Shown one piece after another: positions 1 to 61,251 of a DNA stretch of 61,251 nt. The notes below the pieces were generated by a model that saw nothing but the letters and a program-made list of their open reading frames with translations, was not told the origin of the DNA and searched no databases. How positions within the stretch are numbered: position 1 is the stretch's first letter; each line of letters opens with the position of its first letter. Position numbers and translations under genes: made by a program. Source of the stretch: Natrinema mahii (GTDB lineage Archaea; Halobacteriota; Halobacteria; Halobacteriales; Natrialbaceae); NCBI GenBank assembly GCA_000690595.2, contig JHUT02000005.1, positions 1 to 61,251 on the forward strand, read 5' to 3'.

Positions 1-849
1 GGCCGCAAGAACCACCTCACGCTGCACTTCCGCAGCCTCGGTGGGCTGGTTCGAGTCGCCGGCGACATCGCCCGCGCCGAGGACCGCGATCGGACGACTC
101 GCGAGGACGTCCTCCAGGCCAAGCAGCGCTCGCGCTCGATCGAGCAACAGCTCGCCGACGACTACATCGAGCGCCGCAAGGACTACGAACTGCAGGTCAA
201 CGAAGGCGGCGTCGAGGGACGGGTCAACGGCCTCGCCGTCATGGGCGAGGACTCGGGCATCATGCTCCCGGTCATGGCCGAGATCGCCCCCGCACAGGGC
301 GGCGGGCAGGTCATCGCCACCGGGAAGCTCCAAGAGATGGCCGAGGAGTCGGTCCAGAACGTCTCCGCGATCATCAAGAAGTTCTCCGACGTCGACCTCT
401 CGGAGAAGGACATCCACATCCAGTTCGTCCAGGCCGGCCAACAGGGCGTCGACGGCGACTCCGCCTCGATCACCGTGGCGACCGCCGTCATCTCCGCCCT
501 CGAGAACATCCCGGTCGACCAGTCGGTCGCCATGACGGGATCGCTCTCCGTGCGCGGCGACGTGCTGCCGGTCGGCGGGGTCACCCACAAGATCGAGGCC
601 GCCGCCAAGGCCGGCTGTACGACGGTCATCATTCCCGAAGCGAACGAACAGGACGTGATGATCGAGGACGAGTACAAGGACATGATCGAGATCGTCCCCT
701 GCTCGAACATCAGCGAGGTCTTGGACGTCGCTCTGATGGGCGAACCGAAGAAGGACTCGCTGGTCGACCGACTCAAGTCGATCACCGGCACCGCGTTCGA
801 TCAGGGCACCGTCGGCTCCGCCGGCGGCTCGAACCCGAGCCCGCAGTAA
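1..849 (+). CDS. lonB: ATP-dependent protease LonB, C-terminal part (5' end outside window)
   Basis: The frame is open from base 1, so the AAA+ part lies upstream and only the C-terminal ~282 residues are here. They cover the end of the ATPase helical region and the S16 Lon protease domain. The catalytic Ser-Lys dyad is visible: Ser in VDGDSASI (codon 460-462) and Lys in GGVTHKIEAA (codon 589-591). Archaeal LonB is membrane-anchored and degrades misfolded and regulatory proteins; in haloarchaea it is essential and controls carotenoid synthesis (family knowledge). The CPBP protease gene begins at the base after the stop codon, so the two are probably co-transcribed. Confidence 0.96.
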   Translation, partial: GRKNHLTLHFRSLGGLVRVAGDIARAEDRDRTTREDVLQAKQRSRSIEQQLADDYIERRKDYELQVNEGGVEGRVNGLAVMGEDSGIMLPVMAEIAPAQGGGQVIATGKLQEMAEESVQNVSAIIKKFSDVDLSEKDIHIQFVQAGQQGVDGDSASITVATAVISALENIPVDQSVAMTGSLSVRGDVLPVGGVTHKIEAAAKAGCTTVIIPEANEQDVMIEDEYKDMIEIVPCSNISEVLDVALMGEPKKDSLVDRLKSITGTAFDQGTVGSAGGSNPSPQ

Positions 850-1923
850 ATGCCCCAGTGGGCGACGTTCCTCGGTCTCACGGGCGTCGTCCTCGCGTTG
901 TTGCTCGTTTTATCGCATCTCACCCAGTCGGCGTTTACCGACGGGACTGACGACACCGACGGAACGGACGCGGCGAGACGCGACGCATCGACCGACGCCG
1001 AGCCACGGCGGTCCGCCGACGCTCCCCTCGAGCCGGCTTCGGCCGACGATGCGGAGCCGTCCCCCGCCGATGCCGTCCGCGAGCGGGCCTCGGACGACGG
1101 TGAGTGGCGGTCGCACGACGGTCACGGCCGATCCGGATCGGTGAGCGAGCACGGCTCGAGCGGCGGTGAGCGGCCGGCGGAGCGATCGGCGACGCCGCCG
1201 AGCGCCGCCGGCACCGAGTCCGACGGGGAACCGAACCGCGACGCGAGCGACCCGATTGCGTCCGCTCGCGAGGTGGACCGGCCCGAGCCGGCCGGCCCCG
1301 GCGTCGATCCGGACTCGCTCTCGACGGGGATGGTCCTCGCGAACGTCGCGTTCTCACAGGGGCTGTTCGCCCTGCTCTTGCTCGGGGCGGCGATCTATAC
1401 GGCGATCCCGGCGTCGGCGCTGGGCGTCGCGTTCTCGCTTTCGTACCTCGAGTCCGGCCTGTTTTTGGGGACCGTCGCCGGGCTCGCGTTCTACGTCGCG
1501 AACGAACTCGCCGCCGCGGGGGCGACCCGGTTCGGGTTCGATCACGACGAGGCGCTGCGGGAGCTGCTCTCGCCGGACTCGGCGACGGGCTGGCTCGTCC
1601 TGCTGGTCGGGGTGTTGCCGATCATCGCCGGCTTCGAGGAACTGCTCTTCCGAGCGGCGCTGATCGGCGTCCCCGCGGCCGGCTACGGCGTCTCGCCGTG
1701 GCTCCTCGCGGTCGGGTCCTCGATCGCCTTCGCCCTCGGGCACGGGATGCAGGGCTCGGTCGGGATCGTCGTGACCGGCCTGCTCGGCTTCGGCCTCGCG
1801 GCCGTCTACATCGTCACCGGCAGCCTGCTTGTCGTCGTCGTCGCTCACTACCTCGTCAACGCCCTCGAGTTCGTCGTCCACGAGGGGCTGGGCCTCGAGT
1901 GGGCCGAAACCCTCGAAGGCTAA
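850..1923 (+). CDS. CPBP family intramembrane metalloprotease
   Basis: A 357-aa membrane protein. An N-terminal TM (about residues 5-22) is followed by a long acidic, low-complexity linker (about 30-155) and then a multi-TM CPBP (CAAX protease/bacteriocin-processing, Rce1-like) domain. All three family motifs are present: EELLFR with Glu263/Glu264 and Arg268, His298 in ALGHGMQG, and His333/Asn337 in HYLVN. The ATG directly abuts the lonB stop. The family cleaves substrates within the membrane; the substrate here is unknown. The long charged linker between TM1 and the protease core is unusual outside haloarchaea. Confidence 0.9.
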   Translation: MPQWATFLGLTGVVLALLLVLSHLTQSAFTDGTDDTDGTDAARRDASTDAEPRRSADAPLEPASADDAEPSPADAVRERASDDGEWRSHDGHGRSGSVSEHGSSGGERPAERSATPPSAAGTESDGEPNRDASDPIASAREVDRPEPAGPGVDPDSLSTGMVLANVAFSQGLFALLLLGAAIYTAIPASALGVAFSLSYLESGLFLGTVAGLAFYVANELAAAGATRFGFDHDEALRELLSPDSATGWLVLLVGVLPIIAGFEELLFRAALIGVPAAGYGVSPWLLAVGSSIAFALGHGMQGSVGIVVTGLLGFGLAAVYIVTGSLLVVVVAHYLVNALEFVVHEGLGLEWAETLEG

Positions 1924-1947
1924 GGGCGGGGAGCCCGTCGACCGGGC

Positions 1948-2295
1948 ATGGACTTACGTGCCGGCTCACCGGCCCGCTCTCGAGCGGTCACCGCCATGAT
2001 CGTGAGCTACTTCGCCGTGTTGGCCTACGCGACGGTCACGAACGATCCGCGGGCGGTGACGCTTACGGAACTCGGCTTCGGCGTCATCGCGATCGCGGTG
2101 GGGACGATGTTGTACGGGCAGCGGTCGACGCCGGGGCTGCGGTCGGTGCTGCTCGCGGGCGCGGGGAGTCTCGTCGCGGGCGGCGTGTTGAACTTCGGTG
2201 CCGTCCTCACGCGCTCGAGCGCCGTCGAGACGCTCTCCTCGCTGCTGATCTTTCTGGGGATCGGCTGCTACGTCTACGCGGTCTGGCGCAGTTGA
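1948..2295 (+). CDS. Small hypothetical membrane protein (115 aa)
   Basis: Four hydrophobic segments can be seen (roughly residues 14-30, 38-55, 65-85 and 92-112). There is no recognisable motif and I cannot assign a family. The start is 24 bp after the CPBP protease stop on the same strand, so it is probably read through from lonB and the protease gene. A gene of this size with alternating helices and little charge is likely an integral membrane protein of unknown function. Confidence 0.65.
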   Translation: MDLRAGSPARSRAVTAMIVSYFAVLAYATVTNDPRAVTLTELGFGVIAIAVGTMLYGQRSTPGLRSVLLAGAGSLVAGGVLNFGAVLTRSSAVETLSSLLIFLGIGCYVYAVWRS

Positions 2296-2376
2296 TCGGT
2301 TTCGGGGGTTCGACCGCTCGTGGCGTCACTCGAGTCGGCCGTCACCGAGACGAGTCCGTCCTCGTCGCACGTCGCG

Positions 2377-2845
2377 CTATCCGGCCGGCGGGTTCTCGCC
2401 TCGAGCCCGAAGCCCGACGGCGAGTCCCGCGACGATTCCGAGCCCGGTCGCGATCACGATCGAACCGATCACGCCTGCTCGGAGCGAGACGAGCGCGACG
2501 AGCAAGACGGTGAGGACGGTGACGCCGAACGCCCCGAGGCCTATAGTAGCCACTGAAAGTCATTGCACATCTGATCGCACGACAGCGTCGTGATCAGTGT
2601 GTGAATCGTTTCAGTGGCTACTATAGCGCGAGCGGGTGGGGCGTCCCGTCCGCGTGCCGTCCGAACTGGACGAAAACGACGGCTGCGACCAGGACGCCGG
2701 CCCCGACCCCGGCTGGCAGGCCGACGAGTACCGAGAACTCGATTGCCGGGACCAGCAGCTCCGACACGGCGACGACGACGACGAGAAACGCTGCGATACC
2801 CGCCGCCGCGGCGTAGCCGAGCGTTCGACCGCGCATTTCACTCAC
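2377..2845 (-). pseudogene. Four-TM membrane protein gene split by an 86-bp palindrome
   Basis: Reading the minus strand from ATG 2845, a 74-codon ORF encodes two hydrophobic helices. It stops at 2621-2623 inside the palindrome (last codon CTA, stop TAG, both from the repeat). Beyond the palindrome the minus strand resumes with a typical haloarchaeal membrane sequence, starting GLGAFGVTVLTVLLVALV and ending GENPPAG before a TAG at 2377-2379. Removing 85 bp joins the halves in frame into about 127 residues with four TM segments. The second half is not visible as a normal ORF because its start is lost. The inference is that the palindrome interrupted one gene. The function of the intact protein is unknown. 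Confidence 0.7.
2541..2626. repeat. Palindromic element, copy 1 (86 bp)
   Basis: It begins CTATAGTAGCCACTGAAA and ends with the complementary TTTCAGTGGCTACTATAG; the inner arms are also complementary, with a few mismatches. It matches four other copies in this window (4065, 11708, 30594, 33569). It lies inside a membrane-protein gene on the minus strand. No ORF of its own is visible, which fits a non-autonomous mobile palindrome (MITE-like) rather than an IS. Confidence 0.93.
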
Positions 2846-2899
2846 GGTGACAGTACGACTGTGGACACGATAGAGGCTCCGACCGGGACGGCGGGTCGG

Positions 2900-3571
2900 T
2901 TAGAACTGCTCGAGCCCGGTCTGTTCGGCCTCCGCGAGGAGGTCCTCGCAGGTGGCCCACGATGCGCGCGCGAACGGTGGCAGCTCCCCGTGGTCGTCGA
3001 CGTACGTCGCGAGGAACTCGCGGGTCGTCGAATCGCCCGGGTAGCCGCTGCCGATCTCGCCGTACTCCTCGGCCAGCGCCGCGACGTGGGCGTCCCGTTC
3101 GACCTTGGCGACGACGCTGGCCGCGCCGACCAGCGGCGACTCGTCGTCGGCCCCGTGGCGCGCGTCGATGGCGAGGCCCTCGAGCGAGCAGGCGTCGGCG
3201 ACCCGGCGGGCGAAGCGGTCGGCGTCGGTGTCACAGGCGTCACAGAGCCCCGAGAACTGCTCGGTCGCGCTCGCGGCGCGAGCGCGGTCCGCGAGCGCGC
3301 CCTCGATGGCCGTCGCGTGGGCCGCGACCGCCAGCGAGTTCATATCGGTCTCGGGGTCGTCGATCCGCGCCGGCGTGGTCTCGGCGACGCCGACCGCGAT
3401 CCGGTCGTCGTCTCGTAGTGTGGCCGCCAACTCCTCGCGGCGCTCGGGCGAGAGCCGCTTCGAATCCCTGATCCCGTCGGGGAGGTCGTCGGGCTCAGCG
3501 ACGTGGACGGCCGCGGCGAACATCGATCCCAGTGCGGGGCCCTTGCCGGCCTCGTCGACGCCGAATGGCAT
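2900..3571 (-). CDS. rnhB: Ribonuclease HII
   Basis: A 223-aa protein, usual for archaeal RNase HII. It starts MPFGVDEAGKGPALGSM, the family's first active-site block (D-E-x-G-x-G-P). Later blocks include DSKRLSPERREEL and the region around GADDESPLVGAASVVAKVERD, which carries the further acidic residues and the conserved ASVVAKVxRD helix. The enzyme cleaves RNA in RNA/DNA hybrids, including single misincorporated ribonucleotides. It is divergent from the small ribbon-helix-helix gene at 3676; the roughly 100-bp gap must hold both promoters. Confidence 0.95.
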   Translation of the reverse strand: MPFGVDEAGKGPALGSMFAAAVHVAEPDDLPDGIRDSKRLSPERREELAATLRDDDRIAVGVAETTPARIDDPETDMNSLAVAAHATAIEGALADRARAASATEQFSGLCDACDTDADRFARRVADACSLEGLAIDARHGADDESPLVGAASVVAKVERDAHVAALAEEYGEIGSGYPGDSTTREFLATYVDDHGELPPFARASWATCEDLLAEAEQTGLEQF

Positions 3572-3675
3572 ACGACGTGGATCCGTCGCCGGGCGCTAAA
3601 CCGTTGCGTTGTCGATCCCCGATTTCCGGTCGTATGTCGCACGATATTTGTCCGTGGACTCGAAACCGGCGCGTC

Positions 3676-3975
3676 GTGCAATCCGACAGCGAGGAAATCG
3701 AGGTCGACGCGCCCGCTCGGCTCCTCGAGCGAGCGGACGTTCTCGCGACCGCGCTCGGGACGAGCCGGTCGGAGCTGCTCGTCGCCGCGTTACGGGACTA
3801 CGTAGAGAACGCCCGGGAGGGGCCGCTCGAAGGGGAGGTCGCCGCCGCCTACTACGACGACGAGATCGCGTACGAGGAACTGACCGCCCTGGTGGGCGAG
3901 CGACGCGCGGCCGACTTCCGGCTCCTCAAGGGACAACTCGAGTCGGCGTCCGTCGACCGATCCCCGGAACCGTAG
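3676..3975 (+). CDS. Ribbon-helix-helix (CopG-like) DNA-binding protein
   Basis: About 99 aa from a GTG start. The N-terminal half shows the RHH pattern: a short basic/acidic strand (EEIEVDAPARLLERAD) followed by ALGTSRSELLVAALRDYV, the typical S-R-S-E-L helix 2. The C-terminal half is acidic and helical. I chose GTG 3676 because it begins just before the RHH strand; an ATG at 3634 would add an unconserved stretch. No toxin-like partner lies beside it (rnhB upstream, palindrome downstream), so it may be a stand-alone regulator or an orphan antitoxin-like protein. Confidence 0.7.
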   Translation: MQSDSEEIEVDAPARLLERADVLATALGTSRSELLVAALRDYVENAREGPLEGEVAAAYYDDEIAYEELTALVGERRAADFRLLKGQLESASVDRSPEP

Positions 3976-4064
3976 CCGGGGCGTGAGATGCCCCGTTTCG
4001 ACCGATCGGTCGACGGCGGCTCAGGCGTCTCCCGCCGCCGTCTCGGAGCCGTCGCGCGGCTCGT

Positions 4065-4150
4065 CTATAGTAGCTCTTGAAACGATTTACACACCGATCA
4101 CAACGCTGCCCTGCGGTCGGGTGTGCAGTGACTTTCAAGAGCTACTATAG
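4065..4150. repeat. Palindromic element, copy 2 (86 bp)
   Basis: Same CTATAGTAG...CTACTATAG ends as the other copies, but the inner sequence is in the opposite orientation (GAAACGATTTACACACC on the left). It lies between convergent genes (RHH protein and pus10). The last codon (CTA) and stop (TAG) of pus10, 4145-4150, are part of the element. Confidence 0.92.
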
Positions 4151-5476
4151 GAAGTACGCCTCGCGTTCGAACGGTTCGTTTTCGCCTTCGACGCCGGTCA
4201 CGTCCAGCGCCGTCACCTCGGCGTCGGTCTCGAGCAGCCCCGCCAGACTCGGCTCGGTCCGGCCGCCGTCGCTGCTGATCAGTTCCTTCACGTAGAGCCC
4301 GCCCTCGCCGTGGAGTCGGACCTCGGCCTCGGTCGGAGATCGCAGATCGCCGTCGATGGCGTAGACGGTCCGCTCGCGGGTCAGCCCCGCCCGCCGGTGG
4401 TCGACCCGCTCGGGCGTGTACTGCTCGACGGTCGTCCCCTCGAGTTCGGCGAGGGCGGTCTCGAAGGCGTCCTCGTCGACCGACTCGGCGAACTCGACGT
4501 CGGCGCGATAGTGCTTGCTCGCGTCGTGTTCCTTGACGCGCTCGACCATCTCGTAGGTCGCCAGCCGCAGGCCGTCGACCTCGACCGCGCCCGCGGCGGC
4601 CTCGTTGATCTCGGCCTCGAGTTCGGCCGGGTCGGGGTCGCGCACCGCGGGGCGTTTCACCTCGAGGACGAACGGTCGTCCCCCCTCGAGCATGCGGGCG
4701 TCGACGTCCTCGCGGCCCGCGCCGTGGAAGGTGCCCTCGTCGCCGTCCATGGCGTCGACGACGTGGGGCCGGACGACCTGTTCGACACTGGTGTCGTACA
4801 TGTAGCCGGAGCCGCCGCAGTAGTCACAGGGCTCCTCGCCGTCGTCGCCCAACTGAATGCCGCTGCCGCCACACTCCCGGCACGGCCACTCGGTCTGGGG
4901 AATGTCCCGCTCGAGTTTGCGATAGCGGCCGTAGACGAACGCGGGGTTGATCTGGACGTCGACCGCGTGGCTCGTGACCGTCTCCGCCTCGAGGGCCTCG
5001 AGCGGGTCGAACCCCGCGAGATCGACGACCGCGAGGACGTCCGGTCGGTCGAAGTCGACGTCCGTGCCGGTTGTCGCGCCGACGCGGCGGCCGACTTCGC
5101 GGTTCATCTCGCGTTTCATCGACTCGCCGGCGTCGGGCTCGAGGTCGGCGTCCTCCCGGAGCAGGCGCTCGTTCTCCTCGACCAGCGGCGGGACGCGGGT
5201 CCCGACCTGGTAGGTGGCGAACTCGGTTCCCTCGAGGGCGTCGACGATCGTCTCGGCGACGGCGTCGAACGTGCCGCAGTAGCCCTCACAGACCCAGCAG
5301 TCCGCGGGCGCGGTCGGTTCGAAGTCCTCGTCGTCGGCCAGCGCGACGGTCGTCCGCAGCGCCCGACCGCGTTCGGCGTTGGTCAGCCCGAAACTGCGAT
5401 CGGCGAAGGGCCGTCCGAGACAGGAGTCACAGACGGGTCCCGTCGCCAGCAACGCGCGGGCGTCTTCCGTGATCAT
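4145..5476 (-). CDS. pus10: tRNA pseudouridine synthase Pus10 (positions 54/55)
   Basis: A 443-aa protein from the ATG at 5476 (MITEDARALLATGPVCDSC). In archaea Pus10 makes pseudouridine at tRNA positions 55 and 54. Two CxxC pairs (CDSCLGRPF and CWVCEGYC) form the N-terminal zinc site of the THUMP-like domain. The catalytic core includes HGAGREDVDARML (catalytic Asp region) and GRPFVLEVKRP. A second zinc-binding stretch, CRECGGSG...CDYCGGSG, resembles the DnaJ zinc repeat and sits inside the catalytic half. An upstream ATG at 5578 would add a 34-residue Arg-rich extension and was rejected. The stop codon is supplied by palindrome copy 2. TrmY, encoded 3 kb away, methylates the position-54 product. 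Confidence 0.94.
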   Translation of the reverse strand: MITEDARALLATGPVCDSCLGRPFADRSFGLTNAERGRALRTTVALADDEDFEPTAPADCWVCEGYCGTFDAVAETIVDALEGTEFATYQVGTRVPPLVEENERLLREDADLEPDAGESMKREMNREVGRRVGATTGTDVDFDRPDVLAVVDLAGFDPLEALEAETVTSHAVDVQINPAFVYGRYRKLERDIPQTEWPCRECGGSGIQLGDDGEEPCDYCGGSGYMYDTSVEQVVRPHVVDAMDGDEGTFHGAGREDVDARMLEGGRPFVLEVKRPAVRDPDPAELEAEINEAAAGAVEVDGLRLATYEMVERVKEHDASKHYRADVEFAESVDEDAFETALAELEGTTVEQYTPERVDHRRAGLTRERTVYAIDGDLRSPTEAEVRLHGEGGLYVKELISSDGGRTEPSLAGLLETDAEVTALDVTGVEGENEPFEREAYFL

Positions 5477-5637
5477 ATCTCGGGACTCGGGGAGCCGCGG
5501 GTAACACGTTTTCCCTTCGCGGGGCCGACCGCGGCGTCGACGACGGATACCGTCCGATTCGGTGACGACCGCCGGCACCCCCGAACGCGCCGAGCGCTAG
5601 CCACGGCGTTCAAATGGTTCGGGTCCAAGGACACGAC

Positions 5638-6753
5638 ATGAACGATTCCCGACTGGACCGCCGCTCCTTTCTCGCGGCCGCGAGCGCGGGCGTCGCCGCG
5701 GTCGCCGGCTGTGCCGAACCGCGAGCCGACAGTTCGATCGAGGGCGATTCCTCGTACGACATCGATCGGGGGAACGTCGCCGACGGCTCGGCGTTTACCG
5801 ACCTCTACGACGCGATCATCGAATCGGTGACGCAGGTCCGGGCCTTCGGCGTCGAGAACCCGTCGACGGGCGAACGGGGGCGTGGACAGGGATCGGGCTT
5901 TCTCTACGACGAGAATCACGTCGTCACCAATCACCACGTCGTCGCCGGCGCCGAGGACGCGGACCTCCAGTACGTCACCGGCGACTGGGCCGGGACCACG
6001 CTCGTCGGCAGCGACTACCACAGCGACCTGGCCGTCCTCGAGGTCGATTACGTCCCCGACGCGGCGACGCCGCTATCGCTGACCGACGAACGACCCGTCG
6101 TCGGCCAGCAGGTGGCCGCGGTCGGTAACCCCTACGGCCTCGAGGGATCGATGTCCACGGGGATCGTCAGCGGCGTCGACCGGACGCTCGACGTCCCGCG
6201 GCGACAGTTTTCCTTCCCGAACGTCGTCCAGACCGACGCCGCGGTCAACCCCGGCAACAGCGGCGGCCCGCTCGCGAACCTCGACGGCGAGGTCGTCGGT
6301 GTCGTCAACTCCGGCGGCGGCGACAACATCGGCTTCGCCATCTCGGCCGCGCTCACCGAGCGCGTGGTCCCGTCGCTGCTCGCCGACGGCTCCTACGACC
6401 ACTCGTACATGGGGATCGGACTCAGATCCGTCGACCGGCTCGTCGCCGAGGCGAACAACCTCGACGAGGCCAGCGGCGTCCTCGTCACCGCCGTCGTCGA
6501 CGGCTCGGCAGCCGACGGCGTCCTCGAGCCGGCCACGGGGACCGTCGAGCGCCGCGGCGAGGCCATCCCCGTCGGCGGCGACGTGATCCGCGCGTTCGAC
6601 GGGACGCCGATCCCCGACCGCCACGCCCTCTCGACGTACCTCGCACTCGAGACCAGTCCCGGCGAGGCCCTCGAGGTGCGGTTCCGCCGGAACGGGCGCA
6701 CCGAGACGACGCGACTCACGCTCGACGCCCGGCCGGAGCCCGCCTCGGCATAG
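5638..6753 (+). CDS. HtrA/DegP-like trypsin-family serine protease, Tat lipoprotein
   Basis: A 371-aa protein. The N-terminus has a Tat motif (DRRSFLAAASAG) and a lipobox-type Cys (VAAVAGC), so it should be exported folded and lipid-anchored. The S1C triad is complete: His in VTNHHVV, Asp in HSDLAVLEV, Ser in NPGNSGGPL. A PDZ domain occupies about the last 110 residues (YMGIGLRSVD...GGDVIRAFDG). The family does quality control of extracellular proteins. ATG 5638 was chosen because it places the twin arginines near the N-terminus; an in-frame start 24 bp upstream is possible. It is divergent from pus10. Confidence 0.94.
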   Translation: MNDSRLDRRSFLAAASAGVAAVAGCAEPRADSSIEGDSSYDIDRGNVADGSAFTDLYDAIIESVTQVRAFGVENPSTGERGRGQGSGFLYDENHVVTNHHVVAGAEDADLQYVTGDWAGTTLVGSDYHSDLAVLEVDYVPDAATPLSLTDERPVVGQQVAAVGNPYGLEGSMSTGIVSGVDRTLDVPRRQFSFPNVVQTDAAVNPGNSGGPLANLDGEVVGVVNSGGGDNIGFAISAALTERVVPSLLADGSYDHSYMGIGLRSVDRLVAEANNLDEASGVLVTAVVDGSAADGVLEPATGTVERRGEAIPVGGDVIRAFDGTPIPDRHALSTYLALETSPGEALEVRFRRNGRTETTRLTLDARPEPASA

Positions 6754-7033
6754 GCTCGGCCGTCGGAGTCGCGGCGTCCCGGCGGCCGTTCGACGGCACG
6801 CGATCGGCGGAAACGATCCCTTATTGCGTTGAGACGGCGATGACTGTCCGGAATCCGTGTCATAGCGGCGTCGTACACGTCGGCCCTCGTTGCGGTCGGT
6901 TCCGGGGTAGTGAACCGTCTGAACCCGACGGAACCGAACGCTATCGTTCGGGTTCGAGGCGTTACACACTCGATAACAATAGTAGGGGATCGGATAGGAT
7001 CCATCGGCGCGCGTACCCGTCGCCTGATCCCGC

Positions 7034-7225
7034 ATGACCGACGCCGATGTCCACCGCACCGACAGCGAGGAACCGCCAGTCGAACTCGAACACGTCACCG
7101 TCGAAAACGACGACGCACCCGACGAGTGTGCCATCTTCCCGCGTCACGCCGGCGGTAGCGTGTTGACGACGACCTGGATCTCCGCCCACGAGGAGGGGTT
7201 CGTCGACCTCGAGACGATGCGCTGA
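7034..7225 (+). CDS. DUF7511 domain protein (63 aa)
   Basis: A small acidic protein. The core ENDDAPDECAIFPRHA...TTWISAHEEGFVDLETMR matches the haloarchaeal DUF7511 pattern (C-x-hydrophobic-x-P, then TWISA/TWLSA and a VDLxxMR end). A second member is encoded at 13096. The function is unknown. It is followed after 2 bp by a small membrane-protein ORF. Confidence 0.8.
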   Translation: MTDADVHRTDSEEPPVELEHVTVENDDAPDECAIFPRHAGGSVLTTTWISAHEEGFVDLETMR

Positions 7226-7227
7226 TC

Positions 7228-7422
7228 GTGCCGATGCATCTGCACCGCTCCGTTACCGCGGCGGGCTTCTGGCTCGGGACCCTGCTCCCGATCGTCTACG
7301 TCCCCGTCATCGTCGCGGGGATCGACTCGGTCGGCCGGCTCACGATGTTTCTCGGGCTCATCGCGGTCCACGCGCTCGCGCTCGTCGTCGGCCACGACTA
7401 CTCGGGCTCACGATCGCGGTGA
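7228..7422 (+). CDS. Small two-TM membrane protein
   Basis: 64 aa with two hydrophobic helices (about residues 10-28 and 36-54). The start is a GTG at 7228 or the ATG at 7234, just after the DUF7511 stop, which suggests translational coupling. No family is recognised. Confidence 0.6.
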   Translation: MPMHLHRSVTAAGFWLGTLLPIVYVPVIVAGIDSVGRLTMFLGLIAVHALALVVGHDYSGSRSR

Positions 7423-7452
7423 GCCGGTCCCGGCCGGGCCGGTTCCGCGGCG

Positions 7453-7632
7453 CTAGCCCGCCGTCCAGACCTGTGCCCGCGGCGTGCCACAGCTGTCGCA
7501 GACGACCGCTCGCTTGTCCTTGTAGCTATCCCGCTCGAGTTCGCCGTCGTCGCAGTCCGGGCAGGGCCGCCCCTCGAGGATCGCGAGCAACCGCCGACTA
7601 CCGCCGGACTGCGACGACTCTGATTTCGCCAT
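7453..7632 (-). CDS. Small zinc-finger protein (HVO_A0556-like, 59 aa)
   Basis: Two CxxC knuckles (CPDC and CDSCG) lie about 20 residues apart, with the phrase RRLLAILEGRPCPDCDDGEL, typical of the haloarchaeal HVO_A0556-type mini-zinc-finger family. It ends AQVWTAG. These tiny proteins are abundant in haloarchaea and mostly uncharacterised. It is convergent with the preceding small membrane-protein gene. Confidence 0.75.
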   Translation of the reverse strand: MAKSESSQSGGSRRLLAILEGRPCPDCDDGELERDSYKDKRAVVCDSCGTPRAQVWTAG

Positions 7633-7737
7633 ATACGCACTCCATACTCGAGACGGGGGAAACGGTTGGCCATGCCTATGCAGCCCGACGGCGGCGAGTC
7701 GAAGCGCCTATGCCGGTTTCCGGAGTAGGCCCGCGGG

Positions 7738-8289
7738 ATGTGGCCCTGGGGACACCTCGCCGTCGCCTACCTGCTGTACACCGCCGTCGTTCACCGCCGG
7801 TCCGGCCGGCCGCCGCGTGCCCTGCCGGCGATCGCCCTCGCCATCGGCTCGCAGATGCCGGACCTGATCGACAAGCCCCTCGCGTGGAACGTCGGGCTCT
7901 TACCCGGCGGGCGGACCCTCTCGCACTCGGTGTTCGCCCTCGCCGCCCTCGTGGTGGCGGTGCTGGTCGTCGCGACGCGACTGCGCCGTCGCCCGCTCGG
8001 CGTCGGCTTTCTCGTGGGCTACGGCTCGCACCTGCTGGCCGACGTTCCGCCGGCGGTGCTGGGCGGTGACGTCTCCGGCGCGACCTACCTCCTGTGGCCG
8101 GTCCTCGAGCCGCCGCCGGAGGAGCCGGTCGCCGGCATCCTCGACGCGTTCCTCAACTACTACCAGCTGGGGGCATTCGAGTGGGTCCAGTTCGGCCTCT
8201 TCGCCGTCGCAGCTCTCGTCTGGTATCGCGACGGCATGCCGGGATTGGGGCTCGTGACCGCCCCGCTCGAGCGGCGGGCGAGCGCGTAG
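7738..8289 (+). CDS. YdjM-like membrane-bound metal-dependent hydrolase
   Basis: A 183-aa protein. Several TM helices carry the family's His/Asp-rich blocks: WGHLAVAYLLY near the N-terminus, GSQMPDLIDKP, RTLSHSVFALA and YGSHLLADVPP. This is the PF04307 (YdjM) layout, thought to be an integral-membrane zinc hydrolase of unknown substrate. It starts at ATG 7738 with the family-like MWPWGHLAVAY. trmY follows about 90 bp downstream on the same strand. Confidence 0.85.
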   Translation: MWPWGHLAVAYLLYTAVVHRRSGRPPRALPAIALAIGSQMPDLIDKPLAWNVGLLPGGRTLSHSVFALAALVVAVLVVATRLRRRPLGVGFLVGYGSHLLADVPPAVLGGDVSGATYLLWPVLEPPPEEPVAGILDAFLNYYQLGAFEWVQFGLFAVAALVWYRDGMPGLGLVTAPLERRASA

Positions 8290-8380
8290 GCGCGTTCGCG
8301 AACGGCTCGACCGTCGCCGCCGGCTCGAGCCGGCCGTCGCGAACCGTGGCAGCTATTCCGCTCGTCCCCGTCGCTCCGGT

Positions 8381-8983
8381 ATGCGCCAGTTCGTGTTGCT
8401 CGGTCACGACGTCCCGACCGAGCCCGACTTCTCGCTGGACGACCTCGCGGGCGGAGCCGGCCGCCTCGACGCGCTCTGTCGGTCGATCACCGCCGCGTTC
8501 GTCACCTCCCACGGCATCCGGGAGGCCGTCCGCGTCCACCTGATCGCACAGGACGCGTTCACCATCACCTTCGACGGACGCGACCTCCAGCGGCTCAACC
8601 CCGACGAGCGCAGCACCGCCGCGCTGGTCCGCAACGCCCTCGAGCATCGCGAGGACGCCATCGGTGCCCTCCCCGCCGAGCCCAGCCCGGGAGTCGAGCT
8701 ATACCGCCGCGGGTTCGAGGGGACACTCGAGGAAATCGCTGACGACGGTCCGGTGGTCCAACTCCACGAGGACGGCGACGCGGTCGTCGACGTCGACCAC
8801 GAGGCGCTCGCCGATGGGATCTTCGTACTCTCTGACCATCGGGACTTCACCGACGACGAAGCGGCGCTGCTCGAGGCGGCCGCGGACCGGCGGCTTCGGC
8901 TCGGTCCCGAACTCCTCCACGCCGATCAGGCGATCACCGTCGCACACCACTATCTGGACACCGACGGGTACGAGCGGTTCTGA
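8381..8983 (+). CDS. trmY: tRNA (pseudouridine(54)-N1)-methyltransferase
   Basis: 200 aa, the usual size for archaeal TrmY (SPOUT superfamily). It starts MRQFVLLGHDVPTEPDFSLDD and has the family's C-terminal knot region (GIFVLSDHRDFTDDE... LRLGPELLHADQAITVAHHYLD). It methylates pseudouridine-54 of tRNA to N1-methylpseudouridine using SAM. Its substrate nucleotide is made by Pus10, encoded at 4145-5476. Confidence 0.95.
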   Translation: MRQFVLLGHDVPTEPDFSLDDLAGGAGRLDALCRSITAAFVTSHGIREAVRVHLIAQDAFTITFDGRDLQRLNPDERSTAALVRNALEHREDAIGALPAEPSPGVELYRRGFEGTLEEIADDGPVVQLHEDGDAVVDVDHEALADGIFVLSDHRDFTDDEAALLEAAADRRLRLGPELLHADQAITVAHHYLDTDGYERF

Positions 8984-9067
8984 GGCTCGCGGGGACCGAC
9001 TCCCCTCGGGCGGTCGGACGGCGGCTTTCGCAAGCGTTAAACGCCCGGCCGCGTACGTTTCGATTGC

Positions 9068-9140
9068 GGGCCGGTGGGGTAGCTTGGTATCCTTCGGCCT
9101 TCGGGTGGCCGTAACCGCGATTCGAATTCGCGCCGGCCCA
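9068..9140 (+). tRNA. tRNA-Pro (CGG)
   Basis: A full cloverleaf can be drawn. The acceptor GGGCCGG pairs with CCGGCCC and the discriminator is A at 9140. The anticodon stem CGGCC/GGCCG closes a 7-nt loop TTCGGGT with anticodon CGG, and the T-arm is CGCGA-TTCGAAT-TCGCG. It is 73 nt with no intron and no encoded CCA. A T-rich stretch follows directly. The AT-richer island begins immediately downstream; I found no duplicated tRNA 3' end in the window. Confidence 0.95.
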
Positions 9141-9398
9141 TTTTCGCCTACCCCCATCCTGCATCCGGACGTAATCGCCACACAGCAACGGGTTCGGAAT
9201 GCTATTCCTCTCCATGAGGGGTTGATTTGAACTGCATTGCAACCACGGGTTCCCACTGCCATGCGAACCCTTCTGGAGCCGAATAGTCGACGCACACCCC
9301 TCAAAATAAAACCTCGGACTAGCCGAACAGTTGCGCGCGCCGCTGCACAGCACACTTTCGCATAACATGGGAAACACCCCCAAACCTGTCAGGAGAGG

Positions 9399-10643
9399 AT
9401 GAACAATCTTATTACCAATATAGACGCCAAGTTAAAGACAGGAACGCAGCACGACCCACAGATTCACCCGCTACCACGGAGTACAATTTACATGGATCTT
9501 GATCCCGCCTCGCTTGAAGGAAAAACCACACGGGAGGTCCTTCACGAACTTATCGACTACGTCGTCAAATCCGACGAAGAGATGGATGAAAAGGCGACAC
9601 GAAGTGGGGATCAAACCGACCTCAACATCTACATCTGCGATAACGACGGATACGAAATCGGTACTCTCGATAAATGGGTCACTCATCTCGCCGAAAGCGA
9701 CCACATCACTGGTCACGCCGCAAACTACGTCTCTAACCACACCTTCAACGAGGAAGTCGCTGACGACAACATTTCTCTCGTCACCATCACGACTCCAAGC
9801 AAAGGCCGAGAAGACGAATTCGTCTTCGTCACGAACGACGGCTATCTTTGGATACTGACGACAATCCATTCCGATTGGCGAGAGAAAACAATCGAGAATT
9901 TCATCAAGTACCTACCGTCCATTGAACGTCTCTACCTCTCTGCAGACCACTTAGAAGACCTCACAGAACGCATTCGTGATTCACGTATCAGTGGATTCAC
10001 TGCAAAATACCATGCTCCAAACAGGGAGCGAGACGCAACCCTCACATTCTCTGGCGCAGAACCTGGCGACCTCCAAAAAGCCGAAGACACCTTCGACGCG
10101 AAACCAACACGCATCGAGTTCGACCAGAAAAACAGCCCTACCACAGCTATCCAAGGAGCGAATACAAATAAAGGCCGGCTGACGATGCGTTCCGTTCGAG
10201 ATGGCTCAGAGCCCAAGGCAGTCGACACTCTGCTCGGCCTCACAGAAGACTATCAAGAACTGGATCGACAGAGCTTCAGCGTCGAACACCCGCCAATACA
10301 TGACGACCTTGGAAACGGATTTACTGTCGATGGGTTCACTGCCGTTGAACTCACTGATCCCGACCGTAATGCGGCAGAAGATCTCGTCGGAGAAATCGAG
10401 AAGTCTGTGCTGAATGGGAATCAATACCGCTACGGTATCCGTGACGGTGGTCAGAAAATTCGCGTGTTCGACACCGAATACGACGAAGTATTCGATGTCG
10501 CAGTAGAGGAGCCAGATATCATTCTGTATGCGCGCGACAGCACGACCGCGCTAAGCCTCCGTAGCTTTGTTCGCCAAGTATACGATGAACTCGACTCGAC
10601 GTACTCGCTAAGTAAATCACAGAGCCCGGTGGCTGTCAAATAG
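9399..10643 (+). CDS. Unrecognised 414-aa island protein (gene A of a two-gene cassette)
   Basis: I cannot assign a family. The protein is soluble and acidic, with no TM or signal. A mixed alpha/beta N-terminal half (residues 1-180, with FVFVTNDGYLWILTTIH) is followed by a helical linker (SIERLYLSADHLEDLTERI) and a C-terminal half with beta-rich stretches ending in FVRQVYDELDSTYSL. Base composition and codon use (AGA, CAA, ACT, ATA) are clearly AT-richer than the surroundings, pointing to transfer. It is preceded by GGAG four bases before the ATG. An 11-codon ORF (9367-9402) overlaps that ATG as ATGA. It ends 2 bp before the nuclease-like gene, so the two are almost surely co-translated. A sensor or partner for that nuclease is an inference only. 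Confidence 0.8.
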   Translation: MNNLITNIDAKLKTGTQHDPQIHPLPRSTIYMDLDPASLEGKTTREVLHELIDYVVKSDEEMDEKATRSGDQTDLNIYICDNDGYEIGTLDKWVTHLAESDHITGHAANYVSNHTFNEEVADDNISLVTITTPSKGREDEFVFVTNDGYLWILTTIHSDWREKTIENFIKYLPSIERLYLSADHLEDLTERIRDSRISGFTAKYHAPNRERDATLTFSGAEPGDLQKAEDTFDAKPTRIEFDQKNSPTTAIQGANTNKGRLTMRSVRDGSEPKAVDTLLGLTEDYQELDRQSFSVEHPPIHDDLGNGFTVDGFTAVELTDPDRNAAEDLVGEIEKSVLNGNQYRYGIRDGGQKIRVFDTEYDEVFDVAVEEPDIILYARDSTTALSLRSFVRQVYDELDSTYSLSKSQSPVAVK

Positions 10644-10645
10644 AC

Positions 10646-11605
10646 ATGGAAAGGGGAGAGTTGACAGAGGGGGAGCGACAACGCCGCGAAGTCAATACTT
10701 ACAACTTGTTTTACTCTGCAACAACTGCGCGCGCCGATCCGTCTCTTGCTTCCCATGGCGTGCGTATCCCTGTGATGTTCCCAGTCATCGAAGACCGCCC
10801 CGATGGAGTCCGTTCAGAACCCGATTTCGTTTTGTACGATAGCGAGACGTGTGTACTCGCGGAAATCAAGAGTGGGAACAACATCAATGGTCACGACCTC
10901 AAGCAGATGCGCAAGTGCGCTGATGTCGATATTGAGGCTGCTGAGGATGCACTCAAGGATGCGCAGGTTCGTGAGAAAACTGGATACGACGGGACGGTGT
11001 CCTCAGTTGAGCCAGTTATCGTGTATCAGGACCTTGATGAAGAATATATTGAGGAGGCGTATTCGGCGTCTGATTCATTCCAAGATGTGTGGGACGAGCT
11101 CACGGAGTATGCGGTTGTGATGACGCAGGATTATGGCGATGAGTTGCGTGTTCTCGGTGGCGAGTTCAACGATAGTGGAAACCTTCAGTCGCTTCTTCGG
11201 GGTGGTATCGAACTACCAGAAAACCCACCAGACGAGATTATGCTCACAGAAGGGATGGAACATGAGGTTCTTGCCATCGCAATCTGCGATATCTGGGGTG
11301 AGCAAGCTGTTGACTATGATGATGGAGTAAAGGTGACGCGTACCCAGGTGCGCGACTACTTCGCGCCACGCCACAACGTTGATCTTACTGATTTGGAATT
11401 TGTTTTTAAGTTCTTAGTCGAGTTCGAAGCATGCGATCATGTGGATAGCCGGCACTACAAATTCACACGCGAGCATATGAGCAATATCCTTAGTGTGGAG
11501 TCACAAGTGATGGATGAGTCTGTAGAGGACTACTTACACGGCCCAGACCAGTCGTCGCTTGACGATCATTTCGGCGATGATTCTGACGACTCGGACGACC
11601 AGTAA
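10646..11605 (+). CDS. PD-(D/E)XK nuclease-like protein (gene B of the island cassette)
   Basis: A 319-aa protein. Near residue 58 it has EPDFVLYDSETCVLAEIKSG: Asp60, then Glu73-x-Lys75, the classic PD-(D/E)XK core with Gly-rich follow-up. Glu15 in an N-terminal helix could be the extra acidic residue of helix 1. Residues ~205-290 look like a helical or winged-helix region. The tail is strongly acidic (DDHFGDDSDDSDDQ). The superfamily includes restriction enzymes, repair nucleases and defence effectors. The target here is unknown. It starts 2 bp after gene A and shares its AT-rich composition. Confidence 0.8.
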   Translation: MERGELTEGERQRREVNTYNLFYSATTARADPSLASHGVRIPVMFPVIEDRPDGVRSEPDFVLYDSETCVLAEIKSGNNINGHDLKQMRKCADVDIEAAEDALKDAQVREKTGYDGTVSSVEPVIVYQDLDEEYIEEAYSASDSFQDVWDELTEYAVVMTQDYGDELRVLGGEFNDSGNLQSLLRGGIELPENPPDEIMLTEGMEHEVLAIAICDIWGEQAVDYDDGVKVTRTQVRDYFAPRHNVDLTDLEFVFKFLVEFEACDHVDSRHYKFTREHMSNILSVESQVMDESVEDYLHGPDQSSLDDHFGDDSDDSDDQ

Positions 11606-11608
11606 CCA

Positions 11609-11713
11609 ATGCACGTTGTTGGTGTGATTGCTGTTATGATCGGTCTGGCGATCTCTGCAACGATTATCGGTATGATAGTTGGTTTGCCCGCAGCAGGTCC
11701 CGGCGTACTATAG
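11609..11713 (+). CDS. Tiny single-TM ORF at island end, stopped by the palindrome
   Basis: 34 codons starting 3 bp after the nuclease-like gene: one hydrophobic helix (VIAVMIGLAISATIIGMIVG) and a short tail. The last codon (CTA) and stop (TAG) belong to palindrome copy 3. It may be the stump of a longer membrane protein cut by the element, or a genuine mini-membrane component of the cassette. The close spacing argues for co-translation. Too short to assign a family. Confidence 0.45.
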   Translation: MHVVGVIAVMIGLAISATIIGMIVGLPAAGPGVL

Positions 11714-11793
11714 TAGTCGCTGAAAGTCATTGCACACCTGATCGCATGACAGCGTTGCGATCAGTGTGTAAATCGTTTCAACGGCTACTATAG
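11708..11793. repeat. Palindromic element, copy 3 (86 bp) at the island/PPOX border
   Basis: Near-identical to copy 1: CTATAGTAGTCGCTGAAA on the left and TTTCAACGGCTACTATAG on the right. Both flanks are coding and run into it; on each side the codon CTA followed by stop TAG comes from the element. It marks the junction between AT-rich island DNA and high-GC chromosomal DNA. Confidence 0.93.
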
Positions 11794-12090
11794 TTCGTCG
11801 ATGTGGGCTCGAGCGCCGTCGGTCGTGACTTCCTCGACCTCGCCGATCACCGAGAGGAACCGATAGGGGTCGTCGGGGTCGGTCATGCTGACGCCGACGC
11901 CGGGATTGTTCTGCACGTTTCGCTCCTTCTGGCGGCCCCGCTCGGTGTTGACGAGCAGTCGGTCGTCGGCCGTATCGTAGTCGATCCACACCGGCGTGAC
12001 GTGGGGCAGTCCCCCGTCGGTCAGCGTCGCGACGTGGGCGAACGTTTTCTTCTCGAACAGGTCGTGGAACTCCTCGGGGATTGAGGCCAT
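11788..12090 (-). CDS. PPOX-class (probably F420/flavin-dependent) oxidoreductase, 3'-truncated
   Basis: 100 aa from ATG 12090: MASIPEEFHDLFEKKTFAHVATL, then LPHVTPVWIDYD and RLLVNTERGRQKERN. This is the split-barrel PPOX fold of the F420-dependent enzyme family. The protein ends GARAHIDEL; family members continue for about 30 more residues (the conserved C-terminal strand and helix). The final Leu codon and TAG stop come from palindrome copy 3. No remainder is found on the other side, where island DNA begins. It is probably a broken gene. It is divergent from the 12205 gene. Confidence 0.8.
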   Translation of the reverse strand: MASIPEEFHDLFEKKTFAHVATLTDGGLPHVTPVWIDYDTADDRLLVNTERGRQKERNVQNNPGVGVSMTDPDDPYRFLSVIGEVEEVTTDGARAHIDEL

Positions 12091-12204
12091 GGACCACGGT
12101 TCACCGGCCCCGTTCTTGGGCGTGGTGCCGACAACGGCTGGGACCGAGGCCTCGCCGACTCCCGTGGCGAAACCGTTACCGGCCCTCGGTTCCTCCCTCG
12201 AGTG

Positions 12205-12933
12205 ATGACCGACGGACTCGAGGCGGACGTCGAAGGGGCCGATGAGATCGCCCGACAGCGCGACGAGCTGGCGGCCCGCGTCCGTACCCACGCCGGACGG
12301 ATCGCGCGGGAGCTGGCCGTCCTGCAGGGCGGCGATTACGGCCAGAAGACGTTCACCACCGACGCCGGCAGCTGGACGCTCAAGTACGAGGCCGGCGACG
12401 TGCAGTACCTGCGATACGAGCCCCAGTCGGGGTCGGAGATCTACGCCGTCTCGAGCAAGCAGCCCCCCGAGCCCGACGCGCTCGAGCGGGCGATGACCGA
12501 CTACGACGCCTTCGTCGCGGCCTTCAACGAGTACGTCCGGTCGTTCGCGGACCTCTTCGCGGACGTGCCCGACGAGTTCCCCGAAGTCGAGTCGACCGCG
12601 GAGCTGGCCGCCCAGCGGGATCGAACCCTCGAGCGGATCCGCGAGGTCTGTACCGCGATGGCTGGCCAACTCCACCGCTACGACGGCGACTACGGCACCT
12701 ACGCGACGACGATCGACGGGACCCGCTGGGAGCTGAAGTGGGACGGCGACGCGGTCTCCTATCTGCGCGTCGGCGGCGAGGACGGCATCTACCTCCTCTC
12801 GCAGTACGGGCCGCCGCCGGCCCCCGAGGTCCGCCGGCTGGTCGACGACGTCCCCGCGTTCGTCACCGCGTTCAACGACCACGTGCGGGATCTCGAGGCC
12901 GACCTCGAGACGGTCGCGTTCGAGGCGGAGTGA
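12205..12933 (+). CDS. Hypothetical protein with two tandem ~100-aa repeats
   Basis: 242 aa. Residues ~12-115 and ~128-235 are homologous copies. Copy 1 runs RDELAARVRTHAGRIARELA ... GDYGQKTFTTDAGSWTLKY ... YLRYEP ... AFVAAFNEYVRSF. Copy 2 runs RDRTLERIREVCTAMAGQL ... GDYGTYATTIDGTRWELKW ... YLRVGG ... AFVTAFNDHVRDL. Each unit is helix, beta-meander, helix. It is a soluble acidic protein with no known catalytic motif; I do not recognise the family. ATG 12205 was preferred over the GTG one codon earlier. Confidence 0.8.
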   Translation: MTDGLEADVEGADEIARQRDELAARVRTHAGRIARELAVLQGGDYGQKTFTTDAGSWTLKYEAGDVQYLRYEPQSGSEIYAVSSKQPPEPDALERAMTDYDAFVAAFNEYVRSFADLFADVPDEFPEVESTAELAAQRDRTLERIREVCTAMAGQLHRYDGDYGTYATTIDGTRWELKWDGDAVSYLRVGGEDGIYLLSQYGPPPAPEVRRLVDDVPAFVTAFNDHVRDLEADLETVAFEAE

Positions 12934-13095
12934 GCGGTTCCGGCGTGGAGCCGCGGCTGACCCCGGGGAACGGCGATGATCGCTCGAGCCCAGGTCCGAA
13001 TACCGAGTTCATGTGACCGCTCTATACCGCAACTAGTAGTCGTTTTTACCGTCCGGCCCCTACGACCGGTGGCGACGACGCTCGCCCAGATCACC

Positions 13096-13323
13096 ATGGA
13101 CGGCGCTACTGACGGGACCGACGGGGGCACTGGCAACGAGGACGCGACCGGCGACGGGGCCGAGCCCGGCGACGCGGTCCTGTTCGACGCCGTCGTCGTT
13201 CGCTACGAGTCGGGAAGCGATCGCTGTACGCTCGTGCCGTGTGACGGGTCGGCCGAGGCACGGCTCAACGCCTGGCTCGCGGCGGACCTCGAGACGGTCG
13301 TCGATCTCGACGATGCCCGGTGA
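13096..13323 (+). CDS. DUF7511 domain protein (75 aa)
   Basis: An acidic Gly/Asp-rich N-terminus (about 25 residues) precedes the DUF7511 core: VRYESGSDRCTLVPCDGS, NAWLAADLETVVDLDDAR. It is a paralogue of the protein at 7034. No catalytic residues are evident. The start is ATG 13096. It is convergent with the PadR regulator downstream. Confidence 0.75.
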   Translation: MDGATDGTDGGTGNEDATGDGAEPGDAVLFDAVVVRYESGSDRCTLVPCDGSAEARLNAWLAADLETVVDLDDAR

Positions 13324-13404
13324 CCGACCGCGACGAGCCGTCGGCGACTGGCCGGCGATACGCGCGGCTGTCGAGTCGGGTCAGAACGGCCACGACGTCA
13401 GAAG

Positions 13405-13680
13405 TTATACGTCGACGTACTGGTCGACCCACTCCTGACGGCGCTGGAGCGCGCGTCGGCCCTTGGGCGTCAGCGCGTAGTAGTTCGTCCGCCGGTCGAG
13501 TTGCCCCTTTTCGACGAGGTCTTTCTCGACCAGCGTATCGAGGTTCGGATACAGCCGGCCGTGGGTGACCGGCTGCTCGATGTAGCCGTTGATATCGTCG
13601 AGAATGGCCTGTCCGGACGGCCGGTCTTTTCCTGCGATCACGTACAACAGGTCACGTTGGAAGCCAGTTAGCTGGTCCAT
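13405..13680 (-). CDS. PadR family transcriptional regulator
   Basis: 91 aa, a compact PadR winged helix: DQLTGFQRDLLYVIAGKDRPSGQAILDDI, then THGRLYPNLDTLVEKDLVEKG (the recognition helix phrase G-R-L-Y-P-x-L-x-x-L) and LDRRTNYYALTPKGRRAL. The PadR dimerisation tail is short. A TATA-like TTATAA lies 40-50 bp upstream of the ATG on the minus strand. It is divergent from the NUDIX gene, which it may control; that link is only positional. Confidence 0.9.
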   Translation of the reverse strand: MDQLTGFQRDLLYVIAGKDRPSGQAILDDINGYIEQPVTHGRLYPNLDTLVEKDLVEKGQLDRRTNYYALTPKGRRALQRRQEWVDQYVDV

Positions 13681-13866
13681 GGATCACCCTCTGAGTGACG
13701 ACCTTCACCGTCCTGTGGCTTTGTTATAGAACGGGTACGTCGGCCGAGCGAGCCGGAACGGACCGCGTAGGATCGATCCCCGCCGTACCCGGTGCCTGAC
13801 TGCGGCCTCGGATCCGGCCGTCCGCGTGACGCGGCGTTTTTGGCGCTGACGGCCGTAGTCGCCGCT

Positions 13867-14436
13867 GTGCCAACCGATCCGCTCGAGTGGGAGACCACCG
13901 ATCGCCGCGTAGCCTACTCCTGTCCGGGGTTCGACGTCGTTAACGAGTCCGTTCGACTCCCCGACGGGACCGAAACCGACTTCGACTACCTCTCGGAGCC
14001 GGCCAGTGTCTGTATTCTCCCGTTGACCCCCGACGGCGACGTCGTCTGTATCGACGAGTGGCGACAGGCCGTCTCCCGAGTCAGCCACGGGCTCCCCGTC
14101 GGCGGGACCGAACCCGAGGACGACGACCTCGAGGCGGCGGCGCGTCGCGAACTTGCCGAGGAGACCGGCCACGAGGCCGACGAGTTGGAGCCGCTGGTGA
14201 CCGTCGAACCGGCAAACGGGATCGCCGACGTCGTGTTGCATTGCTTCGTCGCACGGGGCTGTCGGCCGACCGCTGAACAGCGCCTCGATCACAACGAGAG
14301 CATTCGCGTCCGAACCCGATCGCTCGAGGCCCTGACCGACGCAGTGGCCGACGGCGAGATCCGCGACGGCCGGACGGTCCTCGCGCTCTCGTACTACCGC
14401 CTGTTCGGGGCGGACCGCGACTCGGACGAGACATAG
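13867..14436 (+). CDS. NUDIX hydrolase (ADP-ribose pyrophosphatase-like)
   Basis: 189 aa from GTG 13867 (PTDPLEWETTDRRVAYS). The Nudix box is GTEPEDDDLEAAARRELAEETGHE, in which the residue before the seven-residue spacer is Asp where the consensus has Glu; the catalytic REL-x-EE-x-G part is intact. The upstream part (VCILPLTPDGDVVCIDEWRQAV) resembles ADP-ribose/NDP-sugar pyrophosphatases. In-frame codons upstream of 13867 do not look conserved. Confidence 0.88.
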   Translation: MPTDPLEWETTDRRVAYSCPGFDVVNESVRLPDGTETDFDYLSEPASVCILPLTPDGDVVCIDEWRQAVSRVSHGLPVGGTEPEDDDLEAAARRELAEETGHEADELEPLVTVEPANGIADVVLHCFVARGCRPTAEQRLDHNESIRVRTRSLEALTDAVADGEIRDGRTVLALSYYRLFGADRDSDET

Positions 14437-14502
14437 CGGTCCGGAATCGGCGGAGAGCGGTAGCGAAGCGGCTCCCGGGACCAGAGTGGCAGTCGTCCCG
14501 CG

Positions 14503-15519
14503 TCACCCGGTTTCGTTGGCTGGCGTGTCGTTTTCGCTCTCGTTGACTGCCGTCTCGTTCTCGCCCCGTGGCTGCTCGAGGGCGGCCTGTAACCCGTCGG
14601 TTTCACCGAGGGTGACGCTGCTCGCGGCGACGTCGTCGATCGTCATCGATCCGGCCTCGAGCGACGGGATCGTCTCGCCCATCGCCGTCTCGTTGTCGGC
14701 GGTTTCGTTCGTCGCCGTTTCGTTGCTAGCCGTCTCGTTGTCGGCGGTTTCGTTCCCGTCGGCCTGCACCTCGAGGCTGCCGACGGTCATCGCGGTCACC
14801 GTGATCTCGTCGACGTCGAACGCCGCGACGGTCAGGTCTTCGATCTCCTGGGTGCTGGCGTTCTCGCTCTCGTTGGCCTCGCCGTCGCCGTCACCGCCGA
14901 ACAGGCCGCCGACGAAGTCGGAGATCCCCGAGAGGATGCCGCCGCCGTCGTCCTCGACGGTCAGGTCCTCGACGGTCAGTTGCTCGGTGGTCATCGACTC
15001 GATCGTCATGTTTCCGACCGTGACGTTCGTGGCCTCCTCGTCGATCGCCTGCCCGATGCCGGCCGACGAGGCGTTCTCGCCGGCGGCGCTCCCGTTGTCG
15101 GTCGCGTTGGCCCCGTCGGCTCCGCCCAGTTCCTCGATCGAGACGTTCTCGAGCGCGAGCGACTCGAACGCGACGTTCGAGATCGTGACCTCGCCGTCGG
15201 CGGACTCGTTGCCGGCCGCGGTTTCGTTCCCGTCGGACCGGTCGCTCGCGGACTCGTTCAGTTCGCCCTCGAGTCCCTCGCTGTTCTGGATGTCCAACTG
15301 CTGGACGCCGAGTTCTTCGATCGTCGCGTTTCGAACCGTGACGTTCTCGAGTTCGAGCGTTCCGACCTGGACGTTTTCCAGCGTTGCGCTCGTGTCGCTC
15401 GTGTCTCCGGGGTCGTCGTTCGCGGCCGGCGCGGTCGCCCCTGCGAGGGCGGGACCCCCCGAGAGCGCGACCAGCACGGCGACGAACGCGACACCGAGTG
15501 TTCGTGGTCGTGAAACCAT
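14503..15519 (-). CDS. Secreted, N-glycosylation-sequon-rich repeat protein
   Basis: A 338-aa protein. It has a Sec-type signal peptide (about residues 1-27, ending ALAGATA) and then an exceptionally acidic, Asn-rich chain. Short hydrophobic repeats such as LENVTVRNATIEEL and MTIESMTTEQLTVEDL suggest a stacked beta-strand (solenoid-like) fold. N-x-S/T sequons occur throughout, including a run of NETA/NETAD units near residues 250-275. No C-terminal TM or sorting motif is seen, so it is probably released or held by another protein. Role unknown; heavy surface glycosylation is an inference. Confidence 0.82.
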   Translation of the reverse strand: MVSRPRTLGVAFVAVLVALSGGPALAGATAPAANDDPGDTSDTSATLENVQVGTLELENVTVRNATIEELGVQQLDIQNSEGLEGELNESASDRSDGNETAAGNESADGEVTISNVAFESLALENVSIEELGGADGANATDNGSAAGENASSAGIGQAIDEEATNVTVGNMTIESMTTEQLTVEDLTVEDDGGGILSGISDFVGGLFGGDGDGEANESENASTQEIEDLTVAAFDVDEITVTAMTVGSLEVQADGNETADNETASNETATNETADNETAMGETIPSLEAGSMTIDDVAASSVTLGETDGLQAALEQPRGENETAVNESENDTPANETG

Positions 15520-15855
15520 ACGGGCCGACGTCGGTGCGGGTCCCGGCTAAAACGGGGCGACTGTTACGGGATTGGACCGGGGAAAACAGCCCTTTCGAGC
15601 CCGGAGCCGATCGACCGCGGTCGCGTGACCGCCGCCCGACCGAGTCGGCGGCGACCGACCGCAAGCGGGCGGTAGCGGTCGTCGAATCGGCGCGGTGACG
15701 GCGGAAACCGGTGTTTCCGTCCCGCCCCGTCGGTCTCAGTACGTCGTTACCGACGACCCGCGCCAAAAAAGACGAGTTTCCGTCCGAAACTGAGTGGGCG
15801 ACGGGTGGGGCTATCGCTCACGATCGGTCGTGGCCGCCCGATCCCCGGCGGGCGA
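15520..15855. other. Intergenic stretch without a recognisable gene
   Basis: It must contain the promoter of the secreted protein gene (minus). GGAAAC-CGGT-GTTTCC near 15700 is a small hairpin. ORFs here have coding-unlike composition. Nothing else is seen. Confidence 0.5.
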
Positions 15856-16047
15856 TCACTCCAGCCGGAGTTCCCTGGTTTCGACGGCGTCGCAGGTGGG
15901 ACAGACGAACTGGTATCGGACCCGGTCGCCGGACGTGGTCACGCGCCAGCCGCCCTCGGCGTCGACGTAGCCGCATTCCGGACACCGGAGCTCGGACTCG
16001 TCGAACTTCTCCCGGAGCCGCTCGAACGGCGATCGATACGCTGACAT
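15856..16047 (-). CDS. HVO_0649-type small zinc-finger protein
   Basis: 63 aa: MSAYRSPFERLREKFDESE, then CPECGYVDAEGGW and, about 30 residues on, CPTCDAVETRELRLE. The two CxxC knuckles and the SPFERLRE opening are typical of the HVO_0649 mini-zinc-finger family. Function unknown; probably protein or nucleic-acid binding. It is divergent from the LOV/Bat regulator. Confidence 0.82.
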   Translation of the reverse strand: MSAYRSPFERLREKFDESELRCPECGYVDAEGGWRVTTSGDRVRYQFVCPTCDAVETRELRLE

Positions 16048-16152
16048 GTGCTACACTACACCGTGGCAGTATTTAACAACCTAGCCTGCGACGCGGCGGC
16101 GACGCATCCTCCGATCACAACGGTTCTTAGGGATCCGCCCGTACACGAGGGT

Positions 16153-18036
16153 ATGGACGATGTGGATGCGGACCGGCGTGGCAACGTCGGCGACCCCGCG
16201 GCCGCAGCACGTGCCCTCGAGCACGTCGTCGATCCGCTCGTTGCGGTCGCTGACGGAACGATCACGTACGCGAACGAGGCCGCACGCGACGCCTTCGGGA
16301 TCGGCGAGGCCGACCGCGACGCCGCGACCGCACTCCCGGGCTACTGGGACCGGCTCGCGACGGCGATCGACGAGACGACGGTCGGCACCGTTCGCCGGGT
16401 CGATTTCGACGACGACCGGCAGGGCGCGCGGATCCACCGCGGGGTCGACGGCGCGACGATCACGTTCGACCGCGGGGCGACCGGCGCCGACGACGAGGGG
16501 GCACTGGCCGGCACCCGGGACCGACTCGTCAAGGATCGCGCGCTCGAGGAGGCGCCGGTCGGGATCACCATCTCCGATCCCGACATGGAGGACAACCCGC
16601 TGGTGTATGTCAACGAGGCCTACGAGGAGATGACCGGCTACGAGTACGACGAGGTGGTCGGTCGGAACTGCCGGTTCCTCCAGGGCGAGGACTCGAGCGA
16701 GGCGGCCATCGCGGAGATGGCGGCGGCCATCGCGGAGGACTACCCGGTGACCGTCGAACTCAAGAACTACCGGAAGGACGGCACCGAGTTCTGGAACGAG
16801 GTGACGATCGCGCCCGTCCGCGACGGGGAGGGCGAGGTGACACACTACGTCGGCTTCCAGAACGATATCACCGCGCGCAAGGAGGCCGAACTCGCCCTCG
16901 AGGAGCGGACCGCGGAACTCGAGTACATTCTCGACCGCGTCGAGGGGCTGATCCAGGACGTGACCGCGGTCGTCGCCGGCTCGACGGACCGCTCGGAACT
17001 CGAGAGCGAGGTCTGTGAGCGGATCGCCGCCGAAGACGGTTACGACGGGGCCTGGATCGGGGAACGAAACCCGGCGACCGGCACGATCGACGTCCGCTCG
17101 AGCGCGGGGAGCGGGACGAACCGGCAGCGGATCGAAACCGGCGCGGCCCACCCCGCCGTCGAAACCCTCGAGACGACCGAACCCACCGTCGGCACGGTCG
17201 ACGGCCGCACCTGCGTCGCCCTCCCGCTGTCGTACAACGATATCGAGTACGGCGTGCTGGCGGTCCGAGCCGACCGGGACCGGGACGTCGACGAGCGGGA
17301 GACGGTCATCCTCTCCGCGCTGGCCCGATCGATCGCCAGCGGTGTCAACGCCCGCGAAACGAGTCGGGTCCTCGCGACCGACGCCGTCGTCGCCGTCGAA
17401 CTCGAGCTGGCCGACCGGTCGTTCGCGCCGGCGGCCCTCTCGTCGGCGGCCGACTGTCGCCTCGAGTACCGCCGGTCGGTCCACCGCACCGGCGACGAGA
17501 CGGCGTCGCTGTTTACGGTCACCGGCGCGACCGGCGAGGAACTCACCGCGGCGGCCGCGGACCGCGAGGGCGTCGACTGCCGGATCGTCGTCGAGCGCGA
17601 CGACGAGTGTCTGGTCGAACTGACCGGCGACTCCGGGCTCGTCGGCTGGCTCTCCGAACGGGGCGCTCGCACGCAGTCGATCGAGGCCGAGGACGGCCGG
17701 GCCCGGGTCACCCTCGAGATCCCCCGCTCGGCGAACGTCCGCACGATCGTCGAGGCCATAGAGGACCGCTACGCCGGCACCGACGTCCGTTCGTTCCAGC
17801 AACGCGAGCGCGACGGCGAGACCCGTCAGGAGTTCGCCGCCCGACTCGAGGAGGCGCTGACCGACCGCCAGTTCGGGGCGCTACAGCGGGCCTATCTCGG
17901 CGGCTACTTCGAGTGGCCCCGGCCGACGACCGGCGAGGAACTCGCCCAGTCGATGGGCGTCTCGCGGCCGACGTTCCACGAACACCTGCGGACGGCGGAG
18001 GCGAAGCTCTGTCGCGCGTTCTTCGGGGACGCGTAG
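16153..18036 (+). CDS. Bat-like regulator with PAS, LOV, GAF and HTH_10 domains
   Basis: A 627-aa protein. The order is PAS (about 15-85), PAS/LOV (about 130-240), coiled linker, GAF (about 260-400), bacterio-opsin-activator domain (about 410-560) and HTH_10 (about 570-627, ending TFHEHLRTAEAKLCRAFF). The second PAS has the LOV signature GRNCRFLQG with Cys173, plus NYRKDGTEFWNE and HYVGFQNDITARKE, the residues used to bind FMN and form the photo-adduct. It should therefore be a blue-light-responsive transcription regulator. ATG 16153 was chosen because upstream codons are unconserved. It is followed by a small DUF1328 gene. Confidence 0.93.
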   Translation: MDDVDADRRGNVGDPAAAARALEHVVDPLVAVADGTITYANEAARDAFGIGEADRDAATALPGYWDRLATAIDETTVGTVRRVDFDDDRQGARIHRGVDGATITFDRGATGADDEGALAGTRDRLVKDRALEEAPVGITISDPDMEDNPLVYVNEAYEEMTGYEYDEVVGRNCRFLQGEDSSEAAIAEMAAAIAEDYPVTVELKNYRKDGTEFWNEVTIAPVRDGEGEVTHYVGFQNDITARKEAELALEERTAELEYILDRVEGLIQDVTAVVAGSTDRSELESEVCERIAAEDGYDGAWIGERNPATGTIDVRSSAGSGTNRQRIETGAAHPAVETLETTEPTVGTVDGRTCVALPLSYNDIEYGVLAVRADRDRDVDERETVILSALARSIASGVNARETSRVLATDAVVAVELELADRSFAPAALSSAADCRLEYRRSVHRTGDETASLFTVTGATGEELTAAAADREGVDCRIVVERDDECLVELTGDSGLVGWLSERGARTQSIEAEDGRARVTLEIPRSANVRTIVEAIEDRYAGTDVRSFQQRERDGETRQEFAARLEEALTDRQFGALQRAYLGGYFEWPRPTTGEELAQSMGVSRPTFHEHLRTAEAKLCRAFFGDA

Positions 18037-18147
18037 TCGCCCGGCGTTCGGACTGTCTTCGCTCGTGACCTGTAGCCGCGGCTTAGGACCCAGAACGGTC
18101 GCGGACGGTCGCGGAGGTTTATGTGAGCCGCCGTGGGACCACCGGAT

Positions 18148-18333
18148 ATGTTCGCGTTCGCAACGCCGCTGCAGACGGGTGGTGGCTTCCTGTACTGGGC
18201 GATCATCTTCTTCGTCCTCGCGATTATCGCCGCCGCCGTCGGTGCCCGCGGCGTCGCCGGAATCTCGATGGAGATCGCACGGATCTTCGTGTTGATCTTC
18301 ATCATCCTCGCGGTAGTCGCGCTACTGCTGTAG
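18148..18333 (+). CDS. DUF1328 small membrane protein
   Basis: 61 aa with two TM helices. [18 protein letters not shown], then the loop [15 protein letters not shown] and a second helix, matches DUF1328 (YtjA-like). These proteins are widespread, small inner-membrane proteins of unknown function. ATG 18148 is used; a GTG five codons upstream is possible. Confidence 0.85.
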
Positions 18334-18371
18334 CCGCAGCCTTGCGAACTGGCGGCCGCCCGCCGCCGCGG

Positions 18372-19034
18372 TCAGCGGACCAGCGCGCCGAACACTCGCT
18401 GTTCAATCTTGCGGAGGTGTTCGCCCGCGGTCGCCGGTGCGATCCCGACGGCGGTAGCCACGTCCTCGTGAGTCGCTTGCCGCGGTGCGCTGTAGTAGCC
18501 GACCGCCACCGCCGCCTCGAGCACCTCCCGTTGGCGGGCTGTCAGCAGTCGCGTGAACGCCTCCTCGTCGGGCTCGTACGCCCCCGTTTTGACCACCTCG
18601 TAGGTGAGCGGGAGTTCCGACATCACCTCGCGGAACAGCGTCCGAAGCGACGACTCGCTTCCGAGATGCGTGATTCGAAGCGAGCCGTCGTCGGTAATGT
18701 GGATCGGCATCTCGACGACGATGTCCGAGTCGCGCTCGAGTTCGAGGAGCCGCCGCATCGGAGCCGTCGGCTCGAACTGACTCACCGCCATCCATCGCCC
18801 CGTCCGCTCGCCGGAGACCATGTGGTCGATGACGCGCGGCGAGTCCCGCATGATTTCCGCGTATCGGTCGCGGTCGCCGCTCCCTTCCGCGAGCAACAGC
18901 ACCGTCCCGTCGGCGAGCAACTCGGCCTGATGGATGGCTTCCCGACCGATCGAGGACTCCGCCGAGAGCGCCTCTCCGATCGGGTGAAACGCACCGTTCT
19001 CCGTCGGGCGAGCGAGAACGGTGAGATAGCGCAT
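18372..19034 (-). CDS. HTH_10 (bacterio-opsin activator-like) transcriptional regulator
   Basis: A 220-aa protein. The N-terminal alpha/beta sensor domain starts MRYLTVLARPTENGAFHPIGE. The C-terminal HTH_10 reads LTARQREVLEAAVAVGYYSAPRQATHEDVA...GEHLRKIEQRVF. On the minus strand a TTTTAA box lies about 24-28 bp before ATG 19034, fitting a leaderless transcript and supporting that start over the upstream one. It is divergent from, and probably controls, the FAD monooxygenase gene at 19118. Confidence 0.9.
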   Translation of the reverse strand: MRYLTVLARPTENGAFHPIGEALSAESSIGREAIHQAELLADGTVLLLAEGSGDRDRYAEIMRDSPRVIDHMVSGERTGRWMAVSQFEPTAPMRRLLELERDSDIVVEMPIHITDDGSLRITHLGSESSLRTLFREVMSELPLTYEVVKTGAYEPDEEAFTRLLTARQREVLEAAVAVGYYSAPRQATHEDVATAVGIAPATAGEHLRKIEQRVFGALVR

Positions 19035-19117
19035 ACCGAGCATCGCCACCGCTCGAACTTAAAAGACAATGCATGCGCTGCAGTCCGCGCTTCGCCGCTG
19101 CGCGCGAACGAAGAGGT

Positions 19118-20338
19118 ATGAATCACACGCGAGGCCCGCTCGATATCGCCGTCGTCGGCGGCGGCATCTGTGGCCTGACGACGGCGATCGCGCTCGAGCA
19201 ACGCGGCTTCGAACCGACCGTCTACGAGGCGGCATCCGATTACCGACCCGTCGGTGCCGGCATCCTCCTGCAGGCGAACGCGCTTCTCGTCTTCGACCGA
19301 CTCGGCATCGTCGATCGGGTCCGAGCGGCCGGGCAGCCGCTCGAGGACGTACAGCTCCGGTCGCCGAGTGGACGGATCCTGTCGCGGTTCGACTTGGACG
19401 GCGTCGAACGATCCGAGTTCGGGTACGGGGCGGTCGCGATCTACCGCCCCGACCTCCAGCGGATCCTGCTCGACGAACTCAACACCGCGGTCGAAACCGG
19501 GACGGCGTGCGAGGGGGTAGACGCCACGGAGACGCCGACAGTCCGGTTCGACGACGGCACCCGCGTTCGGCCGGACGTTGTCGTCGGCGCGGACGGCATC
19601 CACTCGACCGTCCGCGACGCGATCGTACCGGCCGTCGAGTTGCGGACGCTCGACAGCGTCGCCTACCGTGCGATCGCAGAGATCGACCTGCCGCCGGCAC
19701 ACCGCGCGCTGGGATTCGAGGTGTGGGGCGACGGAACGTACGCTGGCGGGGCGCCGATCGGCGACGATCGATTCTACTGGTTCGCGACGACGCCTGGCCG
19801 ACAGGCGGAGACCGCGACGGCCGCTCCGGACCAGCTGTCGGCGCTTCGGGATCGGCTCGTCGACTACTCCGATCCGATTCCGACCGTCGTCGACTCGCTC
19901 GAGCCGGACGACGTCGTCGTTACCGCCCTAGAAGACGTCCCGCCGCTCGAGCGGTGGTCCCGGGGCTCGGTCGTCCTCGCCGGCGACGCGGCCCACGGCA
20001 TGTATCCGTTCGCCGGACAGGGGGCGGCCCAGGCGATCGAAGACGCGCTCGCGCTGGCCCACTCGATCGCCGCCCGCGAGGACCCGTCCGCGGCCATCGA
20101 CGCGTACGTCGCCGAGCGGAAGCCGAGGGCCGAGCGGATTCGCTCCGAGTCACATCGCCTGGGAACGCTCGGGACGATACGCTCGACTGTCGGCTGTCGC
20201 CTCCGGAACCTCGCGTTCGATTGCTGTCCGGACGCGGTGATCCGCCGCGCTCGCCGGACACGGATCGCCGGAACCTCGCTGCCAGCGACCCCCGTCGCCG
20301 ACCGCGTGACGGGCGACTGCACCGTCCGCCGAAGCTGA
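19118..20338 (+). CDS. FAD-dependent aromatic-ring monooxygenase family protein
   Basis: A 406-aa protein. FAD-binding GxGxxG-like AVVGGGICGLTTAIALEQRG lies at the N-terminus. The NADPH/FAD DG motif is VVGADGIHSTVRD, and the GD motif is VVLAGDAAHGMYPFAGQGAAQAIEDA. This is the salicylate hydroxylase/UbiH-like class A flavoprotein monooxygenase layout. The substrate cannot be told from sequence. MNHTRGPLDIAVVGGG at 19118 was chosen as start. Its divergent neighbour is an HTH_10 regulator, a common pairing for inducible catabolic enzymes. Confidence 0.9.
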   Translation: MNHTRGPLDIAVVGGGICGLTTAIALEQRGFEPTVYEAASDYRPVGAGILLQANALLVFDRLGIVDRVRAAGQPLEDVQLRSPSGRILSRFDLDGVERSEFGYGAVAIYRPDLQRILLDELNTAVETGTACEGVDATETPTVRFDDGTRVRPDVVVGADGIHSTVRDAIVPAVELRTLDSVAYRAIAEIDLPPAHRALGFEVWGDGTYAGGAPIGDDRFYWFATTPGRQAETATAAPDQLSALRDRLVDYSDPIPTVVDSLEPDDVVVTALEDVPPLERWSRGSVVLAGDAAHGMYPFAGQGAAQAIEDALALAHSIAAREDPSAAIDAYVAERKPRAERIRSESHRLGTLGTIRSTVGCRLRNLAFDCCPDAVIRRARRTRIAGTSLPATPVADRVTGDCTVRRS

Positions 20339-20526
20339 CTTGCGAAAGATCGGTTACGATATCGCAGTATTTGCACGCCCTCGAGACAGTCACGCTCCCG
20401 TATTCGTCGCCTCGAACCCGCCGCCGAGCAGCGAGCGACACTCCGTGATCTGATAACCGAGTACGGTTACGTATGGTTGAGAACGCCTAACACCCTGGGC
20501 ATCGTAGATAACATCGACCGGTTACC

Positions 20527-22452
20527 ATGACTGAACTCGGCGGATTTCAAGACAGGGTCGCCCGCATCGATCTCTCGGACGGGGAGGTCGCATACGAGTC
20601 GATCGACGACGAGGATGCAAAGCAGTACATCGGTGCGCGGGGACTCGGGGTAAAGTACGTCTTCGACCAGGGACCGGACGTCGATCCGCTCGGGCCCGAC
20701 AACCTGCTGGCCTTTATGAACGGACCGTTGTCGGGCACGCAGGTAACGATGAGCGGTCGGATCGCCATCTGTACCAAATCGCCGCTGACCGGCACGGTCA
20801 CCGACAGCCACCACGGCGGCTGGTCCGGCGCTCGGCTCAAGTGGTCCGGCTTCGACGGCCTGTGTTTCGAAGGCGAGGCCGACGAACCGGTCTACGCCTT
20901 CGTCGAGGACGGCGAAGTCGAACTGCGCGATGCCTCCCACCTCTGGGGCGAGGGCTTCCACGACACGCGCGATGCCATCGAGGAGGAAGTCGAGGGGTCC
21001 TACGGCAAGAACCTCTCGATCATGGGGATCGGCCCCGGCGGCGAGAACGGCGTCAAGTACGCCTCCATTATGAACGAGGACGACCGGGCCTCCGGCCGCG
21101 GCGGCACGGGCTGTGTCATGGGGTCGAAGAACCTCAAGGCCGTCGTCGTCAAATCCTCGACGAAGATGCCGAAGCCGGCCGACCCGGAGACGTTCAAGGA
21201 GGGCCACCAGCAGGCCATGCAGGCCATCCAGGAGTCGGAGGTCACCGCGCCCAACGAGGGCGGCCTCTCGATGTACGGCACCAACGTCCTGATGAACATC
21301 GGCGAGGAGATGGACGGCCTCCCGACCAAGAACGGCAAGTACACCTCGACCAAGAGCATGCGCGAGGCCGAGGGCGTCGACATCGACGCCGAACGGGTCT
21401 CCGGCGAGAACGTCCGCGAGAACATCCTCGTCGACGAACCGACCTGTCACTCCTGTCCCGTCGCCTGCAAGAAGGAAGTCGAGGTGACGGCGATGCACAA
21501 GGGCGAGGAGATGAACGTCCGCACCGAGTCCTACGAGTACGAATCGGCCTACGCGCTCGGCCCCAACTCCGGCCACACCGACCGCGACAAGATCGCGCTC
21601 ATGCTCGAGCGCTGTAACGACATGGGCATCGACACCATCGACGCGGGCAACATGATGGCGATGGCCATGGAGATGACCGAGGAAGGCAAACTCGAGGGCG
21701 TCGGCGAGTTAGAGTGGGGCGACACCGAGACGATGATCGACATGATCGAGCGCATCGCCCACCGCGAGGACGAGTTCGCGGACCTGCTCGCGGAGGGGCC
21801 GCGCCGCGTCGCCGAGGCGAAAGACGCCCACGACAACTCGCTGGCGGTCAAAGGCCAGACCATCGCGGCCTACGACCCGCGCTGCATGAAGGGGATGGGC
21901 ATCGGCTACGCTACCTCGAACCGCGGGGCCTGCCACCTGCGCGGGTACACCCCCGCCGCCGAAATCCTCGGCGTCCCCGAGAAGGTCGACCCCTACGAGT
22001 ACGAGGGCAAAGGCGAACTCACCGCCCAGTTCCAGGACCTCCACGCCATCAGCGACTCCTTCGACATCTGCAAGTTCAACGCCTTCGCGGAAGGCATCGA
22101 GGAGTACGTCCTGCAGTACAACGGGATGACCGGCCGCGACGTCGGCGAGGAGGAACTGCTCGAGGCCGGCGAGCGCATCTACAACTTAGAGCGCTACTAC
22201 AACAACTTAAACGGCTTCGACGGCGCGGACGACTCCCTGCCCGCACGCTTCCTCGAGGACGGCATCCGCGGCCAGGGCGCAAGCGAGGGCGAGTACTGCG
22301 AACTCGAGGAGATGAAAGCAGAGTACTACGACCACCGCGGCTGGGTCGACGGGGTCGTCCCCGACGAGAAACTCGAGGCACTCGGCATCGACCTCGGCCC
22401 CGGGACCGGCGTCAGCAGCGAGGGCGGTGCCGCCGCTCCGAGCGACGACTGA
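20527..22452 (+). CDS. aor: Aldehyde ferredoxin oxidoreductase (tungsten-pterin enzyme)
   Basis: A 641-aa protein in the AOR family size range. The N-terminal tungstopterin-binding region includes YIGARGLGVKYVFD, GPLSGTQVTMSGR and GGRGGTGCVMGSKNLKAVVVK-like segments. The [4Fe-4S] ligands are the CHSCPVACKK cluster (about residues 306-313) and a fourth Cys about 200 residues later in DICKFNAF, matching the CxxCxxxC...C pattern. The enzyme oxidises aldehydes to acids with ferredoxin as acceptor. It needs tungsten (or molybdenum) pterin; a MoaD-like protein is encoded elsewhere in the window. Likely monocistronic. Confidence 0.95.
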   Translation: MTELGGFQDRVARIDLSDGEVAYESIDDEDAKQYIGARGLGVKYVFDQGPDVDPLGPDNLLAFMNGPLSGTQVTMSGRIAICTKSPLTGTVTDSHHGGWSGARLKWSGFDGLCFEGEADEPVYAFVEDGEVELRDASHLWGEGFHDTRDAIEEEVEGSYGKNLSIMGIGPGGENGVKYASIMNEDDRASGRGGTGCVMGSKNLKAVVVKSSTKMPKPADPETFKEGHQQAMQAIQESEVTAPNEGGLSMYGTNVLMNIGEEMDGLPTKNGKYTSTKSMREAEGVDIDAERVSGENVRENILVDEPTCHSCPVACKKEVEVTAMHKGEEMNVRTESYEYESAYALGPNSGHTDRDKIALMLERCNDMGIDTIDAGNMMAMAMEMTEEGKLEGVGELEWGDTETMIDMIERIAHREDEFADLLAEGPRRVAEAKDAHDNSLAVKGQTIAAYDPRCMKGMGIGYATSNRGACHLRGYTPAAEILGVPEKVDPYEYEGKGELTAQFQDLHAISDSFDICKFNAFAEGIEEYVLQYNGMTGRDVGEEELLEAGERIYNLERYYNNLNGFDGADDSLPARFLEDGIRGQGASEGEYCELEEMKAEYYDHRGWVDGVVPDEKLEALGIDLGPGTGVSSEGGAAAPSDD

Positions 22453-22659
22453 GCGGGTAGGCCGGCGTTCGTTTTTTCGCGTTCGGGACGACGATCTCCG
22501 GAGGAATAGCGGTCGCTGCCACCGGCCGCTGTCGGTCGCTCTGGGCAGGAGACGAACGGCAGCGATGCGACGAGAAAGGGCTATCGACGAACGGCGTCAA
22601 CTCGAGCGGGATCCACTACGGTTGCGGGAGCGTTAGCGAGCGCGGTACGGACGCCCGAC

Positions 22660-23058
22660 TCAGTCATCGGCGACCGCTGGCGTCGACCCGTAACTCGACT
22701 GGGCGTCCGGGTCGGCCTCGGGCTTGGTCAGTTCGATCTCGAACCCGTCGTCGCCGACGGCAACGCGGACGTCGGCGAAGTTCGTGGCGTACTCGGTCGC
22801 GTGCTTGCCGGTGGTGTTGATCCGGACCTGCTCCTCGACCAGGTCGGCGTCGGTCAGCAGTTCGACCTTTCGGTAGGCGGTCGACATCGGGATGTCACAG
22901 CGGTCGGAGAGCTCCGTCGCGGTCAGTGCCTCCTCGGTCGTCGCCTCGAGGATGGCCCGACAGGCGTCGTCGTCGAGGGCGGCCAACACGGCCTGTGTAT
23001 CGACGGTCTCGTCGCGGTGCCAGCCTCGCTTCCGAGCGTCGGAGTTCGTAGCGGACAT
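22660..23058 (-). CDS. Winged-helix (ArsR-like) transcriptional regulator
   Basis: 132 aa. An N-terminal winged helix: VDTQAVLAALDDDACRAILEATTEEALTATELSDRCDIPMSTAYRKVELLTDADLVEE, with the S-T-A-Y-R-K recognition helix typical of haloarchaeal ArsR/HTH_20 regulators. The C-terminal part is acidic and beta-rich (VRVAVGDDGFEIELTKPE). It is divergent from another regulator at 23201; the shared 142-bp gap has TATA-like boxes in both directions. Confidence 0.88.
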   Translation of the reverse strand: MSATNSDARKRGWHRDETVDTQAVLAALDDDACRAILEATTEEALTATELSDRCDIPMSTAYRKVELLTDADLVEEQVRINTTGKHATEYATNFADVRVAVGDDGFEIELTKPEADPDAQSSYGSTPAVADD

Positions 23059-23173
23059 CTGTTACACCTCATCGTATCCACCGAGCCCCCTCCAAACGAG
23101 TCCCAATAAATACAGGGCCCTTTATATCGGGTCGGATACGGTCGGCGGGGTCACATCGCGGACACAGGGTTTA

Positions 23174-23187
23174 GGGGGCCGGCCCCC
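23174..23187. promoter_or_regulatory. Perfect 14-bp G/C palindrome upstream of the HTH_10 gene
   Basis: GGGGGCC|GGCCCCC lies 14 bp before ATG 23201 and downstream of the TATA-like TTTATAT near 23111. The position is right for an operator of the HTH_10 regulator or of its divergent ArsR-like neighbour. It is seen only once here, so regulation is an inference. Confidence 0.4.
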
Positions 23188-23200
23188 CGAGTACCGGGCG

Positions 23201-23860
23201 ATGGCTTCGGGGATTCGCGCGGAGATAACGATCGACGACCCGCCGGACTGCGTCGTCGCGCAGGCCGCCGCGGCGACCAGTGGGCGGGTCCACTCGGTTT
23301 CGAAAAGCACCAGCCCGTCCGCGCCCGAGCGCGTGACCGAGGAGTTCATGCTCGAGGCCGACGCCTCCCCCGCGGAGTTCGACGTCGACGCCGCGGTCGA
23401 GTCGATCTTCTCCTACGGCTCGAGCGAGGTCTACCGGTTCGAGCGCGAGCTGGGACGGGGCTGTGCCTGCGAGTGTATCGAGGCCCACGACTGTCCGGTC
23501 GTCGACGTCCGGGCACACGGCAGCGCGCTGTATCTCACGTTCCATACCCCGGATATGCACGTCCTGCAGGCGGTCATCGGCGACCTGCGCGAGCGGTATT
23601 CGGGGCTCGACGTCCAGCGACTGCTCCAGTCCCAGCAGGACCACGACGAGCGACACCTCGTCTTCGTCGATCGGAGTTCGCTGACCGACCGCCAGACCGA
23701 GGTGTTGGAGACGGCCCACCGGATGGGCTATTTCGACCACCCAAAGCGGGCCAACGCCGGCGAGGTCGCCGACGAACTCGGGATTACGAGTACGACGTTT
23801 ACCGAACACCTCGCGGCGGCCCAGACGAAGCTCCTCGATGCGATCCTCGACCACGAGTGA
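23201..23860 (+). CDS. HTH_10 (bacterio-opsin activator-like) transcriptional regulator
   Basis: 219 aa. The sensor-like N-terminal half contains a Cys-rich segment (GRGCACECIEAHDCPVVD) that could bind metal or sense redox state. The C-terminal HTH_10 reads LTDRQTEVLETAHRMGYFDHPKRANAGEVADELG...TEHLAAAQTKLLDAI. ATG 23201 gives the family-like start MASGIRAEITIDDPP; an upstream in-frame extension is unconserved. It belongs to the same regulator class as 18372 and to the output module of 16153 and 31902. Confidence 0.88.
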   Translation: MASGIRAEITIDDPPDCVVAQAAAATSGRVHSVSKSTSPSAPERVTEEFMLEADASPAEFDVDAAVESIFSYGSSEVYRFERELGRGCACECIEAHDCPVVDVRAHGSALYLTFHTPDMHVLQAVIGDLRERYSGLDVQRLLQSQQDHDERHLVFVDRSSLTDRQTEVLETAHRMGYFDHPKRANAGEVADELGITSTTFTEHLAAAQTKLLDAILDHE

Positions 23861-24034
23861 CCGACGACCGACGACGCGTCGGTCGGGGACGGCGGGGCGA
23901 GTACGGCGGCCGCTGACTCGAGCCCTATGAACGTACCGGGACCTACAGGCCGGCGACACCGAACCGCAACCCTATATATACTGGCCGCACAGCTATACGG
24001 TAGACGACGGACGGTTCACGCGAGTTTCCCCGAC

Positions 24035-24184
24035 ATGAGTAGATACGAGTTCACGTGCCCCGAGTGCGGGCAGGAAATCGAAGTCAACGAATCGATGCGT
24101 GAGGCCACGCTCACACACGGCTGCCCGGTCTGTGGGGCGTCGGTCTCGTCGGCGGATTTCGTTCCAGAACAGCAGCCGGACTAG
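24035..24184 (+). CDS. DUF7560-type zinc-ribbon protein (49 aa)
   Basis: MSRYEFTCPECGQEIEVNESMREA, then HGCPVCGASVSSADF: two CxxC knuckles of a zinc ribbon, matching the haloarchaeal DUF7560 pattern. A TATA-like CTATATATA lies about 60 bp upstream. Function unknown. Confidence 0.82.
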   Translation: MSRYEFTCPECGQEIEVNESMREATLTHGCPVCGASVSSADFVPEQQPD

Positions 24185-24212
24185 ACTCGATTCTTCCGTC
24201 GTGCGTTCGACT

Positions 24213-24246
24213 CCCTCGATCGTTCGACCCCCTCGATCGTTCGACC
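24213..24246. repeat. Perfect 17-bp tandem duplication
   Basis: CCCTCGATCGTTCGACC occurs twice head-to-tail (24213-24229, 24230-24246), between the convergent DUF7560 and PPOX genes and ending at the base before the PPOX stop codon. Each unit contains the near-palindrome TCGATCGTTCGA. Probably a simple duplication. Confidence 0.7.
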
Positions 24247-24699
24247 TCACTCCTCGCGATCGACTTCGGTCCGCCGTCCGTTCAGCGTCGCGGGCTCGAA
24301 TCGATAGAGTTCGATGTTCAGCGCGTCCTTCCCCTCGGCCCAGATCTCGAACAGCGGTCGCTTCGTGTCCCCGTACTGAGCGATCTGATCGGGAGTCAGC
24401 GCCGCGGGCTCGATGCTCTGTAGTTCGCCGGTCGCGATAACGCTCCGGTAGGTCGAATCGGCTTCGTCGTAGACGACGAGTCGCGCCGCGGGCGTGGACT
24501 CGAGGAACTGGCGCTTCTCGCTGTCGGGCGTCGATACCATCCGCATGTAGAACTCCCGGGCATCGTCGTCGTAACCGTACGAGATCGGAATCGCGTACGG
24601 GTCGTCCGTCCGCGCGAGCGACAACACCCCCGTCTCGTGACGACTGAGGAAGTCGTCGATCTCCGCGCCGGTCATCTCGGTTTCCTGGTCGATAGCCAT
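24247..24699 (-). CDS. Pyridoxamine 5'-phosphate oxidase family protein
   Basis: 150 aa. A split-barrel flavin-binding fold is indicated by GAEIDDFLSRHETGVLSLARTDDPYAIPISYGYDD, then FYMRMVSTPDSEKRQFLESTPAARLVVYDE. The C-terminal part includes WAEGKDALNIELYRFEPATLNGRR. This is the haloarchaeal pyridoxamine-phosphate-oxidase-like group, whose substrates are mostly unknown. Unlike the PPOX protein at 11788 it is full length. Confidence 0.87.
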   Translation of the reverse strand: MAIDQETEMTGAEIDDFLSRHETGVLSLARTDDPYAIPISYGYDDDAREFYMRMVSTPDSEKRQFLESTPAARLVVYDEADSTYRSVIATGELQSIEPAALTPDQIAQYGDTKRPLFEIWAEGKDALNIELYRFEPATLNGRRTEVDREE

Positions 24700-24793
24700 C
24701 GTCTGGGTGGTTCTTCAAAGGTGAAACACGATCTTTATAGTTGCCATCGACAACGACGCGACCACGACGGCCTCGAGCGGCCGCAGACGGCCG

Positions 24794-25165
24794 CTACTCG
24801 TCGTCTGCCGGCGCGGCGATGACCACCGGCTCGCGGATCTCCAGTGCCGTCTCGAACGCCGCCTCGCGGTCGGTCCGTCGGCCGATTCGCAGGAGTTGCT
24901 CCTCGTGTGCGCGACGCACGGCCGACAGTTCGCGGTCGGTCAGGCCGATCTCCTCGCCGACGTCCTCCCAGTGGCCCCAGCCGACCAGGAAGGCCTCGAG
25001 GTCGTCGTCGGCGTAGCATCGCTCGAACTCCCGGCGGTACCGCTCGCGCTCGGGACCCAGCCTCGCCTGCGCCCGCTCGACGAGGTCCGGCAGGCGGGTC
25101 GCCGGCACGCTCGCCTTGGCGGCCGTCAGCAGGAGGACCTGGCCCTCGATCGGTTCGCCCGCCAT
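24794..25165 (-). CDS. Conserved-looking hypothetical protein (123 aa)
   Basis: An acidic, mostly helical protein (RLPDLVERAQARLGPERERYRREFERCYADDDLEAFLVGWGHWEDVGEEIGL). No family recognised. The start codon follows the stop of the upstream 86-aa gene with no gap, so the two are co-transcribed and probably act together. Confidence 0.7.
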   Translation of the reverse strand: MAGEPIEGQVLLLTAAKASVPATRLPDLVERAQARLGPERERYRREFERCYADDDLEAFLVGWGHWEDVGEEIGLTDRELSAVRRAHEEQLLRIGRRTDREAAFETALEIREPVVIAAPADDE

Positions 25166-25426
25166 CTACCCGCCCGCGCGCATCGCCTTCTGGGCGAAGT
25201 TCTCGACCAGCGGCTCGAGGGTCTCTGCCTCGCCCTCGAAGACGATCGTCACCTCGGTCAGCTGCAGCGACGGTCCGATGGCGACCGTTTCCGAGGAGAA
25301 CGTCGCCGTCCAGCCCTCGCCTTCGACCGTGTCGTCGTCGACCTGCTCACCGCCTAAGTTCGTCAGATAGCGGACGACGAGCCGCTCGGAGATGCCGCGA
25401 AAGGAACGTTCGGTACGAGTTGCCAT
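25166..25426 (-). CDS. Small conserved protein ending in Gly-Gly (86 aa)
   Basis: MATRTERSFRGISERLVVRYL, then beta-rich GWTATFSSETVAIGP and LTEVTIVFEGEAETL, ending QKAMRAGG. The C-terminal Gly-Gly recalls ubiquitin-like SAMP/MoaD/ThiS proteins, but I cannot confirm a beta-grasp fold. ATG 25426 was selected; the ORF extends upstream without conserved sequence. It directly abuts the 123-aa gene downstream. Confidence 0.68.
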   Translation of the reverse strand: MATRTERSFRGISERLVVRYLTNLGGEQVDDDTVEGEGWTATFSSETVAIGPSLQLTEVTIVFEGEAETLEPLVENFAQKAMRAGG

Positions 25427-25476
25427 ACTCACGGTTCGACGGCCGGACGGATAAATTCGCGTTCGTCGGTCCCGGC

Positions 25477-25797
25477 TCACAGGAGCGCGCGGAACGCGAC
25501 GACGGCTCCGATCCCGCCACACAGCGACAGCAGGATGTTCTCGGTGCGCCACATGATCACCAGTACGACGCCGGCCGCGCCCCACTCCGCCGGCCCGCCA
25601 GTCGCCAGCTCCGGTCCGAGGATCGCGATCACGATCGCGCCCGGCAGGACCGAGAGGCCGGCCTCGACTCGATCGCTCACCTCGAGCCGCGAGAGGAGCC
25701 AGAAGCCGCCGATCTTCGTGAGGGCGGTCACGATCGCCATCGCGAGGACGACGCCGACGACGAGCGGGTCGAGCGCGAGCGGCCCCTCACCGATCAT
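25477..25797 (-). CDS. azlD: AzlD family branched-chain amino acid exporter subunit
   Basis: 106 aa with about four TM helices: VVGVVLAMAIVTALTKIGGFWLL, then RVEAGLSVLPGAIVIAILGPEL and the C-terminal TENILLSLCGGIGAVVAFRALL. This matches AzlD, the small subunit that works with AzlC in exporting branched-chain amino acids and analogues. Its start (ATG 25797) overlaps the azlC stop by 11 bp, a translationally coupled pair. Confidence 0.9.
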   Translation of the reverse strand: MIGEGPLALDPLVVGVVLAMAIVTALTKIGGFWLLSRLEVSDRVEAGLSVLPGAIVIAILGPELATGGPAEWGAAGVVLVIMWRTENILLSLCGGIGAVVAFRALL

Positions 25798-26569
25798 GGC
25801 GAACCACCTCGACGGCGGCGGCCGCGAACCCGCCCAGCAGGATGTACCACTGGCCGGACAGTAACGCGTCGGCGACGACGGCGGTCGCGAGCGCGACGAG
25901 CCACGGCAGCAGGGTCGATCGCCCCTCCCAGAGTTCGAGCGCGAGCGCGGCGAAGACCGCCGCGAGGACGAAGTCAAGGCCGTACCGGGCCGGATCGCCG
26001 ATGACGCCGCCGGCGGCTGCGCCCACGATCGTCGCCGCGACCCAGAAGAGCCAGATCGCGATCCCGGTCCCCAGCAGGAACGCGCCCCGGCCGCCCCCGC
26101 CTTTGAGTTCGCGCATCGTCAGCGCCCAGTTCTCGTCGGCCATCAACAGGAGGCTGCCGTAGCTCCGCGGCGGGGAGAGCCGCTCGAGCCACGGGCGCAG
26201 CGCCGCGCCCATCAGCGAGTACCGGAGGTTGATCGCCAGCGTCGCGAGGAGGACGGTCGCGACGGGGATCGGCTCGGCCCAGAGTTCGACGGCGACGATC
26301 TGGGCCGCGCCGGCCAGCACCGTCGCGCTCATCAGCGCGGCCTCGGCGACGCTCAGGCCCGCCTGGCGCGCGAGCATCCCGAAGGCGATCCCGTAGCCGC
26401 CGACGCCGATGGCGATCGGGAGACAGGTCAGAAAGCCGGCGCGGATCCCCTCGCGATCGAACGTCACCGACTCGGCCTCGACCGCCGCGGGTCGGCTCCC
26501 GTCGACCGCGTCCGGCGGCCGCTCGCCGGCGGCACCGCGATCCCCGTCGCTGCTGTCGGTTTCCGTCAC
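25787..26569 (-). CDS. azlC: AzlC family branched-chain amino acid exporter subunit
   Basis: About 260 aa from GTG 26569, with an acidic N-terminal tail of ~45 residues and then 6-8 TM helices. Family phrases are GFLTCLPIAIGVGGYGIAFGMLA, LAGAAQIVAVELWA, LAINLRYSLMGAALRPWL and LLLMADENWALT. It forms the exporter with AzlD, whose gene overlaps its 3' end. The exact start is uncertain; the conserved domain begins near residue 48. Confidence 0.9.
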   Translation of the reverse strand: MTETDSSDGDRGAAGERPPDAVDGSRPAAVEAESVTFDREGIRAGFLTCLPIAIGVGGYGIAFGMLARQAGLSVAEAALMSATVLAGAAQIVAVELWAEPIPVATVLLATLAINLRYSLMGAALRPWLERLSPPRSYGSLLLMADENWALTMRELKGGGGRGAFLLGTGIAIWLFWVAATIVGAAAGGVIGDPARYGLDFVLAAVFAALALELWEGRSTLLPWLVALATAVVADALLSGQWYILLGGFAAAAVEVVRHDR

Positions 26570-26642
26570 GTTCGACTCGAGTCCGACGAGGCCTAAAGCG
26601 TTCTCGAAATCGCCCGCAGCTGTCGGGGGCGTCCGCTCGGAT

Positions 26643-26852
26643 TCACGCGCCGTAGCGCAACAGTGCCACCGCGATAACGCCGGCCGCGGCACCGTACAGG
26701 AGGCCGCTGACGGCCGCCAGCGCGACCGCGATCAGCGCGGCGACGACCCCGAGGAACAGACAGGCCTGCTGGATTCGCGACCGGTCGTCGGTCCGCTCGA
26801 TGAGGCGGTCGACCCCCAACTCGAAGACGAGTTCGGCGGCTTCGTCGAGCAT
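26643..26852 (-). CDS. Small two-TM membrane protein (69 aa)
   Basis: MLDEAAELVFELGVDRLIERTDDRSRIQQAC (amphipathic N-terminus) is followed by two hydrophobic helices ending VIAVALLRYGA. This charged-helix-plus-hairpin layout is common in small haloarchaeal membrane proteins. No family assigned. It lies between azlC and the MoaD-like gene on the same strand. Confidence 0.65.
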   Translation of the reverse strand: MLDEAAELVFELGVDRLIERTDDRSRIQQACLFLGVVAALIAVALAAVSGLLYGAAAGVIAVALLRYGA

Positions 26853-26923
26853 ACGCGATCGTCTCGGCCGACCGACAAAAACGTCGGGGAACGTCGCGAC
26901 TTCCGCAGGCCGATCCGTGCCGG

Positions 26924-27202
26924 TTATCCGCCGGCGACCGGTGGGAACACCGACACCACGTCGCCGTCCGCAAGCGCCGTGTCGACGCCGGCCATATGGA
27001 CCACGTTGCGGCCGTTCTTCAGCACGCTCAGTTGCGGTCGAACCTCGCCGTCGGCGAGCAGTCGCCCGTCGAGACCCTCGTACTCGGCCTCGAGGGACCC
27101 GAGGACGTCGCCGACGGTGGCGTCGTCCGCCACGGTTCGCGTTCGCTCCTTCTCGCCGACGGCCTCCCGGAAGGTGGCGAAAAACCGGAGATCGATGTCC
27201 AT
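26924..27202 (-). CDS. Ubiquitin-like small archaeal modifier / MoaD family protein
   Basis: 92 aa with a beta-grasp pattern: MDIDLRFFATFREAVGEKERTRTV, VGDVLGSLEAEYEGLDGRLL, LSVLKNGRNVVHM, DGDVVSVFPPVAGG. It ends in the essential Gly-Gly. In haloarchaea such proteins act both as sulfur carriers for molybdopterin synthesis and as protein modifiers (SAMP1 type) activated by UbaA. Which role applies cannot be told from sequence. It resembles SAMP1 more than the second MoaD-like protein at 52345. Confidence 0.88.
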   Translation of the reverse strand: MDIDLRFFATFREAVGEKERTRTVADDATVGDVLGSLEAEYEGLDGRLLADGEVRPQLSVLKNGRNVVHMAGVDTALADGDVVSVFPPVAGG

Positions 27203-27267
27203 ACCCCGTAGTCGTCGCCCGGCGACATAAGTCCGACCGCTAACGCGGCGTCGGGCGTGGCGGTGGC

Positions 27268-27618
27268 TCAGATCGACGCGACCGTCGGCGACGACGCGTA
27301 GTCGACGGGCTCGGCGTCGGTCTCGGCGAGCGCCGCCTCGATCGCGGCCGTCCCCGCCTCGGCCGCCGCGTCGGCGTCGGCGGCGTCGACGGTTACCGTC
27401 ACCTCGACCTCGAGCGCGATGGTGTAGGGATCGAACGGCGCGGTCGGATGTTCGTACACCTCGGTGTCGGCGATTTCCCAGTCGGTTAGTCGGCCCTCGA
27501 CGGTGAGCGACTCGAGGGTCTCGGCGAGGTCGGCCTCGGCCTCGTTGCAGGCGGTGGTATCGGACCCCCCGTGGAGGGTGAGACGCGTCGTTCCGGCGCG
27601 GGAGACGGTAAATTCCAT
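27268..27618 (-). CDS. Hypothetical alpha/beta protein (116 aa)
   Basis: Start MEFTVSRAGTTRLTLHGG at ATG 27618. The rest is a strongly acidic protein with beta strands (TIALEVEVTVTVDAAD) and an Ala-rich helix (AEAGTAAIEAALAETD). No motif is recognised; it may be a small haloarchaeal-specific family. Confidence 0.68.
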   Translation of the reverse strand: MEFTVSRAGTTRLTLHGGSDTTACNEAEADLAETLESLTVEGRLTDWEIADTEVYEHPTAPFDPYTIALEVEVTVTVDAADADAAAEAGTAAIEAALAETDAEPVDYASSPTVASI

Positions 27619-27685
27619 ACCGTTTCCTACGCCGTCCTGAAGTTTCAACGCTTGGGAAAAGACGGTTCGAAACGGATCGCTGTCG

Positions 27686-28072
27686 CTACAGGTCCCGCAG
27701 CCGAATGCCGTCCTCGACAAGTCGCGCGTTTCGCTCCCGGTCGAGGTGGTCGGCGAGGTCGTCGTGGTCGTACAGTTGGGCGATCACGTCGGCGTACAGC
27801 GTCCGCCACGCGATCGCGTAGATCGGCGACTGGCCCCACGCCCGCAGCTCGGGAACGAACGCGTCGTAGGTCTCGTAACGGTCCTCGAACCGTTCGATGG
27901 CCTCGAGTATCCGGCCGGCGGCCTCGCGGTCGTCTTCGGCCTCCTCGCGGACGCGGTTGAGCTGGTCTTCCCAGCCCGCGACGGCCTTGTGCATGTCCGC
28001 CGCAGCGCTCTCGTCGTCGTCCGGCAGTCGCTCGAGGATCGGTTCCGGCACGCCGAGGGAAATTTCCTCCAT
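27686..28072 (-). CDS. Hypothetical helical protein (128 aa)
   Basis: MEEISLGVPEPILERLPDDDE is followed by long acidic helices (HKAVAGWEDQLNRVREEAEDDREAAGRILEA) and a Trp/Tyr-rich middle (RAWGQSPIYAIAWRTLYADVIAQLYD). All-helical and soluble; family not recognised. It ends with a basic patch around DRERNARLVEDGIRLRDL. Confidence 0.68.
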   Translation of the reverse strand: MEEISLGVPEPILERLPDDDESAAADMHKAVAGWEDQLNRVREEAEDDREAAGRILEAIERFEDRYETYDAFVPELRAWGQSPIYAIAWRTLYADVIAQLYDHDDLADHLDRERNARLVEDGIRLRDL

Positions 28073-28174
28073 GCGGCGTGCTATGAGATCGACTGGCAAG
28101 AAGATGGTCCTCCGTCCGCGGCGTCGACGTCCGGCGGATCGGCAACCGCCGCGCGACGCGTATCGAGGGGCCAG

Positions 28175-28738
28175 TCACGACTGGCGCTGTGGCTCGGCCT
28201 CCAATTCGTCCCGCAGGTCGGTCAGCCACAGACGGTACGTGTCGATGAGCCGGATCGCGAGGTCCTGCAGATCCCGCCGGTACCCGGTCGGCTCCGCCAG
28301 CGTCTCCTCGTGGGCCGCTTTGACGTCGGTCCATCGGCTGCGGGCCCGCGCGAACCGATCGATAAGCGCCGCGAGTCGCTCGCTCCGTTCGTCGGCGGGG
28401 AGGTGATGGAGAAAGCCGAGCGTCAGGACGAGCCGCGGGCCGCCCATCGGGATCTCGTCGTCCGGTATCGGCTCGTTCAGCAGCGTTCGGAGCCGTTCGC
28501 GACCGTCGTCCGTGATCGCGTACTCCGTTTCCCGGCGGCCCGCCGCCGTGACCGACGTGACCGCCGCGACGTGACCGGCCTCCCGGAGCCGCTCGACGGT
28601 CGGCTCGAGCGCCCCGTACCCCGCGGTCCAGTACCGACTGAAGTTGTGCCGGAGCCGCTCGCGGACGGTTTCCGTGTCGGCGGGCTCCTCCGCGAGGACT
28701 CCCAGGACGCCGAGTTCGGCGAGTCGATTCGGATCCAT
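28175..28738 (-). CDS. PadR-like transcriptional regulator with helical effector domain
   Basis: 187 aa. The N-terminal winged helix, MDPNRLAELGVLGVLAEEPADTETVRERL, is followed by YWTAGYGALEPTVERLREAGHVAAV and ETEYAITDDGRERLRTLL, the PadR layout (G-A-L-x-P-x-x-x-x-L). The C-terminal half is helical (LGFLHHLPADERSERLAALIDRF) and resembles the Vir_act_alpha_C dimerisation domain. ATG 28738 was selected. It lies next to a GNAT gene transcribed toward it. Confidence 0.85.
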   Translation of the reverse strand: MDPNRLAELGVLGVLAEEPADTETVRERLRHNFSRYWTAGYGALEPTVERLREAGHVAAVTSVTAAGRRETEYAITDDGRERLRTLLNEPIPDDEIPMGGPRLVLTLGFLHHLPADERSERLAALIDRFARARSRWTDVKAAHEETLAEPTGYRRDLQDLAIRLIDTYRLWLTDLRDELEAEPQRQS

Positions 28739-28818
28739 ACGTCCGAGTCCGAGACGGCCATGTATAGTGGTACCGCCAAACGCGTTTTCCGCCGGATCGA
28801 CGCACCGCCCATGGCGCG

Positions 28819-29673
28819 CTACGGCCAGATCGCCAGCATGACCTCGTCGACGTACTCGCCGTCGAGACAGTACTGTCCCTCGTGGGTCCCCTCCCGCTCC
28901 CAGCCGTTCTCCTCGAGGAACTCGATCGCGGTCGCGTTGGTCGCCGGCAGGTTCTGATAGACCTTCTCGTAACCCGCGTCGACCGCCCACTCGAGGCCGT
29001 ATTCGAGCAGTTCGGAGCCGATCCCCTGCCGCCGGTGGTCGGGATCGACGCCGACGGTCACCCCGGCGGTATGACGGAGCGCGCGCCGTTCGGGCGCGTC
29101 GACGTGGAGCCAGCCGACGACGTCGCCGTCCGTCGACGTGCCGTTCGCACCCGGATCCGCTTCGGAGTCGCCCTCATCCTCGGCCGCCGGCTCGAGGACC
29201 GCGGTGAAGACGACCCGCGACCGGTCCTCGTTGGCCCGGACGAGCGCCCGATCGCGCTCGAGGTCCGTCGCGACGTGGTCGGCGACGACGTACGGCCCGT
29301 CGGCGGCGACGGTCCGCATCGTCTCGATGATTCCCGCCCGGTCCCGCCCGCGCGCCGGCCGGATGGTGACGCGCCCGTCCTCACAGTCGAGGTCCGTCGT
29401 CGTCGCTGCGAGCGCGACCCGGAGCTCGCCGTCGGTCTCGGTCAGATGGCCTTCCGTTTGCAGCGCCTCGAGACACGTCCGGAGTTCGTCCGGCGTCGGC
29501 GGTACCGACTCGGTGTAGGCCCCCGACCGCGCAGGCTTGGAGGTGGCCCGGCCGTCGTCGACCGTGATCGAGCGGGCCAGCTCGTCGCGAGTGACGGTTC
29601 CGTTACGCTCGACGTACTCGTAGACGCGCCGCTGGAGGTCGGTCGCGAACGACCCCGTCGGGTCCGGTATCAT
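28819..29673 (-). CDS. GNAT N-acetyltransferase with N-terminal winged-helix-like domain
   Basis: 284 aa. Residues ~1-105 begin MIPDPTGSFATDLQRRVYEYVERNGTVTRDELARSI and look like a winged-helix segment. Residues ~125-284 form the GNAT fold (RVTIRPARGRDRAGIIETM), with the acetyl-CoA pyrophosphate motif VDPDHRRQGIGSELLEYGLEWA. The end is IEFLEENGWEREGTHEGQYCLDGEYVDEVMLAIWP. The acceptor substrate is unknown. The start MIPDPTGS is preferred over an ATG nine codons upstream. Confidence 0.85.
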   Translation of the reverse strand: MIPDPTGSFATDLQRRVYEYVERNGTVTRDELARSITVDDGRATSKPARSGAYTESVPPTPDELRTCLEALQTEGHLTETDGELRVALAATTTDLDCEDGRVTIRPARGRDRAGIIETMRTVAADGPYVVADHVATDLERDRALVRANEDRSRVVFTAVLEPAAEDEGDSEADPGANGTSTDGDVVGWLHVDAPERRALRHTAGVTVGVDPDHRRQGIGSELLEYGLEWAVDAGYEKVYQNLPATNATAIEFLEENGWEREGTHEGQYCLDGEYVDEVMLAIWP

Positions 29674-30957
29674 ATCTACGCCCGCGCCGACCGCCGCCAT
29701 TAGTATGCGATCCGTATCGCCAGCGCGACGTGACCGCTCGAGGCGAGGCTGCGGTTTCGTTTCCGTTTCGGACCGTCTATCGCTCCGTCCCGTCCGGCCA
29801 ATCTCCGATTGGACCCGCTCCGATGCAGTCGCTGTCCGTACGGTCAAGCGGACGAATTGCTATAGCAATATATCATTTATGGCGTGCCAGCCGCATGGAC
29901 GAATCCTCGTTTCGCGCCCGGAGCAAGCGCTATCCGGCCCGAGCCGCCCGACCGTCCCGACCGACGGGCGGACCACCGATCGATTCGTCTCCTCCCAGCC
30001 GTCGGCGTTGCTCAGTTCACGTGTGTTCTACGAGACGACGGTAACGGTCCCAGCCACGACCGGGGCCGGACCGCGACGGCCGGCCGCAACGTTGCAGCCG
30101 AGTCGCCGCGCGTCGGACGATCGAGTCCCACGACACCACCGACAGATCGAGTCGGTATCGACCGTCCGGAACGGTCGGTTTTCGGGCCGTGACCCCGGGG
30201 CTGTGAGGCCAGTAACGGCGGTCCCCGATCGCCGAACGAGGTCGGTTCCGTCGGACTCGAGCGGGCCGGGTCCCACGACGAGTACGGTCACCGTCGACCG
30301 ATCACTGCAATCGAGTCGCCCGCGACGATCGAACGCGCGAGTCAGCGGGTCGTCGGCCGGGTGAGCCCTGCGTCGGCGGTCGATCATTCCGGTCGGGCCA
30401 TCGACTCGAACCCGCCTCGTCGACTGCGGAGCGGTCCCGCGGGGGGCGTTTCGGCCGGCGCTACTCGCGGGACCCACGGCCGTCTCCCACCCAGGGGACG
30501 GTCTCGTCAGTCCCGCCCGTCAGTACCGAACGCCGTGCGGATCGGGCACGCCGCTCGAGTCTCCCGACGGATTCGACCGGAGACGTTTGCTACCGATAGT
30601 AGCCGCTGAACGTCATTGCATACCTGATCGACCAACGGCGTTGCGATCAGTGTGTGAATCGTTGCAGCGGCGACTATCGATCGGTGCGTTTCGGCACCCA
30701 ATTCCTCGAGCGGTCGCGTTCCGAGTCCGCGGTAGTCGACGGTGTTCTCCCCCCGAACGCCACCTATAAATCACATATGACGATACAGAAATGGAGTTCG
30801 GGATTCGACAGCCCTCACTCGAGCGGCGCTGTGGCTGCGGCGGCCCGCGTCTGGGAGGGGGCGACTTCGAATGACGAGTAACACCCGTTGAGAGTCTCTC
30901 TCGCGGGACATTTCGGCGCTAGGTTTACCCCTGTCGACGGCCTTTCGAACGGTAGTA
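29674..30957. other. Gene-poor 1.3-kb stretch
   Basis: ORFs here (for example 29705-30364 plus and 30028-30477 minus) are Arg/Ser/Pro-rich and look like shadows. It holds a perfect 14-bp palindrome ATTGCTATAGCAAT at 29856-29869 in an AT-rich patch, palindromic element copy 4 (30594-30679), and a TATA-like CCTATAAATC near 30761. Since a kinase remnant follows, it may be decayed coding DNA. Confidence 0.5.
30594..30679. repeat. Palindromic element, copy 4 (86 bp, diverged ends)
   Basis: Begins CGATAGTAGCCGCTGAAC and ends GCAGCGGCGACTATCG. The outer pairs changed together (CGATAG/CTATCG instead of CTATAG on both sides), so self-complementarity is kept. It lies in the gene-poor stretch before the kinase remnant. 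Confidence 0.9.
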
Positions 30958-31448
30958 TGGCTCCCCCGTCGGACGCGTTCGACTCTCGACTGCGGTATCT
31001 GGAGGCCGTCGCCGACCTCGAGGTGCGGATCGAGGGGACCGACGCCGAGATTGGGCCCCTGTCCCGCGTCGCCGGCGACCCCGGCCGGCTCCGGCAGCTG
31101 TTCCAGAACCCGCCGGATAACGAGATTACCTATTCGGGCGACCGGACCCCACGTATATCCGTATTCGCCGAGTACGATGGCCCGAGATGGATGGTTTCAG
31201 TTCTCGATCGGGGGGTCGGTATCGATCCGAGCGAGACGGATCTCTTCCGCGTGTTCGATCGTCTGCACGGCCGCGAGGAGTACGTCGGCACCGGCATCGA
31301 GCTCGCGCTCTGTCGGCGAATCGCCGAACGCCACGGCGCTCGAGCACGCGAAGCGAGTTCGAGTGCGGCGGGCTCGCGAAGCGCGTCTCCCGGCGGCGCG
31401 ATCACCGTCGACTCGGCGCCGGACGACGACTTACCGAGCGATGACTGA
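30958..31448 (+). pseudogene. Degenerate histidine kinase, ATPase-domain remnant
   Basis: Only the HATPase part is recognisable. [19 protein letters not shown] replaces the usual NLLDNAI N-box, [26 protein letters not shown] is a largely intact G1 box, and [31 protein letters not shown] is a G2 box with Glu for a core Gly. After ERHG the frame runs into Ser/Ala/Arg-rich noise where VRVES-PGEG would be expected, suggesting a frameshift. There is no HisKA domain or sensor upstream. Its stop overlaps the start of the response regulator at 31441, so it was once the kinase of that operon. Confidence 0.7.
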
Positions 31449-31905
31449 GTCAGCACATACCCGGCCTGAACCGGCCCGAATCCTGCTCGTCGAGGACAAC
31501 CCCGGCGACGTTCGGCTGACCAAGGAGGCGTTCAAACAGGGCCGCATCGAGAACGACCTGTACGTCGTCTCCGACGGGACCGAGGCGCTGGACTTCCTCT
31601 CCCGGCGCGGCGAGTACGCCGACGCTCCCCGTCCGGACCTGATTCTGCTGGATCTCAACCTCCCCGGCAAGGACGGCGAGGCCGTCCTCGAGGACCTCAA
31701 GGTCGATCCGAAACTGCGGTCGATCCCGGTGATCGTACTGACGAGTTCCCGGGCCGAGGAGGACATCGTCCGGTCCTACGAACTCCACGCGAACGCCTAT
31801 CTCACGAAGCCGGTCGATCCCGACGAGTTCATCGAGACCGTTCGGGCCTTCGAGAAGTTCTGGTTTTCCGTCGTTCGGCTGCCGCCGGGGGTCGATCCCC
31901 AATGA
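31441..31905 (+). CDS. Rcp1-like single-domain response regulator
   Basis: 154 aa. Receiver domain: [20 protein letters not shown] (acidic pocket), phospho-acceptor Asp in [21 protein letters not shown], Thr/Ser in [15 protein letters not shown], and Lys in [13 protein letters not shown]. The [10 protein letters not shown] phrase and the ending [12 protein letters not shown] are typical of Rcp1-type haloarchaeal regulators. Its ATG lies within the tail of the broken kinase ORF, and its stop overlaps the next gene by 4 bp (ATGA). With the kinase ruined, another kinase would have to feed it. Confidence 0.93.
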
Positions 31906-33584
31906 GCGAGACCGACACCAGAGCGGAGGGCGACGCCCTCCGCGTCCTCCTGATCGAGGACAACCCCGGTGACGCCCGGCTGATCCAGGAGATGCTTCGG
32001 GACACCGAGGAGTTGGCCCAGCGGGTCAGCCCCGGCGACGCGGCCGGCAGGGAACCCGAGATCGTCCGCGAAACCCGCCTCGAGGACGGGCTCGGGACTG
32101 CCGATGCCGAGCCGACCGACATCGTGCTGCTCGATCTGAACCTCCCCGACAGCGAGGGCCTCGCGACCCTCGAGACGGTCCACGAGGAGACCGGCGGGAC
32201 GCCGATCGTCGTGCTGACGGGGGTACGCGATCAGCAGGTCGGGGTCAAGGCGATCCAGCGGGGCGCACAGGACTTCCTCGTCAAGGACGAGGTGACCAGC
32301 GAACTGCTGGTGCGGACGATCCATCACGCGATCGAGCGCGCTCATCAGGAGCGACAGCGCCGCCAGCAACGCGAGCAGCTCGAGGCGCTGAACCGCCTCA
32401 ATCGGATCGGCCACGACATCAGCCACGCGGTGATCACGACCGAGACGCGCGCGGAACTCGAGCAGCAGGTCTGTGATCGGCTCGCGGCCTCGGACGCCTA
32501 CCGGTTCGCGTGGATCGGCGGCGTCAACCCGGGCAGCGACCGCATCGTCCCGAAGGCGGCCGCCGGCGTCGAGGACGGCTACCTCGACGAGATCGACGTC
32601 TCCGTCACCGAGGACGACGAGACCGGACGGGGGCCGGCCGGAACGGCCGTCCGGACCGGCGAGGTGCAGGTCATGAACGACGCGCAGGCGGATCCGGCGT
32701 TCGGACCGTGGCGGGAGGCCGCACGCTCCCGCGGTTATCGGTCGTCGGCCGCGGTCCCGATCGTCCACGAGGATCTCGTCTACGGCGTGTTGAACGTCTA
32801 CTCGTCGTCGCCGCGGGCGTTCGTAGGGGCCGAGACCGAGGTCCTCGCCCGGACCGGCGACGTCATCGCCCACGCGATCACGGCGATCGAACGCAAGGAC
32901 GCCCTCGTCAGCGACGCCGTCGTCGAACTCGAGTTCCGCGTCGAGGACATGGCGGAGGAACTGGTCGAACTCTCGGCGGCGGAGTCGTGTACGATCGAGT
33001 TCGAACAACTGGTCGGCGGCGACGAGGCGCTGTTGGCCTACGGCACGGCACGCGGCGTCTCGCAGGAGGAGTTCGAGGACACCATTGACGACACCGACGG
33101 GATCGGCAACGTTCGGTTCCTCTCGATCAGGCGCGACGAACTCGAGTTCGAACTCGTCGCTCCGGCGGCGGTGTCGCTGTTCGAGACGATCGCGACCCAC
33201 GGCGGCCGCGTCGCGTCGGCAACGATCGCCGACGGCGAGTTCCGGTTCGTCGTCGAACTGCCGCGGGGCCGGGACACGCGCCGGATGATCGAACTCATTC
33301 AGGACCAGCGCGCCGACGCGACCTACCTCGCCCAGCGGACGACCGAGCGGAGCGACCGCAGCGACGCCGGCCCGTCGTCGGTCCTCGCGGACGAACTGAC
33401 CGACAAACAGCGGGCGGCCCTCGAGACGGCTTACTTCGCGGGCTACTTCGACTGGCCGCGGGGGAGTACGGGCGAGGAGATCGCCGAGCGCCTCGGCATC
33501 GCGCCCGCGACGTTCAACCAGCACCTGCGGACGGCCGAGCGAAAGTTCTTCGAGTCGGTCTTCGGCGAGTACAGTAGCCACTGA
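31902..33584 (+). CDS. Receiver-GAF-HTH_10 regulator; C-terminus runs into palindrome
   Basis: A 560-aa protein. The receiver (about 12-140) has [19 protein letters not shown], phospho-Asp in [17 protein letters not shown], and Lys in [12 protein letters not shown]. Next come a coiled linker, GAF (about 165-330; [22 protein letters not shown]), a bacterio-opsin-activator domain (about 340-490) and HTH_10 ([34 protein letters not shown]...[17 protein letters not shown]). The last four residues (YSSH) and the TGA stop derive from palindrome copy 5. ATGA overlap with the Rcp1-like gene indicates coupling. A phosphorelay-controlled transcription factor is the likely role. Confidence 0.92.
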
Positions 33585-33653
33585 CAGTCACTGCACACCC
33601 GATCACACAGTCGTCTGCGATCGCTGTGTAACTCGTTTCAGTTGTCACTATCG
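33569..33653. repeat. Palindromic element, copy 5 (85 bp)
   Basis: Starts GTACAGTAGCCACTGACA and ends TTTCAGTTGTCACTATCG, the most diverged and 1 bp shorter copy. It supplies the stop of the upstream regulator (33582-33584) and lies about 130 bp before dpsA on the same strand, where it could also act as a transcription terminator. Confidence 0.88.
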
Positions 33654-33720
33654 CGTGGCCGGAACGCTCTCTCAGTGTCGGTCGGCGGGACGGGAACTCG
33701 GACACGACCGCCGCACGATT

Positions 33721-33757
33721 TTTAGGCGACACGAAAAAATATAAGATAAGTTATATG
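33721..33757 (+). promoter_or_regulatory. dpsA promoter region with TTTAGGC half-site
   Basis: TTTAGGC (33721-33727) equals one arm of the iron-box palindrome upstream of the neighbouring DtxR gene. It is followed by AT-rich DNA with TATA-like AATATAAGAT and TTATATGAG, 30-45 bp before the dpsA ATG (33785). Iron control through the half-site is an inference. Confidence 0.5.
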
Positions 33758-33784
33758 AGTGTGGGTGTCCTACCGACTACTGTG

Positions 33785-34330
33785 ATGAACTCCCAGAAGT
33801 CCGTCCAACAGGAAGCCGGTACCGTCGAGGAGAGCGCGCTCAGGCTCGAGCCCGAGAAGGCCGAGCAGATCGTCGAGGCGCTGAACCGCGATCTCGCGGA
33901 CGCGTACGTCCTCTACCACCAGCTCCACAAGCACCACTGGAACGTCGAAGGTGCCGAGTTCCTCGACATCCACGTCTTCCTCCAGGAGGTCTACGAGGAC
34001 GTCGAGGACGCCGCCGACGAGATCGCCGAGCGACTGCAGGCGCTGGGCGGCGTTCCGCACGCGAACATGACGACCCTCGCCGAGAACGCGACCGTCGAAC
34101 CCGAAGACGAGGACGTCTACGACATCCGGACGTCGCTGGCCAACGACCTCGAGATGATGGGCGACATCATCGAGAGTACGCGCGAACACATCGAACTCGC
34201 CGCGAACCTCGGCGACCACGCGACCGCCGAACTGCTGCGCGAACAGCTCGTGACCATCGAGGAACACGCCCACCACATCGAACACTACCTCGAGGACGAC
34301 ACGCTGGTCCTCGAGTCGGCGACGAACTGA
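33785..34330 (+). CDS. dpsA: DNA-protecting ferritin DpsA
   Basis: 181 aa, about the size of Halobacterium DpsA. The four-helix ferritin-like core has the Dps ferroxidase residues: LYHQLHKHHWNVEGAEFLDIHVFLQEVYEDVEDAADEIAERL (His and Asp/Glu pairs across the dimer interface). The C-terminal helix is LVTIEEHAHHIEHYLED. It stores iron and protects DNA from peroxide. ATG 33785 (MNSQKSVQQEAGTVEESALRL) fits the family start better than ATG 33755. The next gene, convergent to it, encodes a DtxR-type metal regulator. Confidence 0.95.
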   Translation: MNSQKSVQQEAGTVEESALRLEPEKAEQIVEALNRDLADAYVLYHQLHKHHWNVEGAEFLDIHVFLQEVYEDVEDAADEIAERLQALGGVPHANMTTLAENATVEPEDEDVYDIRTSLANDLEMMGDIIESTREHIELAANLGDHATAELLREQLVTIEEHAHHIEHYLEDDTLVLESATN

Positions 34331-34411
34331 CGGCCGCTCGTGCGGGGCGATCCCCCGCCGCGGCTCGAACCGCTCTCTCGACCCGGCTCTTGTTATTTCT
34401 CGATCGCCGTC

Positions 34412-34798
34412 TCAGACCGGCACGTCGATCGCTTCGACGTCTTCGGCCTCGAGCAGCGTTTCGGCCACCCGGTCGGTCACGAGCGAACTGACGCTGCCGG
34501 CCAGCGCCATCGCCTCGCGGTCGGGCTCCGCGAGGTCGAGGACCTCCCGGAAGAACGTCGACAGAACGACGTAGCGCTCGTGGAGGTCGGCGGCCGTCTC
34601 GCGTCCCCGTTCGGTCAGCGTCGCTCCCTCGTACGGCTGGTAGCGCACGTACCCTCGCTTCTCGAGGCGCTGGAGCGTCTCGGTCGTGACCGACGGCGAC
34701 CGCTCGAGTTCGTCGGCGACGTAGCCCGGCGACACCGGCTCGCCCTCCTCTCGTGCGCCGAGATAGCACGCGAGCAGGTACTGGGATGCGTCCGTCAT
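34412..34798 (-). CDS. DtxR/SirR-type metal-dependent transcriptional regulator
   Basis: 128 aa. Winged helix: SQYLLACYLGAREEGEPVSPGYVADELERSPSVTTETLQRLEKRGYVRYQPYEGATLTERG. The dimerisation/metal-binding helix region is ERYVVLSTFFREVLDL and the end is AEDVEAIDVPV. It lacks the SH3-like third domain, as in short archaeal IdeR/SirR proteins. A perfect TTTAGGC-TT-GCCTAAA box lies upstream (34931), suggesting metal-dependent autoregulation. The start overlaps the stop of a 43-codon leader ORF. It is convergent with dpsA, a likely regulatory target. Confidence 0.88.
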   Translation of the reverse strand: MTDASQYLLACYLGAREEGEPVSPGYVADELERSPSVTTETLQRLEKRGYVRYQPYEGATLTERGRETAADLHERYVVLSTFFREVLDLAEPDREAMALAGSVSSLVTDRVAETLLEAEDVEAIDVPV

Positions 34799-34926
34799 CC
34801 GCGCTGCGGGGATCGGGTACGGCCGGGTCGCTGGCGGGCCTCACGAGCGACAGCGGAGCGGGTCTCCGGTGACGACGCGACGGACTGCCGCGTCGGCCCG
34901 CGATCCCCGTGCGGATCGTCGTCCAT
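34795..34926 (-). CDS. Possible translated leader ORF (43 aa) before the DtxR gene
   Basis: ATG 34926 opens 43 codons (MDDDPHGDRGPTRQSV...TRSPQRG), Arg/Pro-rich and not protein-family-like. The stop TGA overlaps the regulator's ATG (ATGA). A TTTATT box lies 23-28 bp before this ATG with the iron-box operator between them, exactly the geometry of a leaderless haloarchaeal transcript starting at this ATG. Hence the ORF may be translated and couple to the regulator. Codon bias gives little support for a functional peptide. Confidence 0.35.
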   Translation of the reverse strand: MDDDPHGDRGPTRQSVASSPETRSAVAREARQRPGRTRSPQRG

Positions 34927-34930
34927 ATGG

Positions 34931-34946
34931 TTTAGGCTTGCCTAAA
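34931..34946. promoter_or_regulatory. Iron-box-like operator of the DtxR-type gene
   Basis: TTTAGGC-TT-GCCTAAA, a perfect 7+7 inverted repeat with a 2-bp spacer. It lies between the TATA-like TTTATT (minus strand) and the predicted transcript start at 34926, so a bound repressor would block initiation. The TTAGGC/GCCTAA arms match the sites known for DtxR/SirR-family regulators. Confidence 0.75.
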
Positions 34947-35045
34947 ACAATAAAGTAGTTGCGGCTCGGAGGTTCGCCGGCGGCCGGTCGTCCCAGCGGG
35001 CGTCGGCGACTGGTGGAACCGGGCCGTCTCGCGGTTCGAACGCGG

Positions 35046-35648
35046 TCACGCCCCTCGAGGTTCGGTCGCGGACGGCGTCGTGTCCTCGAGCGGGCGACGA
35101 GCGGTCGCGGCGACGGCCACCATCGCGAGCCCGGTCACGAGGAGGTTCGCGCCGACGAGCAGGCCGATCGCCCACGCCGCGGTCGCCGGGAAGCCGGCCC
35201 AGAGGAGGCCCGCGAGGACGAGCGCCGCGACACCGCTGACGGCGATCGAGGTCCGGCCGCGGGAGGCGGGCAGCCGCGTCGCCGCCACGAGTTCCGCGAT
35301 GCCCTCGACGGCCAGGTACGCCACGAGCGCGACCGTCAGGGTGACGAGCGCGATGGCCGGCGCCGCGAGGACCGCCGCTCCGGCGACGATCGAAACGACC
35401 GCCAGCGCCGTCTGCCAGGCCGAGCCGCGCCAGCCTCGCACCGCGATCGCATGGCCCGCATGGACGATCCCGCCCGCGATCAGGAGCAGTCCCAGCGCGA
35501 GCGTGACCGAGAGTCCGGTCACTGCCGGCGCGGCCATCGCGAGCAGCCCGAGCAGTCCGACGATACCGCCCGCGACCGCGAGCCGTCGCCAGTCGTTCTC
35601 GAGGGCTCCGCCCTCGTCGTGTCCAGTTGGTGCTGTGATACTGTTCAT
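35046..35648 (-). CDS. HdeD (DUF308) family membrane protein
   Basis: 200 aa from ATG 35648 (an ATG at 35657 would add 3 residues). Six TM helices are arranged as three DUF308 pairs: LAVAGGIVGLLGLLAMAAPAV, LALGLLLIAGGIVHAGHAI, and the C-terminal WAIGLLVGANLLVTGLAMVAVA. In bacteria HdeD is linked to acid resistance; in haloarchaea its role is unknown. It is divergent from the small zinc-finger genes downstream. Confidence 0.85.
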   Translation of the reverse strand: MNSITAPTGHDEGGALENDWRRLAVAGGIVGLLGLLAMAAPAVTGLSVTLALGLLLIAGGIVHAGHAIAVRGWRGSAWQTALAVVSIVAGAAVLAAPAIALVTLTVALVAYLAVEGIAELVAATRLPASRGRTSIAVSGVAALVLAGLLWAGFPATAAWAIGLLVGANLLVTGLAMVAVAATARRPLEDTTPSATEPRGA

Positions 35649-35814
35649 CTGGTTCACCGCCTTTCTCTACGCCGCGGACGGCAATAAAACGAGTACGCGA
35701 TTTGACAGTCTATCCCGGCTTCGGACCGGTCCGAACGGCGTCCTGACGCCGCTCGAGCCAGTGTCGGAAGCGGTCGGCGAAACGCACATTGTCGTTCGGC
35801 TGCCACCTCGAGGC

Positions 35815-35916
35815 GTGACCGACGACCGCGACGATCGCGAGTGTGACCTCTGTGGGGAATCGGTTCCGGCGGCCGTCTATCGCGAACACCTGCTCAAGGC
35901 GTGTCCGGGCCGGTAG
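35815..35916 (+). CDS. Mini zinc-finger protein (33 aa)
   Basis: From GTG 35815: DDRDDRECDLCGESVPAAVYREHLLKACPGR. The C-x2-C...H-x4-C spacing would hold one zinc ion. The same frame stays open far upstream, but that part is Ala/Arg-rich shadow of the HdeD gene. Short but convincing because the motif is compact and complete. Confidence 0.55.
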   Translation: MTDDRDDRECDLCGESVPAAVYREHLLKACPGR

Positions 35917-35997
35917 CGGCGTCGCCGGCCGTCGTTTTCTCGCGGTGAGAGCAAGGGAAACGCCTATGCGGTTCGTCGGAATCAGGGCGAGACAGTG

Positions 35998-36135
35998 ATG
36001 GGGGCGTTCGACGCGAGCATCTGGGAGTGTCCGACGTGTGGTCGATCCGTCAACCGGTTCGTGAACGGCCGCCGGTGGCCGTCCTGTCGGGCGGACGTCC
36101 CGGAGGATCGCGACTGCGAGTCCGACGCGGCGTGA
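35998..36135 (+). CDS. Small zinc-ribbon-like protein (45 aa)
   Basis: MGAFDASIWECPTCGRSVNRFVNGRRWPSCRADVPEDRDC: a CxxC knuckle with further Cys residues at the expected ribbon distance. The stop TGA ends at the base before the arcS stop codon (convergent, zero spacing). Function unknown. Confidence 0.6.
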   Translation: MGAFDASIWECPTCGRSVNRFVNGRRWPSCRADVPEDRDCESDAA

Positions 36136-37887
36136 TTACGTCTCCTCGACGTGGCGGACTTCGCAGGCGACCCCGCGCGTACTCTCGGCCATTTCCTGGC
36201 CGAACATCTCGGCACGGCCGACGGCGAAGGCCCGCGGTCCCTCGACGATCACCTCGTCGCCGACGCGGATGTCGTCGTCGGCGTCGACGACCCCCGGCGC
36301 GAGAACGCTGCCGTGGGGAACGAAGCCGTCGATCTCGACGCGTTTGGTCGGCGCTGCGCTCTCGAGCCACCGCTTCGCTCCCTCGAGCGTAAAGGAGAGG
36401 GTGCCGTACTGGGGGACCATCGTCGCGAGCTGAGTATCCTCGCGATCCCGGACCTGAATCTTGGGGTAGCGGCTCGTCGTCTGGATGTCCGCGAAGAGGT
36501 CGTCACCGGCCCCGTCGCCGAGCAGGTAGTCGGCGAGCGCGCGGACGGTGTTGTGTTCGCGCTCGCGCTTGGAGTACTTCAACTCGCCCGACAGCGCCTC
36601 GGCGAGGTTCGCGAGCGACTCGTCGTCGGTCGGGTGGTCGGCGACGGTGTAGGTGATCTCGAGGTCCAGTCGCTTCTCGACGCGTTCGACGATGTCGCGG
36701 TAGCCCTCGTCGGGGACGTGGGCGACGATCTTCGGGTACTCGTTGCGCTCGAGGTATCGCTGTAGCACTTCGGCGACGAACTCCTTCTCGTCTTCCGTCC
36801 AGCGGCCGGTCACGACGGTGTCGTAGTGCTGGGCCGGGTAGGTCGTCTCGAGTTCCTGGGGCACGACGCCGATCGGCGAGGTCATCGAGACCAGGTGGCC
36901 GCGCCACTGGACGGCGTCGTGGAACTGGCGGTGACTCTGTGACTCGCTGTAGGGCTTGGCGGCCGAACAGGGCACCAGCACCAGCGGGTTGTCGAAGCGG
37001 TTGCGATAGCGCGTGGTCACCCGGTCGGCAAAGCGCTGGATCTCGACGCGTCGGAGGGTGTCGCCCGTCGCGGCGTCGATCCGCGCGTCCCGGAGGATCG
37101 GCGTCCGCTCCTCGAGATAGCCCCACTGGTCGTCGAGTTCGCGCACGGCCGCGGTGAGCCACTGGTCGTGGCGGGCCTGCCCCTCGAGGTAGTCCCGCAG
37201 CCGCCCGTCGCGGATCCGCCGGCGGACGATCGCCAGTTCGGATTCGAGCGCGTTCCGGTTGTGGTCGGCACAGTCCTCGCGAGTGAACTCCTCGCGCGGC
37301 CCCTGACAGGCGGGACACGAACAGGGGAGTTCCTCGAGGTCCTCGAGGAAATAGGCCTCGTCGGTCGTCAGGTAGCGGCCTTCGGTGCCTTTCACGACCG
37401 CCGCGGTCGCGTCGAACAGGTCGACGCCGGCGTAGGCAAGCAGGGCGACGTTTCGGGGCGTCGCGACCCCGGAGAACAACAGGGCAGTGTCGGCCGGGAT
37501 CGCCTCGCGGACGTCGACGACCGCCTCGACCAGGGCCGCCCCGTGGCCCGTCACCGACTGGACGTCCGAAAGGGCGTAGGCGTCCGTTCCCTGCGGGTCG
37601 ACTGCCTCGCTCGAGACGACCGCGACGCTGGGGTAGTCGACGTCGGGGGCGTCGACCGCGAACGACTCCTGGACTTCCTCGGGGGTGCCGCCGGGGAACG
37701 CTCGGTGGGGCAACACGGTGAGTTTCGACTCGTCGCCGTCGGGGAGTTCGCGGTCCGCGCTCCAGAGCGAGCCCGCGTCCTCGAGGACGTCGTCGACGAG
37801 CGCGGGCGTCGTTCGGGGCGAGGAAAGGCGGAGTTCGCCCACGCGCGCGGCCCCGTCGCGCTCGTGCACTTCGAAGTACTCGGTCAT
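36136..37887 (-). CDS. arcS: Archaeosine synthase ArcS
   Basis: A 583-aa protein. The N-terminal TGT-like domain carries a zinc site (PCSCPACQGPREEF...H). The central archaeosine-synthase core has the signature PCSAAKPYSESQSH (P-C-x3-K-P-Y-x2-S-x2-S-H type). The C-terminal PUA RNA-binding domain runs from about residue 505 (KRVEIDGFVPHGSVLAPGVVDAD...GRAEMFGQEM). ArcS works on preQ0 already placed at tRNA position 15, adding lysine, which RaSEA then cleaves to archaeosine. tgtA and the RaSEA gene lie 3-7 kb downstream in the window. Confidence 0.95.
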   Translation of the reverse strand: MTEYFEVHERDGAARVGELRLSSPRTTPALVDDVLEDAGSLWSADRELPDGDESKLTVLPHRAFPGGTPEEVQESFAVDAPDVDYPSVAVVSSEAVDPQGTDAYALSDVQSVTGHGAALVEAVVDVREAIPADTALLFSGVATPRNVALLAYAGVDLFDATAAVVKGTEGRYLTTDEAYFLEDLEELPCSCPACQGPREEFTREDCADHNRNALESELAIVRRRIRDGRLRDYLEGQARHDQWLTAAVRELDDQWGYLEERTPILRDARIDAATGDTLRRVEIQRFADRVTTRYRNRFDNPLVLVPCSAAKPYSESQSHRQFHDAVQWRGHLVSMTSPIGVVPQELETTYPAQHYDTVVTGRWTEDEKEFVAEVLQRYLERNEYPKIVAHVPDEGYRDIVERVEKRLDLEITYTVADHPTDDESLANLAEALSGELKYSKREREHNTVRALADYLLGDGAGDDLFADIQTTSRYPKIQVRDREDTQLATMVPQYGTLSFTLEGAKRWLESAAPTKRVEIDGFVPHGSVLAPGVVDADDDIRVGDEVIVEGPRAFAVGRAEMFGQEMAESTRGVACEVRHVEET

Positions 37888-38037
37888 ACCCGATATGACC
37901 GCGGCGAGCGAAAGAGGTTGTCGATAGCGAGCGGTCGGTTCGACCCGGCGTCGACCCCGGTGGAGCCGTTCCCGTCGGCTATCGATAGAAGCGTGTGAAA
38001 ATCAATCTTTATGACCTCTCGATTGAATGTCACTCGT

Positions 38038-40023
38038 ATGGACTCGAAATCAGACATCCGCGCTACAGACGGGTTCAGGGCGTTCCTGATCCTGTCCGTA
38101 GTCGCCGCAGTCGCGCTCGCGACTATCGGCCTGCCGGTCATCTACGGCGGGTCGACGACGACTGCCGCGGCAGCGGAACCGACCGTCGAATCGTATCAGA
38201 CCGCCTCCCAGGCCGGCTCCGAACTCGGCGCGGCCGACGACGTCTACCTCGGCGAGAACGGCAGTGCAGTCCTCGAGTACGAGGACGAGATGAACGACCT
38301 CGAGCAACTCGAGGTCGGCATGGACGTCAGCGAAGGGCTCGCATACATGCTGGCCGAGGGCGGCTACGAGGAGACCGACGAGTTCGAGAGCGGTTCCTTC
38401 TCGGCGGTCCTCGATCAGGACGGCTTCTCCGGGAACGGATCGATGGTGATGCAACAGCCCGACGACCTCGAGCGACTCGACCTCGACGTCTCCGGTGAGG
38501 TCAGCGACGAGGCCAACGAGTTCGACGCGACCGCGACCGGCGCGTTCACCAGCGAGGACTCGACCCCGGCGACGGTCGAGTCCGACGGACAGGTCACGAT
38601 GTCCGGAGACCGCTTCGAGACGAGCGGCTCCGCGACCGTCTCGTCCGAGAGTCAGATGGGGACGACCAGCGACGGTCAGGCCCTCGACGTCTCCCTGCAG
38701 GAGCGATCCGACGGCTACGTCCTCGACGTGACCGACGAGCGGACCGTCTCCAGCTACGCCGCGTCCGACTGGGAGACGCGAGAGCAGGCCAAACAGACGC
38801 TCTCCGAACAGTACGCCAGCTTCGCCATGCAACTCGGCGGGAACGCGGATGTCACGATCGAGAGCTACGACTTCGACGAGACGACCAACCGCCTCGAACT
38901 CGAGTTCACGATCGAGTACACCGGCATCGACAGCGGGATCGAACAGGCGCTCCCGCTCATGCTGATGAACGACGACACCGCCGGACTTGATCAGGCGGAG
39001 GCCGAAGCGATCGCGACCGGCGTCACCGACCTCGAGATCGATACCATCGAGATGTCCTACGAGCAAAACGGCGGCTCGATGGACGCCCAGTGGAACGTTC
39101 AGATCTCGAACTACGACGAACTCACGCTGGCGATGCTCGACGCGGCCGAATCGGTCGCCTCGGAGGAAGAACTCGAGCAGATGAACATCGAGCAGACCAG
39201 AGCGGCCATCGAAGCACAGCAGGCCGCGGACCTCGAGACGAACATGGAGTGGGACGCGTCGCTCGAGCAGACCGCCGGTCAAGAGCTGACGTTCGACGCC
39301 GAGGCCTCGGCCGACACCGAGAACTGGGAAGCCTACCTCGACGAACTCGACTCCCGGGACGTCCAGCGTCCGAACGATGTCCGCTTCGATCTGTCGGCCG
39401 AAACCGCCGATGGACAGCTCTCGCTCGACGGCACGTTCGAGGTCGGCGGTGAGGATCTGGCCGGCCAGGCCCTCGATACGATGGCTCAGTCGGCCCAGAC
39501 GAGCCCGGCCGGAACGGCACCCGAGACCACCCGATACGTCGAGGCGCTGTCCGACGCCAACCTGCAGGTCGCCCGCGTCGACGCCGACATGAGCGACGGC
39601 ACGGTGCGACTCGAGGGCGGTGCGAAGTTCGAGAACATGAGCGAACTGACCGACACCGTCACGGGGACCATGGCCGTCAGCGGTGTCTCCACCGCGACGT
39701 CCGGTGATACCGCGTCGATGTACGTCCACGTCGAGGACATGGGCGACGTCGACACCGCGTCGGCCACGAAGGCCGACATCGAACAGCTCGCGGTCGTCGG
39801 CGACGAGACGACCGTCCACGAGGCCGGCGAGTGGGACGAGGAGTTCTCCGAGGTCCCCACCGACACGATGAGCGAGTATCTCAGCACCGAAACCACCGAG
39901 ACGGGTAACGAAACCGACGACGGCGACGACGACGACGACAGCATCCCCGGCTTCGGTCCGGGAATCGCCCTAGCTTCGGTCGCGGGGCTGCTGACGGCAC
40001 TGCTGCTCCGCCAGCGGAACTGA
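38038..40023 (+). CDS. Large secreted PGF-CTERM-anchored surface protein
   Basis: 661 aa. An N-terminal signal/TM (FLILSVVAAVALATIGLPV) is followed by a long, very acidic beta-rich ectodomain of repeated Thr/Ser/Glu strands. The tail has an acidic linker, then PGFGPGIALASVAGLLTALLLRQRN, the PGF-CTERM motif processed and lipid-linked by archaeosortase A. CTTTAT about 26-30 bp upstream of ATG 38038 fits a leaderless start there; ATG 38011 would put that box inside the coding region. No enzyme motif was found. Function unknown. Confidence 0.85.
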   Translation: MDSKSDIRATDGFRAFLILSVVAAVALATIGLPVIYGGSTTTAAAAEPTVESYQTASQAGSELGAADDVYLGENGSAVLEYEDEMNDLEQLEVGMDVSEGLAYMLAEGGYEETDEFESGSFSAVLDQDGFSGNGSMVMQQPDDLERLDLDVSGEVSDEANEFDATATGAFTSEDSTPATVESDGQVTMSGDRFETSGSATVSSESQMGTTSDGQALDVSLQERSDGYVLDVTDERTVSSYAASDWETREQAKQTLSEQYASFAMQLGGNADVTIESYDFDETTNRLELEFTIEYTGIDSGIEQALPLMLMNDDTAGLDQAEAEAIATGVTDLEIDTIEMSYEQNGGSMDAQWNVQISNYDELTLAMLDAAESVASEEELEQMNIEQTRAAIEAQQAADLETNMEWDASLEQTAGQELTFDAEASADTENWEAYLDELDSRDVQRPNDVRFDLSAETADGQLSLDGTFEVGGEDLAGQALDTMAQSAQTSPAGTAPETTRYVEALSDANLQVARVDADMSDGTVRLEGGAKFENMSELTDTVTGTMAVSGVSTATSGDTASMYVHVEDMGDVDTASATKADIEQLAVVGDETTVHEAGEWDEEFSEVPTDTMSEYLSTETTETGNETDDGDDDDDSIPGFGPGIALASVAGLLTALLLRQRN

Positions 40024-40059
40024 GACGATCGCTTTTTTTGACCGGTAGCGACGAGACGC

Positions 40060-40422
40060 TCAGGCGCGCTCGAGATACGTCGCCGTCGCGGAGGTGTGGC
40101 CGCGGTTGAACGAGAGGATCTTGATTCGAATCGCGTCGGTCGGCTCGCAGTCGTCGGGGACGTCCTCGACGAAGACGACGAACCCTTCGACCTTGCCGAC
40201 AGCCCGTCGCTCGCCGGAGTGGTGATCGGTGAACTCCCGGATAGCGACGGTTTCGACGTCGCCGATGTCGACCGGCGGGTCGCGATCCTGTGCTTCCTCG
40301 TGGCGTTTTCGCGAGCGTTGGGCAGCCGCCGACCGTCCGCGGCCGCGGACCCGTCTGAACAGCCACGTCCCGATCACGAACGCAACGAGCAGCCCGCCGC
40401 CGAGGACGGCTGGTCCGATCAT
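40060..40422 (-). CDS. TRAM-domain protein with N-terminal membrane anchor
   Basis: 120 aa. An N-terminal TM (VLGGGLLVAFVIGTWLF) and a basic linker (RRVRGRGRSAAAQRSRKRH) are followed by a TRAM beta-barrel: VETVAIREFTDHHSGERRAVGKVEGFVVFVED, IRIKILSFNRGHTSATATYLE. TRAM domains bind RNA (tRNA-modifying enzymes, RNA chaperone-like TRAM0076). Membrane tethering of an RNA-binding barrel is typical of this haloarchaeal group. Confidence 0.9.
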   Translation of the reverse strand: MIGPAVLGGGLLVAFVIGTWLFRRVRGRGRSAAAQRSRKRHEEAQDRDPPVDIGDVETVAIREFTDHHSGERRAVGKVEGFVVFVEDVPDDCEPTDAIRIKILSFNRGHTSATATYLERA

Positions 40423-40698
40423 ACCGGGAACGGGCAGCGCCGGGGGCTTCGGTGTTCCGATCCCGATAGCCTGTCGTCGGGACGGTCGGAACCGATTTTC
40501 GGCGGCGATACGAGCCGCACTACGGTGCTCGAGTTCGACGCGGTCGCGGAGAGAACGTCACCCGCTCGAGCGAGGCCAGGCGTTCCGAAACAGGTGAAAA
40601 CCGGCCGAGACGCAGTGTATCGAGGACCGCTATTTCCGACCCGGCTGGCCGATCCGATTGCCGTCACCCTTTTAGGCACAACACTGCTCGAGTACGTC

Positions 40699-41007
40699 GT
40701 GAAGTCCCCCTCCAACGGCACCGGCAGCGACGCGGTCTACGAGACGGTCAGCATCGCAGTCGTTCACGCGATCGCGACCCACCGGAACGTCGATCCGGTG
40801 ACCCTCCCGCCCCTCTACGAGTGGATCGATCCGGACGCGATCGACGACCTCTTCGAGCCGACACGGACCGGCGGCCCCCGGCGCGGTTGCCTCGCGTTCG
40901 ACTACGACGGCCAGACGGTCACGGTCGACTGTACCGACGGCATCGCGATCGCGATCGACGGCTCGCCGGCCGCCACCTCGATCTCGGTCCGCCAATCGAA
41001 CGCGTAA
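40699..41007 (+). CDS. HalOD1 output-domain protein
   Basis: 102 aa from GTG 40699. A CTTTTA box lies 24-29 bp upstream, supporting a leaderless start. The sequence SDAVYETVSIAVVHAIATHRNVDPVTLPPLYEWIDPDAIDDLF...LAFDYDGQTVTVDCTDGIAIAID is the HalOD1 fold found alone or after receiver domains in haloarchaea. It is thought to be a signalling output module; its target is unknown. Confidence 0.85.
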   Translation: MKSPSNGTGSDAVYETVSIAVVHAIATHRNVDPVTLPPLYEWIDPDAIDDLFEPTRTGGPRRGCLAFDYDGQTVTVDCTDGIAIAIDGSPAATSISVRQSNA

Positions 41008-41081
41008 CTCCGTCCCCGCCGGATCTCGACAATCTCGGCCGATCCTTCATCTTCACTTTCGTCGCGCGAGGAGCCCCCGGC

Positions 41082-42560
41082 TCACGTCTCGTCGGCGAGA
41101 TCGACGAGCGCGACCCCGTCGGGGAGCCGCGCGAGGACGTCGGCGGGCCAGCCCCGATGCGCGAGGGTCACGTCCGTCTCCGGGCTCGTTTCGACGAGCC
41201 GGGCGACGCCGTCGGCGGCGGCCTCGAGGGCGGCCCGATCGGTCCGCTTGGGGGTTTCGGCGGTGAGCGGATACGTCTTCGAGAGCGCTCGCGGGAAGGG
41301 GCCAAACGGCGGCTGGACCCGCCAGACGTCGTCGTACCCCGCGTCTGGCGCGGAGCGATCCACGGTGAGCAACAGCGAGTCGGGAACCGAGAGCCGCTCG
41401 AGGCGTCGGTGATGCCGGACGACTTCCGGGCGGCGCGCGCTCTCGTGGGAGGTGTAGAAAAAGGAGCCCTTCGAGACGGGGTCGGAGCGCTCGAGTTGGG
41501 CGGCGTGATCGAGCAGTGTGCGGTAGCCGTCGAGCATCGCCGGATGTGAGCGGGCGCGTTGCTCGACGAGCTCGAGCAGGTTCCCGGCGCGGATCGCCTG
41601 CTTGATCCGGCGGATCTCCGCGAAGGTGACGTGGAGGTTGTGAGCGGCCAGTTCCGACTCGCGCTCGGCGTCCGGTAGCGCGCGCAGTTCGGCCGGCGAG
41701 TGGTCGGTACAGACGGCACACGAACAGGGGAGGTAGTCCAGATCCGCGAGGTGTCTGGTGCCCCGGACCGTCAGGTAGCGGTCGTCGCGGGCATACAGCG
41801 CGTAGGCCGCCGAGTCGAACAGGTCACAGCCCGCGGCGACGGCCAGCGCGAACATCATGGGGTGGCCGGCCCCGAACAGGTGGACCGGCGCGTCGGCTTC
41901 CAGTCCCCGCTTGGCGGCGGCGACGGCGTCGATCATGTCGTCGTACCGATAGTCGTTCATCAGCGGTACGACCGCGCCAACCGGGAAGACGTCGAGGTCG
42001 GTGCCCGCGGCGTGGCGGCCGGCCCGTTCGCGCAGGTCTGGGTGGGTCGAGCCCTGGACCGGCGCGCTGATCAGCATCTCGCCCGTCTCGGCGTCTTCGG
42101 CGATCTCGAGGCGTTCCTGCGTTGTCTCGAGGTCGCTTTCGGCCCGGTCGTGGGAGACGTCCGGCGGGGTCGGGATGTCGACCGGTGTGGCGATGTCGGA
42201 GCCGATCTCGCGCTGGAAGGCGAGGATCTCCTCGGTGGTGACGTCGATCTCGCCGTATTCCGACAGCTGGAACGAGCCGGAGTCGGTCATGATCGCGCCG
42301 GGGAAGTCAAGCAGGTCGTGGAGTCCCTGCTCGAGGGCCCGCTCGCGGAGATCGTCGTCGCCGTGGATGATGTAGGAGTTCGTGATGAGGATCTCGGCGC
42401 CGAACTCGTCGGCGAGCCGACGGGGGCTGATCGTGTCTAAGTTCGGGTTGATGACCGGTAGCAGGGCCGGGGTCTCGACGGTCGTCCCGGCGCGGGGAAC
42501 CGTCAGCTCCCCGATGCGGCCGCCGGCGTCGGTGTCCCGGATTTCGAAGGACTCGCGCAT
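41082..42560 (-). CDS. tgtA: tRNA-guanine(15) transglycosylase TgtA
   Basis: 492 aa. The TIM-barrel has the active-site Asp in [17 protein letters not shown] and the second catalytic Asp region in [15 protein letters not shown]. The zinc site is LPCSCAVC with later Cys/His. It exchanges guanine-15 of tRNA for preQ0, the first step of archaeosine. The protein ends soon after the barrel/C1 domain; no PUA domain is visible, consistent with split haloarchaeal TgtA/ArcS arrangements. It is divergent from the RaSEA gene (gap 120 bp). Confidence 0.95.
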
Positions 42561-42680
42561 TGGCTTCGGGTTGGCCCGTCGGACGTAAGTCGTGACGGTT
42601 TTCGATCGGTCGAGCGGGCGGCTCCGGTCGGACAGCCACAGACGAAGGCGCTTTACGCTCCGGGCCGCTTGCGTCTCCTA

Positions 42681-43781
42681 ATGAGCAAACCGAGCCCCGA
42701 GGTCTACGAGCAGGGCAAGGGCATGGACGCCCACAATCAGGCGATGCGGGAGATCCGCTCGCGCAAGGAGGCCAGCTACGACCCCCACGAGCCGACCCGC
42801 GTCTGGCTCGACGAGGACAACACCCCCGACGGCGTCAAGACGAGTCTGACGATCATTCTCAACACCGGCGGCTGCCGGTGGGCCCGCGCCGGCGGCTGTA
42901 CGATGTGTGGCTACGTCGCCGAGAGCGTCGACGGCGGCTCGGTCCCCCACGACGCCCTGATGGACCAGATCGACGTCTGTCTGGCCCACGAGGCCGAGAA
43001 CGCGGACGCTCCCGCCGATCTCATCAAGATCTACACCTCCGGCTCGTTCCTCGACGAGCGCGAGGTCGGCGCGGAGAGCCGCCGGGCGATCGCCGACACC
43101 TTCGCGGACCGGGACCGGATGGTCGTCGAGTCGCTGCCCGACTTCGTCGACCGCGAGAAGATCGGCGACTTCACTCAACACGGGCTCGATACGGACGTCG
43201 CGATCGGCCTCGAGACGGCGACCGACCGGGTCCGTCACGACTGCGTGAACAAGTACTTCGACTTCGCGGACTTCGAGGGCGCCTGCGCCGAGGCCGCCGC
43301 GGCGGACGCGGCGGCTGGCGGCGATGTCGAGGCCGGAATCAAGGCCTACCTCCTGATGAAGCCGCCCTTCCTCACCGAGTCCGAGGCGGTCGAGGACATG
43401 ATCTCCTCCGTCGAGCGCTGTGCCGCCGTCGACGGCTGTCACACCGTCTCGATGAACCCCTGTAACGTCCAGCGCTACACGATGGTCGACGACCTCTACT
43501 TCGAGGACGGCTACCGGCCGCCGTGGCTCTGGTCGGTGGCGCAGGTCTTAGCGGAAACGGCCGACGCCGACGCGATCGTCGTCTCGGACCCGGTCGGCCA
43601 CGGCTCCGACCGCGGCCCGCACAACTGCGGGGAGTGTGACGACCGCGTCCAGAAGGCGATCAAGGACTTCGACCTGCGACAGGACCCGTCGGTCTTCGAG
43701 CAGGTCTCCTGTGCGTGCGAACTGACCTGGGAGACGGTCCTCGAGCGCGAACGGAGCTTCAACCAGCCGCTGACGCGATAA
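42681..43781 (+). CDS. raSEA: Radical SAM enzyme RaSEA for archaeosine formation
   Basis: 366 aa. Elp3-like radical SAM core: TSLTIILNTGGCRWARAGGCTMCGY holds the three cluster cysteines. Then come IKIYTSGSFLDEREV and VESLPDFVDREKI, with a C-terminal Cys-rich part (HNCGECDDRVQKAI and VSCACELTW). This matches the archaeal family that completes archaeosine by cleaving the lysine adduct made by ArcS. ATG 42681 (MSKPSPEVYEQGKGMD) was selected. Its divergent neighbour is tgtA, giving a positional as well as functional link. Confidence 0.92.
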   Translation: MSKPSPEVYEQGKGMDAHNQAMREIRSRKEASYDPHEPTRVWLDEDNTPDGVKTSLTIILNTGGCRWARAGGCTMCGYVAESVDGGSVPHDALMDQIDVCLAHEAENADAPADLIKIYTSGSFLDEREVGAESRRAIADTFADRDRMVVESLPDFVDREKIGDFTQHGLDTDVAIGLETATDRVRHDCVNKYFDFADFEGACAEAAAADAAAGGDVEAGIKAYLLMKPPFLTESEAVEDMISSVERCAAVDGCHTVSMNPCNVQRYTMVDDLYFEDGYRPPWLWSVAQVLAETADADAIVVSDPVGHGSDRGPHNCGECDDRVQKAIKDFDLRQDPSVFEQVSCACELTWETVLERERSFNQPLTR

Positions 43782-43832
43782 CGGCGCAGTCGCAGGACGA
43801 ACCGTTTTGGCGCTGGCGCGGGTCGGGCGGAT

Positions 43833-43997
43833 ATGGCGCTTCCCGTCCCATCCCGATACGTCAACGAACTCGAGCCGACCGTCCTGATCCTCGTCGGTAT
43901 TCTCCTCGTCGTCTTTCCCGAGCCCGCCACCTCCACGTTCGGCGCGGGACTGCTATTGCTGGGGCTTGGCTGGTGGTTCTCCGAGTGGGGTCGGTAG
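43833..43997 (+). CDS. Small haloarchaeal membrane protein (54 aa)
   Basis: MALPVPSRYVNELEPTVLILVGILLVVFPEP, a second helix FGAGLLLLGLGWWFSEWGR: a two-helix hairpin, with family-like FPEPAT turn. It starts 50 bp after the RaSEA gene on the same strand. Function unknown; such hairpin proteins are common in haloarchaea. Confidence 0.65.
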   Translation: MALPVPSRYVNELEPTVLILVGILLVVFPEPATSTFGAGLLLLGLGWWFSEWGR

Positions 43998-44092
43998 CGC
44001 GACCGCTGTCTCAGACGGTTCACTGTCGGTTACCACCGGTGTCCCTGCGACGGTCCTGCGGTGACACCAGTACACAGTGACAACAACCCGTC

Positions 44093-47000
44093 TCAGTCGC
44101 CGGTAGCCGGCTCGTCCGACGCCGAGCGGATCGGCTCCGCATCCGCGCGCGGAATCTCGAGCGTGACGACGGTTCCGCGGGGGTCGTTGTCGGCGAAGGA
44201 GAGCTGGCCGCCGGTCTGGGTGACGACCCAGTTGACGAGCCAGAGACCGAGCCCGCTGCCGTGGCGCAGTTGGGTGATCTCCCGTTCGCCCTCGAGCAGC
44301 GCCCGTTCCTCGTCGGAGATCCCGGGGCCGTCGTCGGCAATCGAGAGCGCGAGCAGGTCCTCGTCCGGTCGGTCTCGAAGGGTCACGTCGACGGTCGGCC
44401 GGTCCCGGTCGCTGTGTTCGACGGCGTTCTCGAGGACCTGATAGATCGCCGTCTCGAGGTACTCGTCGGCGCGCGCGTCGGCCCGGTCCGGCAGCGCCCG
44501 GGTGATCTCGACCTCGGGGGCGGCGTCCTCGAGGCGGTCGATCGCGCGGTCGACTACCGCCGAGACGTCGATCGGGCCGGTCGGGGCCCCATCGCAGTCG
44601 AGGACGCGCTCGACGGCGCGGGTCTTCTCCGCGAGCCCGACGAGTTCGTCCGTCCGATTCCGGATGGTGTCGATGTACTCGTCCTCGCCGACGGCGTCGG
44701 CGAGCATCTCGGCACAGCCCTCGATGATGTTCATCCCGTTTCGCAGGTCGTGTCGCAGCACGCGGTTGAGGATCTCGAGGCGCTTTTGGCGCTGTTTCCG
44801 TTCGGTGATGTCGGTGTACAGACCGAACGCGCGGTCCGACGAGCCGTCCATCTCGATCGGGACGACCTGGAGCCTGAAATCGCGCAGGCCGCTCGCGGTC
44901 CGCCGCTTGACCTCGGCCTCGCCGACCTTGCCCCGGCTGCCGCGTCGGTTGAGCGTCTCGGCCTCGTCCGTCCTGTCGGTCGGCACGACGAACTCGTCGA
45001 GCGACTCGCCGACGAGGGTCGACTCCTCGTAGCCGAAGAGCCGCTCGAACGCCGGGTTGACCGCCTCGACGATCGGCCCGTCCGAGAGGTTACTGACGCT
45101 GACGACGCCGTCGGGGACGTTCTCGAACAGGGCGGCGAACCGGTCGCGCTCGGTTCGCAGCCGCTCCTCGAACGCGATCCGGTCGAGCGCGTCGGCGACG
45201 TGCGAGAGCAACAGCTCCGTCAGTTCCTCGTCGGTCGGGGTAAACGCCGCGGGCTCCCGCGAGACGGCCTGAAACACGGCGCGATCGCCGATCGGGGCCG
45301 ACAGGACCGACCGGCAGTCCTCGAGCCGCGGGACTCGGTCGTCGGTGACGTCGTCCAGCCGGAGTAGCTCGCCGGTGCGATAGGTCCGACCGGCGAGACG
45401 GTCGTCGATCGGGATCCCGTCCTCGAGGTCGACCGTGAGGTCCGACGACGCGGCTTCCGTGACGAGTTCGTCCCCGCGGGCGCGGTCGATGACACAGCCG
45501 TCGAAATCGAGGACGTCCTCGGCGGCCTCGATGGCCACGTCGTAGATCTCCGCTCGACTCTCACAGCCGTCGAGCCGGGAGGCGACGCCGTGGAGCCCCT
45601 GGATCTTCGCCTTTCGGTCGACCAGTTGTCGCTCCATGCGCTTGCGATCGCCGATGTCGCGGGCGATGCCGACCGTCCCCTCGAGTTCGCCGTCGGTCGT
45701 CAGCAGCGCCATGTTGACCTCGGCCGGCGTTTCCGTCCCGTCGGTGCCGACCAGCGTGATCTCGTAGGTCGCGACGCGTCGATCGTCGTCGGTCAGCAAC
45801 TCCTCGACGTAGCGTCGCCCGCGCGCGACGCTCTCGTCGGTGAGTATCGTCGAGACGTGTTCGCCGAGGAGGTCGTCGCGGCCGTAGCCCGTCGTCTTCG
45901 CCATCGTATCGTTGACGGTGACGAACCGGCCCTCGGTGTCGAGCTGATAGACGCAGTCGCCGACCGTCTCGACGACCGTCTTCGTCCGCTCGAGTTCGCG
46001 TTCGCGAGCGGCCCGATCGAGCGCCGCCTCGGCCGTCGTGGCGAGGACGTTGAGGAGGTTGCGCTCGGCGTCGTCGAGTGCCGCCGTTTCGGGGGTCGCC
46101 ACCGACAGGATTCCGTGATCGCCGAGCGGCTGCAGGACCGCGTTCCCCATGTCGACCGCGACGTCGTAGGGGACCCGATCGGTCGATGGCTCCTCGACGA
46201 CGACCGACTCCCCCTCGGTGTAGGCGTTCCAGAGTGTCGTATACTCGCCGCCGACCGACGAAATATCGCCGGTCAGACGGTCGAGTTCGGACGTGATTCC
46301 GGCGAGCTCGAGGCGGTCGGTCTCCTCGTCGTAGTACCTGATCGAGCCCAGCGGCCGGTCGATGACGTCCTCGGTCGCTGCCATGACGATGTCGGCGATC
46401 TCGTCGGTCGACTCCGCCCGGAGCAGTTCTCGAGTCGTCTCCTGCAGCGCCTCGAGCGCGGTCGCGCGCTTGACGTCTGCGGTGATGTCCTGCCCGAACG
46501 AGAGGACGCTGACGATTTCGCCGTCCTCGACGATCGGCGTGTTGAACCACTCACAGGTTATCGTCGTCCCGTCCTTGCACCGGTTGCGGTTGACCTGTCG
46601 CGAGGGCAACTCGTCCGGGTCGCCGTCGACGATCCGATCCCAGTACTCCCGAACCACTGCTCGCTCCGCCTCGGGAACGAGGAAGTCGGGCGCGGCCCGA
46701 CCGGTCGCTTCGTCGGCGGTGTACCCGAACAGCTCCGTCGCCGCCGGATTCCAGTTTCGGACCCCGAACGCGAGGTTCCACTCGATGATCGCGAGCGGCG
46801 ACTGTTCGACGAGCAGTTCGAGCCGGCTCGAGGGGTCGTCCGCCGGTGTCGGTGCGGCGTCGAGCGCACGCTCGTGTCCGGGTTCCGACGGGCCCCTGTT
46901 CGTCCGGTCCGCGAGCAGTTCCCGGAGTCGCTCGAGGAGCGTCTCCGGCCCCTGTGAGCGGGGGACGTAGCCGTCGGCTCCCGCCGCGACGACGTCGCCC

Positions 47001-47269
47001 GCGAGCCGTTCGCTGCCGTCGACGGGGGCAACGACGACCGGGAGATCGGGCCGCCGGTCTCGGAGTCGCCGACAACACGCGACCGGGTCCACGTCCGAAC
47101 TCGAGTCGCCGATCACGACGCAGTCGGCCGTCGCGAGGCGGTCGAGACACGCGGCGACCGACCGAGTCGACGCGACTGAGACGCCGCGCTCCTCGAGGGC
47201 GCGTTCGACGTCGCCGGAGTCGACACCGACGAGAACGGCTCGGGTGTTCGGTCCGATGATCGTACCCAT
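44093..47269 (-). CDS. Multi-sensor histidine kinase (receiver-like, PAS, GAF, HATPase)
   Basis: A 1058-aa protein. The N-terminal receiver-like domain (about 8-125) lacks a clear phospho-acceptor context. Then PAS (145-275; GQDITADVKRA), GAF (290-430), PAS (435-555; GIARDIGDRKRM), GAF (570-710), PAS (720-840; GLYTDITERKQRQ), HisKA (LNRVLRHDLRNGMNIIEG, phospho-His) and HATPase with N-box VLENAVEHSDRDR, G1 SIADDGPGIS and G2 GSGLGLWLVNWV. It is soluble, with no TM, so it senses cytoplasmic cues. No cognate regulator is adjacent. It could serve orphan regulators such as 31441; that is speculation. Confidence 0.92.
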   Translation of the reverse strand: MGTIIGPNTRAVLVGVDSGDVERALEERGVSVASTRSVAACLDRLATADCVVIGDSSSDVDPVACCRRLRDRRPDLPVVVAPVDGSERLAGDVVAAGADGYVPRSQGPETLLERLRELLADRTNRGPSEPGHERALDAAPTPADDPSSRLELLVEQSPLAIIEWNLAFGVRNWNPAATELFGYTADEATGRAAPDFLVPEAERAVVREYWDRIVDGDPDELPSRQVNRNRCKDGTTITCEWFNTPIVEDGEIVSVLSFGQDITADVKRATALEALQETTRELLRAESTDEIADIVMAATEDVIDRPLGSIRYYDEETDRLELAGITSELDRLTGDISSVGGEYTTLWNAYTEGESVVVEEPSTDRVPYDVAVDMGNAVLQPLGDHGILSVATPETAALDDAERNLLNVLATTAEAALDRAARERELERTKTVVETVGDCVYQLDTEGRFVTVNDTMAKTTGYGRDDLLGEHVSTILTDESVARGRRYVEELLTDDDRRVATYEITLVGTDGTETPAEVNMALLTTDGELEGTVGIARDIGDRKRMERQLVDRKAKIQGLHGVASRLDGCESRAEIYDVAIEAAEDVLDFDGCVIDRARGDELVTEAASSDLTVDLEDGIPIDDRLAGRTYRTGELLRLDDVTDDRVPRLEDCRSVLSAPIGDRAVFQAVSREPAAFTPTDEELTELLLSHVADALDRIAFEERLRTERDRFAALFENVPDGVVSVSNLSDGPIVEAVNPAFERLFGYEESTLVGESLDEFVVPTDRTDEAETLNRRGSRGKVGEAEVKRRTASGLRDFRLQVVPIEMDGSSDRAFGLYTDITERKQRQKRLEILNRVLRHDLRNGMNIIEGCAEMLADAVGEDEYIDTIRNRTDELVGLAEKTRAVERVLDCDGAPTGPIDVSAVVDRAIDRLEDAAPEVEITRALPDRADARADEYLETAIYQVLENAVEHSDRDRPTVDVTLRDRPDEDLLALSIADDGPGISDEERALLEGEREITQLRHGSGLGLWLVNWVVTQTGGQLSFADNDPRGTVVTLEIPRADAEPIRSASDEPATGD

Positions 47270-47399
47270 GCCTCGGTAGTCCGATCGGCTTCAACGAACC
47301 CGCACCCTATTACTGTTTCACTCGGTTCACGAACTGAACTGCGGTTTTCATCGTTCAGGGAAGCTGGTAAAAAGGGCCGTTCGGGCGTGACGTCGCTAT

Positions 47400-48077
47400 T
47401 TACTGGTCGAACCCGCGCAACACTCCCTGTCCGTCGGTCGGGCCGACATCCGGGAGGGTGGCGCGTTCGGGATGGGGCATCAACACCGCGACGGAGTCGC
47501 GCTCGCCGAGGACGCCCGCAATGGCGTGTTTCGAGCCGTTGGGGTTGGCCTCGGGGCTCGTCTCGCCGTCCGCGTCGCAGTATCGGAAGAGGACCCGCCC
47601 CTCGTCCTCGAGGTCGGCCAGTCGATCGTCGGCGATCTCGTAGCGACCCTCGCCGTGGGCGATCGGGATCTCGATGACCTCGCCCTCGTCGTAGGCGGCG
47701 GTCCAGGGGGTGTCCGCCCGCTCGACGCGCAGATGGACGTGTTCACACTGGAACCGCGCGCTCTCGTTGGTCGTAAAGGCGCCCTCGGTGAGCCCGGACT
47801 CGCAGCCGACCTGCGCGCCGTTACAGACCCCGAGGACGGGGACGCCGTCGGCGGCGGCTTCCCGAACCGCGGCCATGATCGGCGACCGGGCCGCCATCGC
47901 ACCGGCCCGCAGGTAGTCGCCGTAGGAGAACCCGCCGGGCAGGACGACGCCCGTCGTGTCCGCGGGGAGCCCGTCCTCGTGCCAGACGATCTCGGCGTCG
48001 ATGCCGAGGTGCTCGAGGGCGCGCTCGGCGTCGCGGTCGCAGTTCGAGCCGCCGAATCTGACGATCGAAACCGTCAC
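47400..48077 (-). CDS. purQ: Phosphoribosylformylglycinamidine synthase subunit PurQ
   Basis: 225 aa from GTG 48077 (TVSIVRFGGSNCDRDAERAL). Class-I glutamine amidotransferase triad: Cys in VLGVCNGAQVGCE, His in PIAHGEGRY/LMPHPE and Glu in PHPE. It supplies ammonia from glutamine to PurL in the fourth step of purine synthesis. purS lies 59 bp upstream on the same strand, the usual purS-purQ order; purL is not in the window. Confidence 0.95.
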   Translation of the reverse strand: MTVSIVRFGGSNCDRDAERALEHLGIDAEIVWHEDGLPADTTGVVLPGGFSYGDYLRAGAMAARSPIMAAVREAAADGVPVLGVCNGAQVGCESGLTEGAFTTNESARFQCEHVHLRVERADTPWTAAYDEGEVIEIPIAHGEGRYEIADDRLADLEDEGRVLFRYCDADGETSPEANPNGSKHAIAGVLGERDSVAVLMPHPERATLPDVGPTDGQGVLRGFDQ

Positions 48078-48136
48078 ACTCGCCACCCCGCGGTGTTGCG
48101 ATCGACGGTTTCGATCGGTGTGAGAGAAACCGTCAT

Positions 48137-48388
48137 CTACCGTTCGGCGACCTCCACGTCGTAATCGTGGATGGTCGGGTTCGCCAGCAGCCGTTCGGCC
48201 ATCTCGTCGGCGCGCTCGCGCGCGGCCTCGGCGCTTTCGGCCTCGAGGTCGACCTCGAAGCGGTCGGCCGAGCGCAGGTCCTCGAGTTCGAAGCCCAGCC
48301 GCTCTAAGGCCTGTGCGGTCGTCTCGGCCTCCGGATCCAGGACGCCACGTTTGAGTCGAACCGTCACCGTCGCGGTGTAGGCGGTCAT
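48137..48388 (-). CDS. purS: Phosphoribosylformylglycinamidine synthase subunit PurS
   Basis: 83 aa: TAYTATVTVRLKRGVLDPEAETTAQALERLGFELEDLR, then VDLEAESAEAARERADEMAERLLANPTIHDYDVEV, the full PurS ferredoxin-like fold. PurS bridges PurQ and PurL and helps pass ammonia between them. ATG 48388 was chosen from the family start; the upstream in-frame extension is not conserved. Confidence 0.95.
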   Translation of the reverse strand: MTAYTATVTVRLKRGVLDPEAETTAQALERLGFELEDLRSADRFEVDLEAESAEAARERADEMAERLLANPTIHDYDVEVAER

Positions 48389-48697
48389 CACCTGATACCC
48401 CGTAACCGTGCTCAAAAACGCTTTCGCCTTGACTCCGTAATACACGTTCGTGGATATCACCACGAGACGGCGGCTCGATGCTCGAGCGTGTCATACGTCG
48501 CCAAGTGAAGGGGCGGGTCCGTCCGAGTCGGCCCGTCCACCGACTCGAGTTCCCACGCCGTTCGTTCGCGGCCGACGGCGCGACCGTCCGGGGGTGCGGG
48601 GTGGGGGCGCTTCTCACGCACCCGGTCGGAAAGCAGGACTTTTAGCCGTTCGTGGACTGGGATCCGTCGTGATGAAGCGCGAATCGCTCGAGCGGAG
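48389..48697. other. Divergent intergenic region between purS and purU
   Basis: It holds the two promoters (TATA-like boxes are weak; GGACTTTTAGCC near 48634 could serve purU). No ORF with family-like sequence is seen. Confidence 0.4.
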
Positions 48698-49657
48698 GTG
48701 GCAGCGTTGACGACCGACGTAACCGAGATCACGGTGATCGGAGAGGACGACACGGGACTGATCGCGAACGTGACCAGCCTCCTGTTCGAGCGCGGAATCA
48801 ACATCGAGGACCTCGATCAGGCGGTCCGGGACGGCGTCTTCCGGATGTATCTGGCCGTCGATACCTCGGAGATGGTCTGTACCGAGTCGACGCTCCGCGA
48901 GGACCTCCACGACCTCGGCGACGACCTCGGACTCGACGTGCAGGTTCGGTTCCCCGCCGACCGCGAGAGCCAGCAGATCGCCGTCCTCGTCACCAAGGAG
49001 AGCCACTGCCTCGAGGCGCTGTTCGAGGCCTGGGCCAACGACGAACTCGGGGCCGACATCGGGGTCGTCATCGGCAACCACGACGACTTACAGCCGCTGG
49101 CCGAACACTACGACGTCCCCTTCCACGACATCGGCGACGAGGGTGGCCAGCAAAACGAGGACGAACTGCTCGACCTCCTCGCGGAGTACGACGTCGACCT
49201 GATCGTCCTCGCGCGGTACATGCGGATCCTCAGTCCGAACGTCGTCTTTCGCTACGAGGACCGTATCATCAACGTCCACCCCTCCCTGCTGCCGGCCTTC
49301 CCCGGCGCGGAGGCCTATCGGCAGGCCGTCGAGGAAGGCGTCCGCGTCGCGGGCGTCACCGCCCACTACGTGACCACCGACCTCGATCAGGGGCCGATCA
49401 TCACCCAGCGCGCGTTCGACGTTCCCGACGACGCCGACGTCGACGAGATGAAACGCCGCGGCCAGCCGCTCGAGGCCGACGCCTTGCTCGAGGCCGTCCA
49501 GCTCCACTTGAACGGCGACGTCTCGGTCCACCGCGGCCGGACCTCGGTCCGGGAGAACGGCACCCAGTACCAGCTCGGGCTCCCCGACGAAATCGACGAG
49601 TTCACGCCCGATCGCCCAGTCGACGGGATCGGCAGCGCCGTCGCCGAAGATCGGTAA
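48698..49657 (+). CDS. purU: Formyltetrahydrofolate deformylase
   Basis: 319 aa from GTG 48698. An N-terminal ACT domain (TEITVIGEDDTGLIANVTSLLFERGINIEDLDQ) is followed by a formyltransferase-like hydrolase domain. Catalytic Asn-His-Asp residues are in VVIGNHDD, NVHPSLLPAFPGAEAY and HYVTTDLDQGPII. A ~35-residue acidic C-terminal extension follows the usual end. It releases formate from 10-formyl-THF, balancing one-carbon supply for purine synthesis; purS/purQ are divergent neighbours. Confidence 0.9.
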   Translation: MAALTTDVTEITVIGEDDTGLIANVTSLLFERGINIEDLDQAVRDGVFRMYLAVDTSEMVCTESTLREDLHDLGDDLGLDVQVRFPADRESQQIAVLVTKESHCLEALFEAWANDELGADIGVVIGNHDDLQPLAEHYDVPFHDIGDEGGQQNEDELLDLLAEYDVDLIVLARYMRILSPNVVFRYEDRIINVHPSLLPAFPGAEAYRQAVEEGVRVAGVTAHYVTTDLDQGPIITQRAFDVPDDADVDEMKRRGQPLEADALLEAVQLHLNGDVSVHRGRTSVRENGTQYQLGLPDEIDEFTPDRPVDGIGSAVAEDR

Positions 49658-49793
49658 CGGCCGAGCGTCTCCGACGCCGCCGGCGCGGCCGCATCGGTTC
49701 CGAACGGCTCGAGGGGACCCGGTCCGCCTGCGGAGGCCGCGACCCACGCCCGACGGTACGGTGGTACTGCGGCCGTCGGGGCCGGACAGGTGT

Positions 49794-50243
49794 CTACGTG
49801 TCCATCCGGACGGTCACGACGGGGACCGGACTCTTGCGGACGACCTTCTCCGCGACGCTCCCCATTACCAGCCTGCCTGCTCCCGTTCGTCCATGGGTAC
49901 CCATCACGATCGCGTCGATCCTCTCGTCCGCGACGTACTCGAGGATCTCCGCGTCGGGATTGCCGTACTCGATGGTCTCGATCGTCTCGAGGCTGTACTC
50001 GTCGGCCAGTTCGACGACTTCGTCGATGGCGTCTCGCCCTTCCGCTTTCTGCGCGTCGACGACCTCGCCGTGTTCCGCCGACGCCGGTTCCGGACCGGCC
50101 GTAAACCTCCCCAGCGGGATGGGCTCGACGGCGTACAGGGCGTGGACCGTCGCCCCGTGTTCGGCCGCCAGTTCGACCCCTGTCGTCGCGGCGTTTCGTG
50201 CCGGTTCGCTCCCGTCCGTCGGAATGAGGATCCGCTCGAACAT
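49794..50243 (-). CDS. Universal stress protein (UspA family)
   Basis: 149 aa: MFERILIPTDGSEPARNAATTGVELA, then VHALYAVEP and DAIVMGTHGRTGAGRLVMGSVAEKVVRKSPVPVVTVR. The G-x2-G-x9-G(S) ATP-binding loop is intact. ATG 50243 was chosen over an in-frame ATG ten codons upstream. It is convergent with purU. Confidence 0.93.
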   Translation of the reverse strand: MFERILIPTDGSEPARNAATTGVELAAEHGATVHALYAVEPIPLGRFTAGPEPASAEHGEVVDAQKAEGRDAIDEVVELADEYSLETIETIEYGNPDAEILEYVADERIDAIVMGTHGRTGAGRLVMGSVAEKVVRKSPVPVVTVRMDT

Positions 50244-50418
50244 GACGGTCGAACCCATGGTACGGGACACCAAATAACTGTATTCGGTTCCCAGCTGTCG
50301 GTAAGACGACTCGTCGTTCGAGAGACCGGGACGAATCGCCGCGATCGGTCGCGGGAAGCGTCCGTCGCCCCTTCTGTCCGCGTCGTGTGGCCGCGCTGTG
50401 GGCGGTGACCGGGCTCGT

Positions 50419-50589
50419 TCAGGCCGCGTTCGACGACTCCCACTGGTCGCGACAGTCGTCGCTACAGAAATGGCGGTGGACGGCGGTGCCGTCCTCGACG
50501 GTCGTTACGACGCGCTGTTCGGAAGACGATCCCACCGGGCTCCCACACTGTCGACACTCGGGCGAATCCGCGTCCGTCGAGTCAGTCAT
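50419..50589 (-). CDS. Small zinc-finger protein (DUF7576-like, 56 aa)
   Basis: MTDSTDADSPECRQCGSPVGSSS, then HRHFCSDDCRDQWESSNAA: two Cys pairs in a TRASH/MYM-like CxxC...FCSxxC arrangement, matching the haloarchaeal DUF7576 pattern. It lies upstream of uspA on the same strand. Confidence 0.75.
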   Translation of the reverse strand: MTDSTDADSPECRQCGSPVGSSSEQRVVTTVEDGTAVHRHFCSDDCRDQWESSNAA

Positions 50590-50817
50590 CGCTTGACAGG
50601 TGACACGAGAGCCACTTGAACGAACCTATTGCGGCGGATTCGGCCACGGTCGGCCGAACGGGTTCGTTCGACCCGAAACGCGGTCTCCTTCGATACCGTC
50701 CGGCGTCGTTCGACGTATTTCCGCGACCGAGTTCGTTCGGCCGAGGACGGGCGAGGACTCACCGTCGGTTCCGTGAGCGGCACCCTTATCGACGTCAGCG
50801 ACCAAGCTTGGAACGGT

Positions 50818-52125
50818 ATGTCACAGCAAGATGTCCAACGGGAGCTTCACGTCGACCAGTACACGCTCGGGCTCGTCGGCCCCGATCAGGAGTGGGCGGG
50901 GACCGTCGCGGACGGCGGGACGATCGAGACCTACACCCCGCCGGGCTGTTGGGGCCCGATGATAACGCCGGAGTTCCACGGCGGCCACGAGGTGACCCGG
51001 CCGATCCGCGTCGCGGGGGCCGAGGTCGGCGACGCGATCGCCTTGCACATCCGCGACATCGAAGTCACGAGCATGGCGACGAGTACGGGCTCGATGGCCG
51101 AGCGCGAGGACGCCTTCGGCGACGACCCGTTCGTCGACCACCGCTGTCCGGAGTGTGGCACGACGTGGCCCGACTCGATCGCCGAGGGGACCGGCGAGGA
51201 CGCGATCAGGTGCGCCGAGTGCGGCGCGAACGCCTCTTCGTTCGGCTTCGAGTACGGCTACACCGTCGCCTTCGACGACGACGATACCGTGGGAATTACC
51301 CTCGACGAGGACGCGGCCCACGAACTCGCCGCGGACGCCGCCGAAGTGATGGACATCCCCGCAAACTCCCGACAGCACCCGATCCTGCTGTACGAGCCCG
51401 GCGAGATGCCCGGGACGCTGGGCCGGCTGCGTCCGTTCATCGGCAACGTCGGGACGACGCCGCCGGTCACGATGCCCGACTCGCACAACGCCGGCGACTT
51501 CGGCCAGTACCTCATCGGGGCCGACCACGACTACGGCGTCGACAGCGAGGCCGACCTCGAGGCCCGCACCGACGGCCACATGGACATCCCGCAGGTCCGC
51601 GAGGGCGCGACGCTGCTCTGTCCCGTCAAGGTCGACGGGGGCGGGGTCTACGTCGGCGACCTCCACGCCAACCAGGGCGACGGGGAACTCTCCCTGCATA
51701 CGACCGACGTCAGCGGCACCGTCCGGATGGACGTCGAAGTCATCGACGACCTCGAGATCGACGGCCCCGTCTTGCTCCCGCCGGAGGAGGACCTGCCGTT
51801 CATTAGCAAACCCTACAGCGACGAGGAACGCGAGGCGGGCCGCAATCTCGGCGCGGAACACGACGTCGACGTCGAGACGGACATGGGCCCGATCCAGGTC
51901 GTCGGCTCCGGCGCGACGGTCAACGACGCCACGCAGAACGCCTTCGATCGCGCCGGCAAACTGCTCGAGATGAGCGAGGGCGAGGTCCGCTCGCGGTGTA
52001 CGTTCACCGGCGGCGTCCAGATCGGGCGACTCCCCGGCGTCGTCCAACTGGACATGCTGGCTCCGATGGAGGTACTCGAGGACCGCGGCATGGACCATCT
52101 CGTGCGCGAGCAGTACGGGCTGTAG
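50818..52125 (+). CDS. Acetamidase/formamidase family amidohydrolase
   Basis: 435 aa from ATG 50818 (MSQQDVQRELHVDQYTLGLVGPDQEWAG). Family landmarks: GPMITPEFHGGHEVTRPIRVAGAEVGDAIALHI, PFIGNVGTTPPVTMPDSHNAGDFGQYLIG and DLHANQGDGELSLHTTDVSG (metal-binding residues). A zinc ribbon, CPECGTTW...CAECG, is inserted near residues 115-145. Enzymes of this family hydrolyse formamide or short amides to acid and ammonia; substrate not determinable. Very long upstream in-frame ORF is unconserved. Confidence 0.92.
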   Translation: MSQQDVQRELHVDQYTLGLVGPDQEWAGTVADGGTIETYTPPGCWGPMITPEFHGGHEVTRPIRVAGAEVGDAIALHIRDIEVTSMATSTGSMAEREDAFGDDPFVDHRCPECGTTWPDSIAEGTGEDAIRCAECGANASSFGFEYGYTVAFDDDDTVGITLDEDAAHELAADAAEVMDIPANSRQHPILLYEPGEMPGTLGRLRPFIGNVGTTPPVTMPDSHNAGDFGQYLIGADHDYGVDSEADLEARTDGHMDIPQVREGATLLCPVKVDGGGVYVGDLHANQGDGELSLHTTDVSGTVRMDVEVIDDLEIDGPVLLPPEEDLPFISKPYSDEEREAGRNLGAEHDVDVETDMGPIQVVGSGATVNDATQNAFDRAGKLLEMSEGEVRSRCTFTGGVQIGRLPGVVQLDMLAPMEVLEDRGMDHLVREQYGL

Positions 52126-52145
52126 GCCGCCCCGCCTTCCCCCTT

Positions 52146-52277
52146 GGCGCGCGCTGGGCCACGGCGAACCACTGGTGAGCCGTGGTACGATATCGTGCGA
52201 GGGATGAGTGAGGGAACGGAGTGACCGAGCGAATCGGTTGGGGAGGGCGTGGCCGCTCACTGTTGCCACGACAGCAG
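52146..52277. repeat. Hairpin-rich intergenic element, copy R1 (short form)
   Basis: Ends shared with R2 and R3: GGCGCGCGCTG on the left and GAATCGGTTGGGGAGGGCGTGG...TGTTGCCACGA on the right. The left stem here is CCACGGC/GCCGTGG, whereas R2/R3 have GCCGCGGT/ACCGCGGC, a compensatory change. No variable hairpin array in the middle. It lies between the convergent amidase and MoaD-like genes. Confidence 0.85.
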
Positions 52278-52344
52278 CGAACTCGTTCGTCTTCCCGTTT
52301 CGTTCGCCTTCTTCTGTCACATTTCGACCGTCCCAGTTCCTCAC

Positions 52345-52617
52345 TCAGCGAGGAGATCCGCCCTGCACGGCCGGCACCACCGCCAGCGCCGCGCCCTCGG
52401 GCACCGGCTCCTTGAGCCCGGCCCGGTCTCCGTCGAGCGAGACCCTGACGCTCGCACGCACCGCGTCGCCGTCGTAGAGCTGGGACTCGGCGCGCGGATA
52501 GGCCTCGACGAAGGCCGCGAGCGCGTCGGCGACGGTCCCGCCCGCCCACTCGAGGCCCACCGTCTTGTCGCCGGTCGCGCTCCGGAGCGGGCCATACACC
52601 GTGACTTCGGTCTCCAT
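52345..52617 (-). CDS. MoaD/ThiS-like ubiquitin-fold protein with 3-residue tail after Gly-Gly
   Basis: 90 aa: METEVTVYGPLRSATGDKTVGLEW, GTVADALAAFVEAYPRAESQLYDGD, RASVRVSLDGDRAGL, LAVVPAVQGGSPR. A clear beta-grasp MoaD/SAMP-like pattern. Relatives end exactly at Gly-Gly, but this one continues Ser-Pro-Arg, so it would need proteolytic trimming (as by JAMM proteases) before activation, or is not conjugated. Repeat R1 begins 70 bp past its stop. ATG 52617 was selected. Confidence 0.83.
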   Translation of the reverse strand: METEVTVYGPLRSATGDKTVGLEWAGGTVADALAAFVEAYPRAESQLYDGDAVRASVRVSLDGDRAGLKEPVPEGAALAVVPAVQGGSPR

Positions 52618-52742
52618 ACCGACTACTGGGGCGACCGGCCACATATACCGACCGCCGCCCGCCGCTCGAGGACGTGCCGGCGCTGCTCGCGTCCCGCTCT
52701 CGAGCGCGGTTCAGGTGGCGAACTCGAGACGAGCGTCGAAAC

Positions 52743-52937
52743 TCAGTCGTCGCTCGGTTCGGCACTCGCCGCCGCGGTCGCGTCCTCCCGGCCCGCCCAC
52801 TCGCTCGAGCGAAGCGGCGCGAACGTCAGAAACAGGATGGCCAACACGAAGACGCTCAGCATGACGGTCGCGACCATCGCGATACCGGACGTGAAGCTGA
52901 ACAGGACGATACCCGCTGTGGTGGCTGTGAGACTCAT
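52743..52937 (-). CDS. Small membrane protein (64 aa)
   Basis: MSLTATTAGIVLFSFTSGIAMVATVMLSVFVLAILFLTFAPLRSSEW, then an acidic tail ending EPSDD. One or two TM helices. Family not recognised; the compact hydrophobic block with a charged cytoplasmic tail looks genuine. Located between the MoaD-like gene and purC, same strand. Confidence 0.65.
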   Translation of the reverse strand: MSLTATTAGIVLFSFTSGIAMVATVMLSVFVLAILFLTFAPLRSSEWAGREDATAAASAEPSDD

Positions 52938-53067
52938 TCGTGTTCGTTCGACCGTCGCAACTCCCGCCATATGAGGGTTACTGTGTCCGGTGCCGGGTGC
53001 GAAATGACAGCAATGGACGCGTGATCGAGCCGGTAGCGGCGCTCGTTCCCGCCCGGACTCGCCGTCG

Positions 53068-54087
53068 TCAGAGCCGCCGGACCGCGCCGATCGCGCTCGA
53101 GAGCGGCGGCGCGTCGAAGAACTCGCGGTCGGTGTAGGCGTTCGCACCGCTGCGATACAGTTCGCTCGCGGTCTCGAGGACCGACTCCTCGAGGGGCTCG
53201 GGCGCTTCCTCGCAGAGCGATTTCCAGTCGGCGACGTCCTCGGCTTTGGCCTCGGCCTTGGCGTCGTCGACGGCCCGAACCCAGTCGGGCTGGGTGCGCT
53301 TGTGGTACTGGCGCAGCACCTCCTTCGAAAGCTGGGTGCCCTCGTAGCTGAAGCGGTTCTCGTCGAAGGTGCCGACGACGTCGCCGACCCGGATCTCGCC
53401 CTGATAGTAGAGGCACTCGATCTTGCCGTCTTCGTGGGTCAGCCCGGCCGATTCGGCCTGCTCGGTGACGATCCGGTTGACCTCGCGCGCGGTCGACTCG
53501 AGGTCGTCGATCGCCGCCTTGCCGGCGATGGCGTCGGCTTCCGACCGCTCGAGGTAGCGGTCGCCCTCCTCGTACTTCGTGGAGAACTCGACGATCGGCT
53601 CCGCGAGGTCGACGGCCTCGTCGGGCCACTCGTCGAATCCGAGCCCGTGGTCCGCGGGGTCGGTTCGGCTGCGCAGGCTCGAGCCGACCGGGACCCGGTT
53701 GCGGAAGACGATCTCGAGGGGGATCAGGTAGTTCTCGCCGGCCGCCTCGTGGTAGCTGTCGTAGTCGTACTTCCGTCCCTCGTGGGGAAGGTCGGGTACC
53801 TGCGTGAGGTCGATGGCCATCTCCCAGGGCGGGTGGGAGGCGTCAGCGAGGGCGACGACGTCGCCGTTTTCGACAACACCGCGGTAGTGGGTGGGGACGC
53901 CCTCGGACTCGAGCAGTTCGAAGTTGAACGCGCCCATGGTACAGAGGCTCGCGCCCTTCTGGGGGATCTGATCGGGCATCTTCCCCCAGTCGAACACCGA
54001 GTAGTCGTCGGTGAAGACGAACGAGCCGCGGCCGAGATCGTCGTCGGTCGCGTCCTCCTCGATGCGGAACTCCTTGACGCTGGTCAT
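53068..54087 (-). CDS. purC: Phosphoribosylaminoimidazole-succinocarboxamide synthase
   Basis: 339 aa. SAICAR synthetase landmarks: [61 protein letters not shown] and [29 protein letters not shown]. It joins aspartate to CAIR with ATP in purine synthesis. It is the longer archaeal form. ATG 54087 ([12 protein letters not shown]) was chosen; another ATG three codons earlier is possible. It is divergent from cofH. Confidence 0.95.
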
Positions 54088-54428
54088 CGGCTCCACCTCG
54101 CGCGGATTCCGTGACGGTCGAACCGGTTCGCTGCGAGTGGAGTCACGCGAGACACCTCAGGACGTGTTCGCCCCCGTCGCTCATATCTCAGTTGCCGTGG
54201 CCGGAGCGTAAGAAGGTTTCAATATCCGGTCGGTGATCGGGAGCCCGAACGTCCGGAGCCAGAAGCGGAGCGACGATCGATGCCGGCGGTTCGGCTCGAC
54301 GGCCGGTGGCGGCCGCGGTCCGCCTCGCCTCGCGTCATCGGTAGCGGCAACTCTCGACGCGGCCGATTCGGACGGGGTGGGGTCCGGATCCATCACCCTT
54401 TTCTCGCTGTGCGAGCATCGTTACGTCG
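54088..54428. other. Intergenic region between purC and cofH
   Basis: Divergent promoters are expected. A 71-codon minus-strand ORF (54181-54396) is Pro/Arg-rich and not convincing. CACCCTTTTCTC before the cofH start may be its TATA region. Confidence 0.4.
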
Positions 54429-55808
54429 ATGGAGCGACCGGTGACCGAGGCCGACCTGGCGTTCGAACACGTTCCCGAGACCGACCAGTCGTTCGAGAAC
54501 GCACTGGCGAAAGCGCGCGACGGCGACCGACTCGACGTCGACGACGCCATCGAGTTACTCACGACTGGGACCGACAGCGACGGCATCGATCGCCGGCGCA
54601 AGGAACGCGTCCTCGAGGCGGCCGACCGCCGCCGCGCCGAGCAAGTCGGCGAGGAGGTCACCTTCATCGCGAACCTGAACAACAACGTCACGACAGCCTG
54701 TAACGTGGGCTGTCTGTTCTGCAATTTCAAAGACGCCGCCCACACCTTCGAGAGCGACACGGAGATCGAGACGGCGGGGTTCACGAAGACGCCCGCCGAG
54801 TCCCGCGAGATCGTCGCCGACGCCGTCGAACGGGGCATCTACGAGGTGACATCGGTCTCGGGCCTGCACCCCGCGTTCGCGCTCGACGACGAACACCGCG
54901 AGATCCTCGAGGCCCACCCGAACCCGAAGGAGGTCAACTACAAACCCCCGAAAGTCTACGACACCAGCCCCGGCACCTACACCGACCAGATTTCGGCGAT
55001 GGGCGTCGACGGCGTCCACGTCCACTCGATGACGCCGGAGGAGGCCTACCACGCCCGGCGGGGCACCGACTGGTCCTACGAGGAGGTCTACCGCCGACTG
55101 CGGGACGCGGGACTCGATACCGTTCCCGGTACCGCCGCCGAGATCCTCGTCGAGGAGGTCCGCGAGGTCATCTGTCCCGGCAAGATCAGTACCGAGGGGT
55201 GGCTCGAGGCCATGGAGGCCGCCGCGAACGTCGGCCTCGGGATGACGGCGACGATCATGTACGGCCACGTCGAGAACGAGGCCCACCGCGCGCTGCACTT
55301 AAAACGAATTCGGGACTTACAGGACCGCACGGGCAACATCACGGAGTTCGTCCCGCTTTCCTTTATCCACCAGAACACGCCACTGTTCGAACACGACGTG
55401 GTCTCGGGCGGAGCCAGCATCGACGAGGACGAACTGCTGATCGCCGTCTCGCGACTCTTTCTCGATAACATCGACCACATCCAGGCCTCGTGGGTCAAGT
55501 ACGGCGACGAGCAGGGGCTGAAGATGCTCTCGTGTGGCGCCGACGACTACATGGGGACGATCCTCTCGGAGGAGATCACCAAACGCGCCGGCGGTGGCTT
55601 CGGCGAGTTCCGCTCGTTCGAGGACTACGTCGAGATGATCGCCTCGATCGGCCGCGTGCCCGTCGAGCGCTCGACCGACTACGAGAAGCGCCGCGTCATC
55701 GACCCCGACGATCCGCCATTCGGCCCTCGACTCGGGCCGAAGGCCGACGGAACCCCGCTGCTGACTCGAGAAGAGCGGGAGGAACGGGCGGTTCCGGCCG
55801 ACGACTGA
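54429..55808 (+). CDS. cofH: F420 synthesis radical SAM enzyme CofH (FO synthase subunit 2)
   Basis: 459 aa. Radical SAM cluster motif TTACNVGCLFCNF near residue 95, with GLHPAFALDDEHREILEA, STEGWLEAMEAAANVG and FVPLSFIHQNTPLFEHD. It attaches the tyrosine-derived fragment in 7,8-didemethyl-8-hydroxy-5-deazariboflavin (FO) formation. The partner cofG is encoded 4 kb away on the opposite strand; cofC is at the window edge. Confidence 0.95.
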   Translation: MERPVTEADLAFEHVPETDQSFENALAKARDGDRLDVDDAIELLTTGTDSDGIDRRRKERVLEAADRRRAEQVGEEVTFIANLNNNVTTACNVGCLFCNFKDAAHTFESDTEIETAGFTKTPAESREIVADAVERGIYEVTSVSGLHPAFALDDEHREILEAHPNPKEVNYKPPKVYDTSPGTYTDQISAMGVDGVHVHSMTPEEAYHARRGTDWSYEEVYRRLRDAGLDTVPGTAAEILVEEVREVICPGKISTEGWLEAMEAAANVGLGMTATIMYGHVENEAHRALHLKRIRDLQDRTGNITEFVPLSFIHQNTPLFEHDVVSGGASIDEDELLIAVSRLFLDNIDHIQASWVKYGDEQGLKMLSCGADDYMGTILSEEITKRAGGGFGEFRSFEDYVEMIASIGRVPVERSTDYEKRRVIDPDDPPFGPRLGPKADGTPLLTREEREERAVPADD

Positions 55809-55898
55809 TCCACACACCTCGTCCATCGGCTTCGAACTACGTCCGGATGGTTCTGAGGGAGTCGACGTATCCCTCGAGACTGTGCAACCGTCATGCGG

Positions 55899-56155
55899 TG
55901 GCACGCGCTGTGCCGCGGTGAACCGCCGGTTAACCGCGGCGCGACGCCGTGCGAGGTCGTCGCGAGTTTCACGAGCGAACGAAGTGAGCGGTAGCGTGGG
56001 ACCGCAGGTCCCGCGAACCATCCGAATCGTGCGAGGCCGGAGGCCTCGCATACCATGTGAACGGGCCGAAAGCCCGTGAACAGACGGCGCGAAGCGCCGT
56101 GAGGAGCAATCGGTTGGGGAGGGCGTGGCCATTCCCTGTTGCCACGATAGCAGGG
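55899..56155. repeat. Hairpin-rich intergenic element, copy R2 (long form, five or more hairpins)
   Basis: Left stem GCCGCGGT...ACCGCGGC and right stem GTGGC...GCCAC as in the other copies. Between them is a string of perfect small hairpins with 3-5 nt loops: GGGACC-gca-GGTCCC, TGCGAGGCC-gga-GGCCTCGCA, ACGGGC-cgaaa-GCCCGT, ACGGCGC-gaa-GCGCCGT. It lies between convergent cofH and the cyclase gene; no ORF. Confidence 0.85.
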
Positions 56156-56224
56156 CACCTCTCTTCACGCTCGCCCTCGACTCGTTCGTGATCCACCCCA
56201 CTCCACGAACCGCTCGAGGGCCAG

Positions 56225-56863
56225 CTATTCGTTCACGACGCCGACGGCCCGCACCGGCGCGCCGTCGCCCGCGAGCGCGAGCGGATACGCCCGGAGTTCG
56301 AACCGCTCGCCGACCGCCTCGAGCCCGGTCAGGTTCTCGATGATCAGGCGGTCGTCGCCGAGCAGCGCGTGGTGGGCCGGGATGCCGTCGGGCTCGTCCG
56401 TGCCGGCACTCTCGGTCGGCGTCGGATCGGGGTTGAGCGCGTCGACGGCCACGTCCAGTCCCCGGTCGGCACAGGTTTCGGCCGCGGCCGGCGAGAGGAA
56501 GGGATGCTCGAGATAGCGGTCGGTCCCCCAGTGGGCGTCCCAGCCGGTCCAGAACGCGGCGAGGTCGGCGTCGCCGTCGGGCACTCGCGATGCGGGGATC
56601 GGCTCGCGGGCCTCGAGGTCGCGACAGTCGACCCGGACGGCGTCGAAGACGAACCGCTCGAGCGGATAGGCATCGAGCGTCCGGCCGTCGGGCTCGGTGT
56701 GGGCGGGCGCGTCGACGTGCGTGCCGGTGTGGCTGCCACACTCGAGACGCGAGACGCGAGCGCCGTCGGCCGTGTGAGTCGCGTGGGGGCGGACGGCGAC
56801 CGCGGGGTCGCCGGGGTAGGTCTGCATCCCCGTCTCGATCGGCTGGGTGAGATCGATCTGCAT
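56225..56863 (-). CDS. Cyclase / kynurenine formamidase-like hydrolase
   Basis: 212 aa: MQIDLTQPIETGMQTYPGDPAV, then the metal motif SHTGTHVDAPAH (H-x-G-T-H-x-D) and PIPASRVPDGDADLAAFWTGWDAHWG, ending RAVGVVNE. This is the cyclase family (arylformamidase-like, Mn/Zn hydrolase). Substrate unknown; could hydrolyse formyl-amides. ATG 56863 was selected; upstream in-frame codons are Arg-rich shadow. Confidence 0.88.
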   Translation of the reverse strand: MQIDLTQPIETGMQTYPGDPAVAVRPHATHTADGARVSRLECGSHTGTHVDAPAHTEPDGRTLDAYPLERFVFDAVRVDCRDLEAREPIPASRVPDGDADLAAFWTGWDAHWGTDRYLEHPFLSPAAAETCADRGLDVAVDALNPDPTPTESAGTDEPDGIPAHHALLGDDRLIIENLTGLEAVGERFELRAYPLALAGDGAPVRAVGVVNE

Positions 56864-56975
56864 GCGGGATAGCCGTCGGCGACGGGGCATAACACTGTTC
56901 GGTCCTCGAGCCGATCGACGGTCGGTTTTCAGAACCGGTGACAATCATTATACCGTATCCCGATAACGTGTGGGT

Positions 56976-57734
56976 ATGCGACTCGAAGGCAAGACAGCAT
57001 TTATCACGGGTGCGGGCTCAGGCCTCGGGCGGGAAGCAGCGCAACTGTTCGCCGAGGAGGGTGCGACGATCGTCGCGGCCGACATCGATCACGAGAGCGC
57101 CGCGGAGACGGTCGCTCGCGTCGAAGACGCGGGGCAGGACGGCACTGCACTCGAGTTGGACGTCCGGGACGCTGACGCGGTCCACGCGGCCGTCGACGAG
57201 GCGGTCTCGGAGTTCGGCCTCGATATCATGCTGAACAACGCGGGCGTGAGCCACGAGCGCGCGACGGTCGAGGAGATCGACGAAGGCGAGCGCGATCGGG
57301 TCATGGACGTCAACGTCAACGGCGTCTGGAACGGCTGTCATGCCGTGATCCCCCACTTCAAGGAGCAGGGGTCGGGTGCGATCGTCAACACGGCGTCGCT
57401 GGCGGGGGTCATCGGCGCGCCGCAATTGGGGGCCTACTCGCTGTCGAAGGGTGCAGTGGTCAACTTCACGCGGACCGTCGCGGCGGAGGTTGGCCCGGCC
57501 GGCGTCCGTGCGAACGCGGTCTGTCCGGGCGTCACCGACACCGCGATGCCCCGGCAGAACCGCACCGAAGAGGAGTGGGAGGCGACCAAAGAGGAGATGT
57601 CGCGACACTACCCGCTCAAGCGGCTGGGCGAGCCGGAAGACATCGCCAACGCCATGCTGTTTCTGGCCAGCGACGAGGCCGACTGGATCACCGGGCAGGC
57701 GCTGGTCGTCGACGGCGGCTTCTCCTGTACATAG
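56976..57734 (+). CDS. Short-chain dehydrogenase/reductase (SDR)
   Basis: 252 aa. NAD(P)-binding TGAGSGLGREAA, then DVRD and LNNAG; catalytic Ser, Tyr and Lys in NTASLAGVIGAPQLGAYSLSKGAV; C-terminal ITGQALVVDGGFSCT. Classical SDR. The acidic residue after the second strand (AADIDHE) favours NAD. TATA-like CATTATACC lies 28-30 bp upstream. Substrate unknown. The deaminase gene follows 42 bp downstream on the same strand. Confidence 0.92.
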   Translation: MRLEGKTAFITGAGSGLGREAAQLFAEEGATIVAADIDHESAAETVARVEDAGQDGTALELDVRDADAVHAAVDEAVSEFGLDIMLNNAGVSHERATVEEIDEGERDRVMDVNVNGVWNGCHAVIPHFKEQGSGAIVNTASLAGVIGAPQLGAYSLSKGAVVNFTRTVAAEVGPAGVRANAVCPGVTDTAMPRQNRTEEEWEATKEEMSRHYPLKRLGEPEDIANAMLFLASDEADWITGQALVVDGGFSCT

Positions 57735-57776
57735 CTCGAGGGGAAGCGTTTCGGAACCGGCGGCCGAACGGCCGCC

Positions 57777-58235
57777 ATGGCCACTGACGACTCGTACGTG
57801 CGGCAGGCGATCGACCTCGCGGAATCGGCGGTCGCGAACGGCAACACTCCCTTCGGTTCCCTGCTCGTCGTCGACGATGCGGTCGTCCGGACCGCGGAGA
57901 ACACCACCCTAACTGACGACGACGTGTCGGCCCACCCCGAGTTCAAGCTCGCTCGGTGGGCCGCCCGCGAACTCGAGCCCAGCGAACGCGCCTCGTGTAC
58001 GATGTACACAAGCACCGAGCCCTGCCCGATGTGTGCGAGCGCAATCGTCTACGCGGGGCTGGACCGGGTCGTCTACAGTGTCCCCGTCGACTCGCTTGCC
58101 GGGATCCGGGACGATGGCGTGATCGAGATTCCCTGCGCGGAGGTGATCGAACGGGCCGACGCCAACACGAGCGTCGAGGGACCGGTGCTCGAGGACGAGG
58201 GGCTGGCGCTCCACGAGGACTACTTTTCCGAGTGA
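57777..58235 (+). CDS. Cytidine/deoxycytidylate-type nucleoside deaminase family protein
   Basis: 152 aa. Zinc site: HPEF in the H-x-E position (usually HAE) and TEPCPMCASAIVYAGLDRVVYS (P-C-x2-C). The core helix MATDDSYVRQAIDLAESAVANGNTPFGSLLV matches tRNA-adenosine/guanine deaminase-like proteins. It hydrolytically deaminates a nucleobase or nucleoside. Guanine deaminase-like activity is plausible but not provable here. Confidence 0.9.
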   Translation: MATDDSYVRQAIDLAESAVANGNTPFGSLLVVDDAVVRTAENTTLTDDDVSAHPEFKLARWAARELEPSERASCTMYTSTEPCPMCASAIVYAGLDRVVYSVPVDSLAGIRDDGVIEIPCAEVIERADANTSVEGPVLEDEGLALHEDYFSE

Positions 58236-58290
58236 CCGCGAGACGAACGTCCCTCTCAGTCCGATACAGACCCCTCCATCCACCGCGCGG

Positions 58291-58485
58291 TGGCGCGCGC
58301 TGTGCCGCGGTGAACCCCCGGTGAACCGCGGCGCGACCTCGTGCGAGGGATGAGTGAGCGACCACCGGGAGTCGTTCGAAAGACGCGAAGCGTCTTTCGT
58401 GATGACGAGAGGCCATCGGTCTCTCGAACCACGAGCGAATCGGCTGGGGAGGGCGTGGCAATTCAGTGTTGCCACGATAGCAGGA
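58291..58485. repeat. Hairpin-rich intergenic element, copy R3 (middle form, two hairpins)
   Basis: Left stem GCCGCGGT...ACCGCGGC and right stem GTGGCAA-ttcagtg-TTGCCAC as in R2. The centre has CGAAAGACGC-gaa-GCGTCTTTCG (10 bp, 3-nt loop) and a GAGAGGCC/GGTCTCTC-type hairpin. It follows the deaminase gene. Confidence 0.85.
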
Positions 58486-58627
58486 CGCTCGTCGCCGTCA
58501 GTACCGGCCGTAGCCGAATCACCCGTCTTCGATCGCGAATCCGCGAATTACCGCTGCTCGAGCCACAGCGACTAGTTCTCACAACATCGTCCAGTAGTTA
58601 TAAGTTATATTGCGAGTACATTCAACT

Positions 58628-58704
58628 GGAAGCCGGTCTCCGAACGGAGCAAGAGGGCTGCATCGAAACGCCCCGGGTGCAGGCACACCCGAGACCTGGC
58701 TTCC
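58628..58704 (+). ncRNA. Candidate structured RNA (77 nt, long closing stem)
   Basis: The ends pair: GGAAGCCGGTCTC at 58628-58640 with GAGACC-T-GGCTTCC at 58691-58704, a 13-bp stem with one bulge. Inside, CTCC-gaac-GGAG, GGGTG...CACCC and CTGCA...TGCAG can pair alternatively. A TATA-like TTATAAGTTATATTG lies about 20-30 bp upstream of 58628, the right distance for an archaeal promoter. It matches no RNA family I know; it could instead be an inverted-repeat remnant. Orientation assumed from the TATA-like box. Confidence 0.35.
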
Positions 58705-58838
58705 AAGCGACCTGCTTGAAGCCATGCTTCGCTTCGTACTATCGGGATATAAACGTCCCGCACGACGGTGGAATCAACGCCGACGAGCAGCGACGGCCCT
58801 CGAGCCCCAACGCCGACTCGCAACCGCCGGTGGTCGCG

Positions 58839-58988
58839 ATGGCTGATGACGACCCGTTCGAGTCGTCGCTTCCCGACTGTCCTCACTGCGGCCGCACGGT
58901 CTGGATCGTGACCGTCAGCGGCCCCGGCGACGGCACCGCCTCCCCCTGCGAGTGTTCGGTGGTTCCGGACCGCCTCGAGCGGGAGTAG
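58839..58988 (+). CDS. Small Cys-rich (zinc-binding) protein (49 aa)
   Basis: MADDDPFESSLPDCPHCGRTVWIVTVSGPGDGTASPCECSVVPDRLERE: one CxxC knuckle and a CxC pair, enough for one zinc. A TATA-like GATATAAAC lies ~90 bp upstream. ATG 58839 begins where the sequence becomes acidic and protein-like; the longer upstream ORF is not credible. Confidence 0.6.
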   Translation: MADDDPFESSLPDCPHCGRTVWIVTVSGPGDGTASPCECSVVPDRLERE

Positions 58989-59128
58989 TCGGCTCGCGGC
59001 TCGAGATACAGTCCCGATCGTCGCCGGCGACACTATCGGCGACCCATCCGTCAAACCGCTGGATTACACACGATTCTGATTACTATCAAAGACCTCATAA
59101 TTATGGATAGGATGATATAAAAATAAGT

Positions 59129-59350
59129 ATGACAATTCACTTTAGACGGGCGGTAATTGCGGTGTCGTTGGTGGTTGTGTCGGCAATAGCTAACTATATC
59201 GAATTTCACGGAACGAGCAGGAACGTTTCCTCGATCGGAGACCTCGTCATCTGGCTCGTGGTCGGCATCCCTGTTGCCTATCTGTTCCTCACGATCAGTA
59301 TCGTCTGTAGTACTGTTGTAATGGAGCGTCTATTTTCCGTTCTGAGATAA
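59129..59350 (+). CDS. AT-rich small membrane protein (73 aa)
   Basis: MTIHFRRAVIAVSLVVVSAIANYIEF, then LVIWLVVGIPVAYLFLTISIVCSTVVM: two TM helices. Base composition is visibly lower in GC than its neighbours, and codons ATA, AGA and TTA occur, suggesting recent transfer or relaxed selection. TATA-like GATATAAAAATAAG lies just upstream (59114-59127), close to the ATG. Two small hairpins follow the stop. Family unknown. Confidence 0.6.
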   Translation: MTIHFRRAVIAVSLVVVSAIANYIEFHGTSRNVSSIGDLVIWLVVGIPVAYLFLTISIVCSTVVMERLFSVLR

Positions 59351-59353
59351 CCC

Positions 59354-59390
59354 GATCCGCTCGGGATCACTCTCTGAATTATAATCAGAG
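59354..59390 (+). terminator. Two consecutive small hairpins after the AT-rich gene
   Basis: GATCC-gctcg-GGATC (59354-59368) and CTCTGA-attataa-TCAGAG (59372-59390) follow directly after the stop of the 73-aa ORF. They are typical of a transcript end, though archaeal terminators are usually just T-runs, so the call is tentative. Confidence 0.4.
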
Positions 59391-59483
59391 TCCGTCGCTA
59401 ACCGTCTAGAGAAGGGAAAGAGCGGCAGGATAATTCACTTCCAGTCACACTTGCAACCGTTGGTAGCGTCCCGCTGGCCAACC

Positions 59484-60647
59484 TCAGTGTGACGCGGTTG
59501 TCTTCCCGTCCCGAAGCACCGCCCGGTACCGCTCCCCGGCCGCGCCGTCGGCCGCGAGCGCGTCCCGGATCGTCGGCGAGATCCACTCCCGGTCGCCGTC
59601 CGCGCCGTCGGCCAGCCGCCCGTCGAAGCCGTCGGTCCGCAGCGCGGACGGCAGGAACCGCTCGTAGACCGGCAGCCGCTCGCCGAGCGGTACGTTCGCG
59701 CTCGCGGCGATCTCCTCGAGTTCCCTGAGCGCGGGCCACGTGTACTCGGGGTTGATGTGGTCGTCGGTGACCGGCGAGACGCCGCCCAGATCGTCGACGC
59801 CGCAGTCGATCAGGTCCTTCGCGGGCGCGAGGTTCGGCGGGACCTGCACCGAGACCTCCTCGGGCAGGGCGGCCCGCGCCATCGCGGTCACCTGCCGCAT
59901 CGTCGCGAGGTCGGGCGAGCCGCCGGACCAGCGCTCGTTCTCGACGACGGGCTGGACGATCACCTCCTGGATGTGGTCGTAGCGCTCGTGGAGTTCGCGA
60001 ATCGCCAGCAGGCTCTCGGCGCGGTCGCGCCAGTCCTCGCCGATCCCCACCAGAACCCCGGTCGTGAAGGCCACGTCGAGTTCGCCCGCGTTCTTGAGCG
60101 TGCGCAGGCGCTGGCCGGGCACCTTGCGCCGCGGCCCGGCGTGGGCCCCGACCTCGGCGGTCGTCTCGAGCATCACGCCCATGCTGGCGTTGACGTCGGC
60201 GACTTCGGCCAGCTGCTCGCGGGTCTGGTCGCCCGGATTCGCGTGGGGCAGCAGGCCCTCCTCGAGCGCCACTTCACAGGCCTCGCGCAGGTAGGTGTGA
60301 ATCGAGTCGTGGCCCCACGCCTCGAGTTGGGCGTGGATCTCGGTGTAGCGGTCGTCGGGATCGTCGCCGAAGGTAAACAGCGCCTCCGTACAGCCGGCGT
60401 CGGCCCCCCGCCGACAGATCTCGCGGACTTCCTCGAGCGAGAGCAGTTCGGCCTGCCCCGGCGGGTCGAAGTACGTACAGTAGGTGCAGGTGTACCGGCA
60501 GGCGGTCGTCAGCGGCACGAAGACGTTCCGCGAAAAGGTAAGCGCCGGCGGCGCGTCGACGTCGCTCGGGCTGACTTGGAGGAGGTCGTCGACGGCTTCC
60601 TCCTCGACCGCGATGTCGACGCCGTACTCGCTGGCCCCGGAAACCAT
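59484..60647 (-). CDS. cofG: F420 synthesis radical SAM enzyme CofG (FO synthase subunit 1)
   Basis: 387 aa from ATG 60647. Radical SAM cluster motif VPLTTACRYTCTYCTYFDPPG (C-x3-C-x2-C), then FTFGDDPDDRY, HANPGDQTREQL and GIGEDWRDRAESLLAIREL. It completes ring closure of FO with CofH. cofC lies 60 bp upstream on the same strand, forming a cofC-cofG operon. It ends KTTASH; the next 130 bp hold no gene. Confidence 0.95.
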   Translation of the reverse strand: MVSGASEYGVDIAVEEEAVDDLLQVSPSDVDAPPALTFSRNVFVPLTTACRYTCTYCTYFDPPGQAELLSLEEVREICRRGADAGCTEALFTFGDDPDDRYTEIHAQLEAWGHDSIHTYLREACEVALEEGLLPHANPGDQTREQLAEVADVNASMGVMLETTAEVGAHAGPRRKVPGQRLRTLKNAGELDVAFTTGVLVGIGEDWRDRAESLLAIRELHERYDHIQEVIVQPVVENERWSGGSPDLATMRQVTAMARAALPEEVSVQVPPNLAPAKDLIDCGVDDLGGVSPVTDDHINPEYTWPALRELEEIAASANVPLGERLPVYERFLPSALRTDGFDGRLADGADGDREWISPTIRDALAADGAAGERYRAVLRDGKTTASH

Positions 60648-60707
60648 TACCTCCGATTGTCGTGGCTCGGCACATAAGGCCTTCACTTCGCGGCAATCGC
60701 TGGGCCG

Positions 60708-61251
60708 TCACTCCGTCGGGCCGCCGTTTCGAACCGCGGCGACCCGGCCCTCGCGACGCTCGAGTTCGAAGCCGAACTCGCGGAGGACGGCCGGCGCGCG
60801 GTCGCTCTCGCGGCCGTGGACGAGGACCTCGACGAGGTCCGCGGGCTCGTCGACGTCGGTCCCGAGCCGGAACGAATCGACCGTCTCGAGGGTCGCGCCG
60901 ACCTCGCGGGCGATCCCACGGTGGTCGAGATAGGAGAGCCCGTGGTAGTCGACGCGGAACGCGGGGTGGTCGACGACGAGGGCGTTGGTGCCGCCGCCGC
61001 GGCCGGGCGCGATCGCGACGTCGGCCGCGGCGGTCAGCAGGGCCGCGAGCGCGTCGGGCGTCGCGAGCGCGAGATCGGCCATGACCACGGCGACGGGGTC
61101 GTCGCCGTCGCCGGCCGGGAGCCGCGCGTTGACCGCCTCGGTCAGCGGTCGGTCGTCGACCGTCAACGACGCCGCCGCGGCGACCTCGCCCGGCATCTCG
61201 AGGGCCGCGAGGTCCAGCGGCGCGGTCGAGACGACGGCGGGCTCGTGGCCC
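60708..61251 (-). CDS. cofC: 2-phospho-L-lactate guanylyltransferase CofC (N-terminus outside window)
   Basis: The frame runs through the window edge (about 180 codons visible). Nucleotidyltransferase-like segments: [54 protein letters not shown], and [23 protein letters not shown]. These match CofC, which activates phospholactate with GTP for F420 synthesis. cofG follows on the same strand 60 bp downstream. Confidence 0.9.

Follow-up and report, generated by a model that had tools for sequence, protein, structure and literature searches.

The window analyzed here, the 61,251-base stretch at bases 1–61251 of contig 5 in a 3.79-Mb haloarchaeal genome of 24 contigs (G000), carries on its minus strand a small gene that adjoins rnhB, the gene for RNase HII, and holds a palindromic repeat within its reading frame. 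Further copies of the repeat lie elsewhere in the window, one of them at the end of a gene at 4145–5578 that NCBIfam TIGR01213 identifies as encoding the tRNA pseudouridine synthase Pus10. The features are as follows.

2377..2541, minus strand: 3′ part of the membrane-protein gene, residues 72–125 plus stop
2541..2541, no strand: C of the CTAG target (C here in 44 of 49 own copies)
2542..2543, no strand: TA target-site duplication, left side as read on the plus strand (net insertion 82 = 80 + 2)
2544..2623, no strand: 80-bp palindromic core of the probable miniature inverted-repeat element (MITE), TAGTAGCC...GGCTACTA, without transposase coding capacity
2624..2625, no strand: TA target-site duplication, right side as read on the plus strand (net insertion 82 = 80 + 2)
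2624..2836, minus strand: 5′ part of the same gene, residues 1–71 from ATG 2836, ending in TAG TAG from the element
2626..2626, no strand: G of the CTAG target (G here in 40 of 49 own copies)
4065..4150, minus strand: second copy of the probable MITE, of a divergent TAGTAGCTCTTGAAA subfamily, at the 3′ end of the Pus10 gene
11708..11793, plus strand: third copy
30594..30679, plus strand: fourth copy, with outer ends CGATAG...CTATCG
33569..33653, plus strand: fifth copy, degenerate

The first half of the interrupted gene translates as ...TPHPLAL and then meets two consecutive TAG stops, both of which are element sequence; the second half reads ...GLGAFGVTVLTVLLVALV...NPPAG, with its stop ending at 2377. 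Rejoining the flanks by script yields MRGRTLGY...TPHPLALGLGAFGV...NPPAG, an uninterrupted protein of 125 residues from the ATG, or 128 from an alternative GTG start at 2845. An earlier note on this DNA had proposed that removing 85 bp restores a single protein of about 127 residues. The single protein and its frame hold, as 82 and 85 are both 1 modulo 3, but the insert length does not: the net insertion is 82 bp, and excising 85 drops one residue. We accordingly rejected the 85-bp insert; the outermost C and G are part of the CTAG target and lie outside the element. Two hydropathy peaks, at residues 14–32 and 36–54, precede the break, and one long hydrophobic stretch, residues 71–113, follows it; the earlier note had counted two transmembrane helices on either side, and the intact protein is described as a four-helix membrane protein.

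Two genomes of the same genus, G014 and G025, are approximately 86–92% identical in DNA sequence to ours in this region and have the two flanks directly adjacent, encoding one 125-residue protein beside RNase HII, so the split is not a product of chance. Homologs in four further genomes (G012, G005, G003 and G006) also cross the break point without an insert, such that all six same-genus homologs run through the site as one protein. When the G014 protein was searched against 81 genomes of the family, it aligned in one piece in G025 (residues 1–125) and G012 (residues 1–118), in two pieces in our genome (residues 1–72, 86% identical to the 5′ part, and residues 70–125, 73% identical to the 3′ part) and more weakly in other genera. 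These results bear out the earlier note, which had described a membrane-protein gene split by the palindrome into halves of compatible frame and a palindrome that inserted into coding DNA and was not always there. The two checks it had suggested, comparing the rejoined protein with homologs and looking for an empty site in relatives, both came out in its favor; homologs ending at the first half, or carrying a dissimilar second half, were not seen among those examined. The element brings two in-frame TAG stops, so the split gene has, most likely, recently turned into a pseudogene and lost its function. A GTG at 2553, within the element's end, could in principle serve as a start codon for the second half.

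Comparison with the empty sites defines the insertion. On the plus strand, our genome reads GAGGC-CTATAG...CTATAG-CGCGAG, G014 reads GAGGC-TCAG-CGCGAG and G025 reads GAGGC-CCAG-CGCGAG; the 82-bp difference from G014 comprises an 80-bp element and a duplicated TA. At the copy in the Pus10 gene (4065–4150), both relatives carry CCAG. Two copies elsewhere in the genome have a literal CTAG at the empty site, in G014 for the copy at G000:C7:59896 and in both relatives for the copy at G000:C4:90672. The four occupied/empty comparisons are independent and all agree, with a literal CTAG at two of them. Since the relatives have TCAG or CCAG at the two window sites, CTAG is there what we infer for the ancestor. 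No empty site was available for the copies at 11708, 30594 and 33569, for which one or both flanks lack an adjacent match in the relatives, and the recent copies L047 and L048 have no usable empty site in G014 or G025. The simplest reading of these alignments is that the 80-bp core inserted at the TA of a CTAG and the TA was duplicated, which would convert CTAG to C-TA-[80]-TA-G.

The boundaries were placed from the empty sites and from base pairing among 73 distinct copies, which fades outside the core. Core pairs 4–18 are complementary in 82–100% of copies and the TA pairs in 89–93%, falling to 66% for the outermost pair (1/86); of the 49 own copies, 40 retain an intact outer TA at each end. 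The whole palindrome at 2541–2626, C-TA-[2544–2623]-TA-G, is near-perfect, and its fold as single-stranded DNA has a free energy of −27.9 kcal/mol (z = −8.6; none of 200 shuffles was as good). Some pairs vary together among copies, for example 5/82, 11/76 and 12/75, as is expected given that the inverted ends must match. No Rfam family reached its gathering score (20.6 bits over the element, against a cut-off of 37), leaving a structured RNA reading unsupported.

The genome contains approximately 50 copies, 49 of which were read with their flanks. The copy in the split gene is 97–99% identical to several others, indicating that the spread was recent. Of 293 genomes sampled from the order, 41 contain the end pattern, in 17 of 87 genera, and ours has the most exact matches, 55; the pattern also matches 51 haloarchaeal plasmid records, and no phage record.

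Several individual copies deserve mention. At 4065–4150, the terminal CTATAG supplies the stop codon of the Pus10 gene, and the short C-terminal tail found in relatives is lost. The outer left end is CGATAG instead of CTATAG, a recurrent T-to-G change beside the core, at 30594–30679 and in L042, L058, L060 and L061; two of these copies also have CTATCG on the right, and some copies have GA or TC in place of TA beside the core. Tandem or overlapping copies occur at G000:C4:183168–183333 and G000:C6:94602–94771, in L070 and as adjacent pairs in G025, some of them sharing a single CTATAG, and one copy contains an internal duplication (107 bp). A copy at G000:C5:74036–74121 is present at the same place in G014, with diverged ends, and is an older, shared insertion, unlike the recent one in the split gene. 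G014 and G025 have a common copy at a place where the window, near 12129–12162, lacks one; on its right, roughly 500 bp of sequence differ. In L045 (G000:C7:59896), a gene may terminate at the CTAG of the empty site in G014 (GAC TAG), in which case the insertion would add only a few residues to the protein, and CTAG targets may sometimes be stop codons. The window also contains, at 14671–14755, head-to-tail 15-base repeated units (D1 family, CGTTTCGTTGTCGGC-like).

The preference for CTAG extends well beyond the empty sites. In the 40 own copies flanked by TA on both sides, a C before and a G after occur together 30 times, compared with 3.6 expected from the flank composition (p ~1.6 × 10^−23). 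This target is scarce: the window contains 12 CTAG sites where trinucleotide frequencies predict 56, a depletion of about 4.6-fold. CTAG is depleted in haloarchaea generally and is likely the target of a conserved orphan methylase (PMC6471742).

Elements of the IS630 family, about 1.05 kb long, are found in this genome, in the genus and across haloarchaea. The two in our genome are L081 (G000:C2) and L082. L081, which is free of internal stops, has a helix-turn-helix frame and a DDE frame; a −1 frameshift at an A7 run would fuse the two into a 333-residue product. NCBIfam NF033545 scores above its cut-off in both frames, and Pfam DDE_3 matches with an E value of 1.2 × 10^−38. L082 has a stop in its first frame. 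Both ends of these elements are TAGTA and adjoin a TA. Of 61 distinct TATAGTA-type end pairs, collected in the genus and in further haloarchaea, C stands at the outer position in 46 and 47, an outer C/G preference that the palindrome shares. The end of the palindrome, TAGTAGCCACTGAAA, agrees with IS630 ends at 8–12 of 15 positions, five of which (TAGTA) were fixed by the search. None of the loci L081–L110 and L159–L238 contained an IS630 element with exactly this end, and DDE_3 had no match in the genus members G001, G002, G011, G013, G015 or G025, although many places there match the palindrome. In a family member, ISY100, TA duplication has been observed in vitro (PMC2170065). Judged by sequence, an IS630 element acting in trans is the best candidate for the mobilizer, not a proven one.

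Taken together, these observations point with high probability to a non-autonomous, IS630/Tc1-mariner-type MITE, moved in trans by an IS630 transposase and inserted into CTAG with TA duplication, thereby splitting the 125-residue gene. The MITE description used for Haloquadratum comprises inverted ends related to a transposon, a target duplication and no transposase (PMC3119063). Our element is short, without a transposase gene, has terminal inverted repeats and a TA target duplication, and is multicopy with four empty sites. Like other MITEs of this type, such as the eukaryotic Stowaway elements, it combines these properties with a high copy number and with ends resembling those of an autonomous IS630/mariner element, a likeness that is only moderate here. 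It differs from them in being very short (80 bp) and nearly a full hairpin, and in its strong preference for CTAG. IS630 itself, which duplicates the TA, reportedly prefers the TA in CTAG, as the title of Tenzen and Ohtsubo (1991), cited in PMC2170065, states. IS630 is autonomous and bacterial, in contrast to the palindrome, which is non-autonomous and has its autonomous relatives in haloarchaea.

Other classes of haloarchaeal repeat resemble the palindrome in part. The small mobile repeats (SMRs) of Haloquadratum (SMR-A/B, for example HqIRS41 of 80 bp; SMRs 80–110 bp) share its size, inverted ends and abundance, and the ends of the palindrome match those of IS630 without exception over TAGTA alone, so an SMR of another mobilizer with a coincidental likeness to IS630 ends might be envisaged. 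SMRs, however, have no related transposon, do not duplicate their target and use other mobile elements as insertion sites (PMC3119063); the TA duplication, the CTAG preference and the ordinary genes hit here make that assignment very unlikely. The strong hairpin and covarying pairs also recall the PATEs common in Haloquadratum, which are palindromic, transposase-free and multicopy and are relatives of IS605-type elements; PATEs have neither terminal inverted repeats nor target duplications (PMC3119063). A PATE- or REP-like hairpin moved as single-stranded DNA by an IS200/IS605 Y1 transposase would produce no target duplication, and the literal CTAG sites largely refute this; moreover, the palindrome is terminal and not subterminal, its ends resemble those of IS630 and its target is the CTAG of IS630, making such an origin extremely improbable. 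In the open literature we found no paper naming this haloarchaeal element family, which may have an earlier name; the main texts of the genome papers on Natrialba magadii and on Natrinema J7-2 contain no mention of one.

Two further alternatives concern the event itself. Excision is possible for IS630/Tc1-type elements, and the empty sites could in theory reflect precise loss of an ancestral element from the relatives instead of a gain in our genome. Such a history is scarcely credible: all six homologs lack the element at the site, the own copy is recent by its near-identity to other copies, the empty sites bear no footprint, and precise loss would have had to happen several times in the same lineages, which is unlikely. 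Alternatively, the interrupted frame might not be a real gene, in which case nothing was split. No Pfam or NCBIfam family matches the membrane protein, and dN/dS values of ~0.5–0.75 in close pairs, estimated from short sequences, indicate weak constraint; yet six other genomes of the genus conserve the open frame at its position beside rnhB, with the weaker matches in other genera of the family adding to this, and we regard a spurious frame as distinctly improbable. Selection could also keep the palindrome for reasons beyond transposition: given that some of its pairs covary, it might act as an RNA or DNA hairpin and, for instance, carry a stop or terminator module into the genes where it inserts, an idea that we consider unlikely.

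Under the IS630-type MITE reading, an IS630-family element with TAGTA... ends would make the transposase in trans, and this transposase would bind the terminal inverted repeats of the MITE and cut the element out. The insertion itself, its boundaries and the TA duplication are shown by the empty sites: the element entered the TA of a CTAG on the lineage of our genome after its split from G014 and G025, where it interrupts the four-helix gene beside rnhB; the stops that it carries would account for the presumed loss of function. Events of this kind are known, and the split is a cleanly documented example of ordinary transposon biology. For a palindrome that is widespread in the family of this archaeon, our analysis defines the boundaries, the target and the duplicated bases, and it offers a likely mobilizer. 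For annotation, it accounts for the split gene here and for the shortened Pus10. Because the element uses the depleted CTAG, a role of transposition in CTAG avoidance becomes testable.
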